NCBI GenBank assembly: GCA_902500775.1
Contig: CABVRZ010000001.1
Coordinates: forward strand, 215,182 to 279,181
Direction: 5' to 3'
Length of the DNA stretch: 64,000 nucleotides
Source of the DNA: an uncultured Nitrospira sp.
GTDB lineage: Bacteria > Nitrospirota > Nitrospiria > Nitrospirales > Nitrospiraceae
Every line of letters starts with the position of its first letter. Within the stretch, counting starts at the first letter, position 1. Both the position numbers and the translations under genes were made by a program. The notes under the pieces are model-generated. The model saw nothing but the letters and a program-made list of their open reading frames with translations, ran no database searches and was not told the origin of the DNA. Below are positions 1-64,000 of this stretch, one piece after another.

Positions 1-105
1 GTTCGTACGTTGAGCTCTGAGGCGAACGAGAACGAAGCTGGAGGGCTTTTTCAACAGGCTGCCAAATTGGGCGTTTCACTTTCTTACTTTTCCTGGTAGC
101 CTTAT

Positions 106-450
106 ATGACGATGGCCATGACGCTCTTTCATGTTGACTGGTGTCCGGACTGTCTTGTGGTTCGCCGCAAGCTGACCGACTTAGGATTAACCTATGATGC
201 CGTCATCGTGCCCGATAGCAGACGCATGCGCACGCAGGTGTACGATGTCTCCGGCCAATACTATGTCCCCGTCCTCAGGGACGGCGATCTGGTCTTGACT
301 GAGACCGCCGATATTCTGGCCTATCTAGACGAGCGCGCCAAAGCGGGTAACGCGGGAGCTTCGGCATCCACCCAGTTTCAATCTCAAGCTCGCACCACAC
401 CAGACACACCAAGCCCGGACGACGAGCATCCTTCTTGCCGGATCACCTGA
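106..450 (+). CDS. Glutaredoxin/GST N-terminal-like thioredoxin-fold protein
   Basis: This 114-residue protein opens with a beta strand followed by a CPDC motif at residues 13-16, which is the place of the redox CxxC of glutaredoxins. A later YVPVL segment has the cis-proline typical of the thioredoxin fold, and LTETADILAYLDE is the GST N-terminal or glutaredoxin end helix. The last 30 or so residues are low-complexity and probably disordered. It is likely a cytosolic thiol-disulfide protein, but its partner is unknown. ATG codons also occur at 112 and 118, so the exact start is uncertain. It ends 18 nt before the radical SAM gene and probably shares its transcript. Confidence 0.75.
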   Translation: MTMAMTLFHVDWCPDCLVVRRKLTDLGLTYDAVIVPDSRRMRTQVYDVSGQYYVPVLRDGDLVLTETADILAYLDERAKAGNAGASASTQFQSQARTTPDTPSPDDEHPSCRIT

Positions 451-468
451 TCACCGAAGGACCTTTCA

Positions 469-1662
469 ATGGAAGATTGGCGACAAATCCTCGCAAAAAG
501 TATCGTAAAGCCCAAGGACCTGGCTGACCGATTTGGCCTTGATGAGAAAGAGATTGAGGCGATCGTTGGCCCCTATCCCATGCGGATTACCCCAACGGTG
601 CTTGAGACAATCAAATCGAAGGATGATCCGATCTGGAAACAAGTCGTTCCTGATATCACGGAATTGGACGACATTGCCGCCGACGACGACCCTCTCGAAG
701 AAGACCTCATGAGCCCGGTGCCTCACCTCGTGCACCGATATCCTGACCGTGTGTTGCTCATGGTCACCAACCAATGTCCGATCTACTGTCGATTCTGCAC
801 CAGAAAACGGTTGGTGGGCAAACCGGGTTTTCTGAAACAGGGCGAGTTAGACCGTGCGATCCAGTACCTTCGCGACCATACGGAAGTTCGTGATGTCATC
901 CTTTCCGGAGGCGATCCGCTGTTACTGCCGGACCATCTCCTCGACCGTATCTTGAAAGCACTTCGAACGATCCCGCATCTGGAACTGATTCGCCTTGGCT
1001 CCCGGGTCCCAGGGAGCCTGCCTCAGCGCATTACGCCACAGCTCTGTGAAATCGTCAGAAAGTACCACCCTATCTATATGAATCTGCATTTCAACCACCC
1101 TGACGAGCTGACACCCGAGGTCAAAGCCGCTTGTGGCATGCTCGCGGACGCCGGAGTCCCATTGGGCGCCCAAACCGTGCTTCTCAGAGGCGTGAACGAC
1201 GATCCAGAGATTATGAAACGGCTCGTCCATCAGCTTCTCCTTGCGCGAGTGAAACCCTATTACCTGTATCAAGCCGACTTGACCAAAGGCACGAACCATT
1301 TCAGAACGACCGTCGAAACCGGGCTGAAGATCATCAAGGCGCTCCAAGGCCATACCAGCGGCATGGCTGTCCCCCATTTCGTGATTGACGCGCCCGGTGG
1401 AGGCGGCAAGATCCCGTTGCTTCCCGACAATTATCTGGTCCATCTTGATGAAGACGGGGCCGTGCTCCGTAACTATGAGAATAAGACCTTCCACTATCCC
1501 CAGCCGAAGCCGAACGGCCGGCGGGAACTCCCGATGGTCGGGGTGCACTCTTCCGTCGATGAGACAGAAGAGGCCTATGCGACTTGCGGTGACAGCTACC
1601 CTGATCGTGACGGCTACGCGACGTGGGGGAACAGCTGCGGCGGAGATGCGGACGAGCTGTGA
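469..1662 (+). CDS. KamA-family radical SAM protein (lysine 2,3-aminomutase-like)
   Basis: The 397-residue protein carries the radical SAM cluster motif CPIYCRFC (C103, C107, C110) followed directly by TRKRLVG, the signature of the lysine 2,3-aminomutase family. The SGGDPLLL segment (SAM binding) and the C-terminal PHFVIDAPGGGGK segment (PLP lysine region of KamA) are also present. Members move the alpha-amino group of lysine or a related amino acid to the beta position using a 4Fe-4S cluster, SAM and PLP. It is longer than EpmB (about 340 residues), and no efp gene is nearby, so free lysine or beta-lysine osmolyte synthesis is possible but unproven. AAGGAC lies 6 nt before the ATG. The stop overlaps the start of the next gene. 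Confidence 0.88.
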   Translation: MEDWRQILAKSIVKPKDLADRFGLDEKEIEAIVGPYPMRITPTVLETIKSKDDPIWKQVVPDITELDDIAADDDPLEEDLMSPVPHLVHRYPDRVLLMVTNQCPIYCRFCTRKRLVGKPGFLKQGELDRAIQYLRDHTEVRDVILSGGDPLLLPDHLLDRILKALRTIPHLELIRLGSRVPGSLPQRITPQLCEIVRKYHPIYMNLHFNHPDELTPEVKAACGMLADAGVPLGAQTVLLRGVNDDPEIMKRLVHQLLLARVKPYYLYQADLTKGTNHFRTTVETGLKIIKALQGHTSGMAVPHFVIDAPGGGGKIPLLPDNYLVHLDEDGAVLRNYENKTFHYPQPKPNGRRELPMVGVHSSVDETEEAYATCGDSYPDRDGYATWGNSCGGDADEL

Positions 1663-2816
1663 CGACTCATTCGCCTCGGACCGGGATTTTCCCCTATCAA
1701 GACATCAAACGGTTGATCATCGGCGGGGCCATCAGTGCCGATCCGGCGATTGAGGACCGACAGATCCAACCAGCCAGTCTCGACCTGCGTCTTGGCCGCA
1801 AAGCCTACCGATTGATCAGCAGCTTCTTGCCGGAACTGTCGGCGATCTCCTCCCGTCTCACTGTCATGGATTTCTATCAGTCGGACCTCGTGATGTACGA
1901 AATGGATCTGAGCGCTGGCGCCATTCTCGAAAAGGGCCACGTCTACCTGGTCCCATTGTTGGAAGAATTGGCGCTCCCTAAAACGGTCCGTGCACGAGCG
2001 AATCCGAAGAGCACAACCGGTCGGCTGGATGTCTTCACCCGAGTGGTGACGGATCTCACCTCGGGATTCGATGAAATCCGATCCGGATATCGGGGGCCGC
2101 TGTTCTTGGAGATCGTTCCACGCTCGTTTGCCATCAAAGTCCGCACCGGACAGTCGTTGAACCAAGTTCGGTTTGTGCATGGCGAGGCCACAGTTTCGGA
2201 CCAAGCGCTTCACGCGCTCCATCGGACGACCCCGTTGCTCTATCACAACGTGGCACCCACCAAACGTGTCACCAGTCAAGACGTTCGCGCCGAACGGGGT
2301 CTATTCCTACGCATTGATCTCACTGGCGGAGATCAGCGAGACTCCCGCGTGATTGGATACCGCGCGAAGAAAAATAGTCATGTCATTGACCTCGCCAAAG
2401 TGGGACATTATGCTGCAGCTGACTTCTGGGAGCCGCTCTACCGACATCGTCACAACAGCTTGCTATTGGAGCCGGAAGAGTTTTATATCCTTGTGTCAAA
2501 AGAGCGCATCCGGGTCCCTCCCGGCTATGCTGCGGAAATGGTGGCTTACGAAGCAGCCTGTGGTGAGCTGCGGACTCACTATGCAGGGTTTTTCGACCCG
2601 GGCTTTGGTTATGGGTCAAAAGGTGAGATCAAAGGCACACAGGTCGTCTTGGAGGTTCGTCCGCACGACGTGCCGTTTTTGATCCACGATGGACAAACGT
2701 TTTTTAAAGTCCTGTATGAAACCATGATGGCCAACCCGACACAACTCTATGGATCAGGCTTAGGCTCTTCCTATCAACGGCAGGCCCTCACGCTCAGCAA
2801 ACATTTCAAGATCTAA
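1659..2816 (+). CDS. 2'-deoxycytidine 5'-triphosphate deaminase, double-domain type
   Basis: The opening TGIFPYQDIKRLI and IQPASLDLRLG segments match the long dCTP deaminase family in which two dUTPase-fold halves are fused. The first half contains ARANPKSTTGRLDVF and SLNQVRF; the second contains EMVAYEAACGELRTHYAG and FFDPGFGYG. The enzyme deaminates dCTP to dUTP and so feeds thymidylate synthesis. The chosen start is the GTG at 1659, which overlaps the upstream stop as GTGA and has a GGAG at 1642-1645. An in-frame ATG at 1623 would add 12 poorly conserved residues. The product is 385 aa. Four-base overlap implies translational coupling with the radical SAM gene. Confidence 0.8.
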   Translation: MTTHSPRTGIFPYQDIKRLIIGGAISADPAIEDRQIQPASLDLRLGRKAYRLISSFLPELSAISSRLTVMDFYQSDLVMYEMDLSAGAILEKGHVYLVPLLEELALPKTVRARANPKSTTGRLDVFTRVVTDLTSGFDEIRSGYRGPLFLEIVPRSFAIKVRTGQSLNQVRFVHGEATVSDQALHALHRTTPLLYHNVAPTKRVTSQDVRAERGLFLRIDLTGGDQRDSRVIGYRAKKNSHVIDLAKVGHYAAADFWEPLYRHRHNSLLLEPEEFYILVSKERIRVPPGYAAEMVAYEAACGELRTHYAGFFDPGFGYGSKGEIKGTQVVLEVRPHDVPFLIHDGQTFFKVLYETMMANPTQLYGSGLGSSYQRQALTLSKHFKI

Positions 2817-2819
2817 CCT

Positions 2820-3233
2820 ATGGCGCCATCCGATTTCCCGGCTCATCATAACGAACCCGCGCGTCCGTCGCCGCCTTCTGATCCAGAAGAGCCGCGCGAA
2901 AGTTCTGACCACCAAATCCACGTCATCGGGTTGATGGTCGGTACCGCACTGATGTTTATCGGGTTTCTCAATATATTTCTTTCCATCAGCGGCGGGTTTG
3001 AGATCAATATCGTGCCGTTTCTGATCTATTTTGGCGGCCTCGCGGTCTGGGCCAATGCTGCCATCGAAACACCGGCCATCCGGTATGCCGTCATGGCGCT
3101 GGCCGTTGCATTGGCCTTAGGCCTCTTTCAATATGGCGAAGTCCTGTTTTGGCACAAACAAGTGCTGTTTTGGACCACCATCATCATCGTCATGTATTTT
3201 ATGTTCGTTGAGCCCAAGAAACCAACCACCTGA
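2820..3233 (+). CDS. Small integral membrane protein of unknown function
   Basis: This 137-residue protein begins with a proline-rich, acidic cytosolic-looking tail of about 37 residues and then shows four hydrophobic stretches, including GLMVGTALMFIGFLNIFLSI and WTTIIIVMYFMFV, so it is probably a four-helix inner-membrane protein. I do not recognise a family. It starts 3 nt after the deaminase stop and ends 19 nt before a glycosyltransferase, so it sits inside the same plus-strand unit. Confidence 0.65.
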   Translation: MAPSDFPAHHNEPARPSPPSDPEEPRESSDHQIHVIGLMVGTALMFIGFLNIFLSISGGFEINIVPFLIYFGGLAVWANAAIETPAIRYAVMALAVALALGLFQYGEVLFWHKQVLFWTTIIIVMYFMFVEPKKPTT

Positions 3234-3252
3234 GTGAGATGCGATCTGCAGG

Positions 3253-3945
3253 ATGACGCTCTCCGTCATCATTCCGACTCTGAATGAAGAACAGGCCCTT
3301 GGACCGACATTGGCCAACCTTCCATCGTCTCTCGTGCTTGAAATCATCCTTGTTGACGGAGGCAGTACTGATCGCACTCACGCGGTGACGAACGCCTTTC
3401 TCGCAACAGCGCCCAATGCTCATATCATAAGAGCGCCAACCGGACGAGCGCGGCAGATGAACGAGGGAGCGAAAGCCAGCCGTGGCGAGATCTTACTGTT
3501 CTTACATGCCGACACACAGATCCCGAATGACGCTCCTCAGATCATTGATTCAGCTCTTGCGGACCAGGCTGCTGTGGGAGGGCGATTTGACGTACAATTT
3601 GACACTCGTTCCCATTGGGGGCGTATCATCAGTACACTGATAAACTGGCGTTCTCGCACAAGTGGGATCGCCACAGGCGATCAGGCGATCTTTGTCCGTC
3701 GACACATCTTTGAGCGACTTGGAGGTTTTGCAGACATCCCACTGATGGAAGATATTGAATTCTGTCGGAGGCTCAAGCGCGTCGGGTCGACCGTGGCACT
3801 TCGCCAGACGGTCATGACCTCATTTCGCCGCTGGGAGCAGCAAGGTCCGTTGAGAACCATCCTCTTGATGTGGAGCCTACGATTCCTCTATTGGACCAGT
3901 GTCAACCCACATCGACTCGCACACTTCTATCAGATCGTGAGGTAA
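3253..3945 (+). CDS. TIGR04283-type family 2 glycosyltransferase
   Basis: The N-terminus SVIIPTLNEE followed by EIILVDGGSTDRT is the GT-A nucleotide-sugar fold of family 2 glycosyltransferases. The segment GRARQMNEGAKASRGEILLFLHADT is characteristic of the TIGR04283 group and includes the metal-binding acidic pair. GDQAIFVRR and LMEDIEF continue the family pattern. At 230 residues it has the usual length. Proteins of this group are often named for arsenosugar biosynthesis, but most members have no known substrate, and no arsenic genes are seen here. It is followed after 3 nt by its usual partner. Confidence 0.85.
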   Translation: MTLSVIIPTLNEEQALGPTLANLPSSLVLEIILVDGGSTDRTHAVTNAFLATAPNAHIIRAPTGRARQMNEGAKASRGEILLFLHADTQIPNDAPQIIDSALADQAAVGGRFDVQFDTRSHWGRIISTLINWRSRTSGIATGDQAIFVRRHIFERLGGFADIPLMEDIEFCRRLKRVGSTVALRQTVMTSFRRWEQQGPLRTILLMWSLRFLYWTSVNPHRLAHFYQIVR

Positions 3946-3948
3946 CAC

Positions 3949-4695
3949 ATGCCAACTTCTCACCCTCAACACTCATCACCCAGTACTGCATTAGTGATGT
4001 TTGCGAAAGCGCCGATCCCAGGCCAAGTGAAGACACGCCTCTGCCCACCGCTGACGCCAGATGAAGCGGCAACGCTCCATGGAAGTTTTGTGCTCGACAC
4101 GTTGGAACGAACCAAGCTTGCCGTCACGAAGCTCAAATTGCCGCTTGCTCGTTATCTCGCCTGTGCCCCCTCGGCCACACATGTCTTCTTCAAAATTATG
4201 GAAGAAAGACATGGCGTGAACGTCATGGACCAAGTCGGCGATGATCTGGGCGCATGCATGAACCAGGCTTTCGACGTAACGTTCAAGAGAGGACACCATC
4301 AAGTGATGATCATTGGCACTGACGTCCCAACCCTTCCTCTTGATCATGTCAAACAAGCCCTTGCCCTGCTGGATAGCCATGATCTCGTGCTAGGCCCAGC
4401 TCTTGATGGTGGTTATTACCTGATTGGCCTCAAGCGGATGACGCCAGAACTTTTCACCGACATTCCCTGGTCGACCGATCATGTCCTGAAACTCACGCAA
4501 GAAAAAGCCGCCACGCTCGGACTGAAGACAGCGTTGCTTAAACCGTGGCGCGACGTGGACACCCTTGCAGACCTTCAGGCCATCAGCGAGGCGTGCCGCG
4601 CTGACGGCAAGAAATCAAAGCAGGATCGAGCGTTTTCAAGTCGAACGGCGGGAGTATTGGAAACGCTCGCCAAACGGCTGCATTCCAGGGCATAA
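3949..4695 (+). CDS. TIGR04282-type glycosyltransferase (DUF2064)
   Basis: ALVMFAKAPIPGQVKTRL near the N-terminus is the nucleotidyltransferase-like signature of the TIGR04282/DUF2064 family. The downstream IIGTDVPTLP and LGPALDGGYYLIGL segments supply the metal-binding aspartates, and PWSTDHVL follows as expected. Length (248 aa) is normal. The protein is the regular neighbour of TIGR04283 glycosyltransferases, and the two genes are only 3 nt apart. The shared substrate is not known; the arsenosugar label is a family name and not evidence of function here. Confidence 0.85.
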   Translation: MPTSHPQHSSPSTALVMFAKAPIPGQVKTRLCPPLTPDEAATLHGSFVLDTLERTKLAVTKLKLPLARYLACAPSATHVFFKIMEERHGVNVMDQVGDDLGACMNQAFDVTFKRGHHQVMIIGTDVPTLPLDHVKQALALLDSHDLVLGPALDGGYYLIGLKRMTPELFTDIPWSTDHVLKLTQEKAATLGLKTALLKPWRDVDTLADLQAISEACRADGKKSKQDRAFSSRTAGVLETLAKRLHSRA

Positions 4696-4725
4696 TACGT
4701 ACCAGTTCGATATGCAAAAACCCAG

Positions 4726-5460
4726 ATGACAAACCACGTTGCACTCATCACTGGCGGTGCGAAAGGCATTGGGCGTGGCATCGCCCTCGATCTTGCTGCT
4801 CGGCAGTGGAGAATCGCCTTCTGTTACAGGACGAGTGAAGCCGAGGCCCAGGCAACGGCACGGGACATCACAACGCGAGGCGGGCAGGCACTTGGGATCC
4901 GCTGTGACGTGTCAGACCCTGGCGCCGCCAAGGCTCTTGTCGCACAGGTGGAAAAAGAATGGGGACACATCGATGTCCTCATCAATGGAGCCGGCCCCTA
5001 CCATCGCATCAACCTGTTCGATGAAACGGTCGAAGGCTGGAACGAGATGTTCGCCGGCAACCTCCATCCCATTTTCTACCTCGTGCAAGCGGCTGCTCCT
5101 GGCATGAAAGCCCGCAAGACCGGCCGCATCATTAACTTCAGTATGGCCAATGCCGATCAAATGGAAGCACAGCCTGACGTGACCGGCCATTACATTGCCA
5201 AGACCGGTGTCCTGATCCTGACACGCACCTTGGCAAAGTTGCTGGCTCCCTATGGCATCACCGTCAATGCCATTTCGCCAGGCTTCATCGACTCGGGCAG
5301 TGCGCCGCCTCAAGAACTTGCCGCCATGACAAAGCGCATTCCTGCGGGGTATATCGGAACGATCGAGGATACGCTCGCTGCCATCCGCTATCTGCTCAGC
5401 GAAGAGGCCCGATACGTCAACGGGGCCAATATCCAAATCAGCGGCGCGTGGGGAATATAG
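4726..5460 (+). CDS. SDR-family oxidoreductase
   Basis: The 244-residue protein has the short-chain dehydrogenase layout: a dinucleotide-binding GGAKGIGRG near residue 10, an NGAG structural motif, an INFS serine, a YIAK (YxxxK) catalytic pair, and the NAISPGFIDSG segment after the active site. CYRTS after the second strand has an arginine at the place often used for NADPH preference. It resembles FabG and pteridine-reductase-like SDRs, but the true fabG of this window is at 59860. The substrate cannot be predicted. Confidence 0.8.
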   Translation: MTNHVALITGGAKGIGRGIALDLAARQWRIAFCYRTSEAEAQATARDITTRGGQALGIRCDVSDPGAAKALVAQVEKEWGHIDVLINGAGPYHRINLFDETVEGWNEMFAGNLHPIFYLVQAAAPGMKARKTGRIINFSMANADQMEAQPDVTGHYIAKTGVLILTRTLAKLLAPYGITVNAISPGFIDSGSAPPQELAAMTKRIPAGYIGTIEDTLAAIRYLLSEEARYVNGANIQISGAWGI

Positions 5461-5680
5461 AATAGGACAACACTCAGGTTAGTTCCTTGCTCACTGAGCG
5501 CGCACTCAGAACGATTGTTTTGGGGTGAAGGTCTGTATTCGCTCAATATACGCAGGGGGACTAACCTGACTATCGTTTTTGAGAAGGGAAAGGAAAAGGC
5601 GGAATCGATCGATGCGTGCAGTGTGAGCTCAACCCAATTCTCTCGCAAAAAGAAGTAGGGCAAGAAATGGAGGAGTGCTG

Positions 5681-6085
5681 ATGAAATCCAAACAGGAACT
5701 CGAAGCCCATCGACGTTTCACTCAAGCCCTTCAGCATGAGCATGTGACCTGCGTACAACCTGGCTGCGGGGGAGCGATGGACGTGGCTGATCACACTCCA
5801 CATGGTGCTCGCATCAAGTCGTATGAAGCCACCTGTGAGCGTTGTCACACGGTCGAGAAGATTACCGGCAAGGAAGAGCATCAGCCCTCCTGGGATGTGG
5901 CCTCGATCACATTGATGGCCGAAACACACCTACTCCACGAGCAGCCGACCTGTCCGTATGACGATACTCCCATTACCTTCATCTCCTTGCCCAATCCCCG
6001 ACGGAAAGCTCGTTATCGCCTCCAGTGTTACTACTGTGGCCGGCACACGGAAATGAACTGGCCGCCACCGGAAGCGAAGCGGTAA
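5681..6085 (+). CDS. Putative zinc-ribbon protein, unknown function
   Basis: The 134-residue product has paired cysteines suited to zinc binding: C-x4-C near residue 23 (CVQPGC), CERC near residue 55, a single CPYDD, and CYYC close to the end. The start was placed at the ATG at 5681 because a GGAGGAG lies 5 nt upstream; an in-frame GTG at 5675 falls within that ribosome-binding site. No catalytic motif is visible. The gene faces the hydrolase gene that follows and stands alone after a 220-nt gap. Confidence 0.6.
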   Translation: MKSKQELEAHRRFTQALQHEHVTCVQPGCGGAMDVADHTPHGARIKSYEATCERCHTVEKITGKEEHQPSWDVASITLMAETHLLHEQPTCPYDDTPITFISLPNPRRKARYRLQCYYCGRHTEMNWPPPEAKR

Positions 6086-6123
6086 CGTCACAAGCCCATC
6101 GGCGTCAGGCAGATCGCCTCACA

Positions 6124-6945
6124 TTACGCTGAAAGGGCCCTCTTGATGAATTCACCAAATCGTCGAAAGTAAGTAGCGCCGCCCACCTGGTATGTCGTGT
6201 TGTGGTTTGCCCCTTGGATTGCATACCATTCCTTTGGCGGCAAGGCCGCGTCGAAGATCTGACGTCCCAAGTCGATCGGGATGAGATCGTCTTTGTCTCC
6301 ATGGATAATCAGCTTCGGGAGAGACAGCTGTGGAAGCCGGTCGATCAGCCGATGTTCCGCTCCAAGAAGCCAATGGACCGGCAACCCACTGTAGTGAAAT
6401 TTTGCCACGGCTTCGATCGAGGGAAAGGCAGATTCGAGGATCAGCGCTGAAGCTGGTCGTTGGACAGCCAGCTCTCCCGCCACTGTCGTCCCAAGTGATC
6501 GACCGAATACAATTATCCGTTCTGGGCGAATCTTCCTTGTGCGCGTGAGATAGTCATAAGCCCCATACCCATCTTCGTAAAGTCCCCTCTCACTTGGACG
6601 AACCGCCTGACTCCTTCCATATCCTCGATAGTCAAACAAGAACACGGATAGCCCGAGTTGGAACAACAGTTTTAGATTTTCAAGGCGGTGCCTGATGTTT
6701 CCCGCATTGCCATGGCACCAGAGCACAACAGGACGATCAGCTACTGATTCGACATACCACCCAAACAAGTGGACTCCATCAGCAGCTTGAAACCAGACCT
6801 CTTCAAGCGGCAATCCGCTGAGTCGTGCCCAGTCTCGGTCTTCCCATGGTTCAGGGTAGTAGACAAAGAATTGATCGAGGAAACCCACGGAGGCAGGATA
6901 CCGGAACTGACTCAGAGAAGGAAGCGTCAGATACGTCACTGCCAC
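6124..6945 (-). CDS. Alpha/beta hydrolase (serine hydrolase family)
   Basis: The 273-residue sequence has the hydrolase core: an oxyanion strand WCHGNAGN, FDYRGYGRS after the third strand, the nucleophile elbow GRSLG, the acid in IIHGDKDDLIP, and the catalytic histidine in GANHN. It belongs to the group of Bem46/YfhR-like hydrolases, whose substrates are mostly unknown. The N-terminus is weakly hydrophobic (TYLTLPSLSQF) but lacks a clear signal peptide. The gene faces its downstream neighbour across about 40 nt. Confidence 0.82.
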   Translation of the reverse strand: MAVTYLTLPSLSQFRYPASVGFLDQFFVYYPEPWEDRDWARLSGLPLEEVWFQAADGVHLFGWYVESVADRPVVLWCHGNAGNIRHRLENLKLLFQLGLSVFLFDYRGYGRSQAVRPSERGLYEDGYGAYDYLTRTRKIRPERIIVFGRSLGTTVAGELAVQRPASALILESAFPSIEAVAKFHYSGLPVHWLLGAEHRLIDRLPQLSLPKLIIHGDKDDLIPIDLGRQIFDAALPPKEWYAIQGANHNTTYQVGGATYFRRFGEFIKRALSA

Positions 6946-7057
6946 CTACCGCCAACGCATGCAAGAAGTGATGGTTTTCTTGTCCTTCATCCTAAACCGC
7001 GCTATAGCTCATTCATCAAAAGCCTTGCACCGTCCCCTACTACGTGGAGGATGTGAG

Positions 7058-7603
7058 ATGCTCAAAGCCGGCTCCAGCCTACTCTGTGGACTGTTTGTGC
7101 TGCTGACTCTGTATGTACTGCTCTCCCTATCCGGGTGCTCCGTCATGATGGCAATGGTTGGAGACAAAGAACCGGACTTTGAGCGCATCAAGGTCGGAAC
7201 GACCAAGGAGGAGATTGATTTTGAGTTTAATCAGCTAGGAACACAAAGAGATGTTGGCGACGGGAAAACTGAGGTGACGTACAAATACGAGATGGGGAAC
7301 TCTCCCAATGCAGCCCGTGCGGCAATTTATGGCTATTACGACTTAGCCACACTCGGATTTGCCGAACCTGTATTTACTATCGTAGAGTTTTTTGTGGGAC
7401 ATAAGGAACAAACCACTGTTGTCTACAATGCCGAAAACAAAGCGCTCTCTATCAGTGGATACACACCTCCCCCACTTTCTCCTGAGATGAAGGCTGCGAT
7501 TGAGGAGCAGGAGAAACATGTACGAAAGCGTCCTACTCCACGCCCAAGTCAGGATTCCTCCGTGGATTCACTATCACCCCAGCTAAGTACCACGTCTCCA
7601 TAA
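7058..7603 (+). CDS. Predicted lipoprotein, unknown function
   Basis: The start was placed at the ATG at 7058, which has GGAGG 7 nt upstream. The result is a 181-residue protein with a hydrophobic leader and a lipobox SLSGC ending at C27, so it is probably a lipid-anchored envelope protein. The mature part contains IKVGTTKEEIDFEFNQLG, resembling the small SmpA/OmlA-like fold in which a Gly-x-Thr-x-x-Glu motif starts a helix. The C-terminal 30 residues are Pro/Ser-rich. The family is otherwise unrecognised. It is convergent with the DUF4105 gene, only 9 nt apart. Confidence 0.65.
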   Translation: MLKAGSSLLCGLFVLLTLYVLLSLSGCSVMMAMVGDKEPDFERIKVGTTKEEIDFEFNQLGTQRDVGDGKTEVTYKYEMGNSPNAARAAIYGYYDLATLGFAEPVFTIVEFFVGHKEQTTVVYNAENKALSISGYTPPPLSPEMKAAIEEQEKHVRKRPTPRPSQDSSVDSLSPQLSTTSP

Positions 7604-7612
7604 CCACATCAC

Positions 7613-9520
7613 TCAAAAAAAGGCTTGTACCCGAAATAAAACATCATTGTCGTGGTCGCGGTGGTTATACTCAAGCCTCACCGTCCAATTTCTGGAAACT
7701 GTGAAGCGCGACCCGACATGCCATCGAAAATCATCCGACTTGTCACCTAACGGAAAATAGAGATACGACCCCGTCGCCATAATCTTCCACCTCTCAGTGA
7801 GATCGGCCAACATACCAATTGTGGCGCCACCTCCAACTCGATGCATCTCATGATAAGCCTTGCTGACGCTCGCTTCCGTTTCTGCAAACGCAAACAACAC
7901 TTCCCGGTTCAACAAGCTTAATTCTTTGGCCCCCCCAATGCCTCCGTTGAAAAAGCCGTTGCTGCAGAGTTGACAACCATTGTGTCGGACCGTGTTCATA
8001 CCTACGTTGAGTTTCCACGAAGGAGCATGAAAGACCGCGTCGATTGGTGAAAGAGAAAGCAGATTGAGTAACGTCGCGCGTTCCACCCTGGTCTGATCCG
8101 CTCGATTGTAGTGCCGCACCGTGATAGAGGCCATCTCAATCTGTGCATCGGGCGTATAGCCGATTTCCGGATCAAGTAAATCATGATACCCGCCTCGAAA
8201 GGTCGCTTCTTCGAAGGTATCGTTATTGCGCCAGCCTCCACCAACCGACGCACGGTGCATTTTATGGCCAAGTTCAGGCTGTTTTGCGAAGGGACGCACG
8301 ATAAACTCCTCAGAAGGGATACGGAGCTGACTGCGGGCTGTCAACACAGCCCTGTTTCGTTCTTTCCACTCCGGCTTTGGAGAAGCTGTCGTCTCAATTC
8401 GGTAGCGCAGATAATCCGACGCTAGATCGAGTAAAAATGCCTGTTTAGATGGAACCAATTGAGTAAAGGCAGTTGCGGTCAGTTCCCCAACGTCTTTTGT
8501 AATCCGATGAGCCAGATCTCGCTCTGCCACCGGTAAAAATTCGCGCTTTCGCTTAATGACGGTACTACGGGAAGGGCGGTATGTAATATCAGACACCAGT
8601 CCCGGTTTTGATACCACCAAACGGACTGTATCGGCTGGGACAGTCCACCCAATAAACTCATCCGTTAGGTGCAGATTCGGGTCAGCATAATCTAACAACG
8701 CAAGAATGTGGTATGAGCAGTTCTCCTTGAAGAAAAAATAGTCGAAGTACGCATTTCCCAATTCCCACGCATGCATCAGGAAGCGCCGCATCTGATTTTC
8801 TGTGAGATTGAGGCGATATTCCCAAATATCACGATTTTCGATGTCTCGATACTTCTGAACCTTCAGGTAATAGGGGATTGTTGAAAAGTACCCCTTGTAA
8901 TTCCCGAAGATGCCACGTATCGGATACGCGAGACCTGCATTTGGAGGCACATCAGCTGCATAATTGATGGTATAAGCAAGAATCCGAGTCTGTTCCGTCT
9001 GTCCCTTCTGATCGACACGAAACAGCGTATGACCGAACATAGAGGCCGGATTGTTCAGAAATGCCGAAGGGAAGATCAGCGAAACCGATTGTACCTCGAA
9101 ATCATCGTACCAACGATCGAATCGCTCACAGACAAGCGGCGGCAGACGATTTGGATCAAATGCCAGCTGTTCCTTGAGCCAATGATAGCGCGCGACAAAC
9201 GCACATTGCGCCGGCTGTTGTGATCGACCGATCAGTTCATCTGAAAAAAATTGGGTAATGGTGGCTGAAAGCTCCGCCGCGGGATCCGTCTTCCCTTGTG
9301 GAGACATGAAAAACCTCGGATCGTCTTGCTCACTCTCGTATCCTCCGAAGAATCCCCTCCGGTAGTGCAACAAGAGATGCCACTCGCGCTGTTCGGCGAG
9401 CCGCCTTTCCTGAGCCTGCTCAATCAGCTGTGCAAGATAATTCTCACGATCGAATGGCTGCGCATCTGCGATGGCAGAACCAAACAGCAGGAGGACGATA
9501 ACAAGGATGGAGACCAGCAC
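7613..9520 (-). CDS. DUF4105 (Lnb N-terminal periplasmic) protein
   Basis: A signal peptide (LVSILVIVLLLFGSAIADAQ) leads a 635-residue protein. The central section LIFPSAFLNNPASMFGHTLFRV, then YAADVPPNAG and FKENCSYHILALLDYA, is the DUF4105 domain, a papain/NlpC-like fold with Cys and His, also found at the N-terminus of the Lnb lipoprotein acyltransferase. The C-terminal 250 residues, ending in an aromatic FRVQAFF, look like an outer-membrane beta barrel. It therefore probably sits in the outer membrane with the enzyme domain in the periplasm. Start is GTG with no strong ribosome-binding site. Confidence 0.75.
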   Translation of the reverse strand: MLVSILVIVLLLFGSAIADAQPFDRENYLAQLIEQAQERRLAEQREWHLLLHYRRGFFGGYESEQDDPRFFMSPQGKTDPAAELSATITQFFSDELIGRSQQPAQCAFVARYHWLKEQLAFDPNRLPPLVCERFDRWYDDFEVQSVSLIFPSAFLNNPASMFGHTLFRVDQKGQTEQTRILAYTINYAADVPPNAGLAYPIRGIFGNYKGYFSTIPYYLKVQKYRDIENRDIWEYRLNLTENQMRRFLMHAWELGNAYFDYFFFKENCSYHILALLDYADPNLHLTDEFIGWTVPADTVRLVVSKPGLVSDITYRPSRSTVIKRKREFLPVAERDLAHRITKDVGELTATAFTQLVPSKQAFLLDLASDYLRYRIETTASPKPEWKERNRAVLTARSQLRIPSEEFIVRPFAKQPELGHKMHRASVGGGWRNNDTFEEATFRGGYHDLLDPEIGYTPDAQIEMASITVRHYNRADQTRVERATLLNLLSLSPIDAVFHAPSWKLNVGMNTVRHNGCQLCSNGFFNGGIGGAKELSLLNREVLFAFAETEASVSKAYHEMHRVGGGATIGMLADLTERWKIMATGSYLYFPLGDKSDDFRWHVGSRFTVSRNWTVRLEYNHRDHDNDVLFRVQAFF

Positions 9521-9539
9521 GGCGTGAATGACACAGCAA

Positions 9540-9565
9540 GGGCCCAGGCATTTCTGCCAGGGCCC
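9540..9565 (-). terminator. Hairpin between DUF3015 and DUF4105 genes
   Basis: An inverted repeat with 11-nt arms (10 of 11 paired) and a 4-nt loop lies between the DUF3015 stop and the DUF4105 start. There is no T-run after it on the minus strand, so it may be a partial terminator or an mRNA-stability hairpin separating the expression of the two genes. Confidence 0.4.
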
Positions 9566-9576
9566 CTGGTGATGAC

Positions 9577-10086
9577 TTAGCGGACTGATGCTTGCGCGAG
9601 AACTGGATGGCCCGCGATCGCATCATTGAGGGATTTCACCAATGCCACTGGAGAGGCTTCACCAGCTTGAACCAGGGACGTATAACGCTCCTGAGTCATG
9701 GCAAAGAATTCCGCATGACGCTCTGCCGGAACACCCATCAGAGTGGCAAGTGAGGCCAGGTGCTCGCCCTGTCCCTGTGCCATCTCGGTCGTGAGCGCAT
9801 CAAAATTCAACGACGCAAACATGGTCGTCTTGTGCTCGCCCATAATCTTGCCATCGTTGGTGCATCCGGAGGTTCCAAAGCTGATGCCGAACGTCTGGCT
9901 GCCAAAGGTGCCGTTCGTGGTCGCCTGCAGCACCTGGGGAGCAATTTCCTTTTGGCCCTTGTATTCGCCCCAAGCCAACTTCCCTAATCCACAACCTGGA
10001 CCGGTGTCTGGATTGCCAGCCATTGCCAGCCCAGCCTGGCTACCAAACAGAATTGCAACGGCCAATAAGAGCACTTTCTTCGACAT
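9577..10086 (-). CDS. DUF3015 family exported protein
   Basis: The 169-residue protein starts with a clean signal peptide (KKVLLLAVAILFGSQAGLAMA) and continues with PGCGLGKLAWGEYKG, the N-terminal signature of DUF3015, and GTFGSQTFGISFGTSGCT with a second conserved cysteine that could form a disulfide. Function of the family is unknown; members are periplasmic. AGGAGGA lies 7 nt before the ATG. It lies upstream of DUF4105 on the same strand and has its own long, AT-rich upstream region. Confidence 0.8.
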   Translation of the reverse strand: MSKKVLLLAVAILFGSQAGLAMAGNPDTGPGCGLGKLAWGEYKGQKEIAPQVLQATTNGTFGSQTFGISFGTSGCTNDGKIMGEHKTTMFASLNFDALTTEMAQGQGEHLASLATLMGVPAERHAEFFAMTQERYTSLVQAGEASPVALVKSLNDAIAGHPVLAQASVR

Positions 10087-10462
10087 AAGTCCTCCTCCGT
10101 TAGAAAGAATTTAAGTTAAATCCCCTGCGACTACAGAAACACCGACGCGAATTATAACCGAATCTCCAACAGATGTTGAGGAGTTTTTTCAACTCCAATC
10201 GATCGGCCATACCACAGAAATAGTTTTTGATTATAGACAATTCGCGACGGAACGCAACAACTATTCTTCGTCTTCCTGAGTCTGTCCATCTATGGTGGAA
10301 CAACGCCACCGACATCAACTACAACTTCATTATGTTATTGAAGTCCACCGGCACCATAATGGATTAACGAACACAATTACATATACCAGTAATATGACTG
10401 CGCGACTCAACTTCACGCACTAATTCCTCGACTGGTTTCTACACTCACAAGGACGTCAATAC
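10087..10462. other. Divergent intergenic region
   Basis: This 376-nt spacer separates two divergently read exported-protein genes and is visibly AT-rich from about 10140 to 10440, so it should contain both promoters. I see no unambiguous -35/-10 pair, no gene and no strong hairpin. Confidence 0.5.
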
Positions 10463-11113
10463 ATGAAAGTTTGCATCCAATCCTTCTTGCTTATCCTTTC
10501 CGCAGTTCTGCTCTGTCACCTAGGGTTCATCGAACGAGCCCGGTCTGCTGAATTTGGCTCGATCGAGATTGGTGGATATGCGCTAGGCAGTTGGCCGAAA
10601 GATCAAGATCTCTACAATCGAGGAACGACCGTTCCCGCCTCAGTTCAATCAGGCTTCGGCGCCGGGTTCACTGTCGGACTGTTTCCGACCATGCTACGTG
10701 GGATCATTGGCCTCGCGTTTGATTCGAACCTCCACGGTGGAGCACTCTCTTTTTCGAATATCGCGCAGGGGCAACGGAACGAACGTGGTCGCTCCGACTT
10801 GCTCGTCTCGAATACGACTGCCAATCTCGTATTTCGTTATCCGGGCGAACGTGTACGCCCATATATAGGAGCTGGGGTTGGATGGTCAAGCGGAACTCTG
10901 CTTAATCCGAACATTGCAGGACGAAATGATCAAGACTTTGATTCTACTTACGCGTTTGTTCATCAATTTCTTGGTGGTGCTCAGGTATCCCTCACTACGA
11001 AAGTCTTTCTCTTTGGCGAGTATCGATACGTTTCGGCCAACTATCACTGGGAAAAGCTAGCTTTCGATTTTCGAACTCACTATGGACTATTCGGGATCGG
11101 ATTACGCTTCTAA
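10463..11113 (+). CDS. Outer-membrane beta-barrel protein
   Basis: The 216-residue protein has a signal peptide ending near RARSAE, followed by alternating hydrophobic and polar strands such as FGSIEIGGYALGSW, ANLVFRYPGERVRPYIGAGVGW and KVFLFGEYRYVSANYHW, and ends in the typical outer-membrane C-terminus GLFGIGLRF with a terminal phenylalanine. It fits an 8-stranded OmpA/OmpW-like barrel. It is not closely similar to the three tandem barrels at 23.6-26.6 kb. AAGGA lies before the ATG. Confidence 0.78.
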   Translation: MKVCIQSFLLILSAVLLCHLGFIERARSAEFGSIEIGGYALGSWPKDQDLYNRGTTVPASVQSGFGAGFTVGLFPTMLRGIIGLAFDSNLHGGALSFSNIAQGQRNERGRSDLLVSNTTANLVFRYPGERVRPYIGAGVGWSSGTLLNPNIAGRNDQDFDSTYAFVHQFLGGAQVSLTTKVFLFGEYRYVSANYHWEKLAFDFRTHYGLFGIGLRF

Positions 11114-11123
11114 TTCTTCCGGC

Positions 11124-11157
11124 GCAACCTGGTGCCGTTTGCCCGGCACCAGGTTGC
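11124..11157. terminator. Bidirectional hairpin between convergent genes
   Basis: A perfect 14-bp inverted repeat (arms 11124-11137 and 11144-11157, 6-nt loop) lies 10 nt after the barrel gene stop and 19 nt before the stop of the convergent DUF3332 gene. It lacks a long T-run but its position suits a shared terminator. Confidence 0.65.
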
Positions 11158-11176
11158 CCTCCTCTACAATAGGACC

Positions 11177-11773
11177 TTACCGACTCATTTGGGCAAACAT
11201 GCTGAGGCTATCCCCAGCGATTGTTCGCAGCTGCTGCTGGCTCAACTCCTTCACAACCTGACATTCACTGTTAAGCAGACGAACGCTCCCATCAGCCGCA
11301 TACGCTGCCTCCGAGAGCAGATTTCCGTTTTCATCAATGAGGCGATAGCCCATTGCGCTGGTGACGATCATGGCACGACGTTCGACAATCCCATGGCGCT
11401 CATAGGTGACCGTTGCACCATCTTCTGAAGGAGTCCACCGGACCGTGGTTTCACCTAAAGTTACAACCCTCCGGTCATTATCGCTCTCGACAGCAGACTC
11501 CTTAATTGGGCTTTCTCCGGTCCAAAAGTGCATCGAGTTGAAGATGAACGTATCGAGCAACGCAGAGAACATATAGGCCGGGACAATCAACATGCCGAAG
11601 AACACGATTTCCTTCATCCATTTATCGTTGATCTGACCGCTGCCTTTCACATTGCTGTTCCAACGATAGACATTCTTCGTGAGATTGAATGGGCCATAGC
11701 ATGCGGTACTCATCGTCATAAAACCCACCAACACCATCGCTGCAACAATTCGATGACCGAGTCTACACATCAT
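11177..11773 (-). CDS. DUF3332 family protein
   Basis: The 198-residue protein starts with a hydrophobic leader ending in MSTACYG, which may be a lipobox (TAC), and continues with FNLTKNVYRWNSNVKG and a second membrane-like stretch FFGMLIVPAYMFSALLDTFIFNS, followed by HFWTG. This is the pattern of DUF3332, a family of small membrane-associated proteins with unknown function. The C-terminal third is soluble and beta-rich. Confidence 0.75.
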   Translation of the reverse strand: MMCRLGHRIVAAMVLVGFMTMSTACYGPFNLTKNVYRWNSNVKGSGQINDKWMKEIVFFGMLIVPAYMFSALLDTFIFNSMHFWTGESPIKESAVESDNDRRVVTLGETTVRWTPSEDGATVTYERHGIVERRAMIVTSAMGYRLIDENGNLLSEAAYAADGSVRLLNSECQVVKELSQQQLRTIAGDSLSMFAQMSR

Positions 11774-11893
11774 GTACTCCTTTTGTCAGAATGATCGTGC
11801 TGTCTCATTCACGGTGCAAACCTTCATTTAGCACAATCGCTGATCCTGTCACAATCTTGCCCGGTTATGAACCCGGCGCCTTGCGCCCCAACC

Positions 11894-12379
11894 TCAGAGC
11901 CTAACGTGTCGGGCCGACAGCCGTGCCCCGATTGTGATCATTCCCAACATCCTCGGCAACTTGAACCGCTTGGGTCCCGCTGAGCCGGGATTAAACAGAA
12001 GTGTATTACCTAGCCATTCGTGCTTCGGCTGATGCGTGTGCCCAAAAATACAGAGGTCTGGACGCGTGCGCTCAAGAAAGGCTTTCCCTTCCTTCGTCAT
12101 CTTCCCTCGTTCATACAGCATATGGCGTATGGCGATTCGAACCCCAGCCAACTCGATCACCGCCTCAGACGGAAACCCACTCTCGTCATACCCATCGACG
12201 TTACCGGAAACGACCGTCGCTGGAGCGATCATCTTCAGTTGTTCGATGACTGTGGACTTGCCGATATCACCCGCATGAACGATATGATCGACATGTCGGA
12301 AATGCTGCAGAATTGCCGGATCGAACAGGCTATGGGTGTCAGCAATCACTCCGATACGGAAGAGCCGTGACCGGCTCAC
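11894..12379 (-). CDS. YfcE/MJ0936-type metallophosphodiesterase
   Basis: The 161-residue protein begins IGVIADTH, then DHIVHAGDIG, VVSGNVDGY, and ends with CIFGHTHQPKHE and NPGSAG. These are the five metal-binding blocks (DxH, GD, GN, H, GHTH) of the small calcineurin-like phosphoesterase family, which binds two divalent metals and cleaves phosphodiesters; the natural substrate is unknown. The GTG at 12379 was chosen because it overlaps the upstream stop as GTGA and starts just before the conserved domain; a longer frame would overlap the upstream protease gene by 150 nt. Confidence 0.85.
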   Translation of the reverse strand: MSRSRLFRIGVIADTHSLFDPAILQHFRHVDHIVHAGDIGKSTVIEQLKMIAPATVVSGNVDGYDESGFPSEAVIELAGVRIAIRHMLYERGKMTKEGKAFLERTRPDLCIFGHTHQPKHEWLGNTLLFNPGSAGPKRFKLPRMLGMITIGARLSARHVRL

Positions 12380-13524
12380 GGAGCAGAGCCCAAGGACGAG
12401 CCCAATGCGCCTTGGACCTTGGACCACTCGAACGAGAACGGCTCGATATTCTGTTTCGGCATCTCCGCCAATTGGGCCTTGAGACGATCCGCTCTGGCGC
12501 TGCTCATGGGATGGGTGGAGAACCACTCGACCCGTCCCTCGTCTTTCTCCGCCAGTCGCTGGAAGAAGGTAATCATGCCATCCGGATTAATCTTTGCTCG
12601 GTAGAGAAGTTGGAGGCCGGTCATATCTGCCTCGGTCTCCTGTGCGCGACCGAACTTCAACGTCATCAGTTCAATGCCGAGCTGTTTCATGATCCCGCCC
12701 AATCCGGGTGGATTGCCCAGCGCGATTGACACAACGGCCACAAACCCCAACTGTTTGATAATCCGTTCCAGTCCATGCCGCTGCAACACATGGTTCAGCT
12801 CATGGGCCAGGACCCCCGCCACTTCGTCCGGGCTATCCGCTTTCTTCATCAATCCCGTGAATACGACGATATACCCACCAGGAAGTGCAAACGCGTTCAC
12901 GACGTCGCTCTTCACGACCGTGACCTCGAAGCGATAGGGATTGTTTGGTACCTGACTGGCCAGACGCTGTGTCATCTCCGTAACCGCGGAAACGGCAGGT
13001 CCGTCCTTTGTTACAGACTGTCCCGCAAGAAACTCACGATAGGTCGATTCACCCAACTTCTGTTCCCACTCGACTGGGATGCGATCGACCGCGAGTTCAA
13101 CCAAGAGATCACTTCCAAACCACAAGCCCAGTACCATGGCGAGGACCGTTCCACTGACGAGACCCCACACCATCCGATGCCGATGCCGAACTTGGCGAAC
13201 TTGTTCGGCGGCTTGCTCCAGCGGCTGGCTCAGCTGAGAAGGAGCCGTATGTCGAAAAGCGCGGATAAGCTCAGGGCTTTTCAGGTACAGCATCCGCTGC
13301 CCCGCTGGCCCAACCCATGCCGCAACGAGCTGATTATGGTCCAACCCACCTGCTGAGATGTTGAGTTGTGAAAATTCCACGAACTCAGAGCGGCTCTCAC
13401 CCCCCTCATGATCCGAGAGAAACGTGATCGTCATCCCCTGTCCTTCAACATGGACCAGACAAGGCGCACCACTGGCAGGGAACTCATCACCGAAGCAAAG
13501 CGCATTAGGGTGAAGTTCGTTCAT
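12376..13524 (-). CDS. M48 family zinc metallopeptidase, membrane-anchored
   Basis: The protein of 382 residues has the zinc motif HELNH (HExxH) in VAGVLAHELNHVLQRHG and the third ligand in QETEAD, so it is an active-looking M48 (HtpX/Oma1/BepA-like) peptidase. A cytosolic N-terminal domain of about 120 residues precedes one membrane helix (MVWGLVSGTVLAMVLGLWFG), putting the catalytic domain on the outer side of the inner membrane. WFSTHPMSSARAD near the end is the family C-terminal block. Its stop overlaps the phosphodiesterase start by 4 nt. Confidence 0.85.
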   Translation of the reverse strand: MNELHPNALCFGDEFPASGAPCLVHVEGQGMTITFLSDHEGGESRSEFVEFSQLNISAGGLDHNQLVAAWVGPAGQRMLYLKSPELIRAFRHTAPSQLSQPLEQAAEQVRQVRHRHRMVWGLVSGTVLAMVLGLWFGSDLLVELAVDRIPVEWEQKLGESTYREFLAGQSVTKDGPAVSAVTEMTQRLASQVPNNPYRFEVTVVKSDVVNAFALPGGYIVVFTGLMKKADSPDEVAGVLAHELNHVLQRHGLERIIKQLGFVAVVSIALGNPPGLGGIMKQLGIELMTLKFGRAQETEADMTGLQLLYRAKINPDGMITFFQRLAEKDEGRVEWFSTHPMSSARADRLKAQLAEMPKQNIEPFSFEWSKVQGALGSSLGSAP

Positions 13525-13736
13525 GGCATCGCCCTTGTTTGATTCGTTGAGGAACGAAAATTCTCGCGCTGATGCTCAAACCGTCGGCCAATAAGGCCGC
13601 AGGCAAGAACCAATCGGAGGCGTAACGGTTTCCACCCTCCCACCCCGAGCTGCCAACACAGCTCCTTCCTCGCTTGGAGTACGTTGAGGATGTTCTGCAA
13701 GCCGAAAACAAAGTTAGCGGCCAGTTGCAGCTGCCG

Positions 13737-14420
13737 CTATTCGGTGACGGGGATAAACTGTCGTACCCACGCCCCGAAGCCACCGGGATTCCGACTCTGG
13801 ATATACACCAGCCCCGGCCCACGGAACCGGCACACAAAGCCTTCGCCCGAGGTAAAGCTCGCCACCCATCCCGACGTCGCCTTCTCGATGTTGTAGGACG
13901 TCGTCGTGGACCAGGCGACCAGATGGCTATTGTCCACGATGTACTCCTGACCGGGCTTCAGCTCGATCTTGTGAACAGCACCAAAGCTGTTGAGCAGCAG
14001 CATCCCTTTCCCGCTCATCTTCAGAATGAAGAACCCTTCGCCACCCAGTAACCCCCGGCTCATACTCTGCATCTGGCTGTCGATAGTAATCCCATCCGCT
14101 CCAGCCAAAAACCCATCCTTCTGCACCATGTACTCATTGACTCCATCGAGCTCCAAGACAACAATTTCTCCCGGCACCGTCGGAGCCAGCAAGACCTCAC
14201 CGGCACCTCGGGTGGCTTTGAGTGTCTGGAAGAAAAACTTTTCTCCGGTTAGAAACTTGCGTGAGAGGGCACCCAAAAATCCCCCTTCCATTTTACTCTC
14301 AATGTCGATGGTCGGCGAGCAGGCCACCATCGCACCTGACTCCGCCTTGATCTGCTCCCCACTCCCCAACTCCACACGTGCCATTGGAAATGCCCCCGGA
14401 TATAAGATCTCGCTTTTCAT
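13737..14420 (-). CDS. TIGR00266/AIM24 family protein
   Basis: The 227-residue sequence matches the AIM24-like family: an N-terminal FPMARVELGSGEQIKAESGAMV, repeated glycine-rich beta segments (GGFLGALSRKFLTGE, LLGGEGFFILKMSGKG), and a final PGLVYIQSRNP. Members form a TRAP-like trimeric beta-prism fold and have no known enzymatic function. No signal peptide is visible. It stands alone between the protease and the amidohydrolase. Confidence 0.85.
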   Translation of the reverse strand: MKSEILYPGAFPMARVELGSGEQIKAESGAMVACSPTIDIESKMEGGFLGALSRKFLTGEKFFFQTLKATRGAGEVLLAPTVPGEIVVLELDGVNEYMVQKDGFLAGADGITIDSQMQSMSRGLLGGEGFFILKMSGKGMLLLNSFGAVHKIELKPGQEYIVDNSHLVAWSTTTSYNIEKATSGWVASFTSGEGFVCRFRGPGLVYIQSRNPGGFGAWVRQFIPVTE

Positions 14421-14569
14421 TCGAATCTCCTCTGTTTTTCTTTCAACTCACACCAACGGGCGAGGTAGGTCCACGTCTTGGTTGCGCGCATGCACCGAGC
14501 GCCGCCCGTCACTGGCTTTCAAAGGGGACGCGTGTGCGCGAGCAGAAGGCATGCCCTACATCGCCCAGC

Positions 14570-16015
14570 TCACCCCACCACCCATCCATACACTCGCTGA
14601 CTCGGCTCCGGCCCTTCTTGCAAGTAACTCATCCTGAGTCGCCCTAAAATGTCATTAGGAAGCTCCTGCCGTTTCGTCTTGACGTCGACCCCAAAGACTC
14701 TCGCCGCGTTGAGACCAAAAATCTGTTCCTTCACCTGTCTCGTCAGTGGCTGATAGTGCTGCAGCTCGAGCAATTCCTCAGGAATCATGAATCGCCGAAA
14801 GGCTTCGATTTGCCATTGAGGTGTTCCATACCAGATCGAATCCGTTCCCCACAAGACATGATCCACGCCGAATGCACGAATGATCCGCCCCAACAGATGG
14901 GCACAGATCAATGGATAAGTGGTTACCAATTGTGCAAATGTCGACCCCAGCTCCATATAGATGTTGGAGATACCGGGATTCTGCTCCCTCAATCGGCAGA
15001 ATTCGGTGGTCCATGGAATTTCCCCGGTTTTCGCAAACACCTGATCGATCGACGCCACGCCTCGGAGCCCCGAGTGATAGACCAAAAAGTCGAGATCCGG
15101 GAAGTCCTTGGCCGCCTTGATGAGATCTCTCGGGTGGTTGTAGTCAGGCACAGGACCGAGCGGGAGTCCCTTGTGGACACAGATCCGCTTGATGTGAAGC
15201 TTTCTCGCTTGCTCCAGCATCGGATAGGCGATCTGCTCGTCATCCATCCACCAGCCTCGTTCAAATCCCTTGGGGCAAGACCCGGTATAGCATTTCCAGG
15301 CATCAACCTTGAGCGTTTCCGCCTGCATAGCCATGAATTCCAAATCGGCCGCTCCCAGCTGTGGCGTCGCCAGGCCATGGGCGAGCATCCGTTGCGATCC
15401 GGCCAATCGGTTGATCTCATCCCTGATGTGGACCATCTCATTCGGCGGGACCACGGCTTCCTGTGGGTAGGGTCCCGGAGGCGTGCTGATCAGCCCAATG
15501 GTCGTTTCACTATCAAGAAACACCTCTTTCACAAAGTTTTTCCAGGACAGATCATCAATGGTACCTCGGTCACCGGATAGTTTTGGATTAAGCCCCACCT
15601 CTCGAATGTGTTTCCTGAGGGCTACAAGCGCCTGTTTCGACACCGCACCCCTTCGATGGACTTCGGTATCCGACGGATCATAGTGCGAGCTCACATAGTG
15701 TGTCTGGACGTCGAAGATAAAATACGGGGCGCCCTGTTGCTCCGCAAACGCCGCGGTCTCGAAGAGCTCGATCTCCGCGATATTGAAAAACCGGCCGAAT
15801 GCGGTGTTCATGGCCAGCAACGCCGCGGCCATTCCACCCGTGGCGTTCAAGAACGCTCGCCGGGTTATTCCGCTACGTGTCGCCGCTCGTTCCACCAGAT
15901 CAGCGGCCACTCGCTCGACGCGGTTCTGCTGTGCCGTCTGAGGGATGGGGTGAAACTCCTCATTCGAGATGATCTGTGTCGGAATTCGAGCTGAACAGAT
16001 CTTGCCCTTCTTCAT
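14570..16015 (-). CDS. Amidohydrolase-2 family protein with Tat-like leader
   Basis: This 481-residue protein has an amidohydrolase (TIM-barrel, PF04909-like) core: DVQTHYVSSHYD at strand 1, ICVHKGLPLG, FLVYHSGL, and WGTDSIWYG with the catalytic aspartate near the end. Its N-terminus carries RRAFLNATGG followed by a hydrophobic stretch, about 50 residues in, which resembles a twin-arginine signal with an unusually long n-region. That suggests folded export with metal bound. The substrate is unknown. An in-frame later start nearer the RR motif is possible but I found no convincing ribosome-binding site to choose it. Confidence 0.75.
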   Translation of the reverse strand: MKKGKICSARIPTQIISNEEFHPIPQTAQQNRVERVAADLVERAATRSGITRRAFLNATGGMAAALLAMNTAFGRFFNIAEIELFETAAFAEQQGAPYFIFDVQTHYVSSHYDPSDTEVHRRGAVSKQALVALRKHIREVGLNPKLSGDRGTIDDLSWKNFVKEVFLDSETTIGLISTPPGPYPQEAVVPPNEMVHIRDEINRLAGSQRMLAHGLATPQLGAADLEFMAMQAETLKVDAWKCYTGSCPKGFERGWWMDDEQIAYPMLEQARKLHIKRICVHKGLPLGPVPDYNHPRDLIKAAKDFPDLDFLVYHSGLRGVASIDQVFAKTGEIPWTTEFCRLREQNPGISNIYMELGSTFAQLVTTYPLICAHLLGRIIRAFGVDHVLWGTDSIWYGTPQWQIEAFRRFMIPEELLELQHYQPLTRQVKEQIFGLNAARVFGVDVKTKRQELPNDILGRLRMSYLQEGPEPSQRVYGWVVG

Positions 16016-16345
16016 GATGAGACCGCTGAATCTATGGCTGGAAGCTGTGGCATACCCCTCCTTGCACTGTGTACCGACCGGTGATTGTGTGAAATAGGCG
16101 AGACACTGTCAAGCGAGCATCGCCGGACACACCTTGTTAGCGTGAGAGTTGAACTATCTTGGCCGGCGATTTCAGGTTCATGCTTCGGGTTTGAGGTTGT
16201 TAGTTTCTGCACAACGTGAAACTTTGAACATGAAACCTGAAACTGAGGATGACAGGATGAAGCGACGAATACTTCCACAGCAGTATACTATGGAGTGACA
16301 GTGGAAGCGTTCACGAAGACTGTGCGTGATGCACCTGGGCAAGAC
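16016..16345. other. Intergenic region with short-word repeats
   Basis: No gene is seen in this 330-nt gap. Bases 16180-16255 contain repeated words of the type TGAAAC/GTTTCA in both orientations, matching family A repeats found elsewhere in the window. Confidence 0.5.
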
Positions 16346-19300
16346 TTAACGCGACTTGGATGAAGAAGCTGCGGATTTTGTTTGGCTGGCGGAAGTATAC
16401 CCGATGGGAAGCTCGACGACCACATCCACCTGCGGATCCGCGTCTTGATCTTTCCCATCATGACCGACACTGTAGAGGACGCCCTTCTTCTGGTTCACCA
16501 ACAGCGGAAGACCGGTGTACGGATCGTAGAACCCCTGTCCCGCTTTGGCGATCTTGCTGGGAAGATCGCCTTCTGACGATCCACGTCGCAACCAGGCCTG
16601 TAGACTTGCAAGTCTGAGATGGGCGTCTGTATCGATGATCAGGCCGTTATACACATCCCAGGCTGGCAGCGGTTCAACTCCGATAAGGTTTTCAATGGGG
16701 TTGGTGAGATAATCCATCACTCCTGTTGCAGGAACACGCACATAGTCCTTCCACTTCGGCAGCGCGCCATATTGCTTTTCGCCGGTCGCTTGGTACGACG
16801 CTTCGTAATATTTGGCATAGTCATTCAGGCGGCGCTGTTTCGGCAAAGGCAATGCCGAGGCCACCATCGCAGACATGGTCTGCCCCTCAGCCCTCACCGC
16901 TTTTACCTGATTGTCGTAGTTCTTCGTCGCCGAAACCAGTTCGCTTTGCATGGGCCACCGTAATGACAGCTCCGCTTGATCGAGGGGACGCACCAGCTTG
17001 GTGATGCGCCCCAAGTATTTTGTCTCAAAGTCCGAGCGGACGAGCATGTCCGATGCGAGCGCGATGTCGTCATTGATCGCTTGCAGCGCCAACATTTTCA
17101 CGGGAAGCGTCCGTGCTTGCCCCAGCACGACGCGCCACATTTCCATATCCGTTTCAAGCCGATCGACAGCAACGTCCGCACCTTGCATAAATCCATCCGC
17201 AACATGCAGTTGATGAGCAAACACCATTGTCCCGCAGGGTGGACTGACAGGTTGGCCGTAGCCCCAATCTTCGAACGGAAGTTTTTGCCACTGGCCATAT
17301 CGTTCGAGCATCACCTGATGTCGGCCGCCCCATCCTTGGATGGTCTCTTGATGCGATTTGAATTGGCCGATCGGATCCGATCCCCTGACCCATCCACGTA
17401 TGGAGCTGGCGGATGCAGTCGACCGATCACCTGTTTCTGGCCCAGGATTTCCAAAGCAACCTAACGCGGTCGTGCTGTCTCCGATATCCGCGAGTCGCTC
17501 TTGCCCAGCGCGGAGAGGATCTTGTCCCACAGGCGCGTCGATCCCCATCAGCAGCGTGTGCGCGTTATTTTTAGCCCCAGATAGAGTCTGTTGTGGCGTT
17601 GTCGTGAAACTTTGAAACGTCGAGGACGGTGGCTCCTCCATGATCATCCATGTCAACGCAAGTGCCCCAATAGCGAGCGCAACACCTCCCCCCACAAGTA
17701 CCGCCAATCCAATCACAGTCCTCACGATGGCCTGAGTGGTGGAGAAGCAGGCACATACAAAGTCCGTGATCGCTCCCCCCACTCTATTCAGAGTGAGAGT
17801 TGACTTATGGCTCAGCACTGGCTCCTCAATACGCGTTCTCGCCTCCGGCATCCTCCTGATCCGCGAAGACTCACCAAACGCCTCCTCCGCACCATGGGTG
17901 GCAGGTAGAGACTGCATCCCTTCCTGCTGTTCAGCACTGGTCGGTCCTGCTGGTGGAGTGGAGCTGGCAGAATGGTTCTGGCTCGAGTGGATTGATATCT
18001 CCACCTCCACCCGCTCGCCTTGAGGAGGCATGGATTCAGGAACCGGAAATCCTGTGTGAATAGTCACCACCGTGAGTGACTGATCTTCGTGAGGCAACGC
18101 TGGTGAGGCATCCGGCCTCTCGGGAAAGGCCTCACGATCATGCGTTGGCATCTCCGTCACGGACTGTTCGATTGGACCAAGCGCAAAAGACCGGATAGGT
18201 TCGGTGTTTTCGTGCGTGACCTCGTCAACAGATTTCGCGTCATGCGTCGGGAGTTCCACCTTGGAACCCTGCCCGACTTCTACAATGACCGTCTCCGTGC
18301 GGGCCAGCTCTCGCACGATGGTGAACTCGGTATGGTCACGGCGACCCTCTGTCTGGCCCACAACAGGGTCTAGGCCTGGGTCTTGGATACAGGTTTGAGG
18401 TTCTGGTATCTGTGACACAGGAATGACCGCCTCATCCTCCTGTGATGATCTCACGAATGAAAACGCCGGCGCGGTGTCCACGACCTTCTCTGTGCCTTGT
18501 ACCGGTGAAGACGGCGCGCCTTCTCCCACAACAGAATCCTGCCGCTCCTCGGACTGCACTGTTACCGCATCTGATGCGAACGAGAACGAGTCCGACTCTA
18601 GCTCAGCATCGTGTATTGAGAGTGAGGGCTGCAGTTGGCTTTCATCAGCATGAGGTGTTCTGTCTGAATCCAGTGGTTGACCCACTGACGGGTCGATCTG
18701 TGCTGCGATTGAGGAATCGGTCTGGGGTGCAGGGATCGAGAGCACCGATTCCTGCACCTGATCCCATGGCATGGGTGCAATCGGCGATCTTGGAGTCTCT
18801 TCGTCCTTTTCGCGACCGACTTCCCCTTGCTCTGAAGTGTCTCGGGCGGAATCCACGACCAACTGGTCTTGCAGAACTGGAACAGTGGGAGCCTCTGCCA
18901 CACGCTCGTCCAGAGGACTTGGCACTGGGGATGTCGACGCATCCCTTGCAGCAGATGGCTCACCGAACTTCCAAGCCGTATCAAAGAGCGATTTCCACGA
19001 AAACCCCGGGCTTTTCCAGGGTTGAGACACCTGATCCGTTGAGACTTGTGCTGGTGCTATTGGCAAAGTGGTAGGGCTCGAGCTCTCCTCAGGCTGCAGT
19101 GCCTCGACTTTCTTGCTTTGAAAAGGGACCTCCTCCTTCTTGGGAACATGTATCGGTTCTATTGACACACTGGAGGGGTTGGAGTGCCCTCCCGCCTGCA
19201 GACGCTCAACTTTGTCAGTCTGAAAAGGAGCCTCCTCTGTATTGAGCACCTGCATCGGTTCTGAAGGAGCTAGCTCTGGAGATGGAAGAGGTAGTACGTC

Positions 19301-20686
19301 CTCAGCCTGAGGTGAGGAAGATAGAGGAGGTTCTGCGAACCCCTCTGAAAAACTGACCGAAACCTCTGCTGTCTGTCGCAAGTCCAACCGCTTCGCCTCG
19401 GATGCAGTTGGCGTCTCCATTGCCGACGTAGTATCTGGAACTTCAGGCGATACCTGCTCCAGTACTTGAGACACAACAGAGGAATCAAGAGCTGTTGTGT
19501 CTCGAATAACTTCCAACGGCACCACAGCCATTTTTGCCTGGGGATCGACGCTGCCGGGAGAAAGATCAATTTCCTCCACTGCTCTTTGCTCTACGGCAGC
19601 TGACCCCATTCCACCCTGTTGGGAAGCGAGTGGCGTCAGATCATCAGGATGAGCTTCAATCTCTGTCGGTTCTACCTGGTTTGCCGCTGCACTGCCCAAC
19701 CGAACCGGATCTGAATCAGAAACCAGCGGCTGCTGCAAAGAAACAGCCCTGTCTGCTGATTTCGTCTCTGATCGTGCAATCTCTAGGGGACGTGAGGTTT
19801 CGGCTGGATGAGTTACTATCGGCGCAGGTTCTACCTGATTTGCTACAGCCCCTGCCAACTGGATCGAATCTGAATCAGAGACCGGAGTCTGCTGCAAAGG
19901 GACAGCCATGCTTGTCGATTTCGTTTCTGGTTGTGCAATCTCTAGGGGATGAGAGATCTCGGCCGGTGACTTCACCACTTCTGGCGAAGCGTGAACGTCC
20001 CATGGCATCGCTCCGCCGACCCCCAGGTACCCGGTTTGCTCCCTTGGACTCCCTTCGGAAACCTCTTGTGACAACGGGCTTGGTATCTCGACGGTGCTCG
20101 ATTGACGTGGTATTAATTCACCGGTTGCCGCATCAAAAAAGGAGGCTAATCGGAACGCGACAGGACTCGCTGCAGCCAGTTCCCGTATTTTCGCATAGAG
20201 TTGAGCCGCATGATCCGGGCGCTCAGGATCTGGATCTTCCATCAAAATATCGACCGCCTTCCCATACTCTTCGACGGCCTCAAGGGCATTTCCCTTTTCT
20301 TGATAGATCATCCCTAGTTTTTCGAGATAGGGCACGCAGCGCGGGCCGGCAGCGAGATACTCACGAAGCAAGGATTCCGCAAGCCAGTAGTCCTGGCGCT
20401 GAAAGGCTTCGGTGATCAGTGCATCGAATGCTTCTCTTGCGGGAATGAGACTCCCCAGTCGAAGATGGAGCGTTGCGAAAAGCCGTCGCGCCTCCATATT
20501 GACGGGATCGAGGGCCAGGAGTTCCTTGAGCGCCGCGGATGACCGCCCATACTTCCCTGCGTTCATTTGGGTGATCGACTCTTCCAGCAGTGCACTCTTC
20601 CTGCTGTAGCCGACCACCCCGCGCTTAGGAGTGCGGATTGTCTCCGTTTTATCTGATTTTATTGAGGCTTTTTTATTCCATCGCAC
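16346..20686 (-). CDS. Giant TPR / disordered / transmembrane protein
   Basis: The 1446-residue protein has three parts. Residues about 30-175 form TPR-like helices (SSAALKELLALDPVNMEARR, LEKLGMIYQEKGNALEAVEEY). Residues about 190-960 are Pro/Ser/Glu/Val-rich, probably disordered, with internal repeats. One membrane helix follows near 988-1016 (TVIGLAVLVGGGVALAIGAL), then a 430-residue C-terminal domain. That domain ends with FYDPYTGLPLLV and VLYSVGHDGKDQD, a pattern seen at the end of pseudopilin-like proteins and many pilin-processed proteins. TPRs are thus cytosolic and the C-terminal domain periplasmic. GTG start after AAGG. Its gene is divergent from a secretin, so a role in a secretion or pilus-type apparatus is possible but not shown. 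Confidence 0.6.
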   Translation of the reverse strand: MRWNKKASIKSDKTETIRTPKRGVVGYSRKSALLEESITQMNAGKYGRSSAALKELLALDPVNMEARRLFATLHLRLGSLIPAREAFDALITEAFQRQDYWLAESLLREYLAAGPRCVPYLEKLGMIYQEKGNALEAVEEYGKAVDILMEDPDPERPDHAAQLYAKIRELAAASPVAFRLASFFDAATGELIPRQSSTVEIPSPLSQEVSEGSPREQTGYLGVGGAMPWDVHASPEVVKSPAEISHPLEIAQPETKSTSMAVPLQQTPVSDSDSIQLAGAVANQVEPAPIVTHPAETSRPLEIARSETKSADRAVSLQQPLVSDSDPVRLGSAAANQVEPTEIEAHPDDLTPLASQQGGMGSAAVEQRAVEEIDLSPGSVDPQAKMAVVPLEVIRDTTALDSSVVSQVLEQVSPEVPDTTSAMETPTASEAKRLDLRQTAEVSVSFSEGFAEPPLSSSPQAEDVLPLPSPELAPSEPMQVLNTEEAPFQTDKVERLQAGGHSNPSSVSIEPIHVPKKEEVPFQSKKVEALQPEESSSPTTLPIAPAQVSTDQVSQPWKSPGFSWKSLFDTAWKFGEPSAARDASTSPVPSPLDERVAEAPTVPVLQDQLVVDSARDTSEQGEVGREKDEETPRSPIAPMPWDQVQESVLSIPAPQTDSSIAAQIDPSVGQPLDSDRTPHADESQLQPSLSIHDAELESDSFSFASDAVTVQSEERQDSVVGEGAPSSPVQGTEKVVDTAPAFSFVRSSQEDEAVIPVSQIPEPQTCIQDPGLDPVVGQTEGRRDHTEFTIVRELARTETVIVEVGQGSKVELPTHDAKSVDEVTHENTEPIRSFALGPIEQSVTEMPTHDREAFPERPDASPALPHEDQSLTVVTIHTGFPVPESMPPQGERVEVEISIHSSQNHSASSTPPAGPTSAEQQEGMQSLPATHGAEEAFGESSRIRRMPEARTRIEEPVLSHKSTLTLNRVGGAITDFVCACFSTTQAIVRTVIGLAVLVGGGVALAIGALALTWMIMEEPPSSTFQSFTTTPQQTLSGAKNNAHTLLMGIDAPVGQDPLRAGQERLADIGDSTTALGCFGNPGPETGDRSTASASSIRGWVRGSDPIGQFKSHQETIQGWGGRHQVMLERYGQWQKLPFEDWGYGQPVSPPCGTMVFAHQLHVADGFMQGADVAVDRLETDMEMWRVVLGQARTLPVKMLALQAINDDIALASDMLVRSDFETKYLGRITKLVRPLDQAELSLRWPMQSELVSATKNYDNQVKAVRAEGQTMSAMVASALPLPKQRRLNDYAKYYEASYQATGEKQYGALPKWKDYVRVPATGVMDYLTNPIENLIGVEPLPAWDVYNGLIIDTDAHLRLASLQAWLRRGSSEGDLPSKIAKAGQGFYDPYTGLPLLVNQKKGVLYSVGHDGKDQDADPQVDVVVELPIGYTSASQTKSAASSSKSR
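19668..19985 (-). repeat. Two tandem 159-bp in-frame repeats
   Basis: Two copies of a 159-bp (53-codon) unit, at about 19668-19826 and 19827-19985, lie inside the giant protein gene. Shared segments encode (H/R)PLEIA..ETKS, LQQ..VSDSDS and ANQVEP. They are diverged but easy to align by eye. Confidence 0.7.
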
Positions 20687-21209
20687 GGATTAACCTTAGC
20701 AGATCTGTAGCACCGACAAGAGGCCAATAGGCTCCCTACTCTTGCGTCTCTTTCGCCCCTAATCCAACCGCGACATCTATAGCGATCCGCCTGCACGTTG
20801 AGGCAGGGCGATTCACAGACAAGTCATCACAAGCTATTGATAATTAACGATCTAGATGATTCATCGCTATAGGAATCAATGCTTTATCGTCATTCAGAAC
20901 ACCTGGGCTGATGGCCCTAGCAGACAAATAGGTCTCCATCCTTGTATGCCAGGCTTGGCTCTGGATGGTGGATCCTGAGTTCATTCCGATACCCATCCTT
21001 TTCAATTTGTTATCGGTCTTTTCATGAAATTCATTAACTTAGGGTCAATTTGAGCGACTCGTTGAACGACTCTCTACCTCTGCACCCAAGAGTTGATAGT
21101 CAGAAACCTGGATGTACCCCCCACACCTCATGAAAGATGTGATGTGCGCCTTACAATTGGAATCGGGATACCGCGAAATGGAATCCTGGTTGTGTCCTTG
21201 GATCTGCCT
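20687..21209. other. Divergent intergenic region upstream of the secretin
   Basis: About 520 nt separate the giant protein gene from the chosen secretin start. The stretch 20820-20900 is AT-rich and probably holds promoters for both genes, but I could not fix a -35/-10 pair. No other gene is seen. Confidence 0.4.
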
Positions 21210-22856
21210 ATGATACCGTCAAATCTAGGCATCAGGTTTCACGGGAACCACGGAATTTCTAGCTCCATCGTGCAATTTCATTCACATCGAACACCGTCCT
21301 CATCCACGGCTAGACGGGGTAGCCCCTATCTGGTATGGGGCCTGCTCTGCTGGTCACTACTTTTTCCGCTCAATCTGTTTGCCCAGGGAACCGGCTCACA
21401 ACCGGCCAAGGTTTCCCTCGATTTCAACGAAGTTGATATCCCCGTCTTTGCCAGATTCATCGGTGAGCTCACCGGTAAAAACTTCGTGTTGGACGAAACG
21501 ATTAAAAAGCAGGGGGGGAAAATTTCCGCGTTTTCCCCAACCAAGGTGTCATCGGACCAGGCGTTCAATATGTTTGTGGCGGCGCTCGAGGCCGCTCGCA
21601 TCGCCGTCGTCAAGAAGGACGCGAATCTCTATCAAATTGTGCCAATGGGTGATCTCCCGCCAGAACGTGGGGTGTTTGTCTACAAACTCAAAAACGCCAA
21701 CGCGACAGATCTGGCAGCCGTCCTGACCAATCTGGTTGCCCGCTCTCAAACCGTCGCGCAAATGACACCAGGGGTTCGTCCCCCGATTCGTCCGCTGACT
21801 GAATTTGAGGCCCCCGTCCAGGTATTTGCGGACAAAGCCACAAACTCGATTATCGTCAGTTCCACTAAAAACGCGTGGACCCACATCCATTCCGTGATTC
21901 GCGACCTCGATATACGGCGAAAGCAGGTCTTTGTCGAAGCCGTCATTCTGGAAGTCCAAGTCGATCGACTCAGACAAATTGGCACAGACCCGGTACAGGT
22001 CCTGGGTGGCGGAATAAAGGATTCATTTACGGGATTTGGAGGAATCAACAATACCCCGCCGGATTTCTCCGCTATTGCTCAAGCCATCACAGGTGGTGCG
22101 ACAGCAGCAGCAACAGGCGGCACATCGCTGTTGCTCAGGTCAGCCAATGTCCGTGCCTTCCTGAACTTATTGCTGAATCTGACCGATACCAATATCCTTT
22201 CGACACCTCAGGTTCTGGCGGCCGATAATCAGAAGGCTAAAATCGTTGTCGGTGAAAACCGACCATTCCCCACCGGACAAGCCCAGGGCATCACGGGTGG
22301 GACCTTGGTGACGATCGAACGGAAAGACGTCGGCGTGACGTTGGAGCTCACACCACAAGTCCTTGAAGATGACCTGATTCGATTGGAAATCAAGCAAGAG
22401 ATTACCGCGATTGCGGAGAATGTTGCACAAACAATTGGGTCTGGCTCAGCCAGTATCCCCGTCGGCCCCACCACCACCAAGCGATCCATGGAAACAACCA
22501 CCATCGCCCAGGATCTTCAGACCCTCGTCGTCGGGGGGCTCGTTCGCGACAACATTACACTGAGCGAAAAGAAGATCCCTCTCTTGGGAGATATTCCATG
22601 GCTGGGGTGGCTGTTTAAGTCACAGAATCGCCAGACCGAGAAGTTGAATCTTCTGGTATTTCTGACTCCACACTTGGTTCGAGATGACGAGGATATGGCC
22701 GAGCTCAACTCTAAAAAATCAAGAGATATCAATACCTTACAAAGAGAAAATCGAATCGAGGAACCGACAAGACTCAAACAGGATATACTCGAGCGCCTTG
22801 AACCGCCTTTGATATCCCCGCAAACTTCCCCGACTGATAAGCCGCTCAAACCCTAA
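21210..22856 (+). CDS. Short secretin (GspD/PulD-like outer-membrane channel)
   Basis: After a hydrophobic leader (YLVWGLLCWSLLFPLNLFAQ), VSLDFNEVDIPVFARFIGELTGKNF is the N0-type secretin domain and VFVYKLKNANATDLAAVL an N1 domain. The secretin barrel follows with VFVEAVILEVQVD, ILSTPQVLAADNQKAKIVVGE, VGVTLELTPQV and LGDIPWLGWLFKS, the last being the conserved secretin C-terminal block. At 548 residues it is shorter than a full GspD and seems to lack one or more N domains. The ATG at 21210 was preferred to a TTG at 21093; a GTG at 21270 would give a shorter n-region. No other type II secretion or type IV pilus gene is adjacent. Confidence 0.82.
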   Translation: MIPSNLGIRFHGNHGISSSIVQFHSHRTPSSSTARRGSPYLVWGLLCWSLLFPLNLFAQGTGSQPAKVSLDFNEVDIPVFARFIGELTGKNFVLDETIKKQGGKISAFSPTKVSSDQAFNMFVAALEAARIAVVKKDANLYQIVPMGDLPPERGVFVYKLKNANATDLAAVLTNLVARSQTVAQMTPGVRPPIRPLTEFEAPVQVFADKATNSIIVSSTKNAWTHIHSVIRDLDIRRKQVFVEAVILEVQVDRLRQIGTDPVQVLGGGIKDSFTGFGGINNTPPDFSAIAQAITGGATAAATGGTSLLLRSANVRAFLNLLLNLTDTNILSTPQVLAADNQKAKIVVGENRPFPTGQAQGITGGTLVTIERKDVGVTLELTPQVLEDDLIRLEIKQEITAIAENVAQTIGSGSASIPVGPTTTKRSMETTTIAQDLQTLVVGGLVRDNITLSEKKIPLLGDIPWLGWLFKSQNRQTEKLNLLVFLTPHLVRDDEDMAELNSKKSRDINTLQRENRIEEPTRLKQDILERLEPPLISPQTSPTDKPLKP

Positions 22857-23115
22857 GCATCTGATTCGTGGATGCTTCTGCGATAGCCAGCCATACCCAC
22901 GTTGGTATGACAATGCCCATCACTCACCTTTCGATAGAACCCCGGGCGTGAATCGTGAAACGTCTGAATCCAGAACGACATGCGCTTCACGAGATACAGC
23001 CACGGCGGGTCCCGCTACTATCCGGCAATGAGGCCCCTCCTCAGAGGAATGGCTCCCTTGCACTCCACCTCACTATGCTACGTCCCTACGGGTGGCATAC
23101 CAGGAGGACAGACCG

Positions 23116-23469
23116 ATGACTAACACAATCGTGAACTGGCGCATCCATCCTCGGCTTTCCGTCACCTATCCGGTTATCTTTGGAGGAGCCCCGTTTGTCG
23201 GAGAAGGAACCGTTTCAGACCTCTCCTTGACCGGTTGCTCAGTCCGCTGTGACCGAACCGTTTTACAGGGCAGCTACATTAAGCTGAGCGTCCTGTTGCC
23301 GGATCCTACATCGTCCCTGTTTATTGAGCTCGGGAAGGTCAGGTGGGTGAAGGAACAGACTTTTGGAGTAGAGTTTATCCGTCTGGCGACGCTCACTCGC
23401 CACCGATTGGATCGAGTTGTGTCCGATGAGTTGGCCCTCGAGGCGAACCTGCTTCCAGTACCCGCCTAA
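23116..23469 (+). CDS. PilZ domain protein
   Basis: The start is the ATG at 23116, with AGGAGGA 7 nt upstream. The 117-residue product has a short RIHPR N-terminal segment and DLSLTGCSVRCDRTV, which correspond to the RxxxR and (D/N)xSxxG motifs of c-di-GMP-binding PilZ domains, though the first motif is degenerate (R-I-H-P-R). WVKEQTFGVEFI is the closing strand pair. It may sense c-di-GMP for surface or motility control, and it follows the secretin by 260 nt. Confidence 0.75.
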   Translation: MTNTIVNWRIHPRLSVTYPVIFGGAPFVGEGTVSDLSLTGCSVRCDRTVLQGSYIKLSVLLPDPTSSLFIELGKVRWVKEQTFGVEFIRLATLTRHRLDRVVSDELALEANLLPVPA

Positions 23470-23638
23470 GCTCCACCGTACCCAGTAGCGAACCCCTAGT
23501 CATCACTAGAAATCAACTGATACCGGGCCTGGTAACCGAACGAGATGAGAAGAAGGTAGACTTGAAGAGAGACCGTTTTGGGCCACTCGCCCCCCCCACA
23601 GCTTGCAGTGAGGGGCGCTTGAGCTTCTGGCGCGAACC

Positions 23639-24493
23639 CTACGGCTTGATGTCAAAGTGGATCGAGATTCCTCCATGCGCCAGGATCGTGTCGAGCGTGG
23701 AGTCATAGCGATTCATCACAAGATCCCCTTGGAGCAACGGGGCCGCAAAGGGACCGCCAGACAGCCCATAGCGATCCGACGTCAGCCCGTCATGATGAGC
23801 ACGGAGATACTTTGCCTCTGCGAACAGCGCCACGTACTTGAAGAGATGCACCTTGATGCCACCCATAGCCATAAGCCCGATCGTCGTATCCCGTTCTTCG
23901 GTGATGGCACGGTAAAAACCAGTCCCCCGTTGTCCACCAGGTTTCGTTGCGATCTGATGCGCGCCTATGCCGATCCCGACGTACGGAAACCATCGCCCAT
24001 TGGGATAGGCCTCGGAAATCGCCAGTGGATAGCGAATCAGGAAGTTCGAGCCAACGTAGATGCCATTGATTTCAGCCGTTTCGCCCGATCCTGTCGTGGG
24101 ATCAAAATTGTAATTATCCACACAGCAGGCCACATCTGCATACCACACCATACCGGTGATTTCTACGCCGAGATCGAATCCTGCCAGCTTGTTCCTGGTG
24201 GGAAACCAGATCCCCGCATTGCCCCCGAAGGAGTGTTTCGTCTGATAGTCAACATTCGGGATAATCGTCGGCGTCGTCCCGTCCGTAAACGTGGCGTCCG
24301 CACTGCGCGGAACTGCGATGCCCGCAAAAAATGACAGATAGGGTTCGATCGTCCCAGAAGACATGGTCGGTGGTTCAGACGATACTGCGTAGGGATCAGC
24401 GACCCGTTGGCTAGACAGATCACCTGCCAGGATGAGATCCGCTGAGCCGAGGACACAGAGGAAACACATTACCGCCGAAATTCTCGTTTTCAT
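23639..24493 (-). CDS. Outer-membrane beta-barrel paralogue 1 of 3
   Basis: The 284-residue protein has a signal peptide (SAVMCFLCVLGSADLILAG), then a barrel with strands such as PYLSFFAGIAVPRS, GNAGIWFPTRNKLAGFDLGVEITG, FLIRYPLAIS and GGIKVHLFKYVALFAEAKYL, ending in LAHGGISIHFDIKP. It is clearly paralogous to the next two genes, with the same ribosome-binding region (GGAGGACGCTGA before ATG). A vicinal cysteine pair (ACCVDNYNFDP) is conserved in all three. An outer-membrane location is likely; substrate or function is unknown. Confidence 0.75.
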   Translation of the reverse strand: MKTRISAVMCFLCVLGSADLILAGDLSSQRVADPYAVSSEPPTMSSGTIEPYLSFFAGIAVPRSADATFTDGTTPTIIPNVDYQTKHSFGGNAGIWFPTRNKLAGFDLGVEITGMVWYADVACCVDNYNFDPTTGSGETAEINGIYVGSNFLIRYPLAISEAYPNGRWFPYVGIGIGAHQIATKPGGQRGTGFYRAITEERDTTIGLMAMGGIKVHLFKYVALFAEAKYLRAHHDGLTSDRYGLSGGPFAAPLLQGDLVMNRYDSTLDTILAHGGISIHFDIKP

Positions 24494-25737
24494 TCAGCGT
24501 CCTCCAAACAGATAAAAAAACCATGTATCTCGACGAATCACATTTGAAGCTTCAAGTTTCATGTGTAACGTTTCAGAGCATCTAAAAATGTGGAACCTGA
24601 AACATGAGATTTAAGACTGCCCCAGAAACCTGAAACTTTTGATCGAAGGGTGAACACCACTCCACATACGACGCTTCACGAGCTCAGGCCCCTATGGCTT
24701 CCAGTCGAAGTGAAACGACAAGCCCGCATGCACAAAGACCGTATTGACCGTGGATGAATAGGGATTCACAAAGGGACCGGGTAATCCCATCAAGATATTC
24801 CCATCGGGAGAGTTCCCGAACCGATCAGACGACAGCCCATTGTGATGGGCATAGAGGTACTTTGCCTCTACAAACGCCGCCACATACTTGAAGAGATGCA
24901 TTTTTAGTCCACCCACACCCTGAAACCCAATCGTTGTGTCCCGTTGCTTGGTATTGACGTTAATTAGGGTCCCTCCCCTGAACCCTCCTGGCGCCATCGC
25001 CATCTGATGTGCCCCTACTCCGATCCCGACATATGGATGCCACCGCCCGTTAGGATAGGATTCAGAAATCGCCATGGGGTAGCGAATCAGGAAATTTGGA
25101 CCGACGTAGACTCCGTCAATTTCAGTCGTGGTGCCACGATTGATGGGCCCATTCGCAGGATCACCCGTCTGTGGATTATTGTTATAAAAGTCACGACAGC
25201 AATTTACGTCTGGATGCCAGACATAACCTGTGATTTCCACACCGAGATCGAATCCCCACAACTTATTTCTGGTGGGAAACCAGATCCCGGCGCTGCCCCC
25301 CCATGAGTGTGACAGCTTATGGTCGACATTCTCGACCACAGTCGGCGTAGTCCCGTCCTGAAACGTCGCATCCTGGCTGAATGGAATGGCCACGCCCGCC
25401 ATCACAGAAAAATAAGGCTCAAACGTCCCGGAGGACATGGTCGGGGGATTAGGCGATAGGGCATAGGGATCGGCGACCCGTTGGTTGTACGGATCTTCCG
25501 CCCGGGTAAGATCCGCAGAGCCGAGGACACAGAGGAGACACATCATCGCCGAAATTCTCGCGTTCATTCAGCGTCCTCCCAAAGATAAAGAAACCATCTA
25601 TCTCGATGAATCAAGTTTGAAGTTTACCGTTTCAGATTATCTAAAAACTTGGAACCTGAAACACGAAACTTAAAACTGCCCCCGACACATGAAACTCAGG
25701 ATCGAGGGGCAAACAATGTTTCACGAAGGCATACCCC
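24494..25737 (-). repeat. Duplicated spacers in the barrel gene triplet
   Basis: The spacers 24494-24691 and 25568-25737 align along most of their length: the same ribosome-binding region, an ATCTCGA(C/T)GAATCA stretch, TATCTAAAAA-type words and several GGAACCTGAAACA-like words. The duplicated unit was therefore gene plus spacer and not the gene alone. The coordinates given span both spacers and the gene between them. Confidence 0.65.
24692..25567 (-). CDS. Outer-membrane beta-barrel paralogue 2 of 3
   Basis: At 291 residues this copy differs from its neighbours mainly in the loop after the cysteine pair (NCCRDFYNNNPQTGDPANG) and in the loop before the last strand (SPDGNILMGLPG). Signal peptide, the WFPTRNKLWGFDLGVEITG core, KMHLFKYVAAFVEAKYLYAHHNGLSSDRFG and the end LSFHFDWKP are shared. 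Loop divergence with a fixed barrel suggests selection on surface-exposed parts, but this is inference. Confidence 0.75.
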   Translation of the reverse strand: MNARISAMMCLLCVLGSADLTRAEDPYNQRVADPYALSPNPPTMSSGTFEPYFSVMAGVAIPFSQDATFQDGTTPTVVENVDHKLSHSWGGSAGIWFPTRNKLWGFDLGVEITGYVWHPDVNCCRDFYNNNPQTGDPANGPINRGTTTEIDGVYVGPNFLIRYPMAISESYPNGRWHPYVGIGVGAHQMAMAPGGFRGGTLINVNTKQRDTTIGFQGVGGLKMHLFKYVAAFVEAKYLYAHHNGLSSDRFGNSPDGNILMGLPGPFVNPYSSTVNTVFVHAGLSFHFDWKP

Positions 25738-26610
25738 CTACGGCTTCCAGTCAAAGTGCAGCGACAAGCCCCCATGGACCAAGATCGTATCGATCGTGGA
25801 TGAATGTTGATTGACCACGAGATTTCCGCCTGTGAAATTGAAGACTGAGGACTGCCCAAACCGGTCCGTTACCAACCCATCGTGATGGGCTTGGAGATAC
25901 TTCGCCTCCACAAAAAAAGCTACATATTTAAAGAGATGCGCCTTGACACCACCCACTGCCTGCCATCCAACTGTCGTACTCCGTTGGTCGGTGATAACAT
26001 TCGTATCTAAAGCACCCCCCGGCACACAACACGAGCTAGCCCCATGGAATCCACCTGGCCTCATTGCCATCTGGTGCATACCCACGCCGATCCCGACGTA
26101 GGGAAACCACCGCCCGTTGGGATAAGCATCTGAAATCGCTAGGGGATAGCGAATCAGGAAATTCGGGCCAATGTAGAGTCCTTGGATCTCCGTCGCGGTA
26201 CCCGTACCCGCTGCGGGATCAAAATTATAATTATCCTGACAGCAGTGCACGTCCGGATACCAGAGAAACGCGGTGAGCTCCATGCCGAGATCGAACCCTG
26301 CCAACTTGTTTCTGGTGGGAAACCAAACCCCCAGGTTGCCACCGAGCGAGAATTTCGTCTTATAGTCAACATCTTCGACGAACGTCGGGGTGGTCCCGTC
26401 CGTAAACGTAGCCTCGGTGCTCCGCGGAATACCAATTCCTGCCATGAACGATAGATAGAACTCTGGCGTCCCGGAGGACATGGTCGGGGGATCAGGCGAG
26501 AGCGCATAGGGATCGGCGACCCGTTGGTTGTACGGATCTTCCGCCCGAGTAAGCTCCACAGAGCCGAGGACACAGAGGAGACACACCACCGCCGAAATTC
26601 TCGCTTTCAT
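25738..26610 (-). CDS. Outer-membrane beta-barrel paralogue 3 of 3
   Basis: The 290-residue third copy has the pair HCCQDNYNFDP and a unique second cysteine-containing loop (SSCCVPGGALDTN) in place of the short loop of the other copies. The rest follows the family: signal peptide, GNLGVWFPTRNKLAGFDLGMELTA, AFFVEAKYLQAHHDGLVTDRFG and final LSLHFDWKP. As the gene farthest upstream on the minus strand, it would be transcribed first if the three form one unit. Confidence 0.75.
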   Translation of the reverse strand: MKARISAVVCLLCVLGSVELTRAEDPYNQRVADPYALSPDPPTMSSGTPEFYLSFMAGIGIPRSTEATFTDGTTPTFVEDVDYKTKFSLGGNLGVWFPTRNKLAGFDLGMELTAFLWYPDVHCCQDNYNFDPAAGTGTATEIQGLYIGPNFLIRYPLAISDAYPNGRWFPYVGIGVGMHQMAMRPGGFHGASSCCVPGGALDTNVITDQRSTTVGWQAVGGVKAHLFKYVAFFVEAKYLQAHHDGLVTDRFGQSSVFNFTGGNLVVNQHSSTIDTILVHGGLSLHFDWKP

Positions 26611-27166
26611 TCAGCGTCCTCCTACAGTAAGGCAACTATGTTCTGCGACAAATGTGGGTCGCGAAATCTGACACCCGTCATCTTCTTGAGGTCTATCAGT
26701 CGATCGTTGATGGTCAGTGCGGCGAGACAAGTGCACCCTCGTGCCACCCGACTTGCCCCTCTGTTCAGCTATTACGGTTCCTGGCATGAAAATCCACCGG
26801 CCCGCCTCCAGAGCGATCAGGAGCAGATACGCTTCTCGCACCGTCGAGGCGGACGGCGCCAACAGTAGCAACCCCACGTTCAGTTTTGAAAATAGATAAA
26901 ACGGATTGGAACTATCGATAAATCCAATATCCCAACACAGTCATCATGCAAGGGGGAAATGACCATGTTCGCCAGCATCAGATCGTGATCTGCACCAGCT
27001 CATTCCCGTCACCCGATCGATGCAACGCTCTGCAACAACTTATCGACAGCTCCGGTGGCTGCCGTTCTTGCGGCACGGCCGGAACCGCACAGAAATCGAG
27101 CGTGAACAGCAGTTAGGAAACCGGAACGGATGAGGGTGTGACCAGAGGGACCCGTTGTGGAAAGAG
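26611..27166. other. Long intergenic region
   Basis: I see no supported gene in these 556 nt between the barrel triplet and sucD. Open frames here have no recognisable domain or ribosome-binding site. The end near 26620 carries the ribosome-binding site of barrel gene 3. Confidence 0.5.
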
Positions 27167-28039
27167 TTATCGTCCTAGCGCCTTTTTTACTGCCTCGCCA
27201 ATTTCAGCCGGATTTTTAACGACTTTGACACCAGCTGCTTCCAGGGACTTCATCTTCTCCACAGCCGTGCCCTTGCCGCCCGAGATAATGGCCCCGGCAT
27301 GGCCCATGCGCCGGCCAGGAGGCGCGGTGATTCCAGCGATGAAACTGACCACCGGTTTCTTGACGTTTTTCTTGATGAACTCGGCCGCTTTTTCCTCGGC
27401 ATCGCCGCCGATCTCGCCGATCATGACGATCGCCTGCGTCTCTGGATCTTTTTCGAACAAGGGCAGCACATCGACGAATCCTGTCCCGTTCACTGGATCA
27501 CCGCCGATCCCGACACAGGTCGTTTCGCCCAACCCCAAGGTCGAGAGCTGGTGAACTGCCTCGTAGGTCAAGGTCCCACTGCGGGATACGACGCCGACAA
27601 TACCCTTTTTGTGAATGAACCCCGGCATAATGCCGATCTTGGCTTCGTCCACCGTGATAACCCCGGGGCAGTTCGGTCCGACCAATCGGACATCGCGCCC
27701 ACGAAGCGCCCGTTTCACCTTGACCATGTCATTGACGGGAATACCCTCCGTAATGCAGATCACAAGTTTGATCCCGGCATCAGCTGCTTCCAAAATAGCA
27801 TCGGCACAAAACGGCGGTGGCACGAAGATCAGCGACGTATCGGCCTCGGTCTTCTTCACCGCATCCGCCACCGTGTTGAACACGGGAATCCCCTCAACCT
27901 CTTGCCCTGCCTTGCCAGGCGTAACACCGGCAACCACTTTGGTCCCATAGGCCTTGCACTGGGTCGCATGGAATGAACCTTCTTTTCCTGTAATCCCCTG
28001 TACTACGACGCGTGTATTCTTATCGACGAGAATGCTCAC
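27167..28039 (-). CDS. sucD: Succinyl-CoA synthetase alpha subunit
   Basis: The 290-residue protein has the CoA-binding Rossmann start [14 protein letters not shown], the VGPNCPGVI segment, and the phosphohistidine loop [17 protein letters not shown] near the C-terminus. With SucC it interconverts succinate and succinyl-CoA; in a reductive TCA cycle it runs toward succinyl-CoA. The GTG at 28039 was chosen because AAGGAG lies 6 nt upstream and SILVDKNT is the normal N-terminus. It starts 11 nt after the sucC stop. Confidence 0.95.
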
Positions 28040-28050
28040 GGCGCTCTCCT

Positions 28051-29229
28051 TTACGCTACTTTTCCAGTCAGTTTCACAATTTTTTGGGCGGCTTCCCACA
28101 AGTCATTCGCCACATCAAGCTTCAATCCGGACTCCGCCAACAGTTTGCGGCCTTCTTCGGCATTCGTCCCTTGCAGTCGGACTACGAGGGGCACGTTGAT
28201 TTTCACTTCCTTGGCTGCTTCGATCACACCGTGGGCGATACGCTCACACCGTACAATGCCGCCGAAGATATTGATAAAGATACCCTTCACGTTCGGATCC
28301 TTCAGAAGAATCCGAAAACCGGCAGCAACCGTCTCCTTCGTCGCGCCTCCACCCACGTCTAGGAAGTTCGCTGGCTCGCTGCCGGCCAACTTAATCACGT
28401 CCATCGTGGCCATGGCCAGCCCGGCCCCGTTCACCATGCAACCAATATTGCCGTCCAGCTTCACGTAGTTCAGATTGTTTGCAGTCGCCTCAATTTCAAG
28501 TGGCTCTTCTTCGTTCAGATCGCGCATCTTCTGAACATCTTCGTGTTTAAAGAGCCCGTTGTCATCGAACGAGACTTTCCCATCCAGCGCCACGACAGTC
28601 TTTTCTTTCGTGATGATGAGGGGATTGATCTCGACGAGGGCGCAGTGCTTCTCCATAAACAACCGGTACAGATTTCCCAGCATTTTAATGAACGGATTGA
28701 GCGCCGTGGGCTCGATATTCTGCAAGCCGAGCGCAAAGGCGATGTTCCGCCCGTTGTAGCCCTGAAATCCTACAGCCGGATCGATCGACTCCTTGATGAT
28801 CTTTTCCGGGGTCTTGGCGGCCACTTCTTCGATTTCCATCCCACCTTCGGTGCTCGCGATGAACGTGGGCCAACCCGTGTCTCGATCCACTAGAATGGAG
28901 AGATACAGCTCCTTGGCGATGTTCGCCCCCTCTTCCATCAACAGGCGGTGAACCTGGCGCCCTTTTGGACCGGTCTGATGGGTGACCAAGGTTTTGCCGA
29001 TCAGCTCTTTTGCAAAACCGGCCACAGCGCCTTTGTCTTTGGTAATCTTGACGCCACCGGCTTTCCCTCGACCTCCGGCGTGAATTTGCGCCTTGACGAC
29101 AAATACCGGTGTATTCAGCTCATTGGCCCATTCAGTGGCTGACTCAGGAGACGTGATTTCTTTTCCACGCGGAACGGGCACACCAAACTGAGCAAAGAGT
29201 TGCTTGGCTTGAAACTCATGAACGTTCAT
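28051..29229 (-). CDS. sucC: Succinyl-CoA synthetase beta subunit (ADP-forming)
   Basis: The 392-residue protein begins [20 protein letters not shown], the standard SucC N-terminus, followed by the ATP-grasp region [15 protein letters not shown] and the CoA-ligase part with [24 protein letters not shown] and IFGGIVRCE. Length is typical. It precedes sucD by 11 nt and follows the fumarate reductase genes, so succinate made by the reductase is activated by the next enzyme of the cluster. Confidence 0.95.
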
Positions 29230-29411
29230 TCCCTACCTCTTCCTTTTCCTTCCTGAAGACAGCGGTGAGAGCGTTGCTTACTGCGCGACCTTTCTCACTC
29301 ACCCACCCCGAGACGTGCTTTTTACCCATTGCGAGCATCTGCCACAACTGTGACAATTTCATTGATCTTGTGTGCGCGGTGGACGAGCACGAGAAATGCC
29401 CCAGCGCTGTT

Positions 29412-30995
29412 TTACCCTACTTTTCTCGTATAGGCCGGTAGGATCATCGGCGAGATGACACCACTGGCGTTGCCATGCTTCTTCGCGATAGTACGGAACT
29501 GCTGCAGGTGCTTGAGGGTCAGCGCACCCTGCTTCATCGATTTGGCCCGACTGGCAGCCGTCAAACCAGATCGCTTCCCGAACACCATGAGGTCCAACAA
29601 CGAATTCCCCATGAGACGGTTCCGTCCATGCAGTCCCCCCGAAGCTTCTCCCGCCACGAAGAGATTCTTCACATTCGTTTCCGAGTTCGTATCAATCTTT
29701 ACCCCGCCGTTCTGGTAGTGCAACGTCGGATAGATCAACACCGGATCTTTGCTGATATTGATGCCGAACCGTTCAAACTGCATCATCATGGCTGGAAAAT
29801 GTTTTTCAACGGTCCCTGGCCCATGTTCCGCGTCCAGCAACGGCGTATCCAGCCAGACACCAACGCGCCCAGACATCGTTCTAATGCCACGTCCCTCCTC
29901 GCACTCGCGAATAATCGACGAGGATACGACGTCGCGCGTATCAAGCTCATTCACAAATCGTTCACCCTTCGCATTGACGAGATGCCCGCCTTCGGAGCGA
30001 ATTCCCTCCGTGACCAATGCGCCGATTAGTTGTTCGGGATACACCGCCCCTGAGGGGTGATATTGAAATGTGTCGACGTGGGCGAGTTTTGCACCCATGC
30101 GATAGGCCAGACAGAGCCCGTCACCCGTCGCCCCATAGTGATTACTCGTCGGAAATCCTTGAATATGCAGCCGACCGATGCCACCGGTTGCCAGGATAAC
30201 GGATTTGGCCGCTACCACGACCTGCCGGTGATTATCCAGATCTTTGAAGATGGCGCCGGTACAATTCCCATCATTATCGCTGAGCAATTCAATCGCAGCC
30301 GCAAATTCCAGCAATTGAATCTTTTGATTGATGACCTCGTCCTTCAGAACACGCATGATTTCGAGGCCGGTGTAATCGGAGCAGGTCAGTAGACGAGGCT
30401 TCGAACTCCCTCCACCCTTCTTCACATGGAGATTGCCGTCTGCTTGACGATCGAACAGAACACCCAGCTCCAACAACCACTTCGCAATCGACGGTCCATC
30501 CTCAACCATAACCTTGAGGAGGGTATGGTCGTTCTCCATGTGCCCGCCCTTGAGGGTATCAATGAAATGGGTGACCGGGGAGTCCTCTGGAGCAACGGAA
30601 ATCTGCATCCCACCTTGCGCCATCACGCTATTGGAATCGCCAAGACGCAGTTTGGTCGCAAGAATCGTTTTCACACCGGCATGATGAGCATGCAACGCTG
30701 CGGCACAACCGGCGCCTCCACCACCAATGACCAAGACATCGCAGGAATATTGCGGTGTGAGATCGACGTTATCCTGGATGGAGCTGTCACCTTCGAGCAA
30801 GGTCGCGAGTTCGACGACGGTTTTGTCGCCTTCGTTCGGACCGAACTTGATCGGGCGGTAGGCGCTCGCACGAAAATCCGGATGGTACTTGTGAATCAGG
30901 TGGTCTCGGTCTGTCGGAGAAAACTTGGGGATGGTCTGCTTACGCCGGGCATCCCGAGTCTGATGTACGATCTGCTGGAGCGCGTGAATATCCAT
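29412..30995 (-). CDS. frdA: Fumarate reductase/succinate dehydrogenase flavoprotein subunit
   Basis: A 527-residue flavoprotein with the FAD-binding DVLVIGGGGAGCAAALHAHHAG near residue 85, HPSGAVYPEQLIGALVTEGIRSEGG, the catalytic-arginine region TRDVVSSSIIREC, and the closing AGEASGGLHGRNRLMGNSLLD. In SdhA/FrdA the FAD is bound to a histidine in the motif SHT(V)xA(Q/E)GG; here the same place reads SNSVMAQGG with N122, so covalent FAD attachment is unlikely. That resembles soluble fumarate reductases. An N-terminal 70-residue extension precedes the FAD domain. No membrane-anchor gene is adjacent. Direction fumarate to succinate is inferred from the cluster. Confidence 0.85.
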   Translation of the reverse strand: MDIHALQQIVHQTRDARRKQTIPKFSPTDRDHLIHKYHPDFRASAYRPIKFGPNEGDKTVVELATLLEGDSSIQDNVDLTPQYSCDVLVIGGGGAGCAAALHAHHAGVKTILATKLRLGDSNSVMAQGGMQISVAPEDSPVTHFIDTLKGGHMENDHTLLKVMVEDGPSIAKWLLELGVLFDRQADGNLHVKKGGGSSKPRLLTCSDYTGLEIMRVLKDEVINQKIQLLEFAAAIELLSDNDGNCTGAIFKDLDNHRQVVVAAKSVILATGGIGRLHIQGFPTSNHYGATGDGLCLAYRMGAKLAHVDTFQYHPSGAVYPEQLIGALVTEGIRSEGGHLVNAKGERFVNELDTRDVVSSSIIRECEEGRGIRTMSGRVGVWLDTPLLDAEHGPGTVEKHFPAMMMQFERFGINISKDPVLIYPTLHYQNGGVKIDTNSETNVKNLFVAGEASGGLHGRNRLMGNSLLDLMVFGKRSGLTAASRAKSMKQGALTLKHLQQFRTIAKKHGNASGVISPMILPAYTRKVG

Positions 30996-31061
30996 ATCTA
31001 GCTTTCAGCTACCATCGCTCACCCACCGCCTCTCAGAAGCTGAGAGCTGATGGCCTGGCGG

Positions 31062-31775
31062 CTATTTCACCGTTGCACAATGTTCGGCCAATTCCTTCTC
31101 ATTCATTTTCAGAATCTTGGCCCATTCGTTCTTAAACGTGCCGTCTTGAATCTCTTTGATTCTCGTATCAAGCCCGACCGGCTTGTCAGTGAAATGTGCG
31201 CCTTGCGCCCGGCTGACATAGAGGGCGACGAGATTCGGCGCAATGTCGGCAATACAGACCGGCGTGCACATACCGCACATGACACAATCCATGAACATCT
31301 CGGAGACGCTCTTAAAGTCACCAAAGACGGCCTTCCAGACCCCTTCCCGCACATCGATTTTCTGCGGGCAGGCCTCAGTGCAGGCGTTACAATTTCGGCA
31401 CAGCGGCGCTTCCGGATAGAGATTGAACAAATCTTGTTTGGGGTCTTGAAGCGCCTGAATGTCGTACGTCGCCTTCCGGGCTGGAAAGGGTGGCATCATC
31501 GTAAACGACATGCCGTCCTGTACCGCCATCTGACAGGCGAGACAGGTTCTCACCTTTGGATCATCTTTCGTCCGATAGTACGTGGCACAGGCACCGCAGA
31601 ACCCACCAAGACAGCCGACGCCCCGTACGACATCGATGCCTGCGTACCACATGGCTTTGATAACGGTGATGCCTTCCGGCACGTCCACTTTCTTGCCGGC
31701 GATCTCGATCGTCACCATCCGAGGTTTCATCACCTCGGGTTGATCGATTACGTTCTCTATATTTTCTGAAGCCAT
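31062..31775 (-). CDS. frdB: Fumarate reductase iron-sulfur subunit
   Basis: The 237-residue protein has an N-terminal 2Fe-2S domain (GCLGGFCGACATYY then TCLACQ) and a C-terminal domain with two cysteine sets, CRNCNACTEACPQ and CVMCGMCTPVC, for two further clusters. It passes electrons to FrdA. It lacks the very long CCG-domain tail of TfrB-type subunits, and no membrane subunit is found nearby, so the electron donor is open. It is preceded by a spacer with a strong inverted repeat. Confidence 0.85.
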   Translation of the reverse strand: MASENIENVIDQPEVMKPRMVTIEIAGKKVDVPEGITVIKAMWYAGIDVVRGVGCLGGFCGACATYYRTKDDPKVRTCLACQMAVQDGMSFTMMPPFPARKATYDIQALQDPKQDLFNLYPEAPLCRNCNACTEACPQKIDVREGVWKAVFGDFKSVSEMFMDCVMCGMCTPVCIADIAPNLVALYVSRAQGAHFTDKPVGLDTRIKEIQDGTFKNEWAKILKMNEKELAEHCATVK

Positions 31776-31788
31776 AGACCATTCCCGT

Positions 31789-31834
31789 GCGAAACGTGAG
31801 GGCTTGCGCCCTCTTCCTTCCCCTCACGTTTCGC
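31789..31834. promoter_or_regulatory. Nested alternative hairpins between icd and frdB
   Basis: Arms 31789-31802 and 31821-31834 form a perfect 14-bp inverted repeat with an 18-nt loop. A second inverted repeat, GAGGGC-TTGC-GCCCTC at 31799-31814, overlaps the left arm, so the two stems cannot form together fully. There is no T-run. It lies inside the presumed acl-suc operon and may set the icd to frd ratio by partial termination, processing or stability. Confidence 0.55.
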
Positions 31835-31853
31835 GCTTCACGTTTAACGTCTT

Positions 31854-34109
<2,256 letters not shown>

Positions 34110-36356
34110 TTAGTTCAACGCATTGAGCGCCGAACCCGCCTTGAACCACGCGATCTGTTGTGCCGTGATGCTGTGGTTCGCCTGGATGGTGAGCGCGTTC
34201 CCATCCGCCTTGTGAATCGTTACCTGCACCGGCTTGCCAGGAGCCAGACTGTTCAGCCCCGTCACACTGATGCGGTCCTGCTGCTCGATCTTCTCGTAGT
34301 CCTTCGGGTCGGCGAAGGTCAACGCCAAGATCCCCTGTTTTTTTAAATTTGTTTCGTGAATACGCGCAAAACTCTTCGTAATCACGACACGCACGTTCAA
34401 AAACCTCGGCGACATCGCCGCGTGTTCGCGGCTGCTGCCCTCACCGTAGTTCTCATCGCCAATCACGATTGATCCGATGCCCTTTGATTTATAGTCCCGA
34501 GCGATCTTCGCGATCGTCAGGTTTGCCTCGCCTGTGAGTACGTTCGTCCCCTTGCCCGGCTCGGAAGCAAAGGCACTGTTGGCACCGAGGAACATATTAT
34601 CGCTAATCTTGTCCAGGTGGCCGCGGAACTTGAGCCAAGGACCGGCCGGCGAAATATGGTCGGTCGTGGTCTTGCCCTTGGTCTTGATCAAGAGCGGCAA
34701 CTTGTCAAAATCCTTGCCATCCCATTTCGGGAACGGCTGCAAGACTTGTAACCGTTCACTGGTCGGTGGAAGATCGACAGTAAGCCCTTCACCGCTCTCA
34801 GCCGGTGCGATATAACCCTCTTCGCCCTTCGCAAACCCCTTGGCCGGCAACTCTTCACCGACCGGGGCTTGGAGCTTGAATTCCTTGCCGTCTGCACCCT
34901 TTACAGCCTGATTAACCGGATCAAAACCCAGATCACCGGTGATCGCGTATGCCGTGACCACCTCCGGACTTGCCAAGAACGACAGCGTTTCACTAATCCC
35001 ATCGTTCCGGCCAGGAAAGTTCCGGTTGAAGGAGCTGACGATCGAATCGGCCTTGCCCTTGACCCCGTCCGCACGCTTCCATTGGCCTATGCAGGGTCCG
35101 CACGAGTTCGACAACACGGTCCCGCCGAGTTGTTCAAACGTGTCCAAGAATCCGTCACGTTTCATCGTGTGGTAGATGCGCTCCGACCCAGGAGAAATGA
35201 GAAAGGAGGCCTTCGCTTTTAACCCGGCCTTCAACGCCTGCTGCGCCACATGGGCCGAGCGGCTGATGTCTTCGTAGGATGAATTGGTACAGCTCCCGAT
35301 CAAGGCTGCTTTTAATTCGACCGGATACCCTTTCTCTTGCGCTTCGGCTTTCAGCTTCGAAATCGGCCTGGCAAGGTCCGGCGTGTGCGGCCCCACCACG
35401 TGCGGCTCGAGTTTCGAGAGGTCGATTTCAACAATCTGATCGTAATACTTCTCCGGAGCCTGCATCACCTCCGGATCAGCCGTCAACAAAGCCCTATTCG
35501 CCTGGGCCAACTTCGCCAAATCCGCCCGATCCGTAATGGTCATATAATCGACCATCTTTTGATCGAATGGGAAGACTGATGTGGTAGCACCCAGCTCCGC
35601 GCCCATGTTGCAAATCGTACCTTTGCCGGTGGCACTGATTGTTTCGGCGCCTGGACCAAAGTATTCAACGATCTTATTGGTTCCCCCCTTCACCGTCAGC
35701 AGGCCGCAGAGATAGAGGATCACATCTTTTGCAGACGCCCACCCACTCAACTTACCGGTGAGTTTCACTCCGATCAATTTCGGATGGAGCACTTCCCAAG
35801 GCAAACCGGCCATCACTTCGCCGGCATCCGCCCCACCGACACCGATCGCCAAGCCTCCCAACCCACCGCCGTTCGGCGTATGCGAATCGGTCCCAATGAT
35901 CAAACAACCGGGGAACGCATAGTTTTCCAAGACCACCTGGTGGATGATCCCGGCACCTGGCTTCCAGAAGCCGATCCCATACTTTTTAGCAGCAGATGCA
36001 AGAAAGTTATAGACTTCCCTATTCTCATCCAAGGCACGCGTCAGATCCTTCTCCGACCCCATTTCAGCACGGATCAAGTGGTCGCAGTGGATCGTGCTCG
36101 GCACCGCAGCCTTCTTCTTGTTCGCCTGCATGAACTGCAACACAGCCATCTGGGCCGTAGCGTCCTGCATCGCCACACGATCGGGGCGCAACGCCAACAT
36201 GGCCTTGCCACGCTCCCAGTTCTGGGTATCGAAATTGTCCGCGTGCGAAACGAGAATCTTATCTGCTAGCGTCAACGGTCGTCCGAATTTCTTTCGAGCC
36301 TTCTCGAAGACCTCCGGCATCTTGGTATAGAGACTTTTGGCAAGATCCATGGACAT
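34110..36356 (-). CDS. acnA: Aconitate hydratase
   Basis: The 748-residue protein has the aconitase signature: GTDSHTPNGGGLGGLAIGVGG, the 4Fe-4S ligands in IGSCTNSSYED and SNSCGPCIGQW, and the swivelling-domain arginine region GEGSSREHAA. The length is closer to the mitochondrial-type aconitase than to AcnA/IRP1 (about 900 residues), so the symbol is used loosely. It links citrate and isocitrate between Acl and Icd. The C-terminal swivel domain follows the catalytic part through a normal linker. Confidence 0.92.
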   Translation of the reverse strand: MSMDLAKSLYTKMPEVFEKARKKFGRPLTLADKILVSHADNFDTQNWERGKAMLALRPDRVAMQDATAQMAVLQFMQANKKKAAVPSTIHCDHLIRAEMGSEKDLTRALDENREVYNFLASAAKKYGIGFWKPGAGIIHQVVLENYAFPGCLIIGTDSHTPNGGGLGGLAIGVGGADAGEVMAGLPWEVLHPKLIGVKLTGKLSGWASAKDVILYLCGLLTVKGGTNKIVEYFGPGAETISATGKGTICNMGAELGATTSVFPFDQKMVDYMTITDRADLAKLAQANRALLTADPEVMQAPEKYYDQIVEIDLSKLEPHVVGPHTPDLARPISKLKAEAQEKGYPVELKAALIGSCTNSSYEDISRSAHVAQQALKAGLKAKASFLISPGSERIYHTMKRDGFLDTFEQLGGTVLSNSCGPCIGQWKRADGVKGKADSIVSSFNRNFPGRNDGISETLSFLASPEVVTAYAITGDLGFDPVNQAVKGADGKEFKLQAPVGEELPAKGFAKGEEGYIAPAESGEGLTVDLPPTSERLQVLQPFPKWDGKDFDKLPLLIKTKGKTTTDHISPAGPWLKFRGHLDKISDNMFLGANSAFASEPGKGTNVLTGEANLTIAKIARDYKSKGIGSIVIGDENYGEGSSREHAAMSPRFLNVRVVITKSFARIHETNLKKQGILALTFADPKDYEKIEQQDRISVTGLNSLAPGKPVQVTIHKADGNALTIQANHSITAQQIAWFKAGSALNALN

Positions 36357-36442
36357 GACTATATCTCCTTAGAGTTTTGAGTACTGGATTCTGAGTACCG
36401 AGAATAACTTCTCAGTCAGAACTCAGCACTGGTTACTCAGCA

Positions 36443-38263
36443 CTATTTCAACGGCGGCACTTCCCGTCGCTTCGGGGCTGCATAATTCACCAGGTAATCG
36501 AACAACCGGATCAAACGACTGTCCTGACGCTTCTGATCAACCCAGTGGCCGATTAATCCAATCGTGCGCGACAAGATGAAGAAGCCGTTCAAACTGTCGA
36601 CGGGAAAGCCCAGGTCGACCAGAACCGCGGCCATCGTGCCGTCCACATTCAAAATCAAGTTATCTTTCTTCACGGCCGTGACCTGCTCAACCGCCAAGGC
36701 AAAATCGAGACACGGTGTTTTGATTTTCAAGCTCTTCACATAGCCAACAAGCTCCTTCACACGCTTGTCTGGATTGCGCAGACTCTTCACTCGGTGGCCA
36801 ATGCCAGGCACTGGGCCGACATTTTTCTTCATGTAGACCAGGAACTCATCCACGTTCATCTTGTTGTCGACCGCGTACTTGAACCAGCGACCGGCATCCG
36901 TCACCGCACCACCGAAACGGGGCCCGATCATAATCAAGCCAGCAGCCACCGCTTGCGATAAACCGATACCAGCGCAAGCCGCCAGAATCGTGGCGTAGGC
37001 ACCGCTGACGCAAGGCCCATGATCGGCCGAGAGCATCATGATGCGCTTAATGATTTCCGCTTCCTGCTTGGAGATCAGACGCTTGTCCCAGAGCAATCCA
37101 ATGACATGGGGAATTTCATAACCCTTATTGATCAACTCGGAAGCTGGGTAGCCGTCGTAGCAAGGCTCGTCACCACGGTCGTCGCTGATCGTGGTCCGGA
37201 TCAACGGAGCCACCATCACTTCGTCGGCCTTCATCGCCTCTTCGACTGACTTTGGCAACTTGGGCAACACGGCCGGTTCGACCGGCTCCTTTACCTGACC
37301 GGACTCGAGCAGCTCTTGATAGGTTTCCTTGATAGCAGGGCCCAAGGCTCCGAATGTCGCCGGAACGATCGCGCCCGATTTTTTGAGCGCCTCAGACTTT
37401 GACCGGGCCGACCCCTCGCCCTTCATCCCTTCTTTGGCACCGGCATGGCCGAATTTCATGCCCTTGGGCAAGCTCTCCTGACAGAAGCCGGACACCACGC
37501 CGATCAACTTTACGCGACGCTTCTTGGCTCCGTACCACTCCGCTGCCCGCTCTTCGAGATCACCGCCCATTTCACCGACAATCACGACCGCCTTGGTCTG
37601 CGGATCCTTCTCGAACATTTCCAAATAACTGACGTAGTCAGTACCAGGATAGGCATCGCCACCAATCCCGATGGCCGTCGTGATGCCATCGGCAAATTGG
37701 GAGCAGATCCAGATAATTTCGTTCGAGAGACCGCCGGATTTTGTAATAACGCCAAAAGAACCCTCACGATACAACTTCGAGAGGACTAGGTTGTCGAACG
37801 CGCCACCGATGACACCCAACCGGCAGGCTCCCGCTGAGATGATGCCGATTGAAGATGGGCCGTTGAACACCTTCCCAAGCTTTCGAGCGTGGGCTCCAAG
37901 TAGTTTGGCATCCTTCTCCGGAACACCCTCGGTGATCATCGAGACGACCTTGATGTTCGGATCGTCCAACGCTTCCATGCCACCCTTCATGGCGCGGTCG
38001 GCCCCGATGTAGACGAGGCTGGTGTTGATGGCTGGATGATTCTTCGTCGCTTCTGCGATCGTTTTGTAAATGGGGATCGCGATCAGCCCGCTGCCATAGG
38101 GTACTTCATTGGTCTTGCCGGCATCGGGCGGATAGACGAATGCTTCGACCGTGAGGGGGCGCTTAATCAGGTAGCAGAACTCCGCCATCCGGCGGGCTGC
38201 ATTGACACCTGCGGCACCACCCTGAATCACCACGCGGGTGTCTTTATTGGCCAGAATGCTCAT
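36443..38263 (-). CDS. aclA: ATP-citrate lyase alpha subunit
   Basis: A 606-residue subunit. The N-terminal half is SucD-like (VVIQGGAAGVNAARRM, FNGPSSIGIISAG) and carries the phosphohistidine loop KFGHAGAKEG, with the histidine at residue 273. The C-terminal half is a citrate-synthase-like citryl-CoA lyase domain with LSADHGPCVSGAYATIL and GPRFGGAVTDAG. With AclB it cleaves citrate to acetyl-CoA and oxaloacetate using ATP, the key step of the reductive TCA cycle. The ATG at 38263 was chosen because GGAGG lies 8 nt upstream; the open frame extends a further 13 codons. Confidence 0.95.
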   Translation of the reverse strand: MSILANKDTRVVIQGGAAGVNAARRMAEFCYLIKRPLTVEAFVYPPDAGKTNEVPYGSGLIAIPIYKTIAEATKNHPAINTSLVYIGADRAMKGGMEALDDPNIKVVSMITEGVPEKDAKLLGAHARKLGKVFNGPSSIGIISAGACRLGVIGGAFDNLVLSKLYREGSFGVITKSGGLSNEIIWICSQFADGITTAIGIGGDAYPGTDYVSYLEMFEKDPQTKAVVIVGEMGGDLEERAAEWYGAKKRRVKLIGVVSGFCQESLPKGMKFGHAGAKEGMKGEGSARSKSEALKKSGAIVPATFGALGPAIKETYQELLESGQVKEPVEPAVLPKLPKSVEEAMKADEVMVAPLIRTTISDDRGDEPCYDGYPASELINKGYEIPHVIGLLWDKRLISKQEAEIIKRIMMLSADHGPCVSGAYATILAACAGIGLSQAVAAGLIMIGPRFGGAVTDAGRWFKYAVDNKMNVDEFLVYMKKNVGPVPGIGHRVKSLRNPDKRVKELVGYVKSLKIKTPCLDFALAVEQVTAVKKDNLILNVDGTMAAVLVDLGFPVDSLNGFFILSRTIGLIGHWVDQKRQDSRLIRLFDYLVNYAAPKRREVPPLK

Positions 38264-38338
38264 CGAAAGTCCTCCAACAGTGAAGCTTCCAGCGCTCGGC
38301 ATTTAGCCGACCGCTGATGGCTAATAGCTGATAGCTCG

Positions 38339-39535
38339 TTACTTTTGTAACGCTTTGTCGACGATGTCGGTCAGTGGGGTGTTGCGGTCGAAGACGTTGA
38401 TGTCGAAGCCCTCGTCCTTCAGTGCGCGCATCGCATCGAGACCTTCCCTCTCACGCGGCCCGCCGCGACGCACCCAGATCTTCACGCCCTTTAACTTACC
38501 ATCGCCCTTCGCTTTGCGAAATCCGTTAATGATGCCACCGAAGGTCTTTTTGACGTCGGTAAAATTCGCAATCGCCCCACCGACGATGATGTTCTTGATG
38601 CCGGGCAACGAGCAGACCTTTTCCGTCAGTACTTCCACAGCCCAGTCCGGTGGATCACCCGAATATTCGGCATAGTTCGCCAGTTTGCCGCCGCGGGCTA
38701 CCACCGCATCAGAGTAGTACACGCTGGCGCCACCACCGGCCGGCAACATCGCCGTGTCACCACCAGGAATCTCGATAAACTTCACTGAGCCCTTGATCTT
38801 GCTGTCGACTGCCATGACTTCCACTTCATCCTTGCTGTAGGAACGACCAAACTCTGCAGCAAACACAAAGTTCCAATCGGGATGGCGAAACTTGGCATCG
38901 CCGTCGAGCAGGGTCACCGCATCCAACGCCACCAATTCACCATCACTCTCCCTGGTCACAACCGGATTCACTTCAAGGTATTGTGCATCTTCGCTATCGA
39001 AGCAAGTAAACATCTTGCCGGCAAAGTCCGCCATCTTCTTCGTGAGTCCGCCGGTAAAACCCGCGTCTTTAGACAATTTCTCAAGTTGAGCCGGCGCGGG
39101 GCTCTGCCCGACTTCCAGGCACAACCGCTTCACGCGATCCCAGTTCGACTCCACCTCGATCCCACCGCAATTGGCGACAAGAACCTCACTGCCCTCGCGA
39201 GTCGACTTCACCGCACAATAGTATTCCTCTTTATGTGGGACCATCTCCGACACAATGACCTGCGAAACGGTGATGCTGCCGACCTGACGACCGATCATTT
39301 CCTTGGTCGCAGCTACGGCCCCGTTCAAGTCCAACCCAACCTTGACCAGGCCAAGCTTAAAGCGTGAACCGAGCGCCTCGTGCGCTTTCGCCACCAGCTT
39401 CGACGTCTTCATCCAATCATTGGCTTGTCCGAGCTTGGTTAGTTCGTCGGCGGACGTGACGACGACATAGTTGGGGACGTGAATCCCCCACTTCTTCATC
39501 AGCCCCATGCCGGGGCCTTCCAATACCTTAGCCAT
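38339..39535 (-). CDS. aclB: ATP-citrate lyase beta subunit
   Basis: The 398-residue SucC-like ATP-grasp subunit begins MAKVLEGPGMGLMKKWGI and includes FTCFDSEDAQYLEVNPVV and LPAGGGASVYYSDAVV. It binds citrate and ATP in the heteromeric enzyme known from green sulfur bacteria. The ATG at 39535 has AAGGAG 8 nt upstream; the longer frame adds 20 residues unlike the family. As first gene of the unit, it has a promoter-like sequence about 150 nt upstream. Confidence 0.95.
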   Translation of the reverse strand: MAKVLEGPGMGLMKKWGIHVPNYVVVTSADELTKLGQANDWMKTSKLVAKAHEALGSRFKLGLVKVGLDLNGAVAATKEMIGRQVGSITVSQVIVSEMVPHKEEYYCAVKSTREGSEVLVANCGGIEVESNWDRVKRLCLEVGQSPAPAQLEKLSKDAGFTGGLTKKMADFAGKMFTCFDSEDAQYLEVNPVVTRESDGELVALDAVTLLDGDAKFRHPDWNFVFAAEFGRSYSKDEVEVMAVDSKIKGSVKFIEIPGGDTAMLPAGGGASVYYSDAVVARGGKLANYAEYSGDPPDWAVEVLTEKVCSLPGIKNIIVGGAIANFTDVKKTFGGIINGFRKAKGDGKLKGVKIWVRRGGPREREGLDAMRALKDEGFDINVFDRNTPLTDIVDKALQK

Positions 39536-39679
39536 GCGAATTCTCCTTCGTAGTAACTCAGGCAAATAGGGGACCCGGATTCTAGCGGAACTCAATGGGA
39601 TGACTCAAGACACCAGAGGGACTAAATTTGGAGGGAGCAAAAGGCCTAGCGAGCAATCCTCATCCGACATTTACTCGTA

Positions 39680-39706
39680 AGTATATAAAATATAAGCGCT
39701 TTTCAA
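39680..39706 (-). promoter_or_regulatory. Putative promoter of the aclBA operon
   Basis: On the minus strand TTGAAA (39706-39701) and TATACT (39685-39680) are separated by 15 nt in an AT-rich patch just downstream of the mutM stop. The spacer is slightly short. It would give a leader of about 140 nt before aclB. Confidence 0.45.
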
Positions 39707-39712
39707 TGATAA

Positions 39713-40555
39713 TTACGTACGCTGCTGGCGCAACGGCTGACAACGACGGCAAAAAAATGAGCTTCGCTCTGCCTGAAGCCGCCGAATGACCTCACCACAG
39801 CGATTCGGACAGGACTCCCCTTCCTTACCATAAACCAAATGCCGCCGCTTGTATTGTCCTTCAGTTCCATCAGGGGCAAAAAAATCTCGGACACTCGATC
39901 CCCCACACACAATGGCCTCCTCCAAGACCTCCCGCGTAATCGCGTGGAGTTGTTTGACCTTGCTCACGGAGAGCTGACTAACTTGACGATTTGGGTGCAG
40001 ACCAGCCCGAAAGAGAATTTCATTCGCATAGATGTTCCCGATGCCGGCAATGATCTGTTGATGCATCAAGAGCGATTTCAGTCGGCCACGATGCTCCTGT
40101 AAACCTCTGACAAAGTCGTGCTGCGACGCGGCCAGGGGATCGAGCCCAAATCGACGAGAGCGATACTGATCAAGCCCGGCCTTGTCCAAGAGCGAAAGCC
40201 GTCCAAATCTTCGGGGATTCCAGTACCGCAGTTCTGGTTCACCACCACCTTTAAACGACAGCCTCACATGAACATGCTGTGGATGTTTCGTGGGTGTCGA
40301 TCGAAACAACAGCAGTCCCGTCATGCCCAATTCAGCCACCATATACCGATCGGTTCGATGGTTCACAAACGCCAGGGCGACACTCTTCCCATATCGATCG
40401 ACCGAGTGCAGCGTGGCGCCTCGATACCAGGACAGGGTGTCATAACCCTCTCGAACAATGTCCTGACGTCCAATCCACACATCGGTCACCTGGGCTCCAA
40501 GTAGACGTGTACGGATTTGTCGGGCGACGACTTCTGCTTCGGGAAGTTCAGGCAT
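39713..40555 (-). CDS. mutM: Formamidopyrimidine-DNA glycosylase
   Basis: The start was placed at MPELPEAEVV because the N-terminal proline after Met is the catalytic nucleophile of Fpg; the open frame extends 50 residues further upstream without family similarity. The 280-residue protein has the helix-two-turn-helix GIGNIYANEILFRAGLHP and the C-terminal zinc finger beginning CPNRCGEVIRR and ending FFCRRCQ. It removes 8-oxoguanine and nicks abasic DNA. The gene shares orientation with, but lies upstream of, the acl promoter. Confidence 0.93.
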   Translation of the reverse strand: MPELPEAEVVARQIRTRLLGAQVTDVWIGRQDIVREGYDTLSWYRGATLHSVDRYGKSVALAFVNHRTDRYMVAELGMTGLLLFRSTPTKHPQHVHVRLSFKGGGEPELRYWNPRRFGRLSLLDKAGLDQYRSRRFGLDPLAASQHDFVRGLQEHRGRLKSLLMHQQIIAGIGNIYANEILFRAGLHPNRQVSQLSVSKVKQLHAITREVLEEAIVCGGSSVRDFFAPDGTEGQYKRRHLVYGKEGESCPNRCGEVIRRLQAERSSFFCRRCQPLRQQRT

Positions 40556-40643
40556 CCTGGAACCGAGATCTGCGCAGGAACGGTGCGGCATTAAGCCACG
40601 GGAAGGAGGGAAAGGCAAGGTTGCGCTGGGAACGCAAACCGCC

Positions 40644-41075
40644 TTACGGCCCAGCTTGGCGAGACCGTGTGGAATGCCGAAGCTGTCGAACTTGTTCAAT
40701 CGCAACCTGCAGATTGGGGAGCGGCATCGCGCTCGGACGACGAGTCATGATCAGCTTCAAGACATCATCGTAGGCTCTACCTTCCACACAACAGAGGTAC
40801 GCCATGACCACCGACACGGACCGGCCCATCCCAGCTCGGCAACACACCAGTGTCCGTCCATTCGGCACTCGCTGTTCGAGCCACTCGACGGCTTGAGCCA
40901 ATTTCGCGGGGTCGGCCTTGGCAAACTCTCGAAAAGGGACATGGTGGTAATCCACCCAGGGAGCAGGGGTCACGCTCAATTCTTCAGCTACCAGCAGCAG
41001 CGTTCCCACAACCGCCGGTGGCTGCTGCGCATCGTCAATGTTGCCCACCAATAATTGGTCTGTGATCATATGCAT
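40644..41075 (-). CDS. Dual-specificity-type protein phosphatase
   Basis: The 143-residue protein is a minimal DSP fold: ITDQLLVGNIDDA at the start, the general-acid region VDYHHVPF, and the P-loop VCCRAGMGRSVSVVMAYL with CX5R. The histidine that usually precedes the catalytic cysteine (HCxxGxxR) is replaced by cysteine here. It probably removes phosphate from Tyr/Ser/Thr or another phosphate ester. A second in-frame ATG two codons later is an alternative start. Confidence 0.75.
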   Translation of the reverse strand: MHMITDQLLVGNIDDAQQPPAVVGTLLLVAEELSVTPAPWVDYHHVPFREFAKADPAKLAQAVEWLEQRVPNGRTLVCCRAGMGRSVSVVMAYLCCVEGRAYDDVLKLIMTRRPSAMPLPNLQVAIEQVRQLRHSTRSRQAGP

Positions 41076-41138
41076 CGCAGTTTGAGTATAAACCTGCCCC
41101 TTGAGACGTCAAGGCATTCATCAGTCTCCTACCTGGAG

Positions 41139-41168
41139 TTGCGATTTCTTTTCCTTGCCCGTTATACT
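41139..41168 (+). promoter_or_regulatory. Promoter directly abutting an ATG (leaderless-type)
   Basis: TTGCGA at 41139-41144 and TATACT at 41163-41168 are separated by 18 nt. The ATG of the zinc-finger gene follows the -10 box after only 6 nt, where transcription itself would start. Confidence 0.55.
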
Positions 41169-41174
41169 CTCTGC

Positions 41175-41534
41175 ATGGTCACACTCAGGCAGCAAGAAGT
41201 GGAACGGCGATTGGACACGGTCCCATGCGCCATCTGCAAGCAATCGAGCTTCGCCATTGATGAACGATCCATGGGGGCTGACGGCGACTGGCGGGGTATC
41301 TGCAAAAAGTGCTTTTACACATTTCCAGTCTATACCGACATGGAGTTTTATCTGCGGACACAGCCTGATATACCATTCAGGCTCAAGGAGATCTCCTGCA
41401 CAGCCTGCAATCAACGGGGTGTCAGCCTCGACCTTCGAGCCACCTTGTCGGTACGAGACGCCTACTACTTCGTCACCTGTCGGGGATGTCAGCGCCAGTT
41501 CGTCGAGAGATCCTCGCTGGAAGCCTTCGAATAG
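41175..41534 (+). CDS. Small protein with four CxxC pairs, unknown function
   Basis: The 119-residue protein has CAIC near residue 18, CKKC near residue 43, CTAC near residue 75 and CRGC near residue 102, so it can bind two zinc ions as two zinc-ribbon-like units. Between them are aromatic stretches (FYTFPVYTDMEFYLR and DAYYFVTC). No known domain is recognised. The start at 41175 is supported by a promoter whose -10 box ends 6 nt upstream; a longer frame back to 41055 would cross that promoter. Confidence 0.6.
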   Translation: MVTLRQQEVERRLDTVPCAICKQSSFAIDERSMGADGDWRGICKKCFYTFPVYTDMEFYLRTQPDIPFRLKEISCTACNQRGVSLDLRATLSVRDAYYFVTCRGCQRQFVERSSLEAFE

Positions 41535-41572
41535 GTCAGCTATTTATTTCAATCCTGGTGTATACTAGTCGT

Positions 41573-41755
41573 ATGAGTAACGAACCAAAACAACCTGACC
41601 TCTCCTCACCTGATGAGAAGCCCACGGTGAGAAAAGAACTCCCTGTGTTCGCCATTCAGGATGATGCCGACATCATGGCCGAAGAAATGGCGGATCTTTT
41701 CGAAGAAGACAAGGTCTCCCACCAGCACGGCAGCTCGGAGCCGGAAGCAGATTAG
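41573..41755 (+). CDS. Small acidic protein, unknown function
   Basis: The 60-residue product is strongly acidic, with a disordered Pro/Ser N-terminus and an amphipathic acidic stretch DDADIMAEEMADLFEED. No homologue is recognised. A TATACT box ends 6 nt before its ATG, exactly as for the upstream gene, which supports this start. It follows that gene by 38 nt. Confidence 0.5.
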   Translation: MSNEPKQPDLSSPDEKPTVRKELPVFAIQDDADIMAEEMADLFEEDKVSHQHGSSEPEAD

Positions 41756-42121
41756 CGGCTTTAGCTATCAGCACCCAGTCGTCAGCTTTCAGCTCTCATC
41801 AGACGTTCCAATCAGCCAAATGAAAATAATTAGTACTGATACGCTTCGGCACGACCGCCGTAAGGCTCTCGCTGCGGCCAGCACATCTAGATGGCTTTCT
41901 GCTTCGCAAAAGCCATCATCGAACAGCACCCGCCTCCTTTGGAACGCAGCCGCTCGCCAACTGCAGTAGCCCGAGCCTCCGCGATTCGCGATACAGTACC
42001 GCTAAGCACTGCTCTTAAAGAGAGCGTGAACGGCGGTGAGTCGGTCTTAACCAATCGTATTCGCATAAGACAGACTCTACTCTACTTCTATCGCACAAGG
42101 TGCTCCTACCCACACGAACAA
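41756..42121. other. Intergenic region with short-word repeats
   Basis: No gene is supported in these 366 nt between the convergent small acidic gene and the exported protein gene. Bases 41760-41800 contain AGCTATCAGC / CAGCTTTCAGCTCTCAT words that match family B repeats elsewhere. Confidence 0.45.
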
Positions 42122-42628
42122 TTACCAATTATCTCCCGCCACTTTCCATTTTCCATTCTCTCTATGAAAAGACCATCTCCGCGGATAGTGACGTGGGTTA
42201 GGTGAAGTCAACGTTACCGCTGCCCAGTCCACCTCTATCCTTTTTATTACGAACGACTCATCAACACTCTGTAGGAAGTCCTTCTCCGAAATCGCGGGGT
42301 ATTCTGCAGCATATTCATGTCCACACTTCTGCGATAAACGGGTTGTGTCGAACAAGCTCATATAAAGATGGCTCTTCTTGTCTTCTAAAAACGCTTTAAC
42401 CTCTTTATGTGGGTAGAGTGTATCGGTGCAGATAAGACCATCTTTGCTGACCAACTGCAACACATGCCTGAGGCCTTGCCTTAGAATTGCATCTTTTAAT
42501 ATCAAAACAAACTGGCGGATATCTTGCGCTTCGGTCGGGGTAAGCATCTGGCCTGTTTGTGAAATCGCCAATGCACTACAGACGAGAGTTGAAGTAGCAA
42601 CAAGCGCTGCCGCTTTTCCTAGTCGCAT
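42122..42628 (-). CDS. Exported hypothetical protein
   Basis: From the ATG at 42628 the 168-residue product starts with a signal peptide (RLGKAAALVATSTLVCSALA) and a mature part with no recognised domain. It contains two cysteines in the first half, a LICTDTLYPHKEVKAFLEDKK stretch and ends in a WSFHRENGKWKVAGDNW motif, a tryptophan-rich end common in periplasmic NTF2-like or lysozyme-inhibitor-like small proteins. A GTG at 42679 could add 17 residues. Confidence 0.55.
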   Translation of the reverse strand: MRLGKAAALVATSTLVCSALAISQTGQMLTPTEAQDIRQFVLILKDAILRQGLRHVLQLVSKDGLICTDTLYPHKEVKAFLEDKKSHLYMSLFDTTRLSQKCGHEYAAEYPAISEKDFLQSVDESFVIKRIEVDWAAVTLTSPNPRHYPRRWSFHRENGKWKVAGDNW

Positions 42629-42818
42629 GATCAATGGCTTCTCACTTTGCCTCGACTCACTATTGGACCGCCGAGTCACCTTTCGAACTCGTCTCGTTAC
42701 AAAGCGTCCGCAACCAGATCTTGATGTTTATCCGTATACTTTTTATTCGTGCTCATGGACACATTTCCGTTTGAAGCACAATGAGCCTGGCTGGAAAATG
42801 ATGCGACGTGTTCTCTAA

Positions 42819-43058
42819 CTAGGCCGCGCTTTTCTTGAACGATGCAACGAGTACGCGCTTTGCCTTTCCTACCGTACGTCGGTTCTTGCGAATCCGGTCG
42901 AGTTCACGAGCGGTATCGGCAGTGATGTACGACTCGTGACACTGAGAACAGTGTACGGTCGGGATATTCTCAACAACGACAAGGGTGCCGCCACGACCAA
43001 AGCTTTTTGTCGTTTTCTTCATGACGGCTGTTTTAGCGCCGCAGAAATCACATTGCAT
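42819..43058 (-). CDS. YgiT-type (MqsA N-domain-like) zinc-finger protein
   Basis: The 79-residue protein has CDFC at residues 3-6 and CSQC near residue 37, which form the zinc site of the YgiT/MqsA N-terminal domain, followed by an ITADTARELDRIRKNR helix region. Such small proteins usually follow a DUF4258 gene and are regarded as antitoxins of type II-like pairs. Here the partner upstream is a truncated remnant ending 5 nt before this ATG, so the protein is an orphan. Confidence 0.75.
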   Translation of the reverse strand: MQCDFCGAKTAVMKKTTKSFGRGGTLVVVENIPTVHCSQCHESYITADTARELDRIRKNRRTVGKAKRVLVASFKKSAA

Positions 43059-43063
43059 GATCG

Positions 43064-43228
43064 TTACTCCCGATAGACAGTGATGACGACTGCCTTGCTC
43101 GTCGGTCCTACCTTCAGGACGACGTGCACCGATTCACCGGAACAATCCATTCCGGCAAGCACATATTTTCGTTCCTTCGTAGCCCGATCGATTTGTCGTT
43201 CGACAATTTCCCCTGTCAGGATGGCATT
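43064..43228 (-). pseudogene. Decayed DUF4258 (toxin-like) gene
   Basis: Read on the minus strand, the 54-codon frame encodes NAILTGEIVERQ, KERKYVLAG, SVHVVLKVG and ends VVITVYRE before TAA. This matches the C-terminal two thirds of DUF4258 proteins that sit directly upstream of YgiT-type genes. An in-frame TAG precedes the first residue, no start codon is available, and the N-terminal HARERM-type segment is missing; upstream DNA is out of frame. It is therefore a broken gene. Confidence 0.7.
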
Positions 43229-43303
43229 CTACGCCGCACAGTTCCTCTGCTCAAGGGGAGTTCACCTTCCTATAAATTGCACATCATCTGTCCGGTGTAG
43301 ATA

Positions 43304-44482
43304 TCAGATAGGACGAATGAGTTGGACCATAGCATCCTGTTCGATTCGCCCCAGCGACGAAACCTTTCCCCCACGCTCCTTTCGAGCGATTCGCTCAATC
43401 TGCACGATAGCTCCGCGATGCCATTGGTCGAATGCCTGGTTCTGAGTAGAAGCGAGTCGGTCCTGCCGGCCTATTTCTTGTCGACCTTGTTCATTGCACA
43501 GCCAAGCCCTTTTTTCGCCCTTCATTTCTCGCAACTCGCTCACGACTCGATACATATCGGGGCGCCGTTCGACGATGGTCTTGCCGTCTTTGCGTAGCAA
43601 TAGATAAGAGAACTTCAGCGCATCTTTGATGAAGCCAACTTGTTCGTCGATTTCCTTAATGACAGCCGGTGGGTCCCAAATCCGTTCTTCATGGCACCAA
43701 TCATGTGGGTTGATCATGGCCGGGCAAGCGTTTTCATGCACACAAGGGCTATAAACGGTGCAGCGTTTCTCTTGGAGCAATCTGTCACGCACTTGATGCA
43801 GCGCACGCGACGTTTCCCGAAGAGCCGGCTCAACAATCATCATCGTGCCATTCGGAGCCATAAGGGATAAGGCCTCCGTTACCAAACCCGCTCGCATCTC
43901 GATCGGGTCTTGTGCATCGGCGTAGAGCTCATTCAAGCAATTGGTGGCTAGGATCAGATCAAATGGTCCTTGCTGTCTCACATGCTCCAATGCCGCTCGT
44001 TGTTCTAGATTCACCTCATACGTACGAAGGCCGCCTTCTCGAAGAGCAGCCGCTTGGCTGTATCGATCCCACAGCTGTCTGGCTCGTCCAAGCGCTGCTG
44101 CCGAACCATCGATCGCGGTCACAGACAGGGCGTACGGCGACGCCTGCTCATAGCACCAATCAAGGACTGCCAACGCTCCCGTACCAGGACCTGAACCAAG
44201 ATCCAATACTGAAAAACTCTCACCCCCTTCAGGAGTAGGCATCTCAGCCAGTAACAACTGTATCTTCGCGAGATTGACCGGCAGGAAATACTGAAGGTAG
44301 GCCGTACCTAACTGGCTATTATCCAGGTAGGAGACACTGAGGCGAGCCCGTTCTTTTGTGAAAATCTTCGATAGTTCAGCTACGGCCTGAGCCAGCTTCT
44401 GAATTGAATCGCGCTCCCCCTCAACAGAGGCGTGGATGGCATCAAGAATCCTCTGTGATACCGAAACGTTGAGGCGTTGCAT
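43304..44482 (-). CDS. Rsm22-like SAM-dependent methyltransferase
   Basis: The 392-residue protein has the SAM motif VLDLGSGPGTGALAVLDWCYEQ near residue 98, an acidic second strand ending AIDGS, NLEQ, and LILATNCLNEL, followed by the four-cysteine section RCTVYSPCVHENACPA with HDWCHEE. That combination defines the Rsm22 family, related to mitochondrial ribosomal small-subunit assembly proteins with an iron-sulfur site. It probably acts on rRNA or on ribosome assembly, with methylation unproven. Confidence 0.82.
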   Translation of the reverse strand: MQRLNVSVSQRILDAIHASVEGERDSIQKLAQAVAELSKIFTKERARLSVSYLDNSQLGTAYLQYFLPVNLAKIQLLLAEMPTPEGGESFSVLDLGSGPGTGALAVLDWCYEQASPYALSVTAIDGSAAALGRARQLWDRYSQAAALREGGLRTYEVNLEQRAALEHVRQQGPFDLILATNCLNELYADAQDPIEMRAGLVTEALSLMAPNGTMMIVEPALRETSRALHQVRDRLLQEKRCTVYSPCVHENACPAMINPHDWCHEERIWDPPAVIKEIDEQVGFIKDALKFSYLLLRKDGKTIVERRPDMYRVVSELREMKGEKRAWLCNEQGRQEIGRQDRLASTQNQAFDQWHRGAIVQIERIARKERGGKVSSLGRIEQDAMVQLIRPI

Positions 44483-44520
44483 AGCCGTAGTGTATGCTCA
44501 GGGTATTACGGAGGACAACC

Positions 44521-44769
44521 ATGACAGATGATATTCTGAAAGCTTATAAAGAGGTCGAATCGGCAGTGGAACGCTATATCCGACTCCTGCATGACCACGT
44601 CACCATGCTCCAAAACGTTGAACCGCCCGGATCCGACAAAGTCGTTCGGCTGACGGCCGGGTCCAAAGCCATGACGGACAGTGCTGGGATCTATCTGTCC
44701 TACGCCAAGTATGTCGCTTACGGGATGCCGGCCAGCGAAGAGATGCTGGAGGATGAGATACAAGGATAG
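44521..44769 (+). CDS. Small helical protein, unknown function
   Basis: An 82-residue, mostly helical protein with TDDILKAYKEVESAVERYIRLLHDHV as its first amphipathic helix, no cysteines and an acidic end (EEMLEDEIQG). The ATG at 44521 has GGAGG 8 nt upstream. It is divergent from the Rsm22 gene, sharing a short 38-nt gap. No family is recognised. Confidence 0.55.
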   Translation: MTDDILKAYKEVESAVERYIRLLHDHVTMLQNVEPPGSDKVVRLTAGSKAMTDSAGIYLSYAKYVAYGMPASEEMLEDEIQG

Positions 44770-44813
44770 CAACTAGCCTTGAGCTGACATCTATTAGCTG
44801 AAAGCGGACAAAA

Positions 44814-44861
44814 AGGAAGAGCCCGTCGGGCATCATATTGCCGGACGGGCTCTTCCTTTTT
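44814..44861. terminator. Bidirectional rho-independent terminator
   Basis: A 14-bp perfect stem (arms 44814-44827 and 44844-44857) is flanked by A-rich DNA on one side and T-rich on the other. It sits between the convergent small helical gene and the oxidoreductase alpha-subunit gene and can serve both strands. Confidence 0.85.
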
Positions 44862-44877
44862 CTCTCTCTTGTCGTAT

Positions 44878-46212
44878 TTAGATGCTGCGCATAAACTGGG
44901 CAACTTCGTCCGGATTGACGGTACCGCCCATGACCTGCGACATCGCGACGTTTGTGGACTTCTTGCCGGTCAGACCAGACTCAACCTCATCCAGGATCAA
45001 CTCTACCGGCATCGATTGACCACCGTAAACGCGTGGACCCCCGATGATCTTGGCCTTGGAGTACCCATAGATCGCGGTGGCCACTTCTTTCGCCAGCCAG
45101 CCGACATAATTGAATTCCGGCACGACGATCAATTTGGCCTTCCCACACAATTCACGCAATTCCTTCGTCGGGAATGGCCGAAGCGAACGAACTTTGATGA
45201 GCCCAACGTTGAGCCCCTTGTCCTTGCAGAGACGCACGGCTTCGCGCGACTGAGCTGCAGCGCTTCCGGAGGCGATGATGATCGCATCAGCGGCTTCGAT
45301 ATTTTCCGCCGTTAGCAAACCACCCATATACTTATTGATGTACTTACGAGACCGTTCGACTGCCGCCCACACTTCCTGCTGCCAGACCGCATGAATGTTG
45401 TAGGCCATGAAGTTCGACTTCTGAACCGGAGCGTCACGGGACAGACGAGCCGGAGGATTCTCGGCATCAAGCACCGGGACGGCACCACGCCAAGCCTCAC
45501 GTGGCGGCAACTTGATCCCACGATCTTGCATCCGCACATAGCCACGGGCGTGCGTCACAAAGAACCCGTCACAGCACACCCCGACAGGCAAGGTCACATC
45601 ATTCTTTTCACTGATCGTGAAGCCAGCCATCGTGAAATCGAACATGTCCTGTTGATTCTCAGCATGGAACACAATCATGCCACAGTTCAGTAAGTAGGAT
45701 ACTTCGATGTTATCCGGCTGAATGGCAAGTGGCGCATTGACGACGCGACAGGTAAACATGGCGACCACCGGAAGCCGGTGGCCAGGCCAGGACGCAATAC
45801 CTTCCAATCCACGCAACGTACCAGGCCCAGCTGTGGCCGTATAACATCGGACACCTGCTCGCGAGCCGCCGGCAATGGCCGCCATGACACCGACTTCTTC
45901 TTCTCCACGGTAATACTCTTTCACATAGCCTTCACCATAGAGCACACCGACGAGCTGCATGGTTTCGCTTTGCGGCGTGATGGGATAAGCGATGGCTAAG
46001 TCCACGTTCGAGCGGCGAACCGCTTCCTTGGCCGCTTCGCTGCCGGTAATGAATTCTTTTGTCCGGGGCGCCTCGAGGAACAAATATTCGGGCGTCACGA
46101 CTTTCTGTCGTTTGGCTTCGCCGTGTGGATCTTGCTTCTGGGCACTCGGCGGAGCCGCTACACTGGTGATCGGGTCGCCTTGCGGATTCGTTTTGACTTC
46201 GGTCTCGCTCAT
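44878..46212 (-). CDS. 2-oxoacid:ferredoxin oxidoreductase alpha subunit
   Basis: The 444-residue subunit has the PFOR domain I pattern DLAIAYPITPQSETMQLVG and the YTATAGPGTLRGLEG segment with the CoA/TPP-contact region, then domain II (AIIIASGSAAAQSREAVRLC, GLIKVRSLRPFP). With the other four subunits it makes pyruvate or 2-oxoglutarate by reductive carboxylation using reduced ferredoxin. Sequence alone does not let me decide between the two substrates. An extended N-terminus of about 50 residues is present. It is the last gene of its operon, ending before a terminator. Confidence 0.88.
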   Translation of the reverse strand: MSETEVKTNPQGDPITSVAAPPSAQKQDPHGEAKRQKVVTPEYLFLEAPRTKEFITGSEAAKEAVRRSNVDLAIAYPITPQSETMQLVGVLYGEGYVKEYYRGEEEVGVMAAIAGGSRAGVRCYTATAGPGTLRGLEGIASWPGHRLPVVAMFTCRVVNAPLAIQPDNIEVSYLLNCGMIVFHAENQQDMFDFTMAGFTISEKNDVTLPVGVCCDGFFVTHARGYVRMQDRGIKLPPREAWRGAVPVLDAENPPARLSRDAPVQKSNFMAYNIHAVWQQEVWAAVERSRKYINKYMGGLLTAENIEAADAIIIASGSAAAQSREAVRLCKDKGLNVGLIKVRSLRPFPTKELRELCGKAKLIVVPEFNYVGWLAKEVATAIYGYSKAKIIGGPRVYGGQSMPVELILDEVESGLTGKKSTNVAMSQVMGGTVNPDEVAQFMRSI

Positions 46213-46253
46213 AATCGCACCTCTTTATATGGACGGTGAGCTACTCGCTCAGC

Positions 46254-47018
46254 CTATCCTTCTCGCTTCATCTGTTCTGCAGAATGGCCGAACATCGCGG
46301 CGCTGCCTGTCCCACCGGGAGTCGGAGCAAACGCCATCGGGTTCGTATGGGTCTTTCCACCGTGTACTTTCGATTGCGTCCCAGTGAATCGGACATTCTC
46401 ACCGCTCTCCGGCAGTTTGATACCCATCTCTTCACGGACACGTTTAAAAATCTGCGCGACGCGCTTGATCTTCAGCGTATCGGAGTCCCGGATCGTGAGC
46501 ATCGCATCTTCATGGCCCTGCTCCGCACAGATCGCCATGGTACAGCAATTGGTCCCCGCCCGGATCATCTTGAGGGTGAGATTGGCATAATGACAATGCA
46601 CGCCGATAAAAATACAGGCTTCGATCTTATTGCCCCAGATCGTCAAATTCGGATGATTCGGATTGATCACCTCTTCGGGATCGATCTTCGGATACTTCGG
46701 ACGATAGTCTGGCATCGGAATAATCATGACTTCCGGAATCTGCGCGGCGATTTCCAATGTCGCCTTTGCTTTTTCTACCGCGTGATCGTTCCAGGCCCAC
46801 AAGAGCAGGGGGCCCGGGAAAATCGTCGCATTCGGACTCGTCAGCATTTTTCGAGCCATCTCTTCAATGACAACTTCCTCGTTCGGCTCAAGGAGGCCAT
46901 AGTACAACCCCTGCCCAGGATCTGGCAGGTCGACACCTAACTGGGCCGCAGATGGTGGATGGAACCCAGCCGGACCCGGCACGATGATTCGCTCTCTCGT
47001 ATCTTGTGTGATTGCCAC
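46254..47018 (-). CDS. 2-oxoacid:ferredoxin oxidoreductase fifth (epsilon) subunit
   Basis: This 254-residue protein lies between the delta and alpha genes and belongs to the extra subunit known only from five-subunit enzymes such as those of Hydrogenobacter. It has GRG-free, non-ferredoxin sequence, with PGPAGFHPPSAAQLGVDLPDPG near the start and GVHCHYANLTLKMIRAGTNCCTMAICAEQGHEDA in the middle. The role is unknown. The GTG at 47018, preceded by GGAAAGGG, was preferred to a TTG at 47045 that would overlap the delta stop. Confidence 0.7.
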   Translation of the reverse strand: MAITQDTRERIIVPGPAGFHPPSAAQLGVDLPDPGQGLYYGLLEPNEEVVIEEMARKMLTSPNATIFPGPLLLWAWNDHAVEKAKATLEIAAQIPEVMIIPMPDYRPKYPKIDPEEVINPNHPNLTIWGNKIEACIFIGVHCHYANLTLKMIRAGTNCCTMAICAEQGHEDAMLTIRDSDTLKIKRVAQIFKRVREEMGIKLPESGENVRFTGTQSKVHGGKTHTNPMAFAPTPGGTGSAAMFGHSAEQMKREG

Positions 47019-47034
47019 GCCTGATTCCCTTTCC

Positions 47035-47358
47035 TTACCCGACAACAGGACTTGCCAACACCGCCGTGGTGCTCTTCTCGCCGTACGTAATATTGTCGGT
47101 CAATGCCGCTTTCGGCAATTGATCGATCATGATCATCTTGATGGCATTGTTCTTCGCCATGTTGTCACAGACCCACACACATTGTGCGCAGCCCTTGCAA
47201 CGATCCACCGCCACATAGGCAGACCCGTACTTAAATCCCTGATCCTTGCCCATCTCATCGCTGTATTGAATGGTATTGGCTTCAGGACAATACTGCGTAC
47301 AGAGCTTACAACTCTTCGCGGCACAAATTTCAACGCTGATATCGGCTACGAGATACAT
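47035..47358 (-). CDS. 2-oxoacid:ferredoxin oxidoreductase delta (ferredoxin) subunit
   Basis: The 107-residue subunit binds two 4Fe-4S clusters through CAAKSCKLCTQYCP and CKGCAQCVWVC. It carries electrons from ferredoxin to the TPP site. The ATG at 47358 has AAGGAGG 5 nt upstream; the frame extends upstream into the previous gene but that part is not ferredoxin-like. It lies between the gamma and epsilon genes. Confidence 0.88.
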   Translation of the reverse strand: MYLVADISVEICAAKSCKLCTQYCPEANTIQYSDEMGKDQGFKYGSAYVAVDRCKGCAQCVWVCDNMAKNNAIKMIMIDQLPKAALTDNITYGEKSTTAVLASPVVG

Positions 47359-47378
47359 GGAGCCTCCTTGATAACCGG

Positions 47379-48095
47379 TTACGCGGTGGCTGCCGCAACG
47401 GGCTCTTCCACCCGTTTGACATCGGCCGCAGCCCAACCATGATCAACAGCGTAGTTCCATCCGGCCCGCATAACGGCTACATTTTTCTCAATCAGTTCTT
47501 GTTTCTTCTTGAATTTCCGTTCAACGACACTGTCGAGTGCGGCCGTACCACCGGACACCACGAAGCCTTTTCCAAGGAACCGGTCCTTCACGGCCTGATC
47601 CAACCCTACCATGCTCGTCAGTCCCGTAATCGCGCCAATACAGCCCATCAGCGCCATGTTGGTCGCGAGGTCCATGCCTGCCACTTCCAGTGAGATCTTC
47701 GTCGCTGGGAAGTAATAGAGCTTCGCACGACGCTCTTTCAACTCGGCCGCCTGATCTCGATGGAGATTCATTGGCCCATCGTTGTTGATCAGCGCAATCC
47801 CATCTTCTTTCAAGCCGAAGTAGAACGGCATCGTATACGACTTACCATGCGTAATGACTTGAGGATGGAAGATAATAATGATGTGCGGGAAGGTGATTTC
47901 GCCGATCTCATAGATCGGTTCATCCGAAACTCGCACGTAGCTTTCGACCGGCGCCATTCGCTTTTCCGACCCATAGAACGGCACGATCGTACTTTCTCCG
48001 CCGGCATTGATGACGGCCGTGCTCAGAATGTGAGACCCAGTCACGACGCCCTGTCCACCGACACCTGCCATTCGAATATTGAAGCGTGTTGCCAT
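47379..48095 (-). CDS. 2-oxoacid:ferredoxin oxidoreductase gamma subunit
   Basis: The 238-residue subunit begins NIRMAGVGGQGVVTGSHILSTAVI, the standard gamma-subunit nucleotide-like fold, followed by GSEKRMAPVESYVRVSDEPIYE. It forms the CoA-facing part of the enzyme. It has a C-terminal extension of about 50 residues relative to short gamma chains, ending in an alanine-rich tail. The gap to beta is 21 nt. Confidence 0.88.
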   Translation of the reverse strand: MATRFNIRMAGVGGQGVVTGSHILSTAVINAGGESTIVPFYGSEKRMAPVESYVRVSDEPIYEIGEITFPHIIIIFHPQVITHGKSYTMPFYFGLKEDGIALINNDGPMNLHRDQAAELKERRAKLYYFPATKISLEVAGMDLATNMALMGCIGAITGLTSMVGLDQAVKDRFLGKGFVVSGGTAALDSVVERKFKKKQELIEKNVAVMRAGWNYAVDHGWAAADVKRVEEPVAAATA

Positions 48096-48116
48096 CGTGG
48101 AATCTCCTTCGTTCGC

Positions 48117-49010
48117 TTAGGCCTTGTTAGGAATTGCAGCAGCCGGCTTGGCAAGAAACTCCTTGTAGCCATAGCGCTCAGTGAGGTATTGCTTCGCTTC
48201 TTCGCTGACATATTCAGTGAACTGATACCGGTCGTTTTCAACCGTCTTCGCATCTTCCATGACCTTGTCGGTCGGAATGGCATACTCAATATTGCACGAG
48301 GTGTAGGCTTGGATATAGGTCGACCCAACTTCGCGTGCGATGAGCACGGCTTTCTTGATGACGCTTTCCACACGACGCGGATTATTCGGCACCACGGTCG
48401 CCACATAGGCACACCCCGCGACCTTCGCCATCTGCAGCATATCCATCTTCTCGAATTTCTTCCCGAGTGGAGCCATCTTCAACACGGCACCACGGTTGGT
48501 CATACCACTTTCTTGGCCACCGGTATTTCCGTACACCTCATTGTCCAACATGATGGTCGTAAATCGTTCCTTGCGGAACCACGAATGGAGTACCTGTTGG
48601 AATCCGATGTCTGCCGTTCCTCCATCGCCGGCCATCACGACCACATCTTTCGGCTTGTCACCGAAGCGAAGGCGGAGACCACGTGAAAGGCCGCTCGCCA
48701 CTCCGTTTTGGTCACCGTAGTTGCCATAGACAAAGGGGATCGCAGCTTGTGAAATGGCAAGACGACCGCAACCGGCCGTTCCAACGGTGATGGTATCTTC
48801 AGGATTCGGGAAGGCGACCATCGCAAGGCGGATGAAGAGCGTCATGGCACAACCGGCACACATGGGATGCTCTTCAAGCACTTCTTTGAAACTACCTACC
48901 TGTGACACCGAGACCTTCTTTCCAAACGGTCCATGCTCTACCAAGTCTCGATATTCCTTCGGCATAAACTTTTCAAATCCATTGGAGAACTTTACATAAT
49001 CAAGGCTCAT
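48117..49010 (-). CDS. 2-oxoacid:ferredoxin oxidoreductase beta (TPP) subunit
   Basis: The 297-residue subunit has CAGCAMTLFIR, the thiamine diphosphate motif starting GDGGTADIGF and closing LDNEVYGNTGGQ, and further conserved cysteines for one 4Fe-4S cluster. It holds the reactive cofactor. As first gene of the five-gene operon it has a 450-nt upstream region. Confidence 0.9.
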   Translation of the reverse strand: MSLDYVKFSNGFEKFMPKEYRDLVEHGPFGKKVSVSQVGSFKEVLEEHPMCAGCAMTLFIRLAMVAFPNPEDTITVGTAGCGRLAISQAAIPFVYGNYGDQNGVASGLSRGLRLRFGDKPKDVVVMAGDGGTADIGFQQVLHSWFRKERFTTIMLDNEVYGNTGGQESGMTNRGAVLKMAPLGKKFEKMDMLQMAKVAGCAYVATVVPNNPRRVESVIKKAVLIAREVGSTYIQAYTSCNIEYAIPTDKVMEDAKTVENDRYQFTEYVSEEAKQYLTERYGYKEFLAKPAAAIPNKA

Positions 49011-49425
49011 TAGGCACCTCCCTTATATCGTTGGCAACGGCATGCCGCTGCTCATATTTTCCACACCTACCGAATCATGACTCACGAAAGAAAACTTGAA
49101 GACTTGAGGGTTTGAATTATTCAGTACGCCCTAACCGAACCAGCAACTCTTGGGCATCCTAGCAAAGCCGAAAAAAGACTGTCAATCTTTGCACGGCCTT
49201 TTCAATAGCGCTGTCATCTATTTCCAGCCATGCCTCGTCGATTCACAATTCGACAAGAATAGTATAACGTCCTGAAAATCAAAGCAACTTCAAAGAGGGC
49301 CCAGGGGTTCTCAAAGAAGGCCTAGTCCAGCGGGCTAGCATAGGCCATTTGCCCCAACCTATGGACTATCGGAGCTGGTCCCGCATTAAGTGACTCCAGC
49401 ATATAAAGCAAATCATGTTTAGAGA
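49011..49425. promoter_or_regulatory. Upstream region of the oxidoreductase operon
   Basis: No gene is seen here. On the minus strand TTGCTT (49287-49282) and TATACT (49266-49261) are 15 nt apart and could form a promoter for the five-gene operon, giving a leader near 250 nt. The left 250 nt contain no recognisable riboswitch. Confidence 0.35.
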
Positions 49426-49454
49426 TTGCCGATCTACAACAATCTGTTTACACT
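49426..49454 (+). promoter_or_regulatory. Promoter directly abutting an ATG (leaderless-type)
   Basis: TTGCCG at 49426-49431 and TACACT at 49449-49454 have the ideal 17-nt spacing, and the ATG of the following gene begins 7 nt after the -10 box. There is no good ribosome-binding site. Confidence 0.5.
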
Positions 49455-49461
49455 GCTGGAT

Positions 49462-49710
49462 ATGTCACGGCGAGTCCTGATTCCTGGTGAAGATGAAGCG
49501 GGAACCCATGTTGGTGGGGTCCACAAACGTCCACCTATTCCCGACAATACACTCAAAGCCGAATGTCCGAAGTTCATGGCTCATGGCCCCTGCGGCGGTG
49601 TTCGCAAGGGAGGACTCTGCGAGGTCTACCCTGAGATGAAATGCCCTTGGGTTGTCCTCTACATCGAATTGGAGAAAATCGGCCAGACTGACTGGATGAA
49701 ACAGGTGTAG
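49462..49710 (+). CDS. Stand-alone MTHFR C-terminal (MetV-like) zinc domain
   Basis: The 82-residue protein contains ECPKFMAHGPCGGVRKGGLCEVYPEMKCPW with four cysteines, the signature of the MTHFR_C zinc-binding domain, which in acetogens forms the MetV partner of MetF. Here it is present almost alone, so it is a minimal version. It may support the MetF at 52477, about 3 kb away. The ATG at 49462 was chosen because a -10-like box lies 7 nt upstream. Confidence 0.7.
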   Translation: MSRRVLIPGEDEAGTHVGGVHKRPPIPDNTLKAECPKFMAHGPCGGVRKGGLCEVYPEMKCPWVVLYIELEKIGQTDWMKQV

Positions 49711-49730
49711 CAAGACGTGAGGCGTGAATC

Positions 49731-50162
49731 GTGAAACGTGAAACGGTCAAAAGAAAACCCAAGGTGACGAAACTGGGCTACAACGAGCGACATGCGAAAA
49801 GCGGCACCACAGCTCCGTTACCGGAGATCGAAACCTTTCCGAATCAATATAAGGGCTACGAGATTACGATTGAGATTCCTGAGTACACAGCCATTTGCCC
49901 CAAGACAAATTTACCGGACTTCGGCACCATCACGCTGCATTACATGCCAGACAACGCATGCCTCGAATTGAAGGCGCTCAAAATGTACATCCACGCCTAT
50001 CGGAATCTCGGCATCTTCTATGAGAATGCCGTCAATCGTATCCTCCAGGATGTCGTAAAATCCTGCAGACCGGTTTGGGCCAAAGTGACCGGTACCTTCA
50101 CTGCACGCGGCGGGCTATCCAGTAAAATTGAAGCCCGATATCCACAGACTCGGAAAGCCTAG
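49731..50162 (+). CDS. queF: NADPH-dependent preQ0 reductase
   Basis: The 143-residue protein has the catalytic cysteine and aspartate in CPKTNLPDFGTI, then CLELKALKMYIHAYRNLGIFYENAVNRI, the QueF specificity region. It reduces preQ0 to preQ1 in queuosine synthesis. The GTG at 49731 sits inside a short-word repeat that continues into the first codons, so a later GTG at about 49764 (before the LGYNERHA part) could be the true start. Confidence 0.9.
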   Translation: MKRETVKRKPKVTKLGYNERHAKSGTTAPLPEIETFPNQYKGYEITIEIPEYTAICPKTNLPDFGTITLHYMPDNACLELKALKMYIHAYRNLGIFYENAVNRILQDVVKSCRPVWAKVTGTFTARGGLSSKIEARYPQTRKA

Positions 50163-50502
50163 CTCCCCAAGGATTCTCCCCCTGTTCATTGCAGATCACC
50201 TTCAGCTCATCGCTGGCTTGGCAAGAATCATCCCGTCCACATCCCCATATCGTCTTCTCTGAGTATGGTTAGCAGAAGATATCGGTCGCTGGAGAGCGGG
50301 ATGGTCCACGCCCACATCCCAATGCAATGCAGCGTGCGTTTCAGAGACACACCATCGGGCACCTTTGACTCGCTTGGCATATTGAAAAACCCTCCCATTG
50401 CTTCAGGAGATGGTGTCTCATTTTATTAGGAGTGCGGCACACGCAGCATTCGCGCTGGGAAAGGGAACCCCAGGTCCGAACGTGTGGAGCTTTGACTAGA
50501 CT
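50163..50502. other. Intergenic region
   Basis: No supported gene is found in these 340 nt following queF. It leads into the kinase remnant. Confidence 0.4.
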
Positions 50503-50764
50503 TCTCAGCTAGCAACCAGCCATGTCGTTGTTCGCACCCTCTGGCGGCAAGACATTCGGTTGCGCACTACAGTTACGCTCTCATTACTCTTAGGAATCAT
50601 TTTGCTCATCGCCGCCATCTCCCGATTGTCGCACTCACAGCCAATGCGATGGAAGGCGATCGAGAACAGTGCCTTGCTGCCAGGATGGATGGGTACCTAG
50701 CCAAACCCTTTACCTTCGATCAGCTGTATCACGCATTGGCGCCCTGCTTGGGAAACGCGGCCTA
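50503..50764 (+). pseudogene. Remnant of a hybrid sensor kinase / response regulator
   Basis: Two pieces in different frames meet near 50610-50621. The left frame (about 50527-50620) encodes RQDIRLR then [17 protein letters not shown], like the basic stretch and first membrane helix of a sensor kinase. The right frame (50607-50764) encodes [21 protein letters not shown] and a final helix before TAA, which is the C-terminal third of a receiver domain with its conserved Thr/Ala and the Lys of LxKPF. The middle of the gene seems deleted. The receiver fragment is certain; the membrane piece is less so. Confidence 0.65.
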
Positions 50765-50866
50765 AAACGCATGGTACACAGTGAAGTGCCACGACTGAAA
50801 CCGACCAGAATTTCGTCGCAAAGTGCTTGCACCGTCAGACATGCCGCGGTACCCTCAAGACGACTC

Positions 50867-51679
50867 ATGGCCACCTACGCGATCGGTGATGTGCAGGGTT
50901 GTTACGAGCCCCTGCAACGTCTCCTCCAGTGCATTCGATTTGATCCTTCCAGGGATCGCCTCTGGTTTGTCGGTGATCTGGTCAACCGTGGCCCCGATTC
51001 ACTGAGTGTCCTCCGCTTAATCAAACAACTTGGAGAGAGAGCGGTTGCCGTCTTGGGCAACCATGATCTATTCCTTTTGTCTGTGGCCGAGAACATTGTC
51101 AGGCTTCGCCCCGAGGACACACTGCAATCTATTCTTGACGCACCCGATCGCGACGAGCTCCTCACATGGCTGCGGCAGCAACACCTCTTTTATCGTGAAG
51201 GCCATTTTGTCATGGTGCATGCAGGCTTGTTGCCACAATGGTCGATCGATGAAGCTGAGCAATTGGCTCACGAGGTCGAAACGGGCTTACAAGGTCCTTC
51301 CTACCGGGATATGCTCGAAGCCTCGTACCCCAGCAAACATCTCCAATGGTCTTCCGGTCTAACCGGTCCGACTCGGCTCGCCACCATCATCAAGGTGCTC
51401 ACCAGACTCCGCGCCTGTTCACCAGATGGTCGGATGGAATCATCCTTTAATGGGCACCCAGATCGAAGCCCCTCAGGATACTTCCCCTGGTTTAAGATTC
51501 CTGGCCGACGCCATAAGGAGACGATGATTGTCTGTGGCCATTGGGCAGCACTGGGGCTCCATTGCGAAGAGAAGCTCTTGGCCATCGACAGCGGCTGTGT
51601 GTGGGGAAGAGAGTTGACAGCCGTACGGCTGGAAGACAGGACAATTTTCCAGGTTCCGTGTAACGGAACAACCGCCTAG
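50867..51679 (+). CDS. apaH: Symmetrical diadenosine tetraphosphatase
   Basis: The 270-residue protein begins TYAIGDVQGCYEPLQRLL, followed by LWFVGDLVNRGPDSL, AVLGNHDLFLL and VMVHAGLLPQW, the metal-binding blocks (GDxxG, GDxxxRG, GNHD) of ApaH. It hydrolyses Ap4A to ADP. The ATG at 50867 was chosen because it directly precedes the conserved start; the frame is open upstream through the remnant region but that part has no ApaH similarity. Confidence 0.92.
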   Translation: MATYAIGDVQGCYEPLQRLLQCIRFDPSRDRLWFVGDLVNRGPDSLSVLRLIKQLGERAVAVLGNHDLFLLSVAENIVRLRPEDTLQSILDAPDRDELLTWLRQQHLFYREGHFVMVHAGLLPQWSIDEAEQLAHEVETGLQGPSYRDMLEASYPSKHLQWSSGLTGPTRLATIIKVLTRLRACSPDGRMESSFNGHPDRSPSGYFPWFKIPGRRHKETMIVCGHWAALGLHCEEKLLAIDSGCVWGRELTAVRLEDRTIFQVPCNGTTA

Positions 51680-51688
51680 TAAATAATA

Positions 51689-52477
51689 TTAGCGATAGGA
51701 TTCAGAATCTGAGGGAAACTTCCCCTGCTCGACTTCCTCTTTGTACCGGCCCAGCGCTTGGAGGACATCGGTCTTGAGATGTGCGTACGTTTTCACGAAT
51801 TTTGGGACGAAGGTATCGAAGAGTCCGAGGAGATCGTAGAGTACGAGGACTTGGCCGTCACAGTGCGGCCCCGCCCCAATCCCGATGGTGGAGATCGACA
51901 GCGCCTGGGTGACCCTTCTGGCAAGCTCGGCCGGGATCGCCTCCAACACAAGAGCAAAGGCTCCAGCTGCTTCAAGCGCTCTCGCATCGTCCAGCAATTT
52001 GGCGGCTTGATCCTCCACCTTCCCTTGGACTTTATACCCACCGAACGAATGAACGGATTGGGGAGTCATGCCGAGATGGCCCACGACGGGAATCCCCAGA
52101 CTGGTCATCGCTTTCACCCGATCAGCCATGACGGCGCCGCCTTCGAGCTTGACCGCGGCGGCGCCGGCCTGGAGCAATCGACCTGCGTTACGCACCGCTT
52201 CTTCGGTGCTGACCTGATAGGACATAAACGGCATATCACCGATAACCAGAGCGCGTGGCGCAGCCCCCGCCACTAGTTTGGTGTGGTAGAGCATGTCCTC
52301 CATCGTCACAGAAAGCGTATTAGCCTTTCCCTGCACGACCACACCGAGAGAATCTCCGACCAAGATGACCCGGATACCCGCTTGCTCGACGATGCCTGCA
52401 AACAACGCATCGTAGGCCGTAACGACGACGAGCTTCTTACGTTCTCGTTTATACTGCTGAACTTCGAGGACCGTCAT
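51689..52477 (-). CDS. panB: 3-methyl-2-oxobutanoate hydroxymethyltransferase
   Basis: The 262-residue enzyme has VVTAYDALFAGIVEQAGI, ILVGDSLGVVVQG and VKLEGGAVM, GHLGMTPQSVH, all typical of PanB. It transfers a hydroxymethyl group from 5,10-methylene-THF to ketoisovalerate in pantothenate (CoA) synthesis. Its ATG shares one base with the stop of metF (TGATG), so it is coupled to the gene that handles the same C1 donor. Confidence 0.94.
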   Translation of the reverse strand: MTVLEVQQYKRERKKLVVVTAYDALFAGIVEQAGIRVILVGDSLGVVVQGKANTLSVTMEDMLYHTKLVAGAAPRALVIGDMPFMSYQVSTEEAVRNAGRLLQAGAAAVKLEGGAVMADRVKAMTSLGIPVVGHLGMTPQSVHSFGGYKVQGKVEDQAAKLLDDARALEAAGAFALVLEAIPAELARRVTQALSISTIGIGAGPHCDGQVLVLYDLLGLFDTFVPKFVKTYAHLKTDVLQALGRYKEEVEQGKFPSDSESYR

Positions 52478-53364
52478 CAGTCTACTTCAACCTTGGTGAT
52501 GATCTCGGCCAATCGATGCGTGGCCTTGATCGCCATAATATGGACTCCGTCACAATGCGGTCGCACAGCGTTGATCGTCCGTACGGCAATGTCGACGCCG
52601 ACATCTTCGGCTCGATCGCCGGCAGCCTTGAGTTCATCAATCATCTCTTGCGGCACAGACATGCCGGGGATATTGGCGTTCATAAATTCTGCCATCTTAT
52701 GATTCCGCAAGACGAGAATCCCCGCCAACACCTTCACCTTGAATGGCCGAACCTGTTTCATAAAGCTGGCGAAAACTTCGGGATTATAGACCGCTTGGGT
52801 CTGGAAAAACTGAGCGCCGGCTTTCACCTTCACTTCAAACTTCGCCAATACCGGTCCGACGAGATCAGCCTCCGGAGTGATGGCTGCGCCGATCGTGAAC
52901 GCCGTGGACCCGTCCAGTTTGTTGCCCATCATATCTTTACCGTTGTTCAAGCCCTGCACCAGCTGCATGACTTGGACCGAATCAAGGTCATAGACCGGCT
53001 TAGCTTCCTTGTGATCTCCCACTGTGGGATAGTCGCCCGTGAGACACAAAATATTCCGGATCCCGAGCATGTGAGCGCCCATCAAATCCGATTGCATCGC
53101 AATTCGATTACGGTCACGACAGGTCAATTGCATCACCGGGTCATGCCCCAGCTCATACAACAGGCGGCAGACCGGTAGCGACCCAGCGCGAACCACCGCT
53201 GCAGTGTTGTCGGTGATATTCACACCGTGGACACGTCCCACCAGCCGTTTAGCATTGTCTAGCACCGCCGAAATATTCGTCCCCTTGGGCGGATTATATT
53301 CAATGGTGACAGCGAATGTTCCGCGATTCAGAACATCGATCAAACGCTGCGGCTCTCGGCTCAT
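52477..53364 (-). CDS. metF: 5,10-methylenetetrahydrofolate reductase
   Basis: The 295-residue TIM-barrel protein has TIEYNPPKG at the start, NITDN, QLTCRDRNRIAMQSDLMGAHMLGIRNILCLTGD and FFQTQAVYNPE, which are MetF signatures. It reduces methylene-THF to methyl-THF for methionine. It lies between folD and panB, making a C1 module. It lacks a C-terminal zinc domain; that appears as a separate small gene at 49462. Confidence 0.9.
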   Translation of the reverse strand: MSREPQRLIDVLNRGTFAVTIEYNPPKGTNISAVLDNAKRLVGRVHGVNITDNTAAVVRAGSLPVCRLLYELGHDPVMQLTCRDRNRIAMQSDLMGAHMLGIRNILCLTGDYPTVGDHKEAKPVYDLDSVQVMQLVQGLNNGKDMMGNKLDGSTAFTIGAAITPEADLVGPVLAKFEVKVKAGAQFFQTQAVYNPEVFASFMKQVRPFKVKVLAGILVLRNHKMAEFMNANIPGMSVPQEMIDELKAAGDRAEDVGVDIAVRTINAVRPHCDGVHIMAIKATHRLAEIITKVEVD

Positions 53365-53374
53365 GACCGGCCTC

Positions 53375-54235
53375 TCATTTCAGTCCTGCTGCTCGTTTAG
53401 CAGACTCAACCGTATTCTCCAGCAACATGGCAATGGTCATGGGACCCACACCGCCCGGAACGGGACTGATCCAGCCGGCCTTCTGCCGGACCGATTCAAA
53501 GTCTACATCGCCGCACAACTTGCCTTCGGGCGTTTTGTTGGTACCCACGTCGATTACCACGGCCCCTTCACGCACCATGTCCGCTGTGACAAACTTCGCT
53601 TTCCCGATCGCGACCAAGAGCAAGTCTGCCTCACGACACACCGCCGGGAGATCCTTCGTCTTTGAGTGACAAATCGTTACCGTGGCGTTTCGTTGCAGCA
53701 ACATCAACGCCAGCGGCTTCCCAACAATGTTACTTCGCCCGACAACAACCGCCCGCTTCCCCTCAATGCTTACGCCCGAAGACTCGATCATCTTAATCAC
53801 GCCTTTGGGTGTACAGGCTTCAAACACGGGGTGCCCTTCCACCAGGCGACCGAAGTTATAGGGATGAAACCCATCCGCATCCTTCAATGGAGACACGGCT
53901 TCGAGAATCACTTTGCTATCGATATGCTTCGGTAAAGGTAGCTGCACCAGGATGCCATGAATCTTTGGATCTGCATTCTTTTTTTCGATAAGCGCCAATA
54001 ACTCGGCCTGACTCGTGCTGGCTGGGAGCTTATGGTCGTCGACATAGATGCCGGCCATTTCGCAAGCCTTTTGTTTGTTCTTCACATAGACATGTGAGGC
54101 AGGATCATCGCCGACCAAGATGGTGGCCAGGCCAGGTACGATCCCCTTTTTTGCCAATAATTCTGCTGACTCCTGTGCCAGCCGATCACGCACCTGCTGC
54201 GCCAGCACTTTCCCATCAATCAATTGTGCAGCCAC
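53375..54235 (-). CDS. folD: Methylenetetrahydrofolate dehydrogenase/cyclohydrolase
   Basis: The 286-residue bifunctional enzyme shows VGDDPASHVYVKNKQKACE with the catalytic YxxxK lysine, GILVQLPLPKHID, and the NADP-binding VVGRSNIVGKPLALMLLQ, ending PGGVGPMTIAMLLENTV. It interconverts methylene-THF and formyl-THF. The metF start follows its stop by 10 nt. Confidence 0.95.
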   Translation of the reverse strand: MAAQLIDGKVLAQQVRDRLAQESAELLAKKGIVPGLATILVGDDPASHVYVKNKQKACEMAGIYVDDHKLPASTSQAELLALIEKKNADPKIHGILVQLPLPKHIDSKVILEAVSPLKDADGFHPYNFGRLVEGHPVFEACTPKGVIKMIESSGVSIEGKRAVVVGRSNIVGKPLALMLLQRNATVTICHSKTKDLPAVCREADLLLVAIGKAKFVTADMVREGAVVIDVGTNKTPEGKLCGDVDFESVRQKAGWISPVPGGVGPMTIAMLLENTVESAKRAAGLK

Positions 54236-54374
54236 GATTATCCTCCCTCTCGCAAGTAAGTCAGTAATTTTTCGGGCAACTTAGCAGGGGCATTTTAGGC
54301 AAGTCAACGTTGTACGTCGCGGAAGTGTTATACAAAGCGAATTCCCACCCCACAAACCTTCTCATCGCCGTTTC

Positions 54375-54404
54375 TTGACAGTCTCTCTACCCCTTGGATA
54401 CGAT
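54375..54404 (+). promoter_or_regulatory. Sigma-70-type promoter upstream of the propeller protein gene
   Basis: A consensus TTGACA (54375-54380) and TACGAT (54399-54404) are 18 nt apart, about 30 nt before the TTG start of the propeller protein gene. Transcription would start near 54411. Confidence 0.6.
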
Positions 54405-54436
54405 GGCTGCTCATCTAATTCAGGGATGCCCCGTCG

Positions 54437-55420
54437 TTGTCCTTATCTTCCTATCACCAACCCTTTCTTTTCGCAGCACTGCTGGTTGGGCTTACCTTAC
54501 CCAGTGAGGCCGCGCAGATCACCGGGCTGGAGACTCCTAATAGCTTTGTGGGAGATCCTTCCGGGAAAGACTATTTTATCTCGAATATCAACGGAGAACC
54601 GGAGGTCCGGGACAATAACGGCTTCATCACAAAACTGAATGCTGAGGGAAAGATCACCGACCTCAAGTTCATCCAAGGCGGTGTGGCCGACGCCACTCTG
54701 CACGCGCCTAAGGGTATGGCTTTAATCGGACCTCTCCTCTATGTCGCTGATCTCGATCAGCTGAAGGGCTTTGACAAGTCCACCGGAAAACTCCTGATCA
54801 CTGTCTCCTTTTCGCCGCCATCTCGATTACCGGTCTCCTTGACCGATGTAACCGCTTCGCCCACTGGTCTGCTCTATGCGTCCGATCAGACAGCTAATTC
54901 CATCTACCGCATCACGCCGTCTGACAATTATCGGGTTGACCTCTTGATCCACGACGAACGACTCGCAGGCCCCGCAGGACTCGCGGTCCACCCCAAGACC
55001 AACCACCTTATCGCGGTGAGCTGGGACAAAGGGAAAATTCTCGAGATCACTCCGGAAGGAGAGTTGTCCGAACTGGAAGCGAACGGATTTTTTACCAGCC
55101 GTTTCCAAAACCTGAGCGGGGTGGATTTCGATCAATGGGGGAATATGTATGTCTCGGATCTCACAAAAGGAAAGATCTGGCGAATGACCAGAGACCATCG
55201 ATTCCAAGTCATCGCCGAGTATCTCCCCGCTCCGGCTGACATCAGTATTGACCGCAGAAATAATCTCATCTTAGTTCCCTACTACTATGTACAGGCTGCT
55301 GAAATGAATGGGCTGGAAACCCCGTCATCTGCTAAATCTAAAGGAGAGAAACGTACACTTGCTGACTACGGGTTCATTCCCCCTCCCCCAAAGTCTCCCC
55401 CGGAAGGACCAAAGAAATGA
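54437..55420 (+). CDS. Exported NHL/SMP-30-like beta-propeller protein
   Basis: A TTG start gives a 327-residue protein with a signal peptide (FLFAALLVGLTLPSEA). The mature part has recurring propeller-type strands, for instance HAPKGMALIGPLLYVADLDQLKGFD, SPTGLLYASDQTANSIYRITP and QNLSGVDFDQWGNMYVSDLTKGKIWRM, so it is a six-bladed SMP-30/gluconolactonase-like or NHL protein in the periplasm. No catalytic residues can be confirmed. The short proline-rich C-terminus ends with an ATGA overlap into the next gene. Confidence 0.7.
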   Translation: MSLSSYHQPFLFAALLVGLTLPSEAAQITGLETPNSFVGDPSGKDYFISNINGEPEVRDNNGFITKLNAEGKITDLKFIQGGVADATLHAPKGMALIGPLLYVADLDQLKGFDKSTGKLLITVSFSPPSRLPVSLTDVTASPTGLLYASDQTANSIYRITPSDNYRVDLLIHDERLAGPAGLAVHPKTNHLIAVSWDKGKILEITPEGELSELEANGFFTSRFQNLSGVDFDQWGNMYVSDLTKGKIWRMTRDHRFQVIAEYLPAPADISIDRRNNLILVPYYYVQAAEMNGLETPSSAKSKGEKRTLADYGFIPPPPKSPPEGPKK

Positions 55421-56115
55421 GTGCATGTGGCTATTGTCATGACCGCAAAGGGAGACGCCCATGCCCTGCGCTCGGAGGGTCGATTTGCAGTCCCTGTTGC
55501 GGCGAGCATCGCCTCACTCGAATCTCTTGCCCTCCTGACTGCCCCTATCTTGATACTGGAAGCGATTACCAGCAAAAGCGGCTCAGTGAGCAATTCCTAC
55601 CCGTTCGCCGAGAGTTTTACCGAGAGCTCGACGAATCAGGAGGACAGAAGGCCGTTGCCCTCTTTAATCTAATTGAAGTTATTACGTTCAGCTATTTTCA
55701 AGGACGCCGAGACGGACAGGATGCTGAAGTCATCGCAGCACTGCAGGCCCTCCGGCGCACACTCAGCCCCCTCCATGTACCGGCCGCACCCATGCCAGTA
55801 TTTGCCGAACACCTCCGAAAAGAGTATGAAACTTTCAAAAAGCAAAACCCTGAACAAATCGCCGATGCATCGGATGCTCCAGCCGTCTTAGATCGAATCG
55901 ACCGGTTTGTGTCGACCTTTTCGGGAAAGGATTTTCAGTCCAGCCGGTTTCTCGGAGGGCTGATCGGCTACGTGAAAACACACCACCCTGAGATCGCCGA
56001 TCACCTAAAGAAGAAACAGGAACCCGGGCATATCGTTCTTCCAGGACAATCGTTCATGCCTTCACCTCGTCCTGAGGAACACACGCACAGTCCCGGCTGC
56101 CACCATCAGCACTAG
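55417..56115 (+). CDS. Cysteine-rich zinc-binding-like protein, unknown function
   Basis: The 232-residue protein starts CGYCHDRKGRRPCPALGGS, ICSPCCGEHRL and CPPDCPYL, about ten cysteines in 45 residues, suitable for two zinc sites. The rest is helical with no recognised fold and ends in a His-rich tail (HTHSPGCHHQH) that may also bind metal. The N-terminal pattern is found in small cytosolic bacterial proteins without known role. It overlaps the propeller gene by 4 nt. Confidence 0.6.
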   Translation: MSACGYCHDRKGRRPCPALGGSICSPCCGEHRLTRISCPPDCPYLDTGSDYQQKRLSEQFLPVRREFYRELDESGGQKAVALFNLIEVITFSYFQGRRDGQDAEVIAALQALRRTLSPLHVPAAPMPVFAEHLRKEYETFKKQNPEQIADASDAPAVLDRIDRFVSTFSGKDFQSSRFLGGLIGYVKTHHPEIADHLKKKQEPGHIVLPGQSFMPSPRPEEHTHSPGCHHQH

Positions 56116-56262
56116 CCCTGTCTTGAAAAGTCTATCGAGCGTTGTGCTGGGTTCGCTGTCAGACACACCGGACTACAGAATGCCTCCCTCCTGACCGGAT
56201 AGGGAAGCCTTGGAGAGCATTGGGTTATGATCTTGTGTCGTTACTCGGACTAAGAGTATCGG

Positions 56263-56664
56263 TCAGTCGTTGGCTAGACATAGTCTGTCAGGAACCTGTT
56301 CGCCTCGGAGTAGGACTTCCTCAGTAGCGCCACCCAGCGGTTGCCGATGCAAGAGCTGTGCAATATGTACTGCCAACCGACAATCCGCTTCACTTGACAG
56401 AGAAACGATCTGAACACCAAATTCGTCTTGCTCTGCCCAGCATACAACTGCCTGATCAATCTTGATCTCATCTTTCTGGCCAGGCAGCCAGAGTTGCAGC
56501 TTCAGAATGGTGTGCGCTGGAGGGGCAGAGAGGCACCGGACCCGGAACCCATTCAATGCGATGTCCCGCACAGCGGCGAATCGCCCAGAATGGCTCGTCA
56601 GATAACAGGCTGGATAATCAGCCTCAACGCGGCGATACATCCGGCGCGTCACGATGGAGTGCAT
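56263..56664 (-). CDS. PilZ domain protein
   Basis: The 133-residue protein has RRMYRRVEADYP (RxxxR) and DIALNGFRVRC ((D/N)xxxxG) in the arrangement of c-di-GMP-binding PilZ domains, with WAEQDEFGVQIVSL as the closing strands. It is a single-domain protein and unlike the other PilZ gene at 23116 except in fold. It stands alone. Confidence 0.75.
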   Translation of the reverse strand: MHSIVTRRMYRRVEADYPACYLTSHSGRFAAVRDIALNGFRVRCLSAPPAHTILKLQLWLPGQKDEIKIDQAVVCWAEQDEFGVQIVSLSSEADCRLAVHIAQLLHRQPLGGATEEVLLRGEQVPDRLCLAND

Positions 56665-56868
56665 CCCTCCTCCCTTGCTGAGTCGAACAACCAGGGGTGA
56701 GGATACTTGCGAAACCGGATGGGGGGAATCCTACGAAAGTTCCCCCTCGGAAGGCGGAACTCTTAGTAAATACATATCACACAATCGTTTACAGAGAAGC
56801 CGGATAGGATCACACGGGCGTCACTGGCACCCCGAACACAGACGCAGGACGCTATAACAGACGCGAGA

Positions 56869-57477
56869 CTATTCCGCGATGGTCACCGTCATTTCCACAC
56901 GTTCCCGTGGGTTGTCACGCTCGTCACGGGCAAGATTCACAATCTTATCCGCCACACCGATCCCTTTGGTCACTTCTCCAAAGACGGTGTACTTACGATC
57001 GAGAAAACGAGAATCCTCCACGACGATGAAAAACTGTGATCCAGCTGAGTCAGGGTCGGCAGCTCTGGCCATTGAAACGATGCCCCGCTTATGTGGGATG
57101 TCGCTGAATTCCGCCTTCACGTTATGTCCAGGACCACCCTGGCCATACGTGTCTTTTTTGAGCGAATCTTTCGTATTAGGATCACCGCCCTGGATCATGA
57201 ACCCTGGAATCACACGATGGAAAATAGTTCCATTGTAGAAGCCAGCCTTGGCCAACTTGACAAAATTCTCCACATGCTTGGGGGCCACATCTGGGTAGAA
57301 TTTGATTTCCATATCACCCAATTTTGTTTTGATGATAGCCCGTGGGTGCTTCAGGGCCTCTGCCTTTGAGTTCGGTGTATTATCCGCAGCTGGCAGTAAC
57401 CCGATTCCTGAGACCAACAACATCAAACCGATCAGCCCTCCCGCCAGTAGACGCCATCCTGTTTGCTTGAACATCAC
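56869..57477 (-). CDS. Exported cyclophilin-type peptidyl-prolyl isomerase
   Basis: The 202-residue protein has a signal-like helix (LLAGGLIGLMLLVSGIGLLPA) and a cyclophilin domain with FHRVIPGFMIQGGDP, SMARAADPDSAGSQFFIVV and YTVFGEVTKGI. These contain the active-site arginine and the Q-F pair. It assists folding in the periplasm. It is not in an evident operon. Confidence 0.92.
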   Translation of the reverse strand: MMFKQTGWRLLAGGLIGLMLLVSGIGLLPAADNTPNSKAEALKHPRAIIKTKLGDMEIKFYPDVAPKHVENFVKLAKAGFYNGTIFHRVIPGFMIQGGDPNTKDSLKKDTYGQGGPGHNVKAEFSDIPHKRGIVSMARAADPDSAGSQFFIVVEDSRFLDRKYTVFGEVTKGIGVADKIVNLARDERDNPRERVEMTVTIAE

Positions 57478-57550
57478 CGACCTCCCATACCATTCTAATT
57501 CACAAGGATCCTAGATTGCCGCACCGTTCCCGTTTCGACCGAATGCCAGC

Positions 57551-58258
57551 TCACTGTTCTATCTGCTCCAGCGCTCGTTGCGCCGCCTCTTGCTCCGCTT
57601 CTTTCTTGCTGTTTCCTCTTCCAACCCCGACCACTTGGTGATTCACGTGTACTTCCACTTCAAAAACCTTCTCATGATCCGGCCCTGTTTCTCTCACGAC
57701 CAAGTACTGGGGCAACAACTCATGCCGCTTTTGACACCATTCTTGAAAGCGTGTTTTGTAATCATCACCTCCTGGTTGTTCTTGAAGGACATCAAGTCGG
57801 TGCAGCTCCTCAGCAAGAACATCGACCGTGAAATCACGGCTGGCCTCAAAGCCTCCATCCAAATACACAGCCGCAATAACGGCCTCAAGCGCATCAGCCA
57901 ACAGTGAGGTCTTCTCTCTTCCCTTGGACCGTTCCTCCCCTCGACCAAGCCGCAGATAGCGCCCAAGATCGAGCCGTCGAGCGGCATTCGCCAATGGCGT
58001 CTCACTCACCAACTTGGCCTTCAACTTGGAGAGAGCCCCTTCGCTCAGCTCAGGATACCGCCTCGCCAGATAATCGCTGATGATCAACGATAAGACAGCA
58101 TCGCCCAAAAACTCAAGACGTTCATTGTGGGTACGACCGGAGTCTCGACGTTCGTTCACGTACGATTTGTGCGTGAGCGCCTCTTCCAAAAGATTGTCGT
58201 CCGTGAATCGATATTTCAAAAAGATGCGCGGGGAGCCGGCAAAAGAGGTGGGCATCAT
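57551..58258 (-). CDS. rnc: Ribonuclease III
   Basis: The 235-residue enzyme has the signature NERLEFLGDAVLSLI and a second acidic cluster (LLADALEAVIAAVYLDGG), followed by a C-terminal double-stranded RNA-binding domain from about residue 165 ending KKEAEQEAAQRALEQI. It processes rRNA and other structured RNA. It follows fabF by 13 nt, the usual end of this fatty-acid cluster. Confidence 0.95.
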   Translation of the reverse strand: MMPTSFAGSPRIFLKYRFTDDNLLEEALTHKSYVNERRDSGRTHNERLEFLGDAVLSLIISDYLARRYPELSEGALSKLKAKLVSETPLANAARRLDLGRYLRLGRGEERSKGREKTSLLADALEAVIAAVYLDGGFEASRDFTVDVLAEELHRLDVLQEQPGGDDYKTRFQEWCQKRHELLPQYLVVRETGPDHEKVFEVEVHVNHQVVGVGRGNSKKEAEQEAAQRALEQIEQ

Positions 58259-58271
58259 TGCGGCATGTGCG

Positions 58272-59540
58272 CTATGTATCCAGTCGCTTGAAAATCAAAC
58301 AGGCATTCACTCCACCAAATCCGAAGGAGTTGGACAGCGCCATCTGAACCATGGCTGGCCGAGCCTTATTGGGAATATAATCTAAATCACAGGCTGGATC
58401 AGGAGCATCCAGATTGATCGTGGGGGGAAGCATCCCATGGAACAGCGCCAGGATACTGAAGACGGCTTCGATCCCGCCAGCCGCACCGAGCAAATGCCCC
58501 GTCATAGACTTGGTTGAACTGACGGGAATACGATAAGCCTGCTCACCAAATACTTGTTTTATCGCTCGCGTCTCAATCGCATCGGCCATCGTCGATGTCC
58601 CATGCGCATTGATATAGCCGATCTGATTGCGATGAATTCCCGCATCCTTCAGCGCAAGCTCCATGCACCGTACGGCCCCTTCACCCTCTTCAGGCGGTGC
58701 CGTAATGTGATAGGCGTCGCTGTTCATCCCATACCCGATGACTTCACCGTAAATCCTCACACCACGTCGACGGGCATGCTCCAATTCTTCGATGACGACC
58801 ACACCGGCTCCCTCGCCCAGCACAAATCCATCACGATCCTTGTCGAACGGGCGGCTCGCCTTCGTTGGAGTGTCATTCCTGAACGACAAGGCCTTGGCAG
58901 CTGCGAACCCCGCGACACCCAACGGAGTGACTGCCGCTTCGGCGCCACCGGCCACCATAACATCCGCTTCGCCTCGTTGAATCAGGCGGTATGCATCCCC
59001 AATGCAATGATTCCCCGTGGCACAAGCCGTCACGGCACAGGAATTAGGCCCCTTGGCTCCAATTCGAATCGCCACCTGCCCAGAGGCCAAGTTGATAATC
59101 GTCATTGGGATGAAAAACGGTGAGACTCGCCCTGGCCCTTTGGCCCTCAGGACGTCGTGATAATGTTCGATGGACCCGAGCCCACCGATTCCGGAACCGA
59201 TATACACCCCGACCCGTGTCGCCTCCTCCGGCGAGACCTTTAATCCTGCATCATCCACGGCCAACTGCGCTGCACCGACAGCGTAGTGGATGAACGTGTC
59301 CATCTTCTTGATTTCTTTCTTTTCGATGAACCGAGCAGGGTCGAAGTCTTTAACCTCACCCGCAATTTGGGCATCATAACCAGTCGGATCAAACCTCGTG
59401 ATCCTGGAGATACCGGATTCCCCGGCGCAAATGGCCTTCCACGTCTTCTCGACACCGGTACCCAGGGGAGTGACTAGTCCAAGGCCCGTGACGACGACAC
59501 GCCGAGTTGGTTGTTCTGATGTCCCTGCACCCATGTTCAA
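58272..59540 (-). CDS. fabF: 3-oxoacyl-ACP synthase II
   Basis: The 422-residue condensing enzyme begins [15 protein letters not shown] and has the cysteine in [13 protein letters not shown] and the two histidines in [11 protein letters not shown] and [12 protein letters not shown]. It elongates acyl-ACP with malonyl-ACP. Its ATG overlaps the acpP stop by 4 nt. Confidence 0.96.
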
Positions 59541-59770
59541 GACTTTTCTTTAATATAATCCAACGCTTTCCCGACCGTCAGAATTTTTTCGGCATCCTCA
59601 TCAGGAATTTCGATTGAGAATTCTTCTTCGAGTGCCATCACCAACTCAACCGTATCAAGCGAATCAGCACCTAAGTCTTCAACGAAGGAAGCCTCCGGTG
59701 TGACTTCGGCTTCTTCTACTCCCAGTTGTTCGGCAATAATTTTCTTGACTCGTTCGTCTACAGTGGCCAT
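59537..59770 (-). CDS. acpP: Acyl carrier protein
   Basis: The 77-residue acidic protein has the phosphopantetheine site [18 protein letters not shown] with Ser37. It is the substrate carrier for all fab enzymes around it. It overlaps fabF by 4 nt and is 89 nt from fabG. Confidence 0.97.
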
Positions 59771-59859
59771 CGCTCTGACTACCTCCTTCCCCGGTATGCT
59801 TCCACCTGCACCGCCACACGGGGATCAGTGACGGTCATCTAACCGAAAAAATCCTATCT

Positions 59860-60603
59860 CTATACCATCAACATACCGCCGTTTACGTGTAAGACATGAC
59901 CAGTGATATAGGCGGCTTCTTCAGACACCAAGAAACGCACTGCGGCAGCAATGTCGGCCGGCGTCCCTAAACGACCCAACGGAATCTGCTTCATCAAGGT
60001 GTCCTTGACATCGGCGGAAAGCCCATGGGTCATCGCCGTATCGATGAAACCAGGCGCCACCGCATTGACCGTCACATTGCGGCTGGCGTATTCGCGCCCA
60101 ACGGTTTTGGTAAATCCGATCACCGCGGCCTTCGACGCGGAATAGTTAGCCTGTCCCGCATTCCCAATGACCCCAACAATCGAGGCAATGTTGACGATAC
60201 GACCATACCGCTGCTTGGTCATTGGCTGCAAGACCGCCTTCGTACAGTTAAAGGTCCCATTCAAATTGATCTGGAGGACTAGGTTCCAATCTTCGTCTTT
60301 CATCCGCAACAATAATCCGTCACGGGTGATGCCGGCATTGTTGATCAGGATGTCCACCTTTCCCCACGCCTTGAGCACTTGCTCAACCATCGCCTTGGTA
60401 TCATTGGTATCAGCCACGTTCACTTTGAGGTTCAATGTCTTTCCCCCAAGCTTTTCCACCGCAGCAACGGTTTCTGTAGCGCGGCTGGGGTCGAGATCGG
60501 CGATGGCAATATCCGCGCCCGCTTGTGCCAACGTTTCGGCAATCGCACGACCGATGCCCTGAGCGGCACCGGTAACGATTGCGATTCTCCCTTGTAGTGA
60601 CAT
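59860..60603 (-). CDS. fabG: 3-oxoacyl-ACP reductase
   Basis: The 247-residue SDR has GAAQGIGRAIAETL, NNAGITRDGLLLRM, the YSASK catalytic pair and VNAVAPGFIDTAMT, a canonical FabG. It reduces 3-oxoacyl-ACP with NADPH. Lies between fabD and acpP. Confidence 0.95.
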   Translation of the reverse strand: MSLQGRIAIVTGAAQGIGRAIAETLAQAGADIAIADLDPSRATETVAAVEKLGGKTLNLKVNVADTNDTKAMVEQVLKAWGKVDILINNAGITRDGLLLRMKDEDWNLVLQINLNGTFNCTKAVLQPMTKQRYGRIVNIASIVGVIGNAGQANYSASKAAVIGFTKTVGREYASRNVTVNAVAPGFIDTAMTHGLSADVKDTLMKQIPLGRLGTPADIAAAVRFLVSEEAAYITGHVLHVNGGMLMV

Positions 60604-60679
60604 TGCAGACCTTTCAGATAAAGCGTTAACGCATGAAAAAACGGTTCGATACGAGGTCTCTTGTCAAGACAGCCTCCTA

Positions 60680-61615
60680 TCAACTCACCGCTTTGAGTGT
60701 CGCATCCAGAGACTTTGGATCGTGTGCGTTCAATAGGTTCGCACCAGGCAGAATGCGTTTGATCAACCCGGTCAACACCGTGCCGGGACCAACTTCGATA
60801 AAGGTCGTCACCCCCATGTTCCCCATCACATGCACCGTATCTTCCCACAAGACGGAAGAGGGGAGCTGGCGAATCAATGACGCCTGAATCTCCACTGCCT
60901 GACTGATCACCTTCGCCTCTGCGTTATTCACGAGTGGCGCACGAAGATCCGACCATCGCACCGCACCTAAGTCTTTGGCTAACCGATCCGCGGCTTGCTG
61001 CATCAATGGTGTATGAACCGGCACACTAACCGGTAACGGAATAGCCTTTTTACAACCTTGTGTCTTCGCCAACTCAATGGCCCGCTCCACCGCGGCCTTC
61101 TCACCGGCTATGACAATCTGCCCAGGTGAGTTGAAATTGGCAGCCGCGACCACTCCACTGGACGAGGCAGTACGACAGACTTCTTTGACGACCTCTGCGG
61201 TCATTCCTAAGAGCGCCGCCACAAGACCCGTTCCTGGCGCAACGGCTTCAGACATGTAGCGTCCACGTTTCTGGACCAGACCGACCGCATCTCGAAAGGC
61301 GACACCACCGACTGCAACCAGCGCCGAGTACTCGCCCAAACTATGACCGGCTGCGGCAACAGGCTTGATCCCCACCGGTTCAAGAAGTCTCCAGGCGGCG
61401 ATGCTACTGACCAGCAAGGCTGGCTGAGTGAATTCGGTCAGATTCAGCCGTTCAGCCGGTCCGGCAAAGCACAGCTCAGCCACGTCATATCCCAGAACCG
61501 AGGACGCCTCATCGTACACGTTTTTTAATGAGGGGTGGGCGTCATACAGCGCCTTCCCCATCCCGACCGACTGAGACCCCTGTCCAGGGAATACTACCCC
61601 GATTTTTAGCGTCAT
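60680..61615 (-). CDS. fabD: Malonyl-CoA:ACP transacylase
   Basis: The 311-residue enzyme has VFPGQGSQSVGMG at the start, the serine nucleophile in AAGHSLGEYSALVA, and the histidine in VPVHTPLMQ. It charges ACP with malonyl groups. The gene lies downstream of fabH after a 119-nt gap that has no evident signal. Confidence 0.95.
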   Translation of the reverse strand: MTLKIGVVFPGQGSQSVGMGKALYDAHPSLKNVYDEASSVLGYDVAELCFAGPAERLNLTEFTQPALLVSSIAAWRLLEPVGIKPVAAAGHSLGEYSALVAVGGVAFRDAVGLVQKRGRYMSEAVAPGTGLVAALLGMTAEVVKEVCRTASSSGVVAAANFNSPGQIVIAGEKAAVERAIELAKTQGCKKAIPLPVSVPVHTPLMQQAADRLAKDLGAVRWSDLRAPLVNNAEAKVISQAVEIQASLIRQLPSSVLWEDTVHVMGNMGVTTFIEVGPGTVLTGLIKRILPGANLLNAHDPKSLDATLKAVS

Positions 61616-61734
61616 GGCGCGTTAGATATCGTAGAAATCCCGTGCAAAGTCAACGGGAAAAGTTATCACAAGCTGCCTTCTCACATTCACAGGCTCCCCC
61701 TCGGCACTCCCCTCCACCCTCGACAGATCCTCAC

Positions 61735-62709
61735 CTACCATCTGATGACGGCTGAGGCCCAGGTGAGCCCTGCGCCAAAGGCCCCGAGCATCACCAACGA
61801 ACCAGCCTTCACGCGACCCTCACGAACCGCTTCATCGAGCGCAATGGGGATAGAGGCCGCCGAGGTATTCCCATAGCGATCGACGTTCAAGAGCACCTTC
61901 TCGATCGGAAGGCCCAGCCGTTCGATCACCGCCTTGAGAATTCGGATATTAGCCTGGTGCGGTACATAGAGGTCCACATCCTCCACCCGAAGATTATTAG
62001 CAGACAGGGTCGTCCGAGCGATCTCCTCCAACGTTCGAACCGCGACTTTGAACGTTTCATTCCCCCTCATCTTGATGTATTGGAGACGCTCCTCAACTAC
62101 CTTTTCGGAAGGGGGAGTCCGTGAACCACCACCCGGCACCATGATCAGCTCGCACAATGTTCCATCAGACCGCAGATGAGTGGAGAGAATCCCTCCTTCC
62201 CCATCACGCGCGCTGACGACGACCGCCCCGGCTCCATCGCCAAACAAGATGCACGTGTTCCGGTCGGTCCAGTCCGTGATCGCAGACATGACTTCGGCCC
62301 CGATCACCAGCACATGCCGCATTCCACTTTTCACATAGGCATCTGCAACCGACAGCGCATAGACGAACCCGCAGCAGGCCGCTGACAGATCGCACGCCGC
62401 GGCTTTCGTAGCCCCAAGTTGATGCTGGACGAGACAGGCTGTGGCCGGAAGCGGGTAATCACCCGTACAGGTCGCGAGCAAAATCATGTCGAGATCAGTC
62501 GCCGCCAGCCCTGCGGCAGTCAACGCTCGTTTGCCGGCTTGAACCGCCAGATCAGAACAGGCTTCCCCCGTTGCGGCGAGACGCCGCTCACGGATACCGG
62601 TTCGCTCGCGAATCCATTCGTCTGACGTTGCGACCATGCGCTCGAGGTCGGCATTCGTCAACACCCTAGCTGGCGCATACGAGCCGGTGCCTGAAATGCA
62701 GGCCCTCAT
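61735..62709 (-). CDS. fabH: 3-oxoacyl-ACP synthase III
   Basis: The 324-residue enzyme has the catalytic cysteine in CDLSAACCGFVYAL, the histidine in VPHQANIRI and the asparagine in DRYGNTSAASIPIAL. It starts fatty-acid synthesis from acetyl-CoA and malonyl-ACP. Its ATG overlaps the plsX stop by 4 nt. Confidence 0.96.
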   Translation of the reverse strand: MRACISGTGSYAPARVLTNADLERMVATSDEWIRERTGIRERRLAATGEACSDLAVQAGKRALTAAGLAATDLDMILLATCTGDYPLPATACLVQHQLGATKAAACDLSAACCGFVYALSVADAYVKSGMRHVLVIGAEVMSAITDWTDRNTCILFGDGAGAVVVSARDGEGGILSTHLRSDGTLCELIMVPGGGSRTPPSEKVVEERLQYIKMRGNETFKVAVRTLEEIARTTLSANNLRVEDVDLYVPHQANIRILKAVIERLGLPIEKVLLNVDRYGNTSAASIPIALDEAVREGRVKAGSLVMLGAFGAGLTWASAVIRW

Positions 62710-63725
62710 CGCTCTGGCTCCATCACCGGATGGGAATGACTTTCTTCAATGTCTCGCTGGATAAGCTCTCGCACCCCAGCCTCAGCCATCCCTTTGGCTC
62801 GTCGGATCGCATTCTTGATGGCTTTCGCCGACGACCGTCCATGGCAGATCATCGTCACCCCATTCACTCCCAGCAGCGGGGCTCCGCCGAATTCAGCATA
62901 GTCGATTTTCCGCTTGAGATTGGCCAACGGGCCGGCAATCAGGGGATACGCCAGTCGGCCAAAGAAGTGCCCTGAAATTTCCTTCAGGAGCAGTCGCTTG
63001 ATCATCTCCGCGACGCCTTCAGAAATTTTCAACGCGACATTTCCAATAAACCCATCGCAGACGACAACATCCGCGATCCCACTATAGACATCGCGCCCTT
63101 CAACATTCCCCACGAAATTCATCGAACTGGCTTTGAGCAGCTTAAACGCCTCTTTTGTAACCTCATTCCCCTTACTGTCTTCTTCACCGATACTCAGCAA
63201 TCCCACACGGGGATTCGGCTTGCCCAGCAGATGCTTACCATAATCGTTCCCCATCAGGGCGAATTGCTCAAGATGCGTGGCGGTGCAGTCCACATTGGCT
63301 CCGACATCAAGCATGATGGCCTCTCCACTCAATGTCGGAAGACTCGTGGCAATCGCCGGCCGCTCAACCCCCTTAATCAGTCCTAACACGAAGAACGACG
63401 CCACCATGCTCGCCCCCGTGTTCCCAGGGCTCACAACCGCCCCGGCTTCACCACTCTTGACTAACTCCGTTGCCACCCAGATCGATGAATCCCGTTTCTT
63501 CCGAGCGACTGCAGCTGGCGACTCGTGCATCTCGACGACCTGAGAGGCGTGCCTGATGGACAAGCGAGGATCATGACAGGATTGGCGCTCGCACTCGTGC
63601 TTCAGGATGGCTTCGTCGCCGACAAGAATGACATCGACGTCACACTCTTTCGCAGCCTGGAGCGCGCCCTCCACACAAGGGGCTGGACCATGATCTCCCC
63701 CCACCGCGTCGAGCGCGATCTTCAT
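62706..63725 (-). CDS. plsX: Phosphate acyltransferase PlsX
   Basis: The 339-residue protein starts MKIALDAVGGDHGPAPCVEGAL and contains VSPGNTGASMVASFFVLG and DVGANVDCTATHLEQFALMG, PlsX blocks. It makes acyl-phosphate for phospholipid synthesis. The ATG at 63725 matches the family N-terminus; an in-frame GTG at 63743 is also possible. Follows rpmF, as in many bacteria. Confidence 0.95.
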   Translation of the reverse strand: MKIALDAVGGDHGPAPCVEGALQAAKECDVDVILVGDEAILKHECERQSCHDPRLSIRHASQVVEMHESPAAVARKKRDSSIWVATELVKSGEAGAVVSPGNTGASMVASFFVLGLIKGVERPAIATSLPTLSGEAIMLDVGANVDCTATHLEQFALMGNDYGKHLLGKPNPRVGLLSIGEEDSKGNEVTKEAFKLLKASSMNFVGNVEGRDVYSGIADVVVCDGFIGNVALKISEGVAEMIKRLLLKEISGHFFGRLAYPLIAGPLANLKRKIDYAEFGGAPLLGVNGVTMICHGRSSAKAIKNAIRRAKGMAEAGVRELIQRDIEESHSHPVMEPER

Positions 63726-63949
63726 GCGGCTTGTTGTATTCACGGATGGCGCTGAAAAGACTGGCTACACATGTGTCGCCCCCTGGGGTAGATCTGACAC
63801 ACCGCCCCCTTCTCGCCGTAGGCTGATTGAGACAGGTTGCCCCCTCCACGTACAACGGCTGGCATTGCTTGAAGTATCCGCACCATACAGAGACGACGAT
63901 ACACCAGAACATGCCACCGAGGGGCATTAACCATCGATTGACCGTCAGC

Positions 63950-64000
63950 TTAGGCTTCTTCGACTTGAATGACGGCTTTGCCCTTATACGTCCCGCAATT
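63950..64000 (-). CDS. rpmF: Ribosomal protein bL32, C-terminal end (partial)
   Basis: Only the last 16 codons lie in the window: NCGTYKGKAVIQVEEA then TAA. This is the end of bL32, with the last zinc-ligand cysteine of CPNCG visible. The gene runs off the right edge. Its place before plsX is the common rpmF-plsX-fab arrangement. The 224-nt gap to plsX shows no other gene. Confidence 0.8.
   Translation of the reverse strand, partial: NCGTYKGKAVIQVEEA

Follow-up and report, generated by a model that had tools for sequence, protein, structure and literature searches.

Short words related to GTGAAAC recur between the genes of a 64,000-nucleotide stretch of DNA from an uncultured Nitrospira sp. 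(contig CABVRZ010000001.1, positions 215,182 to 279,181; hereafter the window), and a sequence-only reading had placed them in one family of intergenic mini-repeats whose origin and role were unexplained. What are these words, and what accounts for their distribution? The window has 54% G+C and carries genes for monomeric isocitrate dehydrogenase and ATP-citrate lyase. All six places reported earlier do contain the words, with both orientations represented over the set, and at each of them the seven-base self-match exceeds that of dinucleotide shuffles (p ≤ 0.016; 500 shuffles each). The words do not, however, form a single family: the six places comprise GTTTCAN hairpins (16180, 24541, 25614), laid out as (GTTTCAN)n, spacer, (NTGAAAC)n, and CGTGAARC arrays (22945, 31788, 49715).

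Two kinds of heptanucleotide array in the window

The three GTTTCAN/NTGAAAC hairpins differ in how well they fold. The one at 16180-16255 lies in the gap 16016-16345 between two minus-strand genes (period-7 p = 0.006) and folds weakly, with z of −1.9 for the element and −0.9 for the whole gap. The hairpin at 24541-24648, in the gap 24494-24691 (p = 0.016), is flanked by two called minus-strand genes, neither with a Pfam match; its z of −1.1 for the element and −0.2 for the gap means that the fold there is not unusual. The third, at 25614-25696 in the gap 25568-25737 (p = 0.010), reaches −4.0 and −3.2, respectively. Positions 23639-26610 hold three adjacent minus-strand genes (284, 291 and 290 aa), none of which matches Pfam; their leader regions are similar in letters, and GTTTCAN hairpins lie between them. 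Positions 24530-25730 had no blastn match among plasmids, and none of 4227 Rfam families matched within the window.

Among the CGTGAARC arrays, the letters at 22945-22998 (gap 22857-23115) read as a CGTGAATCGTGAAACG array followed about 20 bases later by the reversed CGCTTCACGAGATAC; the period-7 signal of 22945-22965 was reached by 0 of 500 shuffles, and the whole-gap fold z is −0.8. The minus-strand hairpin at 31788-31860 (period-7 p = 0.006) lies in the intercistronic gap 31719-31853 and extends into the final codons of the monomeric isocitrate dehydrogenase gene upstream (31854-34085, minus strand; Pfam IDH PF03971, 1329.7 bits), while the gene downstream encodes a 2Fe-2S and 4Fe-4S protein (31062-31718, minus strand; Pfam Fer2_4 and Fer4 families). 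It forms a near-perfect stem, with z of −4.0 for the element and −4.8 for the gap. On the plus strand, the array CGTGAGGCGTGAATCGTGAAACGTGAAACG at 49715-49749 follows the stop codon of the gene at 49426-49710 (period-7 score 15.5, 0 of 500 shuffles); it has one arm only and no unusual fold. Unusual folding is not present at every site in the window.

One further array, missing from the earlier list, lies on the minus strand at 38264-38338. It is built of GCTGATA words, with a period-7 signal that none of 500 shuffles reached and a z of −2.6 for the gap, and is intercistronic between two ATP-citrate lyase genes, one at 38339-39595 with citrate-binding and ATP-grasp domains and one at 36443-38302 with CoA-ligase and citrate synthase domains.

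The description of the words as nearly always intergenic holds for five of the six places, which fall in gaps between called genes. Whether the array at 49715-49749 is intergenic depends on the start of the QueF-like gene: a start near 49764 leaves the array in a gap, and the caller's start at 49731 does not. Both starts are possible, because the Pfam QueF match opens only at residue 51 when the gene is read from 49764. A different kind of hairpin, TGCTCG...GCGCGCACA and GGTGCTCG...GCGCAGT, occurs at 29230-29411 and in the orthologous gaps of three relatives (G018, G082, G019), and in a fourth, G024, the gaps that this kind fills elsewhere hold a heptamer hairpin.

Seven-base tandems as the enriched unit

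The count of single 7-mers proposed in the sequence-only reading revealed only slight enrichment between genes. In 864 kb of the window's own genome (112 kb intergenic and 752 kb coding, with genes called by a home-made caller with a codon model), the intergenic excess was 1.72-fold for GTGAAAC, 1.64 for ATGAAAC, 1.15 for CTGAAAC, 1.09 for TTGAAAC and 0.97 for GTGAAGC. Seven-base tandem pairs were enriched 15.6-fold, a figure resting on few events (7 intergenic versus 3 coding places). The enriched unit is the seven-base tandem, not the single 7-mer. The same sample also holds a separate dispersed 10-mer family (ACGAACGGAA, GTCGAAGCAC, CCGTTCGTGC) and a TAGCAGTC/GCAGACTGCT family, both enriched between genes; these two families look like REP-type elements.

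Across the full genome, 79 contigs totalling 4.53 Mb, the pattern TGAARCNTGAARC occurs at 32 places, versus 2 for the pattern reversed. Among relatives, 49 of 59 carry it, at up to 132 places, and so do all 59 genus genomes drawn, at 1 to 137 places, with reversed controls at five places or fewer. A period scan free of word bias gave the same picture in sampled genus genomes: period 7, with its double, stands out, and no other period does. Gaps with period 7 in real versus shuffled sequence numbered 10 versus 1 in the own genome (one of the 10 being a homopolymer contig end), 18 versus 0 in G034, 12 versus 0 in G006, 9 versus 0 in G024 and 4 versus 0 in G077; the signal was weak in G018 and G082 (1 versus 0 each) and in G019 (2 versus 0), and the other two of the ten sampled genomes, G022 (0 versus 0.2) and G066 (0 versus 0.3), had no period-7 array at the stricter score.

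After removal of 6 of 102 arrays as low complexity, the genus sample retained 96 arrays with 42 distinct consensus words. The periodicity also runs across the arms: 21 of 28 spacers in genus GTTTCAN hairpins, two of which overlap, measure 13, 20, 27, 34 or 41 bases, so that the spacer lengths fall on one seven-base grid spanning the entire hairpin.

In stretches of G034 and G006 picked for richness, hairpins separate many neighbouring genes, and ten genes from these stretches belong to type II secretion and chemotaxis-type signalling. Hairpins are very dense between neighbours in such operons on contig C92 of G034 (L072, L073) and contigs C11 and C22 of G006 (L074, L075); one hairpin in each genome seems to lie inside a called gene (L077 1087-1158 and L074 10987-11045, respectively).

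Placement after stop codons and folding

Arrays were present in 51 of 805 codirectional and 10 of 148 convergent gaps (61 of 953 together) versus 1 of 179 divergent gaps, which bears out the suggested association with 3′ ends. With the two regions chosen for their richness set aside, the counts were 26 of 734, 6 of 142 and 0 of 173, respectively. The own genome alone gave 9 of 384, 3 of 68 and 0 of 82, and its 0 of 82 divergent versus 12 of 452 other gaps are counts too small to decide. The absence of arrays from divergent gaps may reflect only an intolerance of promoters to inserts.

Gaps with arrays fold better than others, with a median z of −2.2 in 45 gaps versus −0.06 in 160 sampled others (Mann-Whitney p = 3e-10). 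Orthologous gaps that can no longer be aligned in sequence still resemble each other in fold strength (42 pairs at 9 loci, rho 0.51, permutation p = 0.00025; the pairs were chosen by a local-score threshold and not independent, as pairs share gaps). An earlier version of this comparison, with a poor identity measure and 3 pairs, saw no agreement (p = 0.60).

Conserved place, changing words: the isocitrate dehydrogenase gap

We compared the gap after isocitrate dehydrogenase in the best-scoring 30 of 55 genomes with a match. Fold z was below −2 in 27 of the 30, the exceptions being L221 and L234, both shortened by the start call, and L232; period 7 was detected at p ≤ 0.05 in 26. The words themselves differ by species—GTGAAGC, GTGAGGC or GTGAGGA, GTGATGA, or GGACTGA—and their families, labelled by eye, switched at least nine times on a quick tree built from the gene's own DNA. 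Even sister pairs carry different word families (G000 versus G006, and G061 versus G032). RNAalifold on 18 of the 30 gaps yielded 14 pairs, 7 of them with both sides changed; of the 12 gaps outside that alignment, seven belong to a second, unfolded alignment and five (L211, L213, L216, L221, L234) to neither. Related species retain a hairpin at one spot while the words that spell it change.

A rho-independent terminator does not account for this hairpin: in all 30 isocitrate dehydrogenase gaps, the 35 bases immediately ahead of the following start lack a stretch of four or more Ts.

The gap between the ATP-citrate lyase genes, compared in the best-scoring 30 of 56 matching genomes, showed four word families (TATCAGC, TGAGTSC, GGACTGA and GTGATGA) with at least 12 changes on the tree among 29 genomes labelled by eye (G003 is unlabelled). 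Fold z was below −2 in only 15 of the 30, with five gaps shortened by the start call.

Word stocks and word grammar

The 59 genus genomes differ greatly in the words they carry. GTGATGNGTGATG occurs at 146 places in G077 and 70 in G060, versus at most 14 in each of the other 57; GGACTGAGGACTGA at 47 in G080 and 11 in both G028 and G005, versus at most 8 in the rest; and TGAGTSCTGAGTSC at 30 in G024 and 12 in G001, versus at most 8 in the rest. TGAARCNTGAARC reaches 137 places in G081, 132 in G006 and 116 in G011. These stocks do not dictate each place, because the local word often differs from the main word of the genome, as in G006, G024 and G080, the last of which has GTGATG at both compared loci and GGACTGA as its main word. 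A rule that both loci of a genome carry the same words fits G060, G018 and G031 and fails in G062, G024, G061, G006 and others. G018 has its own word at just 3 places genome-wide, 2 of which are the isocitrate dehydrogenase hairpin.

G077 illustrates the grammar of one such stock. In 17 hairpins of this genome the left arms are always GTGATG and the right arms CATCAC, never the reverse, and among the 100 of 146 places listed, 14 close pairs run plus then minus and none minus then plus. Both strands are present among these 100 places, and a replichore-linked strand bias was rejected. Among 92 GTGATGN words, gathered with at most one mismatch at loci found by the word itself, bases 1-4 are nearly fixed (92, 92, 91 and 91), bases 5 and 6 are nearly always T/C and G/C, and base 7 varies freely. 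The imprecise order noted in the window was confirmed within single genomes, whose hairpins differ in word number, word order and variable base, G077 included.

Within the genus, the two arms of a hairpin match no better than chance at their free bases. These pair at chance in G077 (21 of 53 versus 20.4 expected) and below it in the genus GTTTCAN hairpins (13 of 72 Watson-Crick versus 18.6 expected, p = 0.08), and such unmatched or chance-paired bases are not what one would expect if stem stability were strongly required.

Two other identities for the words were rejected. GTTTCAC is a parS half-site, the parS consensus palindrome being GTTTCACGTGAAAC; that palindrome was found at one place, with at most one mismatch allowed, in 1.78 Mb sampled from ten genomes, and the seventh base of the words varies freely. 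For a cassette of stop codons in all frames, TGA/TCA is indeed present in 26 of the 42 genus words versus 10.8 expected (and in 76 of the 96 arrays), and any stop on either strand in 34 of 42 versus 24.8 expected; TAG, however, is depleted (3 versus 9.3 expected), and TGA is not enriched in words from other phyla (37 of 134 versus 32.5 expected), which also speaks against a universal TGA core.

Arrays beyond the genus

A 26-base GTTTCAN pattern retrieved at least 120 stretches from other phyla, those listed including many from Flavobacterium together with Desulfobacterota, Acidobacteria, Verrucomicrobia and others. In these stretches, which were selected for GTTTCA arrays, period 7 leads with 355 runs, versus 86, 67, 83, 27 and 25 for periods 6, 8, 9, 10 and 11; 155 of the 355 belong to the searched family and 200 consist of other, varied words. 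In 24 GTTTCAN hairpins from other phyla, free bases pair well above chance (43 of 69 versus 29.8 expected, 0 of 1000 shuffles).

Stretches from Flavobacterium and relatives (L089, L104, L115, L119, L159) hold GTTTCAR hairpins with well-matched arms, often with a T run before and an A run after. Those from Desulfococcaceae HSG8 (L092, L138, L158) hold long ACGTTTC / ACGCATC / ACGTATC heptamer arrays that follow an ACGNNNN scheme, as does the CGTGAARC kind of the window.

Relation to known repeats

The origin of the words had been called unexplained; a published parallel exists for their kind. Judged from the available parts of the cited reports, the arrays are heptanucleotide-repeat hairpins like those known as STRR in heterocystous cyanobacteria, where such repeats occur as hupS-hupL hairpins and in the P6b stem of a tRNA-Leu intron (PMC2670836, PMC3488679). 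Like them, the Nitrospira arrays have seven-base tandem units, an intergenic place (on small numbers) and a hairpin fold. STRR units are likewise degenerate, can separate two genes of the same operon and fall into motif classes that vary by lineage, and roles in transcript stability or translation coupling have been proposed for them without proof (PMC2670836, PMC3488679). The Nitrospira arrays belong to another phylum and, compared with what those parts describe, stand apart in whole-genome word stocks that differ between sister species and in the re-spelling of one orthologous gap across 30 species.

Other heptamers, again as described in the available parts of each source, share some of these features. 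Class 3 elements of Geobacter metallireducens, five tandem heptanucleotides MTYCTGA drawn as fold-backs and present in many copies, have one consensus in one genome and were interpreted as protein-binding sites (PMC2700814). The GGGAATC and GGGGA(C/T)T heptamers of Xanthomonas and Nostoc form degenerate, intergenic, sometimes inverted arrays that occupy the same gaps in relatives with varying length and sequence; they differ in being G-rich and were studied as quadruplexes (PMC4692102), which the Nitrospira words, judged by eye from their letters, appear unable to form. TAACTGA of Beggiatoaceae is also an intergenic heptamer found across distant phyla, but it occurs mostly as direct repeats beside start codons (PMC4679880), whereas the Nitrospira arrays are inverted arms after stops.

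REP/REPIN sequences are likewise palindromic and extragenic, lie in transcribed gaps and have been proposed to protect transcripts, yet they share one consensus motif; Nitrospira moscoviensis is a row in a table of that paper (PMC12306157, available part). Membership in this class was rejected, as the Nitrospira arrays have no fixed consensus across copies, with 42 words in 96 arrays and variable hairpins in G077. The earlier view that they are unlike REP or MITE copies is supported insofar as they are not copies of one master and are not near-identical, as MITE copies would be. In the open-access literature, with most subscription papers outside its scope, we found nothing on these words in Nitrospira; pairs of the words matched, judging by title, an Agrobacterium transcriptome and two human microRNA papers. 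Within the reach of these searches, three things are new: the occurrence in this genus, word stocks that differ between genomes, and hairpins re-spelled at fixed places.

Origin and role of the arrays

Collectively, the arrays combine period 7, inverted arms, a place after stop codons and, at one locus, a fold kept with differing words. We infer that the transcript carries them as hairpins which keep cistrons apart or protect them, and that slippage by seven bases both creates and rewrites them, a reading to which we give an even chance. The words belong to arrays of heptanucleotide repeats, in most cases paired as inverted arms that flank a short spacer, and lie in presumably transcribed gaps after stops, between the genes of an operon and between convergent genes. 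Their RNA could fold into a hairpin that, by analogy with REP sequences and cyanobacterial STRR hairpins, may act as a transcript barrier, keeping 3′ exonucleases away from the upstream cistron or tuning the proportion of two cistrons. The arms would arise and be rewritten by seven-base slippage and local templating or fold-back copying, so that the fold could be kept while the letters change. One-arm arrays such as that at 49715 and the weak folds at 24541 and 16180 argue against a barrier.

Somewhat unlikely, in our estimate, is that the arrays are a neutral by-product, in which slippage favours seven-base units, fold-back copying yields inverted arms and the fold is unselected, with arrays surviving only where they are harmless, after stop codons and away from promoters. 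The unmatched free bases in the genus and the weaker ATP-citrate lyase locus speak against a stem under strict selection, which leaves room for this reading. The lead of period 7 in other phyla, with many unrelated words, is consistent with it, and a seven-base slippage bias has been proposed in print (PMC4692102, available part). It accounts poorly for the isocitrate dehydrogenase gap, where the unusual fold persists through the word switches, and for the persistence of fold strength where sequence no longer aligns.

We consider it unlikely that the arrays are mobile hairpins, a non-autonomous, species-specific family that inserts after stops, with old copies decaying and new ones replacing them. 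The sharp differences in word stocks would fit, as would the filling of the same gap by whole hairpins of different kinds in different species, and one gap that is an 8-base gene overlap in G034 holds a 143-base hairpin insert in G006. However, hairpins within one genome are not copies of each other, and in this single empty/filled gap the flanks have diverged so far that a target duplication is unreadable.

Still less probable is a genus-wide code, in which each species has its own word stock and hairpins at fixed places are re-spelled when the stock changes, via a trans-acting factor or a copying mechanism. Very unlikely is a putative DNA- or RNA-bound protein that reads the seven-base word in each genome, the stock following its taste: the nearly fixed and restricted bases of the G077 words and the excess of TGA/TCA in genus words would suit it, but to our knowledge there is no such protein, local words are often not the commonest of their genome (as in G080), and the TGA excess does not extend to other phyla.

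If, as in the preferred reading of rewritten transcript hairpins, the fold matters, Nitrospira would offer a natural experiment: a regulatory hairpin that has exchanged almost all of its bases and still retains its structure. This experiment would sit in carbon-fixing core operons, those of ATP-citrate lyase and isocitrate dehydrogenase, in gaps that sequence alignment would label unconserved, and the role of cyanobacterial and other heptamer hairpins would become testable by comparison. If instead the word stock is set in trans, there would be a new kind of genome-wide word factor to find.
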